Shown in pieces: positions 1 through 32,687 of a stretch of 32,687 nucleotides of DNA; position 1 is the first letter of the stretch, and each line of letters begins with the position of its first letter. The translations under genes were made by a program, and so were the position numbers. The notes beneath the pieces were generated by a model. The model had not been told where the DNA came from. It saw only the letters and a list, made by a program, of their open reading frames with translations, and did not search any database. This DNA comes from Candidatus Cloacimonadota bacterium. GTDB lineage: Bacteria; Cloacimonadota; Cloacimonadia; Cloacimonadales; TCS61. Location: NCBI GenBank assembly GCA_021734245.1, contig JAIPJH010000027.1, positions 1 to 32,687 on the forward strand, read 5' to 3'.

Positions 1-1212
1 TTCCAAAATCATCGGCAAATAGCAAAGATCGATTCCCATATCTTCAAACGTTGAATTTTTATTATCAATTTTGCTCCATTGGATCGCACGCCATTCTCCG
101 GAATTGAAAACGCATAAATAGGCAAATCTAACGGAATCGGGAATAGAACGAATAATTTTAAGAGAAAGATCAGTGACTTTTGAATATTTATTTGTTACAT
201 CCACGTAATGTTTGCTGCTGAGCCAGGCAGGAGCATCTTCATTTTCCTTGAGCAGGGAAGCCAGGTTATCATCTTGTTTAGCAAAAGTTTTTCGATAAAC
301 TTTAGCAACACGGCTGCGGATAGAATATTTTCCCGGATCAGCTTCACAACCCATAAATGGGATCGCTTCACCTTCGTGAGTTACTATAGCGTTCCAGGCA
401 TGATTATTGCCGCTGTCTGCCCAATGTGGTGTGTAATCGCTGGTGACTGCAATTCCATTCGCACGCAGAACTGCCATTGCCAGATTGGTCATATCTTCGC
501 AGCGTCCCATACAGGTATTTTTCATTTCATCAATACTTTGATCGGTGGGATGCAGATAATAAATTTCATCGAATTTGAACCATTCACGAAGTTCCTGATT
601 TATAAAAGTTGCAGCTTCCAGAGGATCGGTCTGATCGAGCATGATCTGAGGTAATTCAGAGTATTTTTCCATGAATTCTTCTCGCCAGTTATTTTTTTCA
701 GGAAGTGGTTCGTTGCTGCCGCGATAGGGAAGAATATATTCTACGAAAACTTCGTAAGAATATCCTTTCGACCAGGGAAGATTTTTCCAGGCATAGAAAG
801 AATCTTCCACATTCTGGATCAGGAATTCTGAAGAAATAACCTGAGCATCTTTAAATCTTTGATTTGCTTCCCAGTCGAAACCCCCGATCTTTTCCAAACT
901 GTCCAAGGCTGTTCTTGCTTCAGAATAGTTTTCATATTTCGAAATATTCCAGGGGATTTCTACTCGTTCCGAATCACAGGGAACTATTTCCACAAAAGAA
1001 TGATAAGGTAAATTTTCAATTAGAAATAGTACGGCATCGAGTTGTAGGGAATCACCTTTTACTTCAAAATATCGAATTGCTTTTTTCAGGTCGGATTTGT
1101 TATCTTCAGCGGATTCGAGAGTGTTTTTTATTTCGGGTGAATATCGATTTAAGCTGCAGGAAAAAAACACAGCAAAAATCAAAATTACTAATAAATATTT
1201 TATTAATTTCAT
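1..1212 (-). CDS. Transglutaminase-like lipoprotein (3' end cut by window edge)
   Basis: The reverse strand is open from an ATG at 1212 to the first base of the window (404 codons, no stop), so the C-terminus lies outside. The product starts with a short basic stretch, a hydrophobic segment and an FFSC lipobox (Cys19), so it is probably an exported lipoprotein. The middle carries the Cys-His-Asp pattern of the transglutaminase-like superfamily: GRCEDMTNLA (Cys238), NNHAWNAI (His271) and GCEADPG (Asp292). Proteins of this kind in Bacteroidota-type bacteria are thought to act as surface or periplasmic papain-fold hydrolases or amide-forming enzymes; the substrate cannot be read. An AGGAATC stretch lies just before the ATG. 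The gene is divided from the next minus-strand gene by a repeat-rich spacer and seems to be a separate unit. Confidence 0.85.
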   Translation of the reverse strand, partial: MKLIKYLLVILIFAVFFSCSLNRYSPEIKNTLESAEDNKSDLKKAIRYFEVKGDSLQLDAVLFLIENLPYHSFVEIVPCDSERVEIPWNISKYENYSEARTALDSLEKIGGFDWEANQRFKDAQVISSEFLIQNVEDSFYAWKNLPWSKGYSYEVFVEYILPYRGSNEPLPEKNNWREEFMEKYSELPQIMLDQTDPLEAATFINQELREWFKFDEIYYLHPTDQSIDEMKNTCMGRCEDMTNLAMAVLRANGIAVTSDYTPHWADSGNNHAWNAIVTHEGEAIPFMGCEADPGKYSIRSRVAKVYRKTFAKQDDNLASLLKENEDAPAWLSSKHYVDVTNKYSKVTDLSLKIIRSIPDSVRFAYLCVFNSGEWRAIQWSKIDNKNSTFEDMGIDLCYLPMILE

Positions 1213-1995
1213 AATGATTCCTAATTAAAATATAGGAATATTGAGGCAAGTTCTTTTCTAAACTTGTGCGATCGAATCAGTCAAAATTGTAATTCTGCCT
1301 GCCAAGCCGAAGCCGAGTTAAGGCTGTACGTTTCTTGCACGTTGTTCATTTTTCGTCATTCTGACGTTATTCCCCTCTTGAGAGGGGTGTCCCGAATACT
1401 TTCGGGATGGGGTGTGTTCACGTTGCTCTTGCGTATTCGTGCCACTTCGCCAATACAGGTGGGAAGAATCTCATTTCCATTTCGAGAAGTAAAGCTGAGA
1501 GAAATTCCACGAGTTTCTGAGTTGCCACGAGTTTCAACTCGTGGAGAGAAAGAAAAAAAATAGAATAATTCGGGTTTTAACCCCTCAATTGGGCTAAAGC
1601 CTATTTCTTTTTTTACTCAATTCCATCCCCGCGATAAATCACGGGGCAATTCATTTTGACTGGACTTCAGGCATGACTGGAGTTCAGGACGAAAAACGAT
1701 AATATCAAAATCCTCAAGTCCCCGCGGAACTTAGCGAAGGCGGAAGCATAGACGGATTCATATTTCGTCGTTTGCCAGGGAGAGTTCCTCAATATGACGG
1801 CGTTTTTTATCGTCATTCTGTCAGTAAAGGCGCAATCGCGAATTCTTTCGAGACAAAGACTGGAAGATTCTTGCGAAGGTTGCTCTTACGTCTTCGTGCC
1901 ACTTTGCAGGACACAGTCGAATGCAAAGCTATGAGATGCCGCAGAAAGAGAATTTTCTGCGAAAATTGGTAGATTCCTCAATATGACGGAAATAG
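1213..1995. repeat. Repeat-rich spacer with REP-like palindromes
   Basis: I see no convincing gene in this ~780-base stretch. It holds a series of short inverted repeats: 1372-1387 (CCCCTCT/AGAGGGG, 2-nt loop), 1390-1407 (TCCCGAA/TTCGGGA), 1525-1544 (CCACGAGTT/AACTCGTGG, 2-nt loop), 1572-1583 (GGGTT/AACCC), 1591-1602 (GGGCT/AGCCT) and 1627-1646 (CCCCGCGAT.../...ATCACGGGG with one G:U if read on the minus strand). There is also a direct repeat (1422-1450 and 1879-1907, about 4 mismatches) and three copies of a CGTCATTCTG/CAATATGACG motif in opposite orientations near 1354, 1791-1824 and 1979. This looks like an accumulation of mobile palindromic repeats. Confidence 0.7.
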
Positions 1996-2023
1996 AAAAA
2001 GGCGGAAATGGAATTCCGCCTTT
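1996..2023 (-). terminator. Intrinsic terminator of the CBS-domain gene
   Basis: A perfect 10-bp stem (AAAGGCGGAA at 1998-2007, TTCCGCCTTT at 2014-2023) with a 6-nt loop is followed on the minus strand by a run of T (1996-2000). It lies 22 bases downstream of the stop codon of the CBS gene. Confidence 0.8.
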
Positions 2024-2045
2024 ATCAATTTATCTTTTATACAAT

Positions 2046-2501
2046 CTATGCTGGATACTTTCCAGTGATGAATTTGTTTAATTGTTCTACTTCCGCTTTC
2101 GCAGCATTCAGAAGCATCTTGATGATATCTCGCATGGAAACAACACCACGTAAAATACCATCATCTGTAATAACGGGAATGTGACGGATGTTTTTTTCTG
2201 TCATTGATACCATCATTTCCTCGATGGAACATTCTCCAGTTGCAATATGCAGTTTTTCTTTTGGCGTCATTACTTCACTTACTTTTACATGCCCACAAAG
2301 CTGATCGGTATTTGCCAATAAGCACATTACATCTCTTTCTGTTACGATACCAGCAACTTTTTTCTTTTCATCAAATACGATAAGAGCACCTATATGATTT
2401 TTATTCATGATATCTACAGCTTCTTTGATCGACTTCCAACTTTCTACCGAGTAAATGTCATTGTCTCTTTCTTCAAACAGCATTTTTAATTTGCGATTCA
2501 T
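2046..2501 (-). CDS. Paired CBS-domain protein
   Basis: The 151-residue product is almost entirely a tandem pair of CBS domains. The first repeat runs from about residue 18 to 67 (IKEAVDIMNKNHIGALIVFD ... GIVTERDVM), the second from about 75 to 135 (VSEVMTPKEKL ... IRHIPVITDDG ... GVVSMRDIIKMLL). CBS pairs usually bind adenine nucleotides or S-adenosylmethionine and act as energy sensors or regulatory subunits; no catalytic domain is attached here, so the partner is unknown. The ATG at 2501 is preceded by AGGAG at 2508-2512, which fixes the start. A candidate promoter lies at 2562-2589 and a clear terminator follows, so it seems to be monocistronic. Confidence 0.92.
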   Translation of the reverse strand: MNRKLKMLFEERDNDIYSVESWKSIKEAVDIMNKNHIGALIVFDEKKKVAGIVTERDVMCLLANTDQLCGHVKVSEVMTPKEKLHIATGECSIEEMMVSMTEKNIRHIPVITDDGILRGVVSMRDIIKMLLNAAKAEVEQLNKFITGKYPA

Positions 2502-2561
2502 AATAACTCCTTTTAAAAATATTTCATATTTTGCATCAAAATATCACTTCATACAAAATTA

Positions 2562-2589
2562 AATATAAAACTATTTTTCATAATAGCAA
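2562..2589 (-). promoter_or_regulatory. Candidate sigma-70-like promoter for the CBS gene
   Basis: Read on the minus strand there is TTGCTA (2589-2584), a 16-base spacer and TATATT (2567-2562), about 60 bases ahead of the ATG at 2501. Four of six and five of six bases match the classical hexamers. The surrounding sequence is very AT-rich, so chance matches are easy. Confidence 0.35.
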
Positions 2590-2682
2590 ATATTATTTTG
2601 GTTTATAATTAAGTTCATTTCCAAAATTAATTATTTATCATTCTAAACTTAATAACTTCTTCATTTTATAGAGGAATTCTTT

Positions 2683-3390
2683 TCAGATCCATTCGATTAA
2701 AGATTTTATCCGATCATAAGTCAGATCTCGGATTTCTTCCACTTCCATTTTCTTGATCTGATCAGAAGTGATAATTTTACCAAATTTGATCTTTATCTTT
2801 CCCGGTCTTATATGCCAGGATTTCTTTGGTTTTAACGAAAACAAACCTGAAAGCCCAATTGGAACCAGATCTACTTCTGCCTTTTTTGCTAAATAGAACG
2901 GCAATTTTTTAAATTCTCTCATTTTACCATCCAGCGTTCTGTGTCCTTCAGGTAATATAATTAATGAAGTTCCTCTATGTAATACTTGCAGTGCTTTCTT
3001 GATACTTTTCATCGAAGCATGAATATTATCTCGCCTAATAGGAATAGTTTTCAATCTTTTAATGAGCCAACCGTAAATTGGCCAGTTGAATTGATGATGA
3101 GCTTCTACACCCACAACGTGGGCAGGAATGTAAGCTTTTAGAAAGGGTACATCAAACAGACTTACATGATTTGCCATGAAAAGATATATTTTATCTTTTT
3201 TCAATTTTTCAGCACCTTCCACTTCCACTTTTATGAACATTAATCTAAATAAGGGTTTTAGTATATTTCTTACAAAAGTATCAATTTTTCGATTATCGAA
3301 AAAATAACTTATAAAAATGGTTACTAAACAAAACAGTCCAAAATAAACAAATCCAATCAACCAGATAAAAATGGAACGAACAGCTTTCAT
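2683..3390 (-). CDS. plsC: 1-acyl-sn-glycerol-3-phosphate acyltransferase (PlsC/LPLAT family)
   Basis: The protein (235 residues) starts with a membrane helix (about residues 5-30) followed by the LPLAT acyltransferase core. Motif I is NHVSLFD (about 74-80, the H-x4-D catalytic pair) and motif III is PEGHRT (about 147-152); an IPIRRD segment near 117-121 fits motif II. The family transfers an acyl chain to lysophosphatidic acid at the inner membrane, giving phosphatidic acid. A TTG at 3396 would extend the frame by two residues, but I chose the ATG at 3390 because it overlaps the stop of the upstream lipid kinase as ATGA, the usual mark of translational coupling. PlsC-like proteins also acylate other lipids, so the exact acceptor is inferred. 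Confidence 0.88.
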   Translation of the reverse strand: MKAVRSIFIWLIGFVYFGLFCLVTIFISYFFDNRKIDTFVRNILKPLFRLMFIKVEVEGAEKLKKDKIYLFMANHVSLFDVPFLKAYIPAHVVGVEAHHQFNWPIYGWLIKRLKTIPIRRDNIHASMKSIKKALQVLHRGTSLIILPEGHRTLDGKMREFKKLPFYLAKKAEVDLVPIGLSGLFSLKPKKSWHIRPGKIKIKFGKIITSDQIKKMEVEEIRDLTYDRIKSLIEWI

Positions 3391-4277
3391 TTCCAAAAAA
3401 CCTCAATAGCCTGATGCAGACATTCAACTTCTACGGGTGTTATCCCGATCAATTCGCCATCAGGAGTTAGCACTTTTGCTTTTTCTGTTTCGATTTTTAT
3501 TTTTTTCACTTTGAATGTTTCCACTTTCGGCAGCTTCACATGTTCACCTGTAAACACCTTGGGAAAGGCTTTCAATAGTCCGATCTTACCCATTTTACCC
3601 AGCAGAGTTACATCCAGAAATCCATCATCGATTTCGGCAGAAGGAGCCATGTAGAAATTCGAAGTGTAGGTTGTATTCGATATTTCCACGAAAATATTCT
3701 GCCGATCCAGAACTTCACCATCCAATTCTATTTTTAGTTTGCAAGATTTGAGCAGCAGAATATGATAAAAAACTCCTAATGTGTAAGATAAATTACCCAG
3801 AGCTTTTAATTTATGAGCTGTTTTGGTAACGTCTGCCACGAATCCCAAACCCAGAATATTTAAGAAATAGTATGTCTGACCGTGAGTGGTAAATTTTCCA
3901 ACATCAACTTTTCTGGTTTTATTCTGGCTGATTATCTTGATCGCTTCTTTCCAGCGGGAAACATGCAATTCCAGGTCTCTGGCAAAGGCATTTCCCGTCC
4001 CAACAGGTAAAACTCCGATTGGTATTTTTTTCCGCGTTTTATTCTGGTAATAACCATTTATTACTTCAAAAAGCGTTCCATCTCCACCAGCTGCCACGAT
4101 GCCATCATATTTCTTGAAATTCGCATCTTTCACTATTTCGATTCCATGTTCCGGATAATCGGTTAGATGCAGCTCGAACTTAATATTGTGTTTCTGAAAT
4201 TCAGCTTCGACTTGCGGTAAGATCTTCTTTGCCCTGCCATGACCGGCAAAGGGATTAAATATCAACAGAATTTTCAT
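3387..4277 (-). CDS. Diacylglycerol/lipid kinase (DAGK catalytic domain, YegS/BmrU-like)
   Basis: The 296-residue product opens with the nucleotide-binding pattern KILLIFNPFAGHGRAKK, then AAGGDGTLFEVING (GGDGT at about 64-68) and PVGTGNAFARDL (about 91-102), the signature of the DAGK catalytic family. The C-terminal half has the typical beta-sandwich with a DDGFLDVTLL segment. Such enzymes phosphorylate diacylglycerol or related lipids with ATP at the membrane. The frame is open to a GTG at 4298, but the ATG at 4277 has a GAGGAG six bases upstream, so I take that one. The 4-bp overlap with the acyltransferase suggests a two-gene phospholipid recycling unit: the kinase makes a lipid phosphate, the acyltransferase remodels it. 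Confidence 0.9.
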   Translation of the reverse strand: MKILLIFNPFAGHGRAKKILPQVEAEFQKHNIKFELHLTDYPEHGIEIVKDANFKKYDGIVAAGGDGTLFEVINGYYQNKTRKKIPIGVLPVGTGNAFARDLELHVSRWKEAIKIISQNKTRKVDVGKFTTHGQTYYFLNILGLGFVADVTKTAHKLKALGNLSYTLGVFYHILLLKSCKLKIELDGEVLDRQNIFVEISNTTYTSNFYMAPSAEIDDGFLDVTLLGKMGKIGLLKAFPKVFTGEHVKLPKVETFKVKKIKIETEKAKVLTPDGELIGITPVEVECLHQAIEVFWK

Positions 4278-4425
4278 TTCATTCTCCTCATTATACACAA
4301 ATTTATTTATTTTTGGAATGAATGTGAGTCAATTATTTTATATAGACTTGTAATAATTGTATTGACGTTGATATTTGAATCTAACTTTCTTGATATATAA
4401 AAATGGGGAATGGGGGAATAAAAAA

Positions 4426-5346
4426 ATGCTAAGAAAAATAGTAGTTTGTGTTTTCCTAGTAGTATCGATAAATTTTTTATTTAGTATTCTGCATGTTGAA
4501 TTGAAACCGCAATTTACAGCTGTAAATGAAGAGGTAGGAGTTTATTTTGGATATGATGGAAATACTGTTTCCGATAAGTATAAACATTCCGAAATGGTTC
4601 AAGTGTTTTCTCTGGAAGGAAGTATAGGAGGAAATAGACTATATGTAAAATGGTTCTTCACTTCCACTCAGGGTTTTGGTTTGGGAAGTGCAGATAATGA
4701 TTTCCAAAAATACTGGCATGAAGCAAATTACCGCATTATTAAACGTGAGTGGTATGATGTTTATTTGTATCATTCATTTTTCAGAAAAAATCATGATGTT
4801 GCATATGAAGTGGAATATACAGCATTGAATAGTAAATATCTGGTTGGAGTTGGTGTACGTACTAAACCTGAGTTCAGTATGGCTAATATCAACTTTACAG
4901 ATTTTTCTATCGGTGGAGCTTATGGTATAATTTATATGGGTGGAGGAAATTATAAGAATGAAGTCTGGATACCTGCCAGCAATCCCTATTCACCATATAG
5001 CGGTTCCTGGAAATTTGAAGCTTCAGAATCTTTTGGTATTGTTTTTTTTATGGATATGGGACTGATCTGGAGCCCCAATTGGGGTTATGCAGCCACCAAA
5101 TTGAAAGTAGGAGGATTTTTGTCGGGAAGTTCGGAAACTAACGGTTACAGTAATGATGGCGAAATGGTTAACGGAACGATATCTTTTCAGTCGGCTGCCG
5201 GGTTGAAATTAACCAAGAACATCGATATCGGAACTGAGTTTATAATTGCAGATGAAAACTGTCGCAATGAAAGTGATGATCAGGATGGATCACATTTTAC
5301 CAGTACGATATTTAATTTGTTCATCAATCTTAATTATAGATTTTAA
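4426..5346 (+). CDS. Predicted outer-membrane beta-barrel-like protein, function unknown
   Basis: I do not recognise this 306-residue protein. It has a clear signal peptide (MLRKIVVCVFLVVSINFLFS), then alternating polar/aromatic strands with many Tyr, Phe, Gly and Trp residues, and ends in NLFINLNYRF. A C-terminal phenylalanine and amphipathic strands suggest an outer-membrane beta-barrel. The frame extends to a TTG at 4375, but the ATG at 4426 sits just after a GGGGGA ribosome-binding site and starts the signal peptide exactly. The stop lies two bases before the start of the CHASE2/cyclase gene, so both are probably translated from one message. Nothing is known about its ligand. Confidence 0.75.
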   Translation: MLRKIVVCVFLVVSINFLFSILHVELKPQFTAVNEEVGVYFGYDGNTVSDKYKHSEMVQVFSLEGSIGGNRLYVKWFFTSTQGFGLGSADNDFQKYWHEANYRIIKREWYDVYLYHSFFRKNHDVAYEVEYTALNSKYLVGVGVRTKPEFSMANINFTDFSIGGAYGIIYMGGGNYKNEVWIPASNPYSPYSGSWKFEASESFGIVFFMDMGLIWSPNWGYAATKLKVGGFLSGSSETNGYSNDGEMVNGTISFQSAAGLKLTKNIDIGTEFIIADENCRNESDDQDGSHFTSTIFNLFINLNYRF

Positions 5347-5348
5347 AA

Positions 5349-7526
5349 ATGAAGTTTAATAATAAATTATCAGTTTCAAAGTTATATAAAAACAAGCACG
5401 TTCTATTACTATTTGCATTCATTATTACATTAGTCGTGTATCTTTTCAGCAGCAGCTCATTTTTGCAGGAAACCGAACTGAAGCTTCTGGATTATCGTTT
5501 TCGCATGGATCCCCGCCCGCAAGCTGCCGACAGCAATGTGGTGATGATCAGCATTGATGATTCCAGTTTGGATTTCTTCAGTTCAAATGGTATCAGCTGG
5601 CCCTGGCCGAGATCTTTCTACGGTCATATGTTAGATTACCTGTATCAGGCAAAAGCGGTGATTTTCGATATGCAATTTTATGAACCGGATATCGATCGAG
5701 AAGAAACCTATGCCGAAGAAACAGACGGGCAATTTGCAGATGCTATCAGTAGAAATCAGAATGTTTTTCTGGGTTGTCAATTGCTGCCGGATTCCTGCTA
5801 TTTTTCATCAGATATTTACGATTTTTCACTTCCAGTAAAAATGTATAATGAATATCCTTTTCAAACAAATTTTTGTGGCGTTAGAACTCCAATTCCGGCT
5901 TTATTGAATTCTACAAAGGCTATCGGAATTATAAATTCTCAACCCGATCGTGACGGCGTGATAAGACGTTCAAAACTAATTTATAGACTGCAGGATCATC
6001 TCTTTCCGCAAATGTCTTTTTCTGTTTGGAAGGAATTGATCTATCCAGATTCAGAAGTTACGATAAAAGATAAAAAGATCATATTTCAAAACCATCAAAT
6101 ACCATTTGATAAGAACGGTGATTATCTAATAAACTGGTATGGAATCAAAAATAAAAAAAGACCATTCAAATCATATCCTTTCAGGGCTATAATAGCTTCC
6201 GCTTCTGCCTGGTTGCAGGGAAATGAGCCAATACTTGATCCCAACCTTTTCAAGGGTAAATATGTAATAATCGGAGCTACAGCCGCCGGTCTTCTGGATC
6301 TAAAAACCAATCCATATGAAAAAGTGATGCCGGGCATGGAAATCTGGGCGACTCAATTTAGTAATTTTATCAATCAGGATTTCATACAACGACTTCCTGA
6401 TGGGATAAACTTTTTATATACTTTTATCATTATATTTACAGTCTTTTTTGTTATTACAAATCTGATTCCTCAGAAAGCTAATTTCATTTCTTTTTCTCTC
6501 TTAATTTTCACGTTTCTACTGAATCTCTTTTTATGGAGAACTGACCGGATTCTGATGAATTTATTGATGCCGGTGATTGGCTTTTTAATTTCTTATCTGA
6601 TCATAAATACCGTAAGCTATCTATTGGAAGGAAAATCAAAAAGAGCGATCAGAAAATTGTTTTCGCGCTATTTACACGAAGATGTCATCAAAAAACTGGA
6701 AGAAGATCCCGATCAAATTCATCTGGGTGGGGAAGAGATCGATGCCACAGTTATTTACACTGATATTTATGATTTTACTACGATCTCAGAAGATAAATTA
6801 CCGTCGGAATTGGTGGCCGACCTAAACATGTATTTCGAGAAATTGATAGAATTCGTGTTTGATCACGAAGGGCTGCTGGATAAATATACGGGTGACGGAA
6901 TCATGGTTTTATTTGGTGCACCGATTTCCAGAAAAGATCATGCCTTACTTGCCTGTAGAGCGGCAAATGCTCATCGACTGTATCGAGATGAACTGAAGAA
7001 AAAGACTGAGCTTACTCCAACGGAACAGTTCCATCTGGGCACTAGAACAGGTATAAATTCAGGAAGATTTGTGGCAGGAAATATCGGTGGTGAAAAACGC
7101 ATGGATTATACAGCTATCGGCGATACTGTCAATCTGGCTGCTCGTTTGGAAGGCGTGAATAAGATCTACCAGACCAATATTATCATCAGCGAAAACACAT
7201 ACAAACATATACAAGATGAATTTCTGTGCCGGGAACTGGATTCTCTGAAGGTGAAAGGAAGAAATCAGCCGACGAGGATCTATGAATTGATCTGCAGCTA
7301 TGATGAGATGACTTCCAAACAGAAACCGGAATGGATTCAAAAGTATGAAGAAGCTCTGAATTTATATCGAAAAGGTGATTGGCAATCTGCCGGAGATATT
7401 TTTGAAGAACTCTGTGACCATCCTGTAAAAGATAAACCTTCGGAAGTTTTGTTGACACGATGTAAGTATCTGCTGGAATTTCCACCGGAAAATTGGGATG
7501 GGGTGATGAAATTGGAAGTTAAATAA
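5349..7526 (+). CDS. CHASE2-domain adenylate cyclase (class III)
   Basis: The 725-residue protein has an N-terminal membrane helix (about 17-35), a large extracytoplasmic CHASE2 sensor (about 40-330, including WPWPRSFYGHMLDYL and KAVIFDMQFYEPD), three closely spaced membrane helices (about 350-425) and a cytoplasmic class III cyclase domain. The cyclase keeps both metal aspartates (YTDIYDF, Asp472; TGDGIM, Asp516), the base-selecting lysine (Lys512) and threonine (DYTAIG, Thr588), and the transition-state pair in NLAARLE (Asn595, Arg599). The Lys/Thr pair is typical of class IIIb adenylate cyclases, so cAMP is the likely product. A C-terminal tail (ALNLYRKGDWQSAGDIFEEL ... PPENWDGV) is a TPR-like extension often seen on CHASE2 cyclases. 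It follows the outer-membrane-like gene by two bases and precedes the M48 protease by 23. Confidence 0.93.
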   Translation: MKFNNKLSVSKLYKNKHVLLLFAFIITLVVYLFSSSSFLQETELKLLDYRFRMDPRPQAADSNVVMISIDDSSLDFFSSNGISWPWPRSFYGHMLDYLYQAKAVIFDMQFYEPDIDREETYAEETDGQFADAISRNQNVFLGCQLLPDSCYFSSDIYDFSLPVKMYNEYPFQTNFCGVRTPIPALLNSTKAIGIINSQPDRDGVIRRSKLIYRLQDHLFPQMSFSVWKELIYPDSEVTIKDKKIIFQNHQIPFDKNGDYLINWYGIKNKKRPFKSYPFRAIIASASAWLQGNEPILDPNLFKGKYVIIGATAAGLLDLKTNPYEKVMPGMEIWATQFSNFINQDFIQRLPDGINFLYTFIIIFTVFFVITNLIPQKANFISFSLLIFTFLLNLFLWRTDRILMNLLMPVIGFLISYLIINTVSYLLEGKSKRAIRKLFSRYLHEDVIKKLEEDPDQIHLGGEEIDATVIYTDIYDFTTISEDKLPSELVADLNMYFEKLIEFVFDHEGLLDKYTGDGIMVLFGAPISRKDHALLACRAANAHRLYRDELKKKTELTPTEQFHLGTRTGINSGRFVAGNIGGEKRMDYTAIGDTVNLAARLEGVNKIYQTNIIISENTYKHIQDEFLCRELDSLKVKGRNQPTRIYELICSYDEMTSKQKPEWIQKYEEALNLYRKGDWQSAGDIFEELCDHPVKDKPSEVLLTRCKYLLEFPPENWDGVMKLEVK

Positions 7527-7549
7527 TTCCATTTTATATTGGAGGAGTA

Positions 7550-8782
7550 ATGAAGCACAGATTTTTATCATTCTTTTTATTTATTGTGTTCGTTCTGTTT
7601 GCCGCAAATTCTGCGGTAGTAAAACGTGATCGGGCAATATTTCGCACAGGGCCGGGTTCATTTTATGAAGTAGAAGCAGAACTTGCCAAAGGAGCAAATT
7701 TTGAAATTCTGGAAGAAGAAAAAGGTTGGTATCGTATCGAATTAGCCAGCAGCAGCGGTTATGTATCGACGAAAGTAACGCAGGAACAGAAAACTTCTGA
7801 TGATATTTTCGGTAAAATGGGAACTCAGCAAACCGATCTCAAAATCTCAAAATACGGCATGAGCGCAGGTGTAAAAGGTTTTGCAGAAAGATTTACACAA
7901 AGTTTCAAAGGTTCAGCAAATTTCTTCCAGATTTATGCTGATTATAAACTTGATGCAAAAGCCTTCAAAAATTTCTGGAAAGAAACTTATAGAGATTTCA
8001 AACTTAAAAAGAATCAGAAGAATATTGCCATTCCTCCAGCACGATTCAAAGATTATTTTTCCCAATCGGAAGAGGGATTGGGAATTGGGATTGCCTCACA
8101 AATTGCTGCAATGGGATTATATCAAAATCCTGAACTGGTAGAATATATAAATCAAGTTGGAAATGTTGTGGTCGAAGCAACAGATGTTTATGATATTGGC
8201 TTCAAATTCTTCATTCTGGATACAGAGAAAGTTAACGGTTATGCCTGTCCGGGAGGAATCGTTTTCGTCACAAAAGGCATGCTGAAAATGATACGAACAG
8301 AAGCAGAACTTGCTACAGTTTTAGCTCACGAAATTGCTCATGTCGCCCGTCATCATGGAATGCTGGAAATGGCAGAACGGCAGAATCAGATAAAGGCTGA
8401 GGATGCTTTTGCGGAATTGGAAATGGAAATGGACGATTTCGGGATAAAGCAGGATGAAGAAATGAAATCTGTGGAAGAAGAAATGGAACAGTTATCCTTC
8501 GAAATCTTTGAAACTTTGGTAAATGGAAGACTTGAACAATATGAACAGGAAGCTGATCAATTGGCAATCATTTTTGCTTCTCGAGCCGGTTATAATGGCA
8601 GAGAATTACTGACGCTTTTAAATAGATTAAAAACCAGCAGCAGCCAAACCACGAATGAGCATTATACTCAAAAACAAATAATTGATCGCATTGGAATGAT
8701 AAAAAATTATCTCAATTCGATCCAACTTTCCTCTAACTTGTTCAGCAATCAAAACAGATGGCAGAAAAGAAGCGGGATGTGA
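7550..8782 (+). CDS. Exported M48-family zinc metalloprotease with N-terminal SH3-like domain
   Basis: The 410-residue product begins with a signal peptide (about 1-22), followed by a bacterial SH3-like domain (about 23-75: RDRAIFRTGPGSFYEVEAEL ... GWYRIE ... GYVSTKV). The M48 protease core lies at about 180-380, with the zinc motif HEIAH (His260, Glu261, His264) and the third ligand in EQEADQLA (Glu334). Family members such as BepA and LoiP degrade or fold envelope proteins in the periplasm. Between the zinc motif and the third ligand there is an acidic Glu-rich insert of about 60 residues. GGAGGAG stands just before the ATG. It is likely the third gene of a unit with the CHASE2 cyclase, so an envelope-stress link is plausible but not shown. 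Confidence 0.92.
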   Translation: MKHRFLSFFLFIVFVLFAANSAVVKRDRAIFRTGPGSFYEVEAELAKGANFEILEEEKGWYRIELASSSGYVSTKVTQEQKTSDDIFGKMGTQQTDLKISKYGMSAGVKGFAERFTQSFKGSANFFQIYADYKLDAKAFKNFWKETYRDFKLKKNQKNIAIPPARFKDYFSQSEEGLGIGIASQIAAMGLYQNPELVEYINQVGNVVVEATDVYDIGFKFFILDTEKVNGYACPGGIVFVTKGMLKMIRTEAELATVLAHEIAHVARHHGMLEMAERQNQIKAEDAFAELEMEMDDFGIKQDEEMKSVEEEMEQLSFEIFETLVNGRLEQYEQEADQLAIIFASRAGYNGRELLTLLNRLKTSSSQTTNEHYTQKQIIDRIGMIKNYLNSIQLSSNLFSNQNRWQKRSGM

Positions 8783-8784
8783 TC

Positions 8785-9078
8785 TTATTTGAGAAGCATG
8801 AATTTTCTGGTTTGGTTAATCTTGCCAGATCTTAATTGATAAAAGTAAACACCTGATGCAACAGGTTTGTCGTTGTCATCTTTTTCATTCCAAATAACGG
8901 AATAATTTCCATTATTATCATCCTGAGTCCCGAGATTTTGCTCGGGAAAGGATTTTACTTTCTGTCCTTTAATATTAAAGATAGCCCATGACTTCAGTCG
9001 TGGGAATGAAATATAAAAACGAGAACGATGAACTACTGGCTTATTACCTAACTTGATGCATGCGACAAGCTTCTTATC
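8785..9078 (-). pseudogene. Remnant of a gene with a C-terminal sorting domain (FlgD/T9SS-like)
   Basis: Read on the minus strand, the frame ending at a TAA at 8785-8787 encodes the last part of a sorting domain: WAIFNIKGQKVKSFPEQ, then YSVIWNEKDDNDKPVASGVY and a final RKFMLLK. This parallels the intact protein at 17236-18381. The frame is closed upstream by a TAG at 9079-9081; there is no start, signal peptide or body. Two palindromic repeats interrupt the domain (8928-8947, TCCCGAG/CTCGGGA, and 8985-9004, CCCATGACTTCAGTCGTGGG). The fragment runs tail to tail into the M48 gene with two bases between the stops. I read it as the surviving 3' end of a lost surface or secreted protein. Confidence 0.8.
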
Positions 9079-9136
9079 CTAAACTGAAAGACTTGAGACA
9101 AATTAAATTTTCTTGTTCGAAAAGTGAAGGAGATGA

Positions 9137-9211
9137 ATGAGGAAACTTTTCCGAAAGCTAACAATCGGACTAGCGAAAGAAGTGTTCGGAAAATTTGAAT
9201 TACTCAAATAA
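9137..9211 (+). other. Possible 24-codon ORF over an inverted repeat
   Basis: An ATG at 9137 preceded by AAGGAG opens a 24-residue basic, amphipathic frame (MRKLFRKLTIGLAKEVFGKF...) that ends at TAA 9209-9211. The same stretch holds a 9-bp inverted repeat (TTTTCCGAA at 9147-9155, TTCGGAAAA at 9185-9193). It lies between the sorting-domain remnant and the tetR promoter. It may equally be a structured non-coding leader or chance. Confidence 0.25.
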
Positions 9212-9231
9212 AAAAAAAATAAAAAAAGTTT

Positions 9232-9260
9232 TTGACAAAAAATCAGAAAGAAATTTTTGT
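9232..9260 (+). promoter_or_regulatory. Candidate promoter of the efflux operon
   Basis: A perfect TTGACA stands at 9232-9237 after an A-rich tract, with a weak AAATTTTTGTG stretch at the expected distance for a -10 element (about 9251-9261). The TetR-type operator begins two bases further on, so a bound repressor would block this promoter. Confidence 0.5.
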
Positions 9261-9262
9261 GC

Positions 9263-9280
9263 AGACCGAACGGTCGGTCT
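9263..9280 (+). promoter_or_regulatory. TetR-family operator
   Basis: AGACCGAACGGTCGGTCT is an 18-bp palindrome with 9-bp arms and one mismatched pair. Its GACCG...CGGTC form is close to sites bound by several TetR-family efflux repressors. It lies 33 bases upstream of the tetR start and right behind the candidate promoter, which points to autoregulation and control of the whole efflux operon. Confidence 0.8.
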
Positions 9281-9312
9281 TACAAAAATCGACCTTGAGA
9301 AAAGGAGGAAAG

Positions 9313-9918
9313 ATGGAGCCGAAAAAGAAGATTCTGAAGTCGGCAATGAAGATCTTTTTGATGAAAGGTTATGATGCAACTTCCATGAGTGATGTAGTGG
9401 CGGAAACACAAACTTCCAAAGGTGGAATTTATCATCATTTCAAGAATAAACAGGAACTTTTCGTACAATGCATCGATTTTCTATTTGATGAATTTGAAAA
9501 GTGGGAAATAGAGATTTATAACACATCTACAGATGTGAAAGATATTCTAAGAAAATATTTTAACTCTCTGGCTTATATTCATGAGTTTGTGAGTGGAATA
9601 ACGAATTCCAAAGACGTTTTGGTGGATAATTTCTACAGGCTCATGATGGAAGCTTTCACTAAATTTCCCGAGATCAAAAAGAAGCATGCGGAAACTCATG
9701 CCCAAGGAATGGAATTTCTGGCCGGGCTTTTGCAGCAAGCTCAAGAGCAGGGAAGAATAAAACAGGATCTGGATTGCAAAACACTTGGCTTCATGATGAA
9801 TGCTTTGGCAGAAGGAACTGTGCTTTATCATATATTAAATGAGAAGATCGATCTGCAGGAAATGGGACAGAAGCTGTTTGAAACAATTTGGAATGGAATC
9901 TCAACAGAGGAAAATTAA
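9313..9918 (+). CDS. TetR/AcrR-family transcriptional repressor of the efflux operon
   Basis: The 201-residue product has an N-terminal TetR helix-turn-helix (about residues 3-48: KILKSAMKIFLMKGYDATSMSDVVAETQTSKGGIYHHFKNKQELF, given here only for location of the GGIYHHF recognition helix) and a mostly helical C-terminal ligand-binding part. The frame reaches back to 9232, but that would run through the operator; the ATG at 9313 has a strong AAAGGAGG just upstream and begins the conserved fold, so I chose it. The outer-membrane protein, adaptor and pump follow on the same strand, so it most likely senses a substrate of that pump and represses the operon through the palindrome at 9263-9280. The ligand is unknown. 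Confidence 0.92.
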   Translation: MEPKKKILKSAMKIFLMKGYDATSMSDVVAETQTSKGGIYHHFKNKQELFVQCIDFLFDEFEKWEIEIYNTSTDVKDILRKYFNSLAYIHEFVSGITNSKDVLVDNFYRLMMEAFTKFPEIKKKHAETHAQGMEFLAGLLQQAQEQGRIKQDLDCKTLGFMMNALAEGTVLYHILNEKIDLQEMGQKLFETIWNGISTEEN

Positions 9919-9938
9919 AAAGAATAAAGAGGTAAATT

Positions 9939-11273
9939 ATGAGGAGAAAATTAATTTTATTGATCATGCTGATGCCGCTGATCTTGCTGCAGGCAATTTC
10001 ACTGGAAGATAGCATTGAGATCGCCAGAGAGAATAACAAAGATCTTCTGGCACAGAAAAGTGGAGTGGAATCTGCAAACTGGGCAAAGAAAAATGCTTTC
10101 ACAAACTTTCTACCCAAGATTTCATTCAATTCCACAGCTGTTCGCATCGATGATGAAACTTATGATGAGATGAATGAACCGATTACCATTCCCGGGTTGG
10201 GTTCGTTTTCAATTTATTCTGTATACAAAACTACCTACACAAACGACATCACTGTTCAGCAGCCGATCTTCAACGGAGGAAAAGTAATCCTGGGTTATCA
10301 AATGGCAAAGCTGACTCAGAAGCAGGCAGAACTGGCTTTATTGAATAAAGAAAAAGATACTGATCTCGCTGTCGCAACTTCCTATTTTGGATTGTTGAAA
10401 TTGAACGATCTGAAAACGCTTTCTCAAAAAAGTTTGAATTCCACACTTTCCCACCTGGAAACGGTGCTGAAAAAATATGATGTGGGAACTGCCAAGAAAT
10501 CTGATGTTCTGCAGTGGCAGGTGAAGATGAAAAATGATGAAACTTCCATCACCGAAATCGTAAACAGCATCAGTGAATTGACTGGATTCTGGAACAATCT
10601 GCTGGGAATGGATGGTGATCTTCCAAATCCAATTGAAGTGGAAAAATTTGATTCCGAGATCGATCGTTTTGCCGGAATGAACGATACTGAGATCGAGCAG
10701 GAAATCGCTGACTTCCTGCAAAAAGTGAAAACATCAAGCCCGACAATTGCAACAATGAGCATTGCCAGAAAAATGATGCAGAAAAATTACTGTATGGCCA
10801 AAGGAAGCTTTCTGCCGTCCTTGAATCTGCAGTATTCATATCAGTTTGAAAGCGATGATAAATTTGATTTTGATGGTGATGATAATTGGAATCTGGCAGC
10901 TGTATTTTCAGTTCCTATTTTTCATAGCGGAACCAATTACACCAATATGAAAAAAGCAAAATATGAACTGAAGAAGACTGAATATGAAATGGATTGGGCG
11001 CAGGAAAATTATCTGGTTTCTGCCGAGAACGTGCTGCGAAAATTAGTAACTAAAGCCAAGCTGGTTCAAAATAATAAAATTGCTTTGGATTATGCTAAGG
11101 AAAATCATCAGATCATCAACGATCTGTTTAATCAGGGTTTAGTTACAAATTCAGAAGTTCTGGATGCAGAAGCAATGTTGTTCGGCAGTGAGATGAATCT
11201 GGTAGCTGCATACTACGATTTTATTTTAGCAAAATACGAAATTAAAAAATATACTAATGAGGGATCGAAATGA
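9939..11273 (+). CDS. TolC-family outer-membrane efflux protein
   Basis: The 444-residue protein has a signal peptide (about 1-19) and the two long alpha-helical repeats of the outer-membrane efflux (OEP) family: SLEDSIEIARENNKDLLAQK near the N-terminus, SYFGLLKLNDLKTLSQKSLN about residues 145-165, and a second repeat from about 255 on that begins with TIATMSIARKMMQKNY. The strand segments LPKISFNSTA and LPSLNLQYSY match the positions of the beta-barrel hairpins. It forms the outer-membrane channel of the tripartite pump. GAGG stands before the ATG, 20 bases after the tetR stop. Its stop overlaps a short in-frame ATG of the next gene as ATGA. Confidence 0.92.
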   Translation: MRRKLILLIMLMPLILLQAISLEDSIEIARENNKDLLAQKSGVESANWAKKNAFTNFLPKISFNSTAVRIDDETYDEMNEPITIPGLGSFSIYSVYKTTYTNDITVQQPIFNGGKVILGYQMAKLTQKQAELALLNKEKDTDLAVATSYFGLLKLNDLKTLSQKSLNSTLSHLETVLKKYDVGTAKKSDVLQWQVKMKNDETSITEIVNSISELTGFWNNLLGMDGDLPNPIEVEKFDSEIDRFAGMNDTEIEQEIADFLQKVKTSSPTIATMSIARKMMQKNYCMAKGSFLPSLNLQYSYQFESDDKFDFDGDDNWNLAAVFSVPIFHSGTNYTNMKKAKYELKKTEYEMDWAQENYLVSAENVLRKLVTKAKLVQNNKIALDYAKENHQIINDLFNQGLVTNSEVLDAEAMLFGSEMNLVAAYYDFILAKYEIKKYTNEGSK

Positions 11274-11299
11274 TCACCTTGGATTATACTGGAGGAAAA

Positions 11300-12307
11300 A
11301 TGTTAAAAAGATTTTTGATAATTGGAATTCTGACGATTTTGGTTTTATCTGCCTGTCAGGAAAAAACTGAAACTGTAGAAGTAGAAGAATTTGTGGGAAA
11401 AAGAGAAGTGAAAGTGGAAATGGCAACTCAAGCTGATATTTCCAGTTACATTGAATTCAGCGGGAAATTGATAGCTGATGAAACAGTAAATATTTCGCCA
11501 TCATTATCGGCAAAAATCCAGAGAGTGCTGGTAGATGAAGGAAGACTTGTGAATAAAGGTGATCTGCTGGCAAAACTGGATGATACGCAACTGAAACAAG
11601 CCAAAACTCAGTTTGCCAAGGCAGAAAAAAATTACAAAAGAATGCAGGAACTCAAGAAAACCGGAGCCATCGACGGTGCTACTTATGATGAGGTGGAAAC
11701 TGCCTATAAAATGGCAAAAACCAATCTGGAATTCATGGCCGAAAATACAAATATCGAAGCTCCCATGAATGGAATCATCACAAACGTTTATAAGAAAACA
11801 GACGAAAATTACGATGCCATGATGGATCCATTTTTCATCAGGATGGTCAAATTGGATCAACTGAAAGCAAATATCCAGGTTTCCGATGCTGATATAAATT
11901 CTGTGAAAATGGGGCAGAAAGCAGTGTTGAATGTAAATAATTGTGCAGAGGATTTCTGGGGGAAAGTAACTTTTATTTCTCCCGAAGCAGATATGATGTC
12001 CGGAACTTTTCTGGTGGAGATCACAGTTGCCAACAAAGCTGATCTTTTACGTAATAATCAATTCGCCAGAGTAAAACTTCTCACCGAAACATCGTATGAT
12101 ACTGTAATCATTCCTCAGCTGGCAGTATTGGAAGGCAAAATTGTATTCACAATCTCCAATGACAAAGCAGTGAAAAATGTAGTGGAACTGGGCATTGAAA
12201 ACGAATATCAGATTGAAGTTATTTCCGGAGTGGAAGCCGGAGATAAAGTTGTAACAGTAGGAAATATCGGTCTTTCAAACGGTGATCTGGTAGAGATCAT
12301 AAAATAA
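11300..12307 (+). CDS. RND efflux periplasmic adaptor (membrane-fusion protein, HlyD/AcrA family), lipoprotein
   Basis: The 335-residue product has a lipoprotein signal (LVLSAC, Cys19), so it is likely anchored to the inner membrane by lipid. The biotinyl-lipoyl-like domain is visible in ISPSLSAKIQRVLVDEGRLVNKGDLLAKLDD, here referenced by position (about 65-95), followed by a short helical hairpin (about 95-135) and its return strand NTNIEAPMNGIITNVYK. The rest is the beta-barrel and membrane-proximal domain. The frame is also open from an ATG at 11270 that overlaps the tolC stop, but GGAGG lies directly before the ATG at 11300 and that start gives the lipoprotein signal. It links the RND pump to the TolC channel. 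Confidence 0.92.
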   Translation: MLKRFLIIGILTILVLSACQEKTETVEVEEFVGKREVKVEMATQADISSYIEFSGKLIADETVNISPSLSAKIQRVLVDEGRLVNKGDLLAKLDDTQLKQAKTQFAKAEKNYKRMQELKKTGAIDGATYDEVETAYKMAKTNLEFMAENTNIEAPMNGIITNVYKKTDENYDAMMDPFFIRMVKLDQLKANIQVSDADINSVKMGQKAVLNVNNCAEDFWGKVTFISPEADMMSGTFLVEITVANKADLLRNNQFARVKLLTETSYDTVIIPQLAVLEGKIVFTISNDKAVKNVVELGIENEYQIEVISGVEAGDKVVTVGNIGLSNGDLVEIIK

Positions 12308-12350
12308 ATGGAAACAGGAAGAGAGATGAAAATAAATAAATTCCTTATTG

Positions 12351-12369
12351 CTCCCCTTTGGAAGGGGAG
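12351..12369 (+). repeat. Palindrome in the adaptor-pump spacer
   Basis: CTCCCCTT-TGG-AAGGGGAG forms an 8-bp stem with a 3-nt loop in the 156-base spacer between adaptor and pump, the only long gap of this operon. No T run follows, so it is not a standard terminator. It resembles the CCCCTCT/AGAGGGG palindrome at 1372-1387 and is probably a repeat insertion that could affect mRNA stability. Confidence 0.6.
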
Positions 12370-12463
12370 ATGTTCTGTATTTCTTGCGAAGTATTCAGTT
12401 GCAGGACAGAGGGGTTTATACAATTTTTGTATTGCTTTCTCGTGAAAAATAAAGGATTAAATT

Positions 12464-15400
12464 ATGAAATTAGCAGAATTTTCAGTAAATAAACGAGTAA
12501 CGATTTTTATTATCACGATCTTGATAATAATTTTGGGCGGAATTTCACTTTCCCGTTTGGGATTGGAAATGTTTCCCGATATGGATTATCCTGTAATTTC
12601 CATCGTTACCATCTACGATGGAGCTTCTCCGCAGGATATTGAAGAAACAGTGACCGAGCCGATCGAAACATCGATTGCTACAGTAAAGAATATAAAAACG
12701 ATAACATCAGAAAGTTTGGAAAATGCTTCGCTGGTAATGGTGGAATTCAATTGGGGAACCAATCTGGATTTTGCTGCACAAGATCTGCGGGATGCGATCG
12801 AGCAGATCTCCGATTATCTTCCTGCTACAGTTTCCAGACCGTTGGTTATGAAATTCAACTTAGCCGATATGCCGATCCTGATGTACGGCGTGACCGGAGC
12901 AGAAAATACTTATGAATTACGTCAGCTTCTGGAAGATGAAGTTGCTACCAAGTTGAAACATCTGGATGGTGTAGCTTCTGTTATTGTCTATGGTGGAGAT
13001 GAATTGGAAAAACAGATCATCGTAGACAAGGAAAAATTGGAACAGTACAAAATATCTATCGATGAAATTGTTCAGATCGTGGCGGCAGGAAATCTGAATA
13101 TGACGGCAGGACACATTCAAAAAAGAAAGGATGAATATCTGCTGCGAACAATGGCGCAATACAAATCCATCGAAGAGATCGAGAATCTGCCTGTAAAATT
13201 TACCGAAACAGGAAAAGTCATCTATCTGAAAGATGTAGCAAAAGTTCAGGATGGCTTCAAAGAGAAACGGCATATTTCCCGCACGAATAAACTGCCAACT
13301 GTCATGTTCATGGTTTCCAAAGAATCCGGCGCTAATACTCTCACCGTTACAGACGTTGTGAAAAAGGAACTTGCAGCAATAGAGAAAGATTTTTCCAACA
13401 ACCTTAAATTCCATATGGTTATGGATATGGGGATGCCAATCGAAAGAGTTACTTCGGGAGCGCTTGCCAATTTGATCATCGGAGGTGTCCTGGCTATCGG
13501 CATCATGTTCCTGTTCCTGCGAAACTGGCGACCAACTCTGGCAATATCGCTGGCAATTCCAATTTCTGTAGTAGCCACTTTTATCCCGATCTATCTGGCA
13601 AAATTCACGTTGAATATCATGACTTTGGGAGGTCTTGCTTTAGGAGTGGGAATGCTGGTAGATAATTCCATTGTAGTAATCGAGAACATTTACCGGCACC
13701 TGGAAATGGGAAAAACAAAATTCCAATCTGCCAAAATAGGTGCCAGCCAGGTGGCAATGGCTATCACCGCATCCACGCTTACCACGATTGCTGTTTTCTT
13801 CCCAATGATCTTTGCCGAAGGAATGACTGGTATTTTGGTGCGTGGATTAGCTCTTACAGTCGCTTTTTCCCTGGCTGCTTCGCTTTTCGTGTCTCTCACC
13901 ATTGTTCCGGTAATCGCGTCAGTCATTTTCCGAAAAGCCAAAGACAGACCGAAAATTAATAAATCGGAGCAATTTTTTGAAGGCATCAAGAACCGCTATG
14001 TAAAAATTCTGGAATGGGTTCTGGATAATCGCGGTAAAACGATTTTGATGGTGATAGCTCTGTTTGTTCTGGCTCTCATGATTCCAGTTTTGGGAATTAT
14101 CGGTACAGAATTCATGCCTTCCAGTGATATGCCTTTTATGGTGCTGAACGTGAAAATGCCTTCCGGAACTCCACTGGAAGAAACAAATCAGGTTATCAGT
14201 CAGGTTGAAGATGTATTTATGAATACTGCAGGCGTGATGAATACAATGATCTTGATCGGTCCGATGAGTGAAGGATCGGCAATGGCAGACCCCACCAATC
14301 CGCAGGATGTAAATGAAGCTCAGATTTTCGTAAGATTATTCTTGGCGGAAGAACGCCAGCTTTCCACAGAACAGATTCAAGAATTAGTCAGATCTCAGCT
14401 GCCGGAGGTAGCAGGTGCAGAATTCACATTTATGAGTTCGGAAGAGATGATGGGACAAGGTCAGTCGCTGCCGATCGAAATCAATATCTATGGGAAGGAT
14501 CTGGTTCAGCTCAAACAAATTGCTGCTCAAATGGAAAAGCGGATGGCAAGTGTGGAATTTGTAACCGACATCAATAACAGTATGAAAAAAGGCAAACCGG
14601 AGTATCATATCATCATCGATAAAGACAAGGCTTTCCATTATGGTCTTACTTCTGCTCAAGTGGCTTCGGCTATTAAAACAGCTTCCTGGGGAACGATCTG
14701 CGGCATCTTTCGTGAGGCTGGAGAAGAGATCGATATTCTGGTGAGGATGGAAGAAGAAAAGCGCAACAGCTTCGAAGATATCATGCATCTTTCCATCGTT
14801 TCTCCCATGGGTTTTTCTGTTCCGCTGAATCAAATTGCTCATCTGCAGTCGGCAGAAGGTCCGGCAAAAATTAGCCACGAAAAACAGACAAGAAAAGTAA
14901 TGCTGTCTGCCAGTGTGACCGGAACAAATGATATCGGTTCTGTGGTAGAGAATATCCAAACCAGAGTAGCTGATATCATTGATGGCATGCCGCCAGGTTA
15001 TTACATCGATTTTGGCGGAGCTTACAAAGATATGCAGGAGGCTTTCGTAACACTCGCAGGTGCGCTTTTGCTGGCAATAATTCTGGTTTATAGTGTGATG
15101 GCATCTCAATTCGAAAGTTTGCGTCAGCCATTTATTGTAATGTTTACCATGCCGCTTGCTCTGATCGGTGTGATGGCTATTTTAGGCTTAACAGGTACGA
15201 CCTTATCTGTTATCAGTTTTGTTGGTGCGATCATTCTGGCTGGAATTGTGGTGAATAACGGGATTGTTCTGATCGACCACATGAACCAGCTGCGAATGGA
15301 AGGCATGGAAATGCGACAGGCAATTCTGCAGGCAGGAAGAGACAGGATTCGTCCGGTACTTATTACAGCTATTACAACAATGGGCGGAATGCTGCCGATG

Positions 15401-15550
15401 GCGATCAGCAGCGGTCAGGGTTCGGAAATGAAATCTCCCATGGCTCTCACCGTGATCGGTGGGCTTATCAGTGCAACTTTCCTCACGCTAATTGTAATTC
15501 CGGCTATTTATAGTTTGATTGCCAAGAAGGAATTGAAAGTGGAAGAATAA
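12464..15550 (+). CDS. RND-family efflux pump, HAE1/AcrB-like permease
   Basis: At 1028 residues the protein has the full RND length. The N-terminal helix (KRVTIFIITILIIILGGISL) is followed by the porter domain start FPDMDYPVISIVTIYDGASP. Helices 2-6 include GGLALGVGMLVDNSIVVIEN with the proton-relay aspartate (Asp400); the second half repeats the layout, with ILAGIVVNNGIVLIDHMNQ in helix 10. The equivalent of AcrB Lys940 is Asn931 and only one of the two AcrB helix-4 aspartates is present; this variation is common in distant HAE1 members. The pump exports hydrophobic or amphiphilic compounds by proton antiport together with the upstream adaptor and TolC protein. AAGGA precedes the ATG. It is the last gene of the operon. 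Confidence 0.95.
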   Translation: MKLAEFSVNKRVTIFIITILIIILGGISLSRLGLEMFPDMDYPVISIVTIYDGASPQDIEETVTEPIETSIATVKNIKTITSESLENASLVMVEFNWGTNLDFAAQDLRDAIEQISDYLPATVSRPLVMKFNLADMPILMYGVTGAENTYELRQLLEDEVATKLKHLDGVASVIVYGGDELEKQIIVDKEKLEQYKISIDEIVQIVAAGNLNMTAGHIQKRKDEYLLRTMAQYKSIEEIENLPVKFTETGKVIYLKDVAKVQDGFKEKRHISRTNKLPTVMFMVSKESGANTLTVTDVVKKELAAIEKDFSNNLKFHMVMDMGMPIERVTSGALANLIIGGVLAIGIMFLFLRNWRPTLAISLAIPISVVATFIPIYLAKFTLNIMTLGGLALGVGMLVDNSIVVIENIYRHLEMGKTKFQSAKIGASQVAMAITASTLTTIAVFFPMIFAEGMTGILVRGLALTVAFSLAASLFVSLTIVPVIASVIFRKAKDRPKINKSEQFFEGIKNRYVKILEWVLDNRGKTILMVIALFVLALMIPVLGIIGTEFMPSSDMPFMVLNVKMPSGTPLEETNQVISQVEDVFMNTAGVMNTMILIGPMSEGSAMADPTNPQDVNEAQIFVRLFLAEERQLSTEQIQELVRSQLPEVAGAEFTFMSSEEMMGQGQSLPIEINIYGKDLVQLKQIAAQMEKRMASVEFVTDINNSMKKGKPEYHIIIDKDKAFHYGLTSAQVASAIKTASWGTICGIFREAGEEIDILVRMEEEKRNSFEDIMHLSIVSPMGFSVPLNQIAHLQSAEGPAKISHEKQTRKVMLSASVTGTNDIGSVVENIQTRVADIIDGMPPGYYIDFGGAYKDMQEAFVTLAGALLLAIILVYSVMASQFESLRQPFIVMFTMPLALIGVMAILGLTGTTLSVISFVGAIILAGIVVNNGIVLIDHMNQLRMEGMEMRQAILQAGRDRIRPVLITAITTMGGMLPMAISSGQGSEMKSPMALTVIGGLISATFLTLIVIPAIYSLIAKKELKVEE

Positions 15551-15566
15551 ACTTAGGCTGCTGTCC

Positions 15567-15586
15567 CTCTCTTTGCGCAAAGAGAG
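15567..15586 (+). repeat. Perfect 20-bp palindrome after the efflux operon
   Basis: CTCTCTTTGCGCAAAGAGAG is a perfect palindrome 16 bases after the pump stop. It has no T run and no loop, so it may be a repeat remnant or a protein-binding site rather than a terminator. Confidence 0.6.
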
Positions 15587-15615
15587 AGAACATGAGAATA
15601 GCTGGAAGAAGATTT

Positions 15616-15664
15616 CCTTGCGAAGGTTTTGGGACTTCTTGCTTTTTGACCTTCGCAAGGTTTT
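15616..15664 (+). terminator. Long-loop stem followed by TTTT, possible operon terminator
   Basis: CCTTGCGAAGGT (15616-15627) pairs perfectly with ACCTTCGCAAGG (15649-15660), leaving a 21-nt loop, and TTTT follows. The stem is strong, but the loop is long and the T run short, so function as terminator of the efflux operon is only likely. Confidence 0.5.
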
Positions 15665-15670
15665 ATATTA

Positions 15671-15775
15671 AATTAGTAGCTGGTAAATTAGTCATTGGTG
15701 AATTAGTCATTGGTGAATTAGTCATTGGTAAATTAGTCATTGGTGAATTAGTCATTGGTGAACTAGTAACTGGTT
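15671..15775. repeat. 15-bp tandem repeat, seven units
   Basis: Seven units of a 15-mer with consensus AATTAGTCATTGGTG run without gaps; the first and last are diverged (AATTAGTAGCTGGTA, AACTAGTAACTGGTT). The period keeps one frame open, giving a KLVIG/ELVIG pentapeptide pattern, but the surrounding frame has no signs of a gene. Confidence 0.9.
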
Positions 15776-15787
15776 AATTAATAATTA

Positions 15788-15822
15788 ATCAGGATTTGAT
15801 CTGAAAAGGGTCGAGTCCTGAT
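15788..15822 (-). terminator. Weak stem after the minus-strand gene at 15826-16458
   Basis: ATCAGGA and TCCTGAT form a 7-bp inverted repeat with a long loop just beyond the stop codon at 15826. There is no T tract on the minus strand, so a terminator role is doubtful. Confidence 0.25.
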
Positions 15823-15825
15823 CTT

Positions 15826-16458
15826 TTATCTATACAATTTACCGTTCCAGACAATAGATTTTACATAAATTGTTTCACAAGCTCCAGCACCTTCATCGGT
15901 TCGGATGGTGCTGGTTCGCCACACGTAAGGTCTTTTATGTTCGAATGAAACATCAACCAAAAAACCTTCGATGCGCAAAACATCATCTTTCTTTATCTTA
16001 CCCATAACTTTTTTCAGGTTTTTGGTAGCTGGTATCAAATGGCAGTTGGCAGAATTATCTTTGATCTGAAGTTGCGGAATGGAATAACCGGGACCCCAGG
16101 AATAGCGGTAAAATCTTATGGTTTGTTTCACTTTAAGTCCTTCCAATGATTTCGGATCGCTCATTATTCCCCAGCCAAGAGCAAAATCCCAGGGAATCGT
16201 TTTAGCTTCGATACCTTTGTAATACTTCTTTTTATGCAGCAGCCTGGCATCGATTTGATAATTTGCTTTGGGAGTGAATTTGACTTTCTGATACAAATCA
16301 TTGCTAAATTGCGGTTCGGAAGTATGCTGCTGGATCGGTTGATTCTGAGGTTGTAGAACTTCACGAAAATCATAAGTAGCTTCAGGAATGGAAAGAAAAT
16401 AACTGATACTGAAATAAAGAACTGCAATTGCAGCGAAGACGGCAAGGATAACTTTCAT
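15826..16458 (-). CDS. Membrane-anchored extracytoplasmic protein of unknown function
   Basis: I do not recognise this 210-residue protein with a named family. It has one N-terminal hydrophobic helix (about 2-22, signal anchor or signal peptide), a Gln/Pro-rich linker and a globular part with WDFALGWGIMSD, RFYRYSWGPGY, NSANCHLIPA, KKDDVLRIEGFLVDV and a C-terminal GAGACETIYVKSIVWNGKLY. The order resembles a widespread conserved hypothetical envelope protein; two cysteines (in NCHLIPA and GACETIY) could form a disulphide. The frame opens at a TTG (16485), but the ATG at 16458 has GAGAGG upstream and starts the helix properly. It is followed by a convergent repeat spacer; its neighbours give no hint of function. 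Confidence 0.8.
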   Translation of the reverse strand: MKVILAVFAAIAVLYFSISYFLSIPEATYDFREVLQPQNQPIQQHTSEPQFSNDLYQKVKFTPKANYQIDARLLHKKKYYKGIEAKTIPWDFALGWGIMSDPKSLEGLKVKQTIRFYRYSWGPGYSIPQLQIKDNSANCHLIPATKNLKKVMGKIKKDDVLRIEGFLVDVSFEHKRPYVWRTSTIRTDEGAGACETIYVKSIVWNGKLYR

Positions 16459-16529
16459 TTCTAACCTCTCAATTTTAATCGACAAAAAATCTCAAATCTC
16501 AAATCTTAATTCGTAAATCTTCAATCACT

Positions 16530-17090
16530 TCATTTCATTCCCAGTTTTTTACTATTATTTAGAAGTTGAATCGCTTCTTTCAATCTGCGTTTTTTCGTTT
16601 CCTCTTTCTTTGCTGAATCAATCCAGCCAACGAAATTTCTTTGATGAGATGAAGCGAGATTTTCAAAGTATTCTTTGGCTCTTGTATGTTTGCTGATTTC
16701 TTCCAAAATATAATCTGGAATTTTCAATTTTCTGGTTTTGTTGGAGATCTTTTTTTTGAGTAATTTTCCCGGAAATTTCTTTTGGCCAATTTCCTGAACT
16801 CGATTTTCTTTTAACAGCTTCTTCATGCGTTTTATATTCAGATCCGACCAGTTCTCAAAGTTGGTTCTGGGTGTGAACTTACGAGCATATTTTTCATCAT
16901 CAATGCGCTTGATAATACTGTCGATCCAACCCCAGCAGAGTGCTTCCTGAACGGAATCTTCGTAACTGATAGATTTTTTACCGGTGTGTTTTTTGTAAAA
17001 GATCAACCAGAGAATATTTTCTCTATCATGGTTGTCTTTCAACCATTTTCTCCAGTTTGCCAAGTCTTCAAAATGTTTAGATTTCTGCAT
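16530..17090 (-). CDS. YdeI/OmdA-family protein
   Basis: The 186-residue product matches the YdeI/OmpD-associated (OmdA) family: NWRKWLKDNHDRENILWLIF at the start, EALCWGWIDSIIKRIDDEKYARKFTPR at about 49-75, NWSDLNIKRMKKLLKENRVQEIG and a C-terminal helical YdeI segment (about 120-175: IPDYILEEISKHTRAKEYFENL ... RNFVGWIDSAKKEETKKRRLKEAIQLL), cited here by landmarks only. Some members are linked to bacteriocin or peptide resistance, but the molecular function is unsettled. The start codon sits directly after a hairpin and a T7 run; the AGGAG ribosome-binding site is the 3' arm of that hairpin (17098-17102). A diverged paralogue of its N-terminal domain is found in the acidic gene at 18469-19425. 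Confidence 0.88.
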   Translation of the reverse strand: MQKSKHFEDLANWRKWLKDNHDRENILWLIFYKKHTGKKSISYEDSVQEALCWGWIDSIIKRIDDEKYARKFTPRTNFENWSDLNIKRMKKLLKENRVQEIGQKKFPGKLLKKKISNKTRKLKIPDYILEEISKHTRAKEYFENLASSHQRNFVGWIDSAKKEETKKRRLKEAIQLLNNSKKLGMK

Positions 17091-17131
17091 AAAAAAACTC
17101 CTGCTTTCAATAATTCTAATAAGCAGGAGTT
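17091..17131 (-). terminator. Terminator-shaped hairpin that also carries the YdeI/OmdA ribosome-binding site
   Basis: On the minus strand a perfect 11-bp stem (AACTCCTGCTT, 17131-17121; AAGCAGGAGTT, 17106-17096) with a 14-nt loop is followed by a run of seven T that ends at the ATG at 17090. It has the form of an intrinsic terminator for the secreted-protein gene upstream, yet its 3' arm holds the AGGAG of the next gene. Confidence 0.75.
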
Positions 17132-17140
17132 GTCAAAATA

Positions 17141-17202
17141 TTTTCAACTTCGGAATGTGCGAAGCTCTTCCGAATGTTGAAAAGTGTAATGTCAACATTC
17201 CG
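17141..17202 (-). promoter_or_regulatory. Overlapping inverted repeats ahead of the YdeI/OmdA gene
   Basis: Three segments can pair in exclusive ways: 17141-17155 with 17168-17183 (TTTTCAAC-TTCGGAA against its complement, one bulge), or 17172-17180 with 17192-17200 (GAATGTTGA/TCAACATTC, perfect 9 bp), or 17151-17158 with 17195-17202. They lie between the stop of the secreted-protein gene and the hairpin at 17096-17131. Confidence 0.5.
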
Positions 17203-17235
17203 ATGATCTCAAAAAAGGAGAGAACAATCGGAAGT

Positions 17236-18381
17236 TTATTTCATCAGCAGCATTTTCCTGGAATCAGCTCTATCTCCCGATTTAAGAACATAATAATATA
17301 CACCACTGGAAACAGGTTTGCCAAGGTTATCGGTTCCATTCCAAGTTATCGAGTTGATCGATTGATCGGTTGATGAGTTGATCGGGAAAGTTTTTACTTT
17401 CTGACCTTTTAGATTGTAAATTTCGATGGTTGCAAACGAGGACGTTTGCGTTACAGAAAAATAAATCGTTGTGGATGGATTGAAGGGATTTGGATAATTA
17501 CCAAGCAGTTTTGAAGCAGATACTAATTCATTATCATTGGCTATTGGATTGTAGCTTAAAGTTACTGTATCGGATACTTCCGGATCGAGGGGAGTTAATG
17601 TCGGATCGAGTAGCATCAGTTTCAAATCATGAGAATCTTGCGGAAAATCACCAACTGCAACAGGATTCAGATCAGAATACATCTGAATCAAGTTATCATC
17701 GATATATAGCCCTACAAAACCATCTCCTCCAGCAGGGTCAAAATTTTCCACAACGAATTCCACCATGAAAGGTAATTCCTCGATCGTGGAATTATTTGCC
17801 GGTGAAGTGATTTCAATAGTTGGATCGGGTTGTGCTGCGGGAGTATAATAAAGTTCGATGTCATGAAAATTATTCGGTCCGGCAGAAATAACTTCGTAAG
17901 GATCGGGCCCTTTCACAAATTCTACATTTGTCCATGGTCCGCCCTGATTTGTATCGTCTTCAGAAAATTCAATATAAATTTTATAAGTGCCATCCGGAAT
18001 CGATGCCAGCAGATTATCTGTGCAATCCCAGTTCAAATTGTGAGTCTGGTGAGAATTTAAAGTAGCTCCCGTTACAAGCGCATTTTGATAATTTCCGCCT
18101 GTCATATTATTCCATTTTACCAGGTCTTCGATCTCTTCCCAGGCACGTCGAACCAGAGTTCTTACAAAGTTGTCATTTTCATCTGTTACCCAGATGGCAA
18201 AAACGTGTTCAGGCTCATATTCTCCGCCATAAGATGACGTTCTGATCTGGAAATCTACAGCTCCTTCGGTTCTAGTTGTTGGAATTATTTGATTGTTTTG
18301 TTTTGCGAACAAATTTAAACAAAAAACAACGACAATAGTCAAGATCAGAAAACTATAGATTAATTTTATTCTTTTATTCAT
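17236..18381 (-). CDS. Secreted protein with FlgD/T9SS-like C-terminal sorting domain
   Basis: The 381-residue protein has a signal peptide (about 1-26), an N-terminal domain resembling DUF2271/FlgD-type Ig folds (about 40-155: FAIWVTDENDNFVRTLVRR ... LVTGATLNSHQTHNLNWDC ... DGTYKIYIEFSED), an Ig-like middle domain (about 185-285, TIEITSPANNSTIEELPFMV) and a C-terminal sorting domain (about 290-381: LLGNYPNPFNPSTTIYFSV ... IYNLKGQKVKTF ... SSGVYYYVLKSGD ... RKMLLMK). Such domains direct export across the outer membrane in FCB bacteria. The palindrome at 17432-17449 lies inside the sorting domain and encodes its VTQTSSFAT loop. The gene is followed by the structured region at 17091-17202. The ligand or substrate is unknown. 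Confidence 0.85.
   Translation of the reverse strand: MNKRIKLIYSFLILTIVVVFCLNLFAKQNNQIIPTTRTEGAVDFQIRTSSYGGEYEPEHVFAIWVTDENDNFVRTLVRRAWEEIEDLVKWNNMTGGNYQNALVTGATLNSHQTHNLNWDCTDNLLASIPDGTYKIYIEFSEDDTNQGGPWTNVEFVKGPDPYEVISAGPNNFHDIELYYTPAAQPDPTIEITSPANNSTIEELPFMVEFVVENFDPAGGDGFVGLYIDDNLIQMYSDLNPVAVGDFPQDSHDLKLMLLDPTLTPLDPEVSDTVTLSYNPIANDNELVSASKLLGNYPNPFNPSTTIYFSVTQTSSFATIEIYNLKGQKVKTFPINSSTDQSINSITWNGTDNLGKPVSSGVYYYVLKSGDRADSRKMLLMK
17432..17449. repeat. Palindromic repeat inside the sorting-domain coding sequence
   Basis: GCAAACG-AGGA-CGTTTGC followed by GTTAC is nearly the same as the CGCAAACAGGATGTTTGCG element followed by TTAC that stands after each permease gene at 24029, 26555, 29045 and 31586. 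Here it is read in frame as part of the protein. Confidence 0.7.
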
Positions 18382-18468
18382 TTTATTACCTCCAATAATT
18401 CACCGACAAGAATTTGTATCTATATGTTTCACAGTCAATATATTTATGTATGTTAAATAAAATCCTAT

Positions 18469-19425
18469 CTATTTTTTGCGAAGTGTGGGAGTAACCTTGC
18501 GAACGAATTCTTTTTCATCTTCTTCTTCATCTTCTTCTGCTTTATCTGATTCTTTCTGTTCAGATTCATTTGTTTCTGCCTGTTTTTCTTGTTCTGGTTT
18601 ATCGGATTGTTTGTCAGCAATTTCCAAGTCAGTTTGAGGTTCGTCATCTTCAGTTTCATCTTCAAAAACTTCATCTTCAAAAACTTCATCTTCAAAAACT
18701 TCATCTTCAGGCGTTATAAGGTCTTCTGGTTCTTCCTCATCAATTTGTTCAAATTCTTCTTCTTTTTCTTCGGAAATATCGGTTAGTATCAGTTCATCTT
18801 CTTCATCCAGGTCATGTTCCAAATTTATCTCTTCACCTTTTTCTTCTTCAGGAAAGAAGACCTCATCATCCATTATTTTATCTTCTTCAATTTTATCGGG
18901 ATCTTCGATATGTTCTTCTTTATCTTCAAAAAGATCATTTAGAGGAGCAATAAAATGTTCATCTTCATCATTTTCTTTATCTTCTTCGATTTCTCTGATT
19001 TCTTCCTCCTCTGGAATCTCAACAACCGTTTCTTCTTGGTCATCCGGGTTTTCAGCATCAGGATCTTTTGTAGTAAACACATCATCATCAACTAGTGGCA
19101 AAGCTGGACTGATTGTGTCCTCATCTTTTTCTTCTTCTATCTCAGAAGAATCTTCCGGTTTGACTGCTGTTTCAGTGATCGGAACAAATTTTCTGGCATA
19201 GCTATCGTCATCGATGCGTTTGATAAGAGTATGTTTCCAATTGAATTCTTTGGCAGTTTCTAAAGTTTCCTTCATTTCCATAACAGGCTTTTCTGTGTGT
19301 GGTCGATAGAATTGCAGCCATACTACATGACTGATCGTGGAATGTTTTTCCAACCACGCTTTCCATTCTTGTTGAGTCTTAAAATATTGAATATTTCTGA
19401 TCTTACCTCTATCTTTACTTGCCAT
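18469..19425 (-). CDS. YdeI/OmdA-like N-terminus fused to a long acidic low-complexity tail
   Basis: Residues about 12-87 of this 318-residue protein align with the N-terminal domain of the neighbouring YdeI/OmdA protein (QEWKAWLEKH, VVWLQFYRPHTEKP, LIKRIDDDSYARKFVP against NWRKWLKDNH, ILWLIFYKKHTGKK, IIKRIDDEKYARKFTP), but the family's GWIDS is replaced by FNWKHT. The rest (about 88-306) is a Glu/Asp-rich tail with few hydrophobic residues and a perfect EVFED repeat, ending in the basic FVRKVTPTLRKK. No signal peptide or membrane helix is seen, so it is probably cytoplasmic. GGGAGG stands before the ATG at 19425. The tail is probably disordered and grew partly by repeat slippage; whether the protein has a function, for example as a scaffold or nucleic-acid mimic, is unknown. 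Confidence 0.75.
   Translation of the reverse strand: MASKDRGKIRNIQYFKTQQEWKAWLEKHSTISHVVWLQFYRPHTEKPVMEMKETLETAKEFNWKHTLIKRIDDDSYARKFVPITETAVKPEDSSEIEEEKDEDTISPALPLVDDDVFTTKDPDAENPDDQEETVVEIPEEEEIREIEEDKENDEDEHFIAPLNDLFEDKEEHIEDPDKIEEDKIMDDEVFFPEEEKGEEINLEHDLDEEDELILTDISEEKEEEFEQIDEEEPEDLITPEDEVFEDEVFEDEVFEDETEDDEPQTDLEIADKQSDKPEQEKQAETNESEQKESDKAEEDEEEDEKEFVRKVTPTLRKK
18655..18709. repeat. 15-bp tandem repeat within the acidic gene
   Basis: TTCATCTTCAAAAAC is repeated three times without change (18655-18699) with a partial fourth copy. It encodes the EVFED pentapeptide repeat and keeps the frame. Confidence 0.9.
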
Positions 19426-19511
19426 TTATCCTCCCGTATCAAATGACTGACGTAATAATAAACCTGAGATTATTTTGTGAAGAAAAAAGTTTCTGATACC
19501 ATTTTGGTAAT

Positions 19512-19544
19512 AAAAAAACCGCTGCAAAATGAGCGGTTTTTTTT
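19512..19544 (-). terminator. Intrinsic terminator of the nucleotidyltransferase gene
   Basis: CCGCT (19519-19523) and AGCGG (19532-19536) are flanked by A7 and T8, so the stem extends to 12 bp and is followed by a T run on either strand. It lies 20 bases past the stop of the minus-strand gene at 19565 and could work in both directions. Confidence 0.85.
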
Positions 19545-19564
19545 AATCTTACATTAACTCTATT

Positions 19565-20329
19565 TTATTTCCATTTGTCTTCAAGTTCTTCAATCAGTTC
19601 AGCATATTTTGCTTCGATTTCTCGAACATTTAACATCATTTTCTTTAGACTGCTCACTTGCTGCATTTTTTCCAGCCATTCGCATTCGACATTAGGGAAA
19701 TCTCGGTAAGTGTACCTCAGTCCAAAATCACTTTTGGGAGATCTGTATTTAAGATTCATAAGTGGTGCAATTCGGTTTAGAAGCTGATTGTAGATAACAT
19801 AGGCATCGACTTTGTTTTCTCGCAAAATCTGTTTTTTTACGTCCAAGACAAGCAGCCAGTAAGAATTTTTTATCATCTTATAAAGCCTTTTACCTTTTGC
19901 CTTCACCTGTTCAACTGGTGTAGGAGTAGGATCGAAAAGCTTTTTCTTATCGAACCAGACAATAGAATTTCCATGCCTGTCGGATTCCATGAAGCGATTA
20001 CCGGAAGACAATTTTTCTAGGAGCAGATCCACATAGAAAAATTCGGGAGTATTTTCCAAAAGATAGAAGCATTGTGAGTGTCCGTGCCAGGATGGTTCCG
20101 GCATGCGAAATTTAGTTTTTATTCCATAGTGCTCATCCAGATATTTCTCGATCTTTTCAAAAGTTTCTTCCACTTTTTTGTCATCGCAGATCAAACCAAG
20201 ATCGAAATCTGAATATTCATCTAAATATCCGGTAGCAGCTGATCCACCTTCCCAGGCACAAAAGATATGGTTATCTTTTTCCAGAAGGTTCTTAAATTTT
20301 ACAATAAATTCTTCTCTAAAATTATCCAT
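19565..20329 (-). CDS. Nucleotidyltransferase-fold protein (DNA polymerase beta superfamily)
   Basis: The 254-residue product carries the nucleotidyltransferase signature WEGGSAATGYLDEYSDFDLG near residue 28-47, with the two metal aspartates in SDFDL, and a third acidic position in FFYVDLLLEKL. The C-terminal half is helical, as in aminoglycoside or lincosamide nucleotidyltransferases and in minimal antitoxin-like proteins; the real acceptor is not predictable. The frame reaches an ATG at 20362 that lies in a palindromic repeat; I chose the ATG at 20329, which has GGAG five bases upstream (20332 is the next option). The upstream sequence is part of a 181-182-bp tandem duplication, so the promoter region may be duplicated. 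A clear terminator follows at 19512-19544. Confidence 0.8.
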   Translation of the reverse strand: MDNFREEFIVKFKNLLEKDNHIFCAWEGGSAATGYLDEYSDFDLGLICDDKKVEETFEKIEKYLDEHYGIKTKFRMPEPSWHGHSQCFYLLENTPEFFYVDLLLEKLSSGNRFMESDRHGNSIVWFDKKKLFDPTPTPVEQVKAKGKRLYKMIKNSYWLLVLDVKKQILRENKVDAYVIYNQLLNRIAPLMNLKYRSPKSDFGLRYTYRDFPNVECEWLEKMQQVSSLKKMMLNVREIEAKYAELIEELEDKWK

Positions 20330-20332
20330 CAT

Positions 20333-20695
20333 TTCTCCATTCAACTCATTTTTTTTAATCATTCCTGAAAGGAATTAAATTTCCAGTGAATATCTGTACT
20401 TTTTTCAATCCCTTCAGGATTGTAGATATTCTGGTCTGGCTGCCGCAGGTTTTACCTGAGGCTATCAAGGTTGAACTCTGGCGAGTTCTTGAAAACGAAA
20501 TCATAGTAATCATTTTCTCCATTCAACTCATTTTTTTTAATCATTCCTGAAAGGAATTAAATTTCCAGTGAATATCTGTATTTTTTTCAATCCCTTTAGG
20601 ATTGTAGATATTCTGGCCTGGCTGCCACAGGTTTCACCTGCGGCTATCAAGGTTGAACTCTGGCGAGTTCTTGAAAACGAAATCATAGTAATCAT
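20333..20695. repeat. 181-182-bp tandem duplication carrying REP-like hairpins
   Basis: Two direct copies (20333-20514 and 20515-20695) differ at only a few bases, and the start of a third is seen up to about 20720. In copy 1 the hairpins are 20361-20375 (ATTCC/GGAAT), 20406-20422 (CAATCC/GGATTG), 20442-20462 (GCCGCAGGT/ACCTGAGGC) and 20473-20488 (GAACTC/GAGTTC). The left end of copy 1 is the ribosome-binding region of the nucleotidyltransferase gene. Confidence 0.9.
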
Positions 20696-20783
20696 TTCTC
20701 TATTCAAGTCATTTTGTGTCATTCCTTTCTTAGAAGAATAACATTAAAAAATTACAAAATATTTTAAAAAACATAGCTTCTAA

Positions 20784-20867
20784 CATTCCTGAAAGGAATG
20801 AATCTTAATAGCCGTAGATGAAATCTACGGTGAAAATAAAGCAAAAAAAACAATCCTGAAAGGATTG
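20784..20867. repeat. Cluster of three REP-like palindromes next to the transposase
   Basis: CATTCC/GGAATG (20784-20800), CCGTAGAT/ATCTACGG with a 3-nt loop (20812-20830) and CAATCC/GGATTG (20851-20867) stand in the 160 bases downstream of the minus-strand transposase gene. They share the TGAAA or GAA loop with palindromes of the tandem duplication. Confidence 0.8.
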
Positions 20868-20878
20868 AATAATTATGG

Positions 20879-21319
20879 TTATAAATATCTTTCATTGTAA
20901 GTTATCCCTGCTTCAAGATACAACCCTTTTAACTCTTCCAGATATGAAACAAATTTATGATGTTCTTCTTGATTTATGATGTATTTTACTATCCTGGATT
21001 TATCTGAATTTGAATAAGTGAAAGCCGAATACCCTTCTTGCCAGTTTGTGAAAAAAGGAAATAACTTTTGATCTTTAATAAAGCCAGAAGAACTAACTTT
21101 GATATCCTTTATCAAATTCGAAAGTGAAATTGTTGGATGTAAACTTGTTAATATGTGAATATGATCTTCCACACCTCCAATTCTGAATAAATGACACTTT
21201 TTGTTCTTGATAACGCCAGCAATATATTTGAAAAGTTGATCACGATGTTCCTGTTCTAAGCATCTGCAACGATTTTTTGTAGCAAAAACGATATGATAAA
21301 TAATTTGAGTATAAGGCAT
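20879..21319 (-). CDS. tnpA: IS200/IS605-type Y1 (HUH) transposase, REP-associated
   Basis: The 146-residue protein is a complete Y1-type transposase: MPYTQIIYHIVFATKNR at the N-terminus, the HUH motif in GGVEDHIHIL (about 49-58), the conserved FFTNWQEGYSAFTYS segment and the catalytic tyrosine in VKYIINQEEHH, near residue 112. These enzymes cut and join single-stranded DNA at hairpins. The closest relatives I recall are IS200-like and REP-associated transposases of Bacteroidota. There is no tnpB partner. REP-like palindromes flank the gene on both sides (20333-20867 and 21340-21422), which fits a REP-mobilising enzyme. The ATG at 21319 has only a weak GGAA upstream; low expression is usual for such genes. 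Confidence 0.92.
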   Translation of the reverse strand: MPYTQIIYHIVFATKNRCRCLEQEHRDQLFKYIAGVIKNKKCHLFRIGGVEDHIHILTSLHPTISLSNLIKDIKVSSSGFIKDQKLFPFFTNWQEGYSAFTYSNSDKSRIVKYIINQEEHHKFVSYLEELKGLYLEAGITYNERYL

Positions 21320-21339
21320 TACAATTCCAGTGCAAAATT

Positions 21340-21428
21340 CAATCCCTTCAGGATTGTAGATATTCTGGCCTGGTTGCCGCAGGTTTCACCTGCGGCTATT
21401 AAGGTTGAACTCTGGCGAGTTCTTGAAA
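21340..21428. repeat. Third copy of the REP-like core, upstream of the transposase
   Basis: This stretch repeats the core of the 181-182-bp unit in the same orientation: CAATCC/GGATTG (21340-21356), GCCGCAGGT-TTC-ACCTGCGGC (21376-21396, perfect 9-bp stem) and GAACTC-TGGC-GAGTTC (21407-21422). It begins 20 bases before the transposase start codon. Confidence 0.9.
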
Positions 21429-21507
21429 AAACCATTCCCAGTCATTTCATTGTCTAAAATCAGTTTGCTAATTTTCATATCAGAATAAATAAAATTCATA
21501 TAACATC

Positions 21508-22221
21508 TTATTTCGTTCCTAAAATAAAAAGGGACGCTGCAGGAGCGAAACCGTTCTCCAAAATATAACTTCTTATCTCCTCACCTTCTTTTCTTAAAAT
21601 GTCAAAATTTTCTTTGTTATCCAATTTTCTTAAACCGGCATCGATAAGTTTGGCTCTTTCATTTACCATTTCGGGATCTTTTGGTTCTGGTACAGGAAAC
21701 GCATAATCCAGAATTTTGATCTTTTTCAGATCAAGTTCTGATATCATGTCTTTGATCTTCTGACGGGGAAAAGTAGGATCGTGTTTCTGTCCAAAAACTG
21801 TATCGATCTTGGCAAACCAGTGATGAATTTTGACGTGAGACATTTGCGCCTTATTCTGATTATCACAATACATCTCATGGATTACGAAATTTCCGTTCTT
21901 TTTTAAAACTCGTATCATCTCTTCTAAAACTTTTTCCATATTTTCCAGGTGATGCAGAGAATTGGAAAGGCAAACTGTATCAAAACTTTCATCTTCGAAA
22001 GGTAATTCTTTGGCATTTCCCCACACAAAAGTGATCTTATCGTTCGGATATGTCTGCTGGATCAATTTTTCTGAATTTGCCATAATATCGATGGCAGTGA
22101 TCTTTTTATAACTTTTGAAGTGTTTGATGAATTGGATGAATTCTCCTCGCCCACTGGCTACATCCAACACATTTCCACCATCTATTTTCTGTAATATTCT
22201 TTCAAGTTCCAGCACATTCAA
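21508..22221 (-). CDS. Class I SAM-dependent methyltransferase
   Basis: The 237-residue protein has the Rossmann-type methyltransferase motifs: motif I LDVASGRGEF (about 19-28), acidic residue after strand 2 in KITAIDIMA (Asp45), LPFEDESFDTVCLSNSLHHL (about 74-93) and the post-motif MIRVLKKNGNFVIHE. This is the Methyltransf_11 pattern shared by UbiE-like and many small-molecule methyltransferases; the substrate is not clear. ACGGAGTTGA precedes the ATG at 22221. It lies 28 bases after the stop of the TolC-type gene and is the last gene of the permease cluster; a role in that export system is possible but unsupported. Confidence 0.9.
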   Translation of the reverse strand: MNVLELERILQKIDGGNVLDVASGRGEFIQFIKHFKSYKKITAIDIMANSEKLIQQTYPNDKITFVWGNAKELPFEDESFDTVCLSNSLHHLENMEKVLEEMIRVLKKNGNFVIHEMYCDNQNKAQMSHVKIHHWFAKIDTVFGQKHDPTFPRQKIKDMISELDLKKIKILDYAFPVPEPKDPEMVNERAKLIDAGLRKLDNKENFDILRKEGEEIRSYILENGFAPAASLFILGTK

Positions 22222-22249
22222 CTCCGTTTATTCTCAAGTCTCAATATTT

Positions 22250-23491
22250 CTACCATTTTCCCAGGATCAGATCAGAATTTAGCAGGTTAATTTCCTCCTG
22301 TTTTTTTAGAAGTTGATAATATTTCTGGATCTTTGCCAGTTGCGTATTCTGATATTCCAATTTTTTATCATCCAATTCCAAAAGACTTATCATTCCCAGC
22401 TTGAACTGTTCCTGTGCCATGTTCAGGTTTTCTTCGGCCAGAGCCAGCTTTTCTTCATAAAGATCATAGGATTTTTGTAAAGTTGAGAAATCATTCTGCA
22501 GATTTTCGGATTGGATAGTATAATTATCTCGCGTTGTTTGATAATTCAAAGTAAGAAGTTTATTATATCTTTTCTGAATTTTGTAAGATTCGTATTTATC
22601 AAGCAATCCAAAGATATTCCAAGTTGCAGAAAGGTAAAGTGAGTTATCTGTTCTTGAATAACTTGAAAAATCATAAACATCATTTGGATCATCATGTCCA
22701 AATGAATATCCGATAGAAATACTGGGAAAGAAGTTCAACATAGATTTAAAGGAATTTGCTTTATTGATGTTGATGCTTTTTTCCTGCTGCATAAGAATGT
22801 TATTTTTTGTGAATTCCATCTCCTTATTCTTGATCTCGATCTCAGGTGAAACTAAACCATAACCTGCATCATCGATATTAAGATAAGAGAACAGGTCTTT
22901 TCTTGCTTTGGAAAGTGTGTTATTTGCTTCATTCACAGCAATTTCATAATCAATCAGTGATACTTCACTCTGTTTTAACTCAAGTAGTGATTTGTCTCCA
23001 GCATCGTATTGAACCTGAATTTGCTGATGAATTTTATTTTGCAATTGTAAATTCTTTTCCTGTATTTCCAAAGTTTCCTGAGCTTCTAATACACCTAAAT
23101 AACTGGAAAATATGTAATAAGCTATTTGTTTCTTAGATTCATTGAATGATAAATCTGCGATTTTCATGTTTTCTATGGAAGTGTAAATATTAAAAAATGT
23201 TGGATCATTCAAAAAGAATGTTTTGGATGCTGATAATGATGCTGCATCATTCCACTCGGGATCGGCTGCATCAAAATAATAGCTGTTTCCATAGTTCAGG
23301 TTTAAAGATGGCAGTAAGCCATAGTAACTGCTTCGCAGATAACTTTGATTGTCTTTCAAGTTGCTTTTTGCTTCCTGAATATCATAAGATTTTTCCAGTC
23401 CGATCTCGATCAATTCTTCCAAGGCATATTCCTGGGCAAAGCAGATTGTAACTGCTATCGTGATTATGATTATCGAAATTAGCTTCTTCAT
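22250..23491 (-). CDS. TolC-family outer-membrane efflux protein of the permease cluster
   Basis: The 413-residue protein has a signal peptide ending near CFAQ (residue 19) and the helical repeats of the OEP family: YALEELIEIGLEKSYDIQEAK (about 21-42), LLPSLNLNYGNSYYF, IAYYIFSSYLGVLEAQETLEIQEKNLQL (about 123-150) and a second repeat at about 250-400 with FFPSISIGYSFG and a final AQEQFKLGMISLLELDD. It is shorter and diverged from the TolC protein of the RND operon. AGGAG stands before the ATG at 23491. Since it lies downstream of four MacB/FtsX-type permeases, it may serve as the outer-membrane channel for that system, as TolC does for MacB; no adaptor of the HlyD type is visible here. Confidence 0.9.
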   Translation of the reverse strand: MKKLISIIIITIAVTICFAQEYALEELIEIGLEKSYDIQEAKSNLKDNQSYLRSSYYGLLPSLNLNYGNSYYFDAADPEWNDAASLSASKTFFLNDPTFFNIYTSIENMKIADLSFNESKKQIAYYIFSSYLGVLEAQETLEIQEKNLQLQNKIHQQIQVQYDAGDKSLLELKQSEVSLIDYEIAVNEANNTLSKARKDLFSYLNIDDAGYGLVSPEIEIKNKEMEFTKNNILMQQEKSININKANSFKSMLNFFPSISIGYSFGHDDPNDVYDFSSYSRTDNSLYLSATWNIFGLLDKYESYKIQKRYNKLLTLNYQTTRDNYTIQSENLQNDFSTLQKSYDLYEEKLALAEENLNMAQEQFKLGMISLLELDDKKLEYQNTQLAKIQKYYQLLKKQEEINLLNSDLILGKW

Positions 23492-23572
23492 TATTACTCC
23501 TTTTTCTTGTATATTTTTTCCAGAATCAAATTTCTGATTTATTTTGCAACAGTTTTCTTTTTATAAACAAAA

Positions 23573-23840
23573 CTATTTTGCGACTGATTTTTTTCGGAAC
23601 ATTACTGGAATTTTATCCTTATCGGGAGCGCCAATTTGAATCAGTTCCCAATTTTTGTCATAATCTTCGATAGCATGTTTCAGAACTGTTACTTTTTCTT
23701 CTGATGTTGGCTCTGTTCCTTCCCAATGAATGATCTCAACTCTATACTTCAGAGTTTTTTTTCTTACCATTAATTCTTACATCGATCTCCAGATTTTGTT
23801 CTGCTTCCAGAGTTGGAATAGACAAAACTACTTCTCTCAT
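23573..23840 (-). CDS. Small conserved-looking protein, reading frame broken at an A8 run
   Basis: The ATG at 23840 has a perfect AGGAGG six bases upstream and opens MREVVLSIPTLEAEQNLEID, but this frame stops after 32 codons, soon after VRINGKKK. A second frame, with its own ATG at 23770 but no good ribosome-binding site, continues as TLKYRVEIIHWEGTEPTSEE and ends in WELIQIGAPDKDKIPVMFRKK. The two frames meet in a run of eight A (minus strand, 23762-23755); with seven A they would form one 88-residue protein. It may be a recent pseudogene, a slippage-dependent gene or an assembly error. The fused product is soluble and of unknown function. It lies between a 44-codon ORF and the TolC-type gene. 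Confidence 0.65.
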
Positions 23841-23871
23841 TTCAGCCTCCTAATTTCCCCATATTTTTTAT

Positions 23872-24006
23872 TTACTCTTCCTTATTTTCCAAGCTTGAAA
23901 AGGCTTCTTTCAAATTTTCTTCCTGCTTAGCACTTTCAAGGAGATTTACTCTGAAAGTCTTAACTGCAAGAATTCTTGGAAGAAGGCTTTTCAGAGTTGA
24001 TTTCAT
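23872..24006 (-). CDS. Small ORF, 44 residues, copy A of a repeated family
   Basis: The ATG at 24006 opens MKSTLKSLLPRILAVKTFRV followed by NLLESAKQEENLKEAFSSLE and a stop at 23872-23874. It is a basic N-terminus with an acidic C-terminal helix and has no signal peptide. Two almost identical copies stand at 26384-26518 and 31415-31549, where the stop overlaps the next permease start; this copy instead precedes the broken small gene by 31 bases. GAGAG of the heptamer array can serve as a ribosome-binding site. I do not recognise the family; it could be a real small protein or a leader carried along with duplicated permease genes. Confidence 0.5.
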   Translation of the reverse strand: MKSTLKSLLPRILAVKTFRVNLLESAKQEENLKEAFSSLENKEE

Positions 24007-24012
24007 CTCGTT

Positions 24013-24047
24013 TCTCTCATCTCTCATTCGCAAACAGGATGTTTGCG
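24013..24047. repeat. Heptamer array (2 units) and hairpin after permease 1
   Basis: Two TCTCTCA units (24013-24026) are followed by the hairpin CGCAAACAGGATGTTTGCG (24029-24047), which touches the stop codon of the permease at 24048. The same arrangement is found after the other three permeases. Confidence 0.85.
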
Positions 24048-26384
24048 TTACTCATATTTAAGTGCCTTTATCGGATTTGCATTCGCAGCTCTAAAGGTTT
24101 GATAACTCACCGTTAAGATGCTGATGATGAGTGCTAAAATACCTGATGCAGCAAACAACCAGATTTGAATTCCTGTATTATAAGCAAACATTTCCAGGAA
24201 TTTTTTAACAGCAAAATAGGCAATTGGCCAGGCAAAAATATTGGCCAGCAGCACCCATTTGGAAAAGCCCTGAGTGAGCAGGAAAACTATTTTGGCAGCC
24301 GATGAACCCAGAACCTTTCTGATTCCTATCTCTTTTGTACGCTGTTCGGTCATAAAGGAAGCCAAACCAAAAAGACCAAGACAGGAAATGAAAATTGCCA
24401 GCATTGCAAAATATTTTATGATCGATCCAATTTCATAATATTCTCTGTAATATTGCGCAATTTCCTCATCGAAAAATGAGTAATCGCATTCATAATTAGG
24501 TGCAAATTGTTTAAATGTATCTTTTATATATTCTATAGATTCGGGTACATTTCGAGGATTGATTTTTACGAATACTTTGCTCCACCACCATTTCATTGTT
24601 GTAATCATGATGGGACCGATATCATTATCCAATGTTTTGAAATGATAATCTTTCACAACCCCGATAATTTCACCGGCAGAGGATTCATCATACATATAAA
24701 ATCTTTTGCCGATGGGATTTTCCAACTGCATCATTTTTACAGCTGCTTCATTCACAATATATGGAACAGGCTCACCTTGTTGATGATCTTTTGAGAAATT
24801 CTCACCTTCGATTAATTTCATATCAAATACTTTTAAAAAATCTTTTTCTACCAGAAAGAAATTGAAAAGAATTTTTTCATCATCTGCTTTGCCTTCCCAT
24901 TCTGCTGGATTAACATTGCCGACTCGAGCTGGAGAAGAGGATGAAGATGTTACACCGAGGATGTTTGAATTTTTCAAAAGTTCCTCTTTGAACGAAGCAA
25001 AAGAATCATCCAGTTCTGTATTCATGGGAATGGAAATAATGAAGTCTTTATCAAATCCCAAATTTTTATTTTGAATGTATTTGAGTTGATTATAAACTGT
25101 TGCAGTACAAATAATAAGGGCTATCGAAATGGTAAATTGGATGACAACCAGAATTGTTCTGAATCTGTTTTTAGTTTTTGATCCGCTCCCGCTTTTTAAT
25201 ACTTTACTGGGAATAAAATGAGAAAGATAAAATGCAGGATAACTGCCCGAGATCAATCCCACAAGAAGTGTTATTACCAATAAGCTAACCAGAAAATTGA
25301 TATTAGAAAAAGTAATATCGAGTTGTTTATGAGCCAGATCATTAAAACTCGGCAGGAACAATTCCACGATTACAAAAGCAACTATCATAGCAAAAATTGC
25401 AGTTAATATCGATTCTGTTATAAATTGTTTTATTAAACCCTTTCGATCTGCTCCTACAACTTTGCGGATGCCTACTTCCTTGGCTCTTTTAGCCGATTTG
25501 GCCGTAGATAGATTCATGAAATTTATGCAGGCGATAAGCAGTACAATTATTCCAATTGCCGCAAAGATGATGACGAAGATAAGGCTTTGCGGTTTATCCA
25601 GAGGATCGTAAAGATGAACTCTGGCAAGAGGTTGGATACGCACCAGATTTTTGTTATCCGGCTTGTTATCCACGATTGTATTTTCAATCTTCTTCTTAAA
25701 AGCTTCTACATCTGCGTTCTCGTAAAGCTGAATATAGCCTGAGCTTTCCCAACTCCAGCTGTTTATCCTTTCTTCACCCAGAATCGTAAACTGCATTATC
25801 AGATCAAATTGGATTGTAGAGTTTTCTGGCGGATTGGCAGCAATTCCTGTAACAGTGAAATCTGTCCTGTTATCATAACGGATCATCTTTCCCATCGGGT
25901 CTTCATCACCGAAATATTTTCTGGCTGTATCTTCTGTTAGGATGAGATTATGAATATCATCAAAAGCAGTTTGCAAATCACCGGCTACCAGATCAAAAGA
26001 AAACATTTCAAAAAGAGCTGGTTCGGTAAGCAACACATTATTTTCCGTAAAAGATCTATCACCGATTGCCATCATTCCACCGAAGTCTTTCAATCTCACG
26101 TGGTTTTTAATTTCCGGATAAAGTTCATGCATCAAAGGAGTTAACCGATAGGGAAGCGTTCTACTGCCGTAAGTTTTTCCATCATTCCAGATGCCTTCCT
26201 GAATAACACTGTAGACCTGATCTGAGTTTTCGTGGAATACGTTGTAGCTGAGTTCATTCTGTACCCAGAGCATAAGTAAGATGCACACAGCCATACCAAT
26301 TGCTAATCCAAATATATTGATGAAAGTAAAGCCTTTGCTTCTACCAAAATTTCTGAAAGCGATTTTAAGATAATTTATGAACAT
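24048..26384 (-). CDS. MacB/FtsX-type ABC transporter permease 1
   Basis: The 778-residue protein has the double layout of Bacteroidota-type FtsX permeases. A first helix (FTFINIFGLAIGMAVCILLML, about 19-39, cited by landmark) is followed by a MacB periplasmic core domain (about 45-270), three helices (about 275-395) with the cytoplasmic coupling motif RAKEVGIRKVVGADR, a helix RTILVVIQFTISIALIIC, a second periplasmic domain (about 440-640) and three terminal helices with RTKEIGIRKVLGSS. It ends in NPIKALKYE. Such proteins work as mechanotransmission subunits with a cytoplasmic ATPase, exporting peptides, lipoproteins or antimicrobials; no ATPase is present in this window. The ATG at 26384 shares one base with the stop of the 44-codon ORF, and AAGGAAG lies within that ORF. 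Confidence 0.93.
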   Translation of the reverse strand: MFINYLKIAFRNFGRSKGFTFINIFGLAIGMAVCILLMLWVQNELSYNVFHENSDQVYSVIQEGIWNDGKTYGSRTLPYRLTPLMHELYPEIKNHVRLKDFGGMMAIGDRSFTENNVLLTEPALFEMFSFDLVAGDLQTAFDDIHNLILTEDTARKYFGDEDPMGKMIRYDNRTDFTVTGIAANPPENSTIQFDLIMQFTILGEERINSWSWESSGYIQLYENADVEAFKKKIENTIVDNKPDNKNLVRIQPLARVHLYDPLDKPQSLIFVIIFAAIGIIVLLIACINFMNLSTAKSAKRAKEVGIRKVVGADRKGLIKQFITESILTAIFAMIVAFVIVELFLPSFNDLAHKQLDITFSNINFLVSLLVITLLVGLISGSYPAFYLSHFIPSKVLKSGSGSKTKNRFRTILVVIQFTISIALIICTATVYNQLKYIQNKNLGFDKDFIISIPMNTELDDSFASFKEELLKNSNILGVTSSSSSPARVGNVNPAEWEGKADDEKILFNFFLVEKDFLKVFDMKLIEGENFSKDHQQGEPVPYIVNEAAVKMMQLENPIGKRFYMYDESSAGEIIGVVKDYHFKTLDNDIGPIMITTMKWWWSKVFVKINPRNVPESIEYIKDTFKQFAPNYECDYSFFDEEIAQYYREYYEIGSIIKYFAMLAIFISCLGLFGLASFMTEQRTKEIGIRKVLGSSAAKIVFLLTQGFSKWVLLANIFAWPIAYFAVKKFLEMFAYNTGIQIWLFAASGILALIISILTVSYQTFRAANANPIKALKYE

Positions 26385-26518
26385 TACTCTTCCTTATTTT
26401 CCAACCTTGAAAAGGTTTCTTTCAGATTTTCTTCCTGCTTAGCACTTTCAAGGAGATTTACTCTGAAAGTCTTAACTGCAAGAATTCTTGGAAGAAGGCT
26501 TTTCAGAGTTGATCTCAT
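26384..26518 (-). CDS. Small ORF, 44 residues, copy B, overlapping permease 1 start
   Basis: MRSTLKSLLPRILAVKTFRV begins at the ATG at 26518; the stop TAA shares its last base with the ATG of permease 1 (TAATG), which strongly suggests translational coupling. The end of the ORF also contains the AAGGAAG that would serve permease 1. Compared with copy A it differs by three residues (R2/K, T35/A, R38/S) and one silent change. The upstream heptamer array provides GAGAG. Function unknown; a leader peptide or small membrane-associated partner is possible. Confidence 0.55.
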   Translation of the reverse strand: MRSTLKSLLPRILAVKTFRVNLLESAKQEENLKETFSRLENKEE

Positions 26519-26524
26519 CTCGTT

Positions 26525-26573
26525 TCTCTCATCTCTCATCTCTCATCTCTCATTCGCAAACAGGATGTTTGCG
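26525..26573. repeat. Heptamer array (4 units) and hairpin after permease 2
   Basis: Four TCTCTCA units (26525-26552) and CGCAAACAGGATGTTTGCG (26555-26573), directly touching the stop codon of permease 2. Confidence 0.85.
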
Positions 26574-28904
26574 TTACTCATATTTCAACGCATCCACCGG
26601 ATTTGCCATGGCAGCTTTGTAAGCCAGAATTGAAAATGTTGTCAAAGCTAGAATTGCTGTGATCAGGCCGGAAAGAATGAAATAAACTGCCTTGATCTGA
26701 ATACGGAAAGCAAAATTCTGCAACCAGTCGGTTATCCAGAAATAGCCAACAATCCAGGCCATAAAGGATGAAATACAAATTAATATTACAATTTCTTTAT
26801 TGAACAAGTTAATTATTTCCAGTGGAGATGCTCCCAGCACTTTTCTTATACCGATCTCTTTGATACGCCTGTTTGCTTCAAAGGAAATTAATCCCAAAAG
26901 CCCAAGGCTGGAAACCAGGATTGCTAGCACACTGAAAATAGTAAAGATTGTACTAAATTGTTTATCTTTTTTATATTTCGCTGCTATAGTGTCATCCAGA
27001 AATCTGATATTGACTTTCTTCTCGCTGAACTCAGCACAAATTGTCTGGATGGTTTTTTTTGCAGTTTCTATATCATTCCCCTGAACTTTAACAGCCATAT
27101 ACCAGGACCAGCCGGAAAAATAGGTGAAAGCCATTGGTTTAACAGTATTGTGCAGGCTTTGGAAGGTGAAGTCTTTAACTACTCCGACGATATTTCTATC
27201 TGCAATCTTAATTGATAATGGATCAGATAGATTATGTTTCTTGGCAAAGGCTTCGTTTATTATGAATGATTCCTTGTCAGATTCCAGACCCGGATTGAAA
27301 TTTCGACCTTCCATAAATTCTAGATCGAGCAATGGTATAAAATCTTCATCGCAGGGAACACTGAAGAAATGTGCATCTGAACCATCATCAAAAGTGCGAC
27401 CCCATTCCATATAGAAATTTCCAGGCATTGAATGGACTATTGATGCTTGTTTTATTTCTGTATTTTCCAGAAGTTTTACTTTAAGGGCAGTATCATGTAA
27501 TTTCATTTCGTAACTCATCCAGAAATATAAAATATGTTCCTTATCGTAACCAAGATTTTTATTCACCATAAATTTCATCTGAGAATAGATGATCAATGTT
27601 CCCAAAATGAGAGAAATAGTGATAATAAACTGGATGATCATCAATATTCGGCGGGATTGTAATCCGCTTTTTCCCTTGATCGTGGCTTTTTTAAGTACGA
27701 AAATTGTGTTAAATGACGACATGAAAAAGGCTGGATACATTCCTGTGAGAAATGTGATAAAAATTATTCCGGCAATTATGATAAGGATAATTGTATAGTT
27801 CATTACAGGATTGAAGATCAACTCTTTACCAATGATCTGATTGAAATAGGGTAGAAGCAATTCAATCAGCAGGAAAGCCAGCAGAAAGGATATCAGGGAA
27901 ATCAGCAACGATTCGCCCAGAAATTGCTTGATCAGATCGCTTTTGCCAGCACCATTTACTTTGCGGATGCCAATTTCTGACGATCTCAGATTGGCTCTGG
28001 CTGTAGTCAAATTAATGAAATTAATAATAGCGATAACCAGGGTGAGTAATGCAGAGGTTGAGAAAAGCAGCAGATATTGCATATTACCATGATTGCAATG
28101 GTCATTTTTATTTAGATCTGTAAAGAAGTAGATGTCTTTTAAATGACGAAGATTGAAGGCAATTTCTGCTCTATCCGGTTCTATCTCTGCCATTATTCTG
28201 GTGAAAGTAGCGTTGAAAAGTTCAATTGTTTCCTGCGGATCTGTCTTATCTGATAACCTGACGAAAGTCTGGTAATTCCAATCACTCCAATTCTCAAAAT
28301 AATCTTCCTTGTCGATCATAGTTTTACGATTTTTCCAGGTAGAAAGAACGTTAAATGTAATAATTGAATTTTCAGGATAATCCTGAAAAACACCAGCAAT
28401 CGTGTAATCATAATTATCATTCGCTTTCACCTGTTTACCCACAGGATTGGAAGAACCATACAATTTATTGGCAGTGGATTCCGAAATGATAATCTGATAT
28501 GGTTCTTCAAAAGCTGGATCGGCTTCACCGCTAATCATTTCAAGCGGAAATATATCTAAAAAATCTGATTCTGTATATAATACACCGCTTATTGTATGAT
28601 CTTCATCATTTATATTAATATTCATACTTTGCCGATCTGTAGCTGCAACTGCCTCCAAACCGGGCATTTCCGATCTGATGATCGGGATTAACGGTGCCGG
28701 CGTGTGGAACCAGGTGCCCACTTCAATACGGTAAATATTTTTGTAATTCGGATTGAACTTATCTACGGAAAGTTCATTATAGGCATATAGACCTGCCATT
28801 ATGGCAACTGCAATTCCCACCGCTAATCCTAATATGCTGATGAACGAGAAGAATTTATTTTTACTTATATTTCTTAATGCAATTTTGAAATAGTTCTTAA
28901 ACAT
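26574..28904 (-). CDS. MacB/FtsX-type ABC transporter permease 2
   Basis: This 776-residue paralogue has the same order of parts as permease 1: first helix (FSFISILGLAVGIAVAIMAG), first periplasmic domain with ESTANKLYGSSNPVGKQV, a three-helix block with RSSEIGIRKVNGAGKSDL, then RILMIIQFIITISLILGTL, a second periplasmic domain and the terminal block with RRIKEIGIRKVLGASPLEI. It ends in NPVDALKYE, like permease 4. A GTG at 28913 would add three residues; I chose the ATG at 28904, with GAGG nine bases upstream. Unlike permeases 1 and 3 it is not preceded by the 44-codon ORF but by a 150-base spacer without a recognisable gene. Confidence 0.92.
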   Translation of the reverse strand: MFKNYFKIALRNISKNKFFSFISILGLAVGIAVAIMAGLYAYNELSVDKFNPNYKNIYRIEVGTWFHTPAPLIPIIRSEMPGLEAVAATDRQSMNININDEDHTISGVLYTESDFLDIFPLEMISGEADPAFEEPYQIIISESTANKLYGSSNPVGKQVKANDNYDYTIAGVFQDYPENSIITFNVLSTWKNRKTMIDKEDYFENWSDWNYQTFVRLSDKTDPQETIELFNATFTRIMAEIEPDRAEIAFNLRHLKDIYFFTDLNKNDHCNHGNMQYLLLFSTSALLTLVIAIINFINLTTARANLRSSEIGIRKVNGAGKSDLIKQFLGESLLISLISFLLAFLLIELLLPYFNQIIGKELIFNPVMNYTIILIIIAGIIFITFLTGMYPAFFMSSFNTIFVLKKATIKGKSGLQSRRILMIIQFIITISLILGTLIIYSQMKFMVNKNLGYDKEHILYFWMSYEMKLHDTALKVKLLENTEIKQASIVHSMPGNFYMEWGRTFDDGSDAHFFSVPCDEDFIPLLDLEFMEGRNFNPGLESDKESFIINEAFAKKHNLSDPLSIKIADRNIVGVVKDFTFQSLHNTVKPMAFTYFSGWSWYMAVKVQGNDIETAKKTIQTICAEFSEKKVNIRFLDDTIAAKYKKDKQFSTIFTIFSVLAILVSSLGLLGLISFEANRRIKEIGIRKVLGASPLEIINLFNKEIVILICISSFMAWIVGYFWITDWLQNFAFRIQIKAVYFILSGLITAILALTTFSILAYKAAMANPVDALKYE

Positions 28905-29021
28905 AAATATCACCTCAAATTATACTATCAAAATTCTTCTTTTTATCTCACTTCTCATCTTTCATCTTCCCATTTTCTAAATTTCACATCTTCACCAAAT
29001 CCCACAATCACAAAGTCACAA

Positions 29022-29063
29022 TGTCTCATCTCTCATCTCTCATTCGCAAACAGGATGTTTGCG
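29022..29063. repeat. Heptamer array (2-3 units) and hairpin after permease 3
   Basis: A variant TGTCTCA and two TCTCTCA units (29022-29042) precede CGCAAACAGGATGTTTGCG (29045-29063), which touches the stop codon of permease 3. Confidence 0.85.
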
Positions 29064-31415
29064 TTACTCATATTTCAAAGCCTTCACCGGATTGGACAAA
29101 GCAGCTTTGATCGTTTGAGAAATTACTGTGATTAAAGCTAATAACAACGAAACTACAAAGGTGACAATAAAAACTGTAATATTGATATCTATGCGATAAG
29201 CGAAATTCATTAGTGCCTTCCTAAGTATAAAGTAAGCAACAGGAATTGCAATTATATTGGCAATGATGATCCAGCGTGTGAAATCTTTTGATAAATTGAA
29301 AATAATATTTGGTATGTCCGCTCCCAATACTTTACGAATTCCAATTTCACGGGTACGAAGTTCCGTGAGAAAAGCTGAAAGACCAAATAAACCCAGACAG
29401 GCGATGAAAATAGCAAGGCCGGTAAACAATTTCAGCACAGTGCTCATTTCCATCTCCGATTTGTACATGGCATCAAATCTTTCGTCAAAGAATTTGAATT
29501 CTATCCTCTTTTCAGGATTGAAATTTTGAACCGTTTCTTCCAGAAATTCTTTTGTTTTTGCTATATCATTTGAATTAACTCTTACTACTGTGTAATAGAG
29601 ATAATCAGGCAGTTTCATCATCACCAATGGCTCAATAGGATTATGCAAAGATTTGAAATGAAAATCTTCAACCACTCCGATTATCTTTCCTTCCATTCCC
29701 CAAAGAGTAAATTTGGTTCCGATCGGATCTTCCAAACCCATTTTCTTGATTGCGGTCTCATTTAAAATAAAACCGAAATCTTCCGAGATTTCATTTTCCT
29801 GTGTAAAAGTATTTCCACTTGTCATTTTCATGTTGAAAGTATCGATAAAATCATTCTGAACCATTTCAAAATGTAGCAGGAAGCTCTCTTCTTCATTTCT
29901 TCCTTCCCAGTTGGCTCCAGATGTGGAATTTGCCATATTGTGAGGTAATGCTAAAGCACCGGTTATACTCTCAATTGCAGGATTTTTGAGAAGCTCCTGT
30001 TTGTAAGTTTCGTAAGATTCCATATCGTAAAATCTTGTGTAGAGAATCTGTTCTTTTTCAAATCCCAGTTTTTTGTTCTGCATATATTTTAATTGTTGGA
30101 ATAAAATGATCGTACTTATAATAAGAATGATGGAAAGTGACCATTGTAAAACTACCAGAATTTTTCTGAAATTGCCGCCTTTTTGGCCTTTCAAACTTGA
30201 ACCTTTTAAAACTGCCACAGGTTTGAATGATGATAACATAAAAGCAGGATAGATTCCTGCAATAATTCCCAATAGAGCTGTCATTCCTATAAGTAGAAGT
30301 GTAGATTCCAATCCAAAATTAGCGAATAAGCTGAGTTTTTTTGCAGTGAACAGATTGAAATACGGTAAAACAAATTCCACAATTACAAAGGCAAAAACAA
30401 GTGATATTGTTACCATCAAAATTGATTCACCCAGAAATTGGCTAATCAGGTGTTTTCTCTGAGAACCCAGCACTTTTCGCATGCCAACTTCTCGAGCGCG
30501 TTTGCTGTATCGAGCTGTAGTCAGGCTAATAAAATTTATACAGGAAATAATAATGATGAAAAGAGAAATGCATCCGAAAATTATGATATAACTGAAATCT
30601 CCCATTCCGGAAAAATCGGCTACAAATCCCGAAGAATGGAGATGAGTTTCTGTAAGCGGTTGCAGGTAAAGATCGGAAGCAGCTCCTTCGCTGTTTTCTT
30701 TGATAAAACCGGTAATTTTGTCATTCAATTCATCTGCATCTGCATTTTCATTGATCTCGATGTAAGTATGAAGTGAATTTCGCCCCCAGTCTTCCAGTGC
30801 TTCACCAAGTCTTTTATATTCTGCCATGGGCTGCAGGAAATGGAACTGTAAGTGAGAATTTCGAGGCACATCTTCGATAACAGCACTTACAGTTTTAGAA
30901 TCTTCTCCCATTGTAATTAATTTTCCAATTGGATCGGTATCACCAAAGATCTTATCGGCAGCATATTTGGTGAGAACGACAGAGTTTATATCATTCAAAG
31001 GTTTTTGATCACCTTGAATAATGGGGAAAGTGAACATTTCCAGAAAATCCGGATCTACATACGCTCCTTTTATTTCCGGGAAAACTTGATCTTCCAATTT
31101 TATTTGAAATTTTGTAACGAAATCGAATCTGGTAGATCGTTTTACTTCGGGGAAGTTTTCTTTTAAAGCTGCTGCCAAAGGACCTGGAGTTACTGCTACT
31201 TCCATCGATTGAGAGGAATATTCCTGATGCTCCAAAACTCGGAAAATCCTGTCTTTGTTTTCGTGAAAAGTGTCGAAACTTAATTCATCTACAATCCATA
31301 GGGATAACAACATTGTGCAGCTGATACCGATTGCGAGACCTATGATGTTTATTGCTGAATATCCTTTTTGACGGATCAGATTTCTTAAAGCTATTTTAAG
31401 ATAATTTTTGAACAT
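29064..31415 (-). CDS. MacB/FtsX-type ABC transporter permease 3
   Basis: The 783-residue protein has the same layout: first helix (YSAINIIGLAIGISCTMLLS), MacB-type domain with KYAADKIFGDTDPIGKLIT, helices around FGCISLFIIIISCINFISL, coupling motif RAREVGMRKVLGSQRKHL, then RKILVVLQWSLSIILIIST, a second periplasmic domain, and terminal helices with RTREIGIRKVLGADIPNI. It ends in NPVKALKYE. Its ATG at 31415 shares one base with the stop of the 44-codon ORF copy C. The permeases have diverged in their periplasmic domains far more than in the coupling motifs, which fits different substrates or hetero-oligomers. Confidence 0.93.
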   Translation of the reverse strand: MFKNYLKIALRNLIRQKGYSAINIIGLAIGISCTMLLSLWIVDELSFDTFHENKDRIFRVLEHQEYSSQSMEVAVTPGPLAAALKENFPEVKRSTRFDFVTKFQIKLEDQVFPEIKGAYVDPDFLEMFTFPIIQGDQKPLNDINSVVLTKYAADKIFGDTDPIGKLITMGEDSKTVSAVIEDVPRNSHLQFHFLQPMAEYKRLGEALEDWGRNSLHTYIEINENADADELNDKITGFIKENSEGAASDLYLQPLTETHLHSSGFVADFSGMGDFSYIIIFGCISLFIIIISCINFISLTTARYSKRAREVGMRKVLGSQRKHLISQFLGESILMVTISLVFAFVIVEFVLPYFNLFTAKKLSLFANFGLESTLLLIGMTALLGIIAGIYPAFMLSSFKPVAVLKGSSLKGQKGGNFRKILVVLQWSLSIILIISTIILFQQLKYMQNKKLGFEKEQILYTRFYDMESYETYKQELLKNPAIESITGALALPHNMANSTSGANWEGRNEEESFLLHFEMVQNDFIDTFNMKMTSGNTFTQENEISEDFGFILNETAIKKMGLEDPIGTKFTLWGMEGKIIGVVEDFHFKSLHNPIEPLVMMKLPDYLYYTVVRVNSNDIAKTKEFLEETVQNFNPEKRIEFKFFDERFDAMYKSEMEMSTVLKLFTGLAIFIACLGLFGLSAFLTELRTREIGIRKVLGADIPNIIFNLSKDFTRWIIIANIIAIPVAYFILRKALMNFAYRIDINITVFIVTFVVSLLLALITVISQTIKAALSNPVKALKYE

Positions 31416-31549
31416 TATTCTTCCTTATTTTCCAACCTTGAAAAGGCTTCTTTCAGATTTTCTTCCTGCTTAGCACTTTCAGGGTTATCTACTCTGAAAG
31501 TATTAACTGCAAGAATTCTTGGAAGAAAGCTTTTCAGAGTTGATCTCAT
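31415..31549 (-). CDS. Small ORF, 44 residues, copy C, overlapping permease 3 start
   Basis: MRSTLKSFLPRILAVNTFRV begins at the ATG at 31549 and the frame ends in a TAA sharing one base with the permease 3 ATG. It is the most diverged copy (VDNPES instead of VNLLES, plus F8 and N16), but the frame, the length and the overlap are kept. The heptamer array and hairpin after permease 4 stand just upstream. Confidence 0.55.
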   Translation of the reverse strand: MRSTLKSFLPRILAVNTFRVDNPESAKQEENLKEAFSRLENKEE

Positions 31550-31555
31550 CTCGTT

Positions 31556-31604
31556 TCTCTCATCTCTCATCTCTCATCTCTCATTCGCAAACAGGATGTT
31601 TGCG
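31556..31604. repeat. Heptamer array (4 units) and hairpin after permease 4
   Basis: Four TCTCTCA units (31556-31583) and CGCAAACAGGATGTTTGCG (31586-31604), directly touching the stop codon of the permease cut by the right edge. Confidence 0.85.
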
Positions 31605-32687
31605 TTACTCATACTTCAACGCATCCACAGGATTTGCAATTGCAGCTTTATAAGCCTGGAAGATCACTGTGATCAAGGCGATCGAAACTGCCGAAATTCC
31701 TGAAATCAAAAAAATCAAAAAACTTATATTTACGTGATAAGCAAAATTCTGCAGCCAGTTTGTCAGGAAGAAATATGCCGGAATCCAGGCGATTAATGTA
31801 GCAATGATAACTAAAATTACAAATTCTCTGGAAAGGTAACCCAATATTTTAAAGATTGATGCGCCCAGGATTTTGCGGATTGCAATCTCTTTGGTGCGCT
31901 GTTCTGCCACAAATGATGCCAATCCAAATAAACCAAGGCAGGCGATGGTAATGGCCAGAAAAGTAAAATAGGAAATGATCTTACCCATATTCATTTCTGC
32001 TTTGTAAAGATTATCGTAGCTTTCATCCAGAAATTTCAGTTCAAAAGGAATTTCTAGAATATTTTCTTCCCAGGCATTTTTGATTTGCTGAATGCTCTTC
32101 TTAATGTTATCTGAATTCAATCTTACACAGAGATGCATATCATAAAGCGGAAAATAATGCATCACCAGCGGTTCAACTTCGGAATGCAGAGAGGCATAAT
32201 GAAAATCTTTTACGATGCCGATGATCTTTCCTTCCTTGGGAACTTCCAGGTTGTATTCATAAAAGAAATCTTGTCCGACAGGATTTTCCAGATTCAGTGC
32301 TTTCACAGCTGCTTCATTCAGAATGAAAGCATGATCACGATCTGTGGTGTATTCTTGATCGAATCCTCTTCCCTCAATAATTGATAATCCCAGAGTTTCC
32401 TCGATATCTTCGTCTGCGCCCCAAACCCGCAAAGCCAGATGTCCTTCTTCACTCATGATGTAATTATTTTGTTTTCCTGCCATACTTGGCATTCTAGTTG
32501 TAAGATAGGGAACACGTTCACCTGGAATTGTAGAAGTAACCGAAGCTGCTACCACATCAGGAAGTTTATATAATTCTGCTTTGAAGACATCTTCTTTCCC
32601 TCGAGGCCGGGGAAGCACAATTACTTGCTCTTTATCAAATCCTAAGCTTTTATTTTGAATGTAAATCAATTGTTTATAAACAGTTAT
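31605..32687 (-). CDS. MacB/FtsX-type ABC transporter permease 4 (N-terminal part outside the window)
   Basis: The frame is open to the right edge (361 codons), so the first half lies outside. What remains starts in the helix before YIQNKSLGFDKEQVIVLPR and includes the whole second periplasmic domain (with DFFYEYNLEVPKEGKIIG) and the terminal three helices with RTKEIAIRKILGASIFKI, ending in NPVDALKYE. The alignment with permeases 1-3 is direct, so the complete gene should be about 2.3 kb. It is the first permease of the cluster in the direction of transcription; an ATPase gene, if present, would most likely be further upstream, beyond the window. Confidence 0.92.
   Translation of the reverse strand: MTVYKQLIYIQNKSLGFDKEQVIVLPRPRGKEDVFKAELYKLPDVVAASVTSTIPGERVPYLTTRMPSMAGKQNNYIMSEEGHLALRVWGADEDIEETLGLSIIEGRGFDQEYTTDRDHAFILNEAAVKALNLENPVGQDFFYEYNLEVPKEGKIIGIVKDFHYASLHSEVEPLVMHYFPLYDMHLCVRLNSDNIKKSIQQIKNAWEENILEIPFELKFLDESYDNLYKAEMNMGKIISYFTFLAITIACLGLFGLASFVAEQRTKEIAIRKILGASIFKILGYLSREFVILVIIATLIAWIPAYFFLTNWLQNFAYHVNISFLIFLISGISAVSIALITVIFQAYKAAIANPVDALKYE

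Follow-up and report, generated by a model that had tools for sequence, protein, structure and literature searches.

In the stretch of Candidatus Cloacimonadota DNA analysed here (32,687 nucleotides of contig JAIPJH010000027.1, hereafter the window), we find a gene whose 318-residue product joins an N-terminal domain of the YdeI/OmdA type to a 233-residue acidic tail, and that a counterpart exists in G002, the genome of another Cloacimonadales bacterium within this genus (Table 1). Comparison with the ordinary members of the family at the level of sequence shows that the pair has lost a domain and a conserved site and has gained an acidic tail that is predicted to be disordered. We infer that the protein is most likely a neofunctionalised local duplicate, which would combine a docking domain with a polyanionic tail. 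The fuller account, viz., a functional, lineage-restricted offshoot of the YdeI/OmdA family that arose as a duplicate, shed the OmdA domain and its signature, acquired the tail and acts by docking together with polyanionic competition, is put forward tentatively, at a confidence somewhat short of even.

Table 1. Positions of the acidic-tailed gene, its parts and its neighbours in the window
Feature	Position	Strand	Remarks
CDS of the acidic-tailed YdeI/OmdA paralogue	18469..19425	-	ATG start, 318 aa; counterpart L022:1865-2608
YdeI-type N-domain, residues 1-85	19171..19425	-	predicted order b-a-b-a-b-b
NWKHT, at the GWIDS site of the family	19228..19242	-	alignments; substituted, no deletion
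RKFVP, the retained RKFTP motif, 5' of the tail	19180..19194	-	alignments
Acidic tail, residues 86-318	18472..19170	-	46% D/E by composition; mostly low pLDDT
15-bp tandem repeat encoding the EVFED repeats	18655..18709	-	3.7 perfect copies
Basic C-terminal end EFVRKVTPTLRKK	18472..18510	-	no conserved equivalent in G002
GGGAGG, ribosome-binding-site-like	19430..19435	-	4 bases 5' of the start codon; read from the sequence
Terminator-like inverted repeat	19521..19537	.	separates the nucleotidyltransferase and acidic genes; weak (1 found, 1.2 expected from shuffles)
Ordinary YdeI/OmdA paralogue, 186 aa	16530..17090	-	PF13376
Nucleotidyltransferase-domain protein	19565..20362	-	neighbour conserved in G002
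Uncharacterised ~210-aa protein	15826..16485	-	adjoins the acidic gene in G002, 71% identical

The original prediction, that the N-terminus is a diverged YdeI/OmdA paralogue, is borne out by 35% identity to the ordinary OmdA protein of the window (residues 12-85, E 1.3e-12) and by an alignment of 12 sequences. It further held that the GWIDS segment of the family had been lost; however, the alignment is gapless at this site, which is instead substituted, reading NWKHT in the window protein and GWKQT in that of G002. The pair is set apart by the absence of a signature, C-x-G-W-[IV]-[DS] (a name of our own, drawn from the alignments made here), in the place of which stand EFNWKH and RFGWKQ, respectively. 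C-x-G-W is retained in 43 of the 44 other loci bearing the domain, the exception being a locus that contains a stop (L009). The RKFTP motif survives in both species as YARKFVP (residues 76-82), immediately N-terminal to the tail, and its RKFVP (residues 78-82) falls within the last strand of the domain in the AF2 model. Hence, the tail is no insertion, contrary to the suggestion that the acidic part grew inside an ancestral domain; rather, it replaces everything that follows RKFTP in normal members, the C-terminal OmdA domain as well as the WSxxN stretch. The OmdA domain corresponds to PF13376, which is recovered in the C-terminal half of the ordinary window protein (residues 122-177, E 2.2e-16) as well as in P0002, L005, and L024, and is absent from both acidic proteins, these being without any Pfam family at E <= 1 (window) or E <= 0.1 (G002). 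We also rejected the possibility that another frame of the tail region hides what is left of a frameshifted OmdA C-terminal domain, as no match to that domain came up there at E <= 10 in the window or in G002. The acidic protein also matches no NCBIfam family, no PADLOC family and no entry in PHROGs, and on these grounds a role as part of a defence system was rejected.

The tail itself was correctly described as Glu/Asp-rich, with an EVFED repeat and a basic end: D/E make up 46% and K/R 9% of its 233 residues, EVFED occurs three times in tandem from the perfect 15-bp repeat, and the basic end is present in the translated reading frame. The fraction of D/E over the whole protein (0.38) is the highest among the 23 window ORFs compared, the next being 0.17, and the predicted pI is 4.07 as against 9.98 for the neighbouring OmdA protein. 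The use of Glu and Asp codons in the two tails is near that of 15 other window ORFs (e.g., GAA at 0.89 of Glu codons in the window tail versus 0.83 in those ORFs). Other acidic runs occur in the source genome, with seven consecutive acidic codons in six other contigs, all in unrelated proteins; one protein that we name GyrA-like by reading its sequence (L070, G000:C24:14000-17500) ends in a ~90-residue acidic tail that includes the basic piece KKRGRKPK. Also in G000, a small protein that looks secreted (L068, G000:C49:20000-23342) has repeats of 25 residues (SAQGDIKPDPWIVDDDEEEEESVVA, with a period of 75 bp).

The resemblance of the C-terminal end to RKFTP holds in part. The score of DEKEFVRKVTP against DDEKYARKFTP is reached by only 31 of 5000 shuffles, in a comparison picked after the fact, but the reading of it as a displaced RKFTP region fails, the protein having its own RKFVP intact and the G002 tail terminating in EEPDSESKK with nothing like RKVTP. 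We treat the resemblance as chance or, less probably, as a late partial copy. Motifs of the type [DE][VLI]F, chosen after inspection and counted such that one F may score twice, number 12 in the window tail (reached by none of 5000 shuffles), or eight with the tandem repeat collapsed (1/5000), and zero in the G002 tail; a conserved linear motif common to both tails was therefore sought without success and rejected.

The predicted structure follows the same division. In an AF2 model built from a four-sequence alignment, the block means over residues 11-80 are 79-90 and the elements follow the order b-a-b-a-b-b, which recurs in the N-domain of the modelled window OmdA protein, there followed by helices, while 205 of the 227 tail residues considered (86-312) lie in stretches with pLDDT below 50, as expected of a disordered tail, for which the original prediction had suggested a test. 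A charge-hydropathy index likewise puts the tails on the disordered side; however, it puts the N-domains slightly on that side too, so that the case for disorder rests on the AF2 confidence. Searches by sequence gave no solved structure (best E 0.25 for the acidic N-domain and 0.36 for the window OmdA protein), and Foldseek against the PDB gave no match at E <= 0.001 for either model, so that no named fold was assigned to them. Neither structure nor sequence searches returned a match naming a function. A second round of structural alignments of the acidic protein returned, in the 50 rows shown, Z-scores of 5.3 to 7.0 to YeeD/TsuB, Alba, IF3, SepF, SpoVS, and pieces of methyltransferases, the best of these rows being 8j4c_A (Z 7.0, rmsd 2.5 over 71), with the Alba-type Mth10b (3toe_A, Z 6.6, rmsd 2.5 over 68) and IF3 (9fco_J, Z 6.1, rmsd 5.1 over 79) among them, all below a Z of 8. 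Alba, the IF3 C-terminal domain, SepF, and the TusA-like YeeD, which we take to share one fold type, agree with the model in predicted element order (Z 5.4 to 7.0), but with Z below 8, a best Foldseek E of 0.023 and identities of 3-19%. As the best Z of 7.0 is within the range of unrelated small folds, this may be just a common arrangement, and we regard the modelled likeness as a lead toward nucleic-acid binding, not as evidence for binding.

The question of whether the gene is alive is addressed chiefly by G002, on a contig that matches record JAUSOT010000039.1 (a Candidatus Cloacimonadales MAG). The original prediction would have read a lack of acidic-tailed relatives, together with an absence of expression, as a sign of decay; a 247-residue counterpart was found at the same locus of this same-genus genome, between the genes for the nucleotidyltransferase (65% identical) and the 210-residue protein (71%), with AGGAGG just 5' of its start codon. 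Its N-domain is 57% identical over 84 residues, and its tail, also acidic, has 162 residues against the 233 of the window, with a net charge per residue of -0.20 against -0.37. Between the two N-domains pS is saturated at 0.84 and pN is 0.29; by this measure of the coding sequences the N-domain is under purifying selection. The order of residues in the tails has not been kept, their alignment score of 109 lying below the shuffle mean of 115.6 and being reached by 1464 of 2000 shuffles. Drift was simulated with no selection, no indels and equal base frequencies: neither tail remained open in any of 500 runs at 0.45 or at 0.9 changes per site, and at 0.2 changes per site the frame was still open in 2/500 (window tail) and 6/500 (G002 tail). 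The net acidity of the drifted window tail averages 0.03 (maximum 0.13) at 0.9 changes per site and 0.13 (maximum 0.21) at 0.45, as compared to 0.20 in G002; retained acidity hence carries less weight than the frame that stays open, since the maximum at 0.45 still exceeds the G002 value. The comparison thus shows selection on the N-domain and on the open frame; in both species the tail is open, acidic and predicted to be disordered, and the order of its residues is not maintained.

These observations bear on the reading of the gene as a decaying pseudogene, a truncated OmdA gene that runs by chance into low-complexity DNA. The loss of the OmdA domain and of the signature residues, the simple 15-bp repeat within the tail and an N-domain that evolves faster (57%) than the proteins of the neighbouring genes (65% and 71%) would all suit such decay. 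It is nonetheless rejected, and we consider it scarcely credible, because a second species has a counterpart preceded by a ribosome-binding-site-like sequence, because pN is far below the saturated synonymous divergence, and because simulated drift closes the frames. The acidic-tailed gene looks like one for a working protein and not like a dying gene.

The gene order around the region offers a view of its origin. In G036, of the same family, the genes run TolC-type, membrane fusion, RND, OmdA, methyltransferase and TolC-like, as they do around this part of the window, which additionally has the genes for the 210-residue, FlgD-type, acidic, nucleotidyltransferase, and transposase proteins. As compared to G002, a FlgD-Ig-type gene and the ordinary OmdA gene intervene in the window between the acidic gene and that of the 210-residue protein. 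In the tree, the acidic pair is monophyletic (100/99) and groups with OmdA proteins from its own genome family at a support (55/78) too weak to name its source OmdA; the N-domain from G002 is 49% identical over 67 residues to the window OmdA protein. Position, synteny and this weak tree make a local duplication of the OmdA gene the simplest reading, and probably the right one.

Several further elements lie in this region. A Y1 (IS200-like) transposase gene (PF01797, 20879-21319) adjoins the nucleotidyltransferase gene in G002 as well (67% identical), and being thus kept beside it is perhaps immobile now. A 182-bp tandem duplication (20328-20715, 2.1 copies, 95% matches) begins upstream of the nucleotidyltransferase gene and covers its 5' end, and a 15-bp tandem repeat with a 45-bp higher unit (15674-15780), readable as VIGELVIGEL, comes just after the RND pump gene. 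The 210-residue protein (L038-L047) has no Pfam match at E <= 1 and has matches in 15 of 40 genomes, that of the window among them; G000 and G002 each have a second copy. The inverted repeat between the acidic and nucleotidyltransferase genes was assigned by the tool to the + strand only; by eye it is flanked by runs of A and T, so that either direction is possible.

The presence of both paralogues at one locus of the window also invites the idea that the acidic protein is an antagonist or partner of ordinary OmdA, its tail covering the basic C-terminal domain of its basic sibling. The contrast of their pI values and the homology of their N-domains are in keeping with this idea; however, G002 (93% complete) has the acidic protein and yields no second match at E <= 0.001, and thus no ordinary OmdA, which makes such a pairing quite unlikely.

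The acidic-tailed build is narrowly distributed: of 124 genomes from the phylum, two, which belong to a single genus, have it, as against seven with the N-domain (the window's genome included); a search at the level of the class returned the same count and the same matches. G001, the third genome of the genus (74% complete), gave no match and has a different gene fragment upstream of its 210-residue-protein gene. In wider, partly overlapping samples, the N-domain was matched in 29 of 386 genomes, in 16 of 82 from the phylum of G168 and in 2 of 39 from the phylum of G379. We inspected 45 loci besides the pair, counting the window's own OmdA and leaving out a second G151 match, and recovered the domain in 44; the remaining one, L106, has four stops inside the match. 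None of the 44 has a net-acidic tail, a count on which 40 bear, each with at least 100 residues after the domain, since L009, L082, L086, and L111 have at most 58. The C-terminal part is net basic in most ordinary loci. L009 (G049:C4:1010-1225), with a YdeI-type N-domain, an in-frame TAG and an open frame of 97 aa, is probably a broken copy, and L106 (G389) is broken in like manner.

A scan of contigs with the whole acidic protein found no relative, and one with the acidic pair found the G002 record as its sole match, resting on two short patterns. Searches of 50,697 phage records gave no match; neither did the alignment of the pair against viral contigs, among which the OmdA alignment found one ordinary relative (L023). 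The N-domain has matches in 21 of 72,556 plasmid records, all below 60% identity, and the four inspected are all ordinary. A mobile or phage origin was accordingly rejected. The claim that no protein of this build has been described agrees with our having met the architecture nowhere else in these searches: as far as the sequences covered here indicate, a known domain and a known type of tail form a new combination.

We propose that a Cloacimonadota lineage probably acquired a second OmdA gene here by duplication. One copy, as the comparison shows, lost the C-terminal OmdA domain and C-x-G-W-I-D, and its RKF(T/V)P strand is now followed immediately by a long acidic tail that is predicted to be disordered. 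The N-domain, slightly more basic by the change of ID to KH/KQ, may dock on nucleic acid or on some partner. The polyanionic tail, which might mimic nucleic acid, would compete for basic surfaces. These might be either the protein's own basic surface, in an autoinhibition comparable to that exerted in Hfq by its acidic C-terminal tip, or that of a basic protein partner, for which the tail would serve as a chaperone or nucleic-acid mimic. At the formerly conserved site, the change of Ile-Asp to Lys-His/Gln raises the basic character of the core just where the tail turned acidic, which would fit an Hfq-like intramolecular contact. As there is no signal peptide by eye, the protein is presumably cytoplasmic.

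The main rival is a tail without a partner, an entropic bristle that keeps the N-domain soluble or a hydrophilin-like, excluded-volume chain in stress. Such a chain would have just the variable order and length (233 versus 162 aa), conserved composition and AF2-predicted disorder that we observe, but would not need to be so acidic: drift at 0.9 changes per site gives at most 0.13 as against 0.20 in G002, an argument of moderate force given that drift at 0.45 reaches 0.21. We judge this explanation possible, though appreciably less probable than a docking domain with a competing polyanion. The density of acidic residues could also serve to buffer Ca2+ or similar metal ions, the Asp/Glu-rich chain binding cations with the N-domain as a remnant scaffold; however, acid density is all that speaks for this, no spaced metal-binding motif is seen by eye and, a generic RND pump excepted, no recognised gene of the neighbourhood hints at metal homeostasis, making it very unlikely. 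More far-reaching, and improbable though less so than pairing with OmdA, is that a YdeI-type domain with an Alba/IF3-like nucleic-acid-binding fold was turned into a nucleic-acid-mimic regulator in one Cloacimonadota lineage; the acidic tail would there drive the release of what the domain holds, be it RNA, DNA or a protein that binds nucleic acid. We know of no described member of the YdeI/OmdA family that is a nucleic-acid chaperone; if true, this would be a new type of chaperone from that family.

The gene offers a clear natural case of a compact domain family that loses one domain and acquires a long tail, predicted to be disordered, in which composition is kept over sequence. The two orthologous tails provide material for testing which properties of acidic disordered regions are visible to selection, and the protein offers a way into the function of the YdeI/OmdA N-domain, which is widespread and poorly understood; the narrow distribution of the gene limits its reach. 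Salmonella YdeI (polymyxin resistance) is an unrelated OB-fold protein that has the name alone in common. We found no literature on disordered acidic proteins in Cloacimonadota and none combining DUF1905 with YdeI. The passages retrieved by one literature search report no tested function for a YdeI/OmpD-associated protein; in them, such a protein is a target into which patulin was docked in silico, another enzyme being finally preferred (PMC12846167), and an entry in proteome tables (PMC10533825; PMC9912610, in the latter among proteins affected by SigB or Bc1009).

Among known systems, the ordinary YdeI/OmdA proteins (~190 aa, as compared to 318 and 247 aa for the acidic pair) are alike in the N-domain, with its W..WL and W..(F/Y)(Y/F)K motifs and the hairpin IKxIDDxxYxRKFTP, whereas the acidic protein lacks their OmdA domain, C-x-G-W-I-D and WSxxN and has the acidic tail instead. 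The GyrA-like protein of the same genome likewise has an acidic tail in which a basic piece lies close to the terminus, but is unrelated and has a tail of only ~90 aa. In Hfq, the acidic tip binds basic residues of the core and competes with RNA, and HTLV-1 NC, gyrase, SSB, and the high-mobility-group proteins are given as further cases of acidic tails (PMC5606850). Hfq resembles the present protein in joining a small domain to a disordered C-terminal tail with acidic residues; its domain, however, is unrelated, and the tail described here greatly exceeds that of Hfq in length and is acidic for the most part. With the nucleic-acid-mimic tails of Hfq, gyrase, SSB, and the HMG proteins, it shares a strongly acidic C-terminal region, disordered by prediction, at -0.37 net charges per residue.
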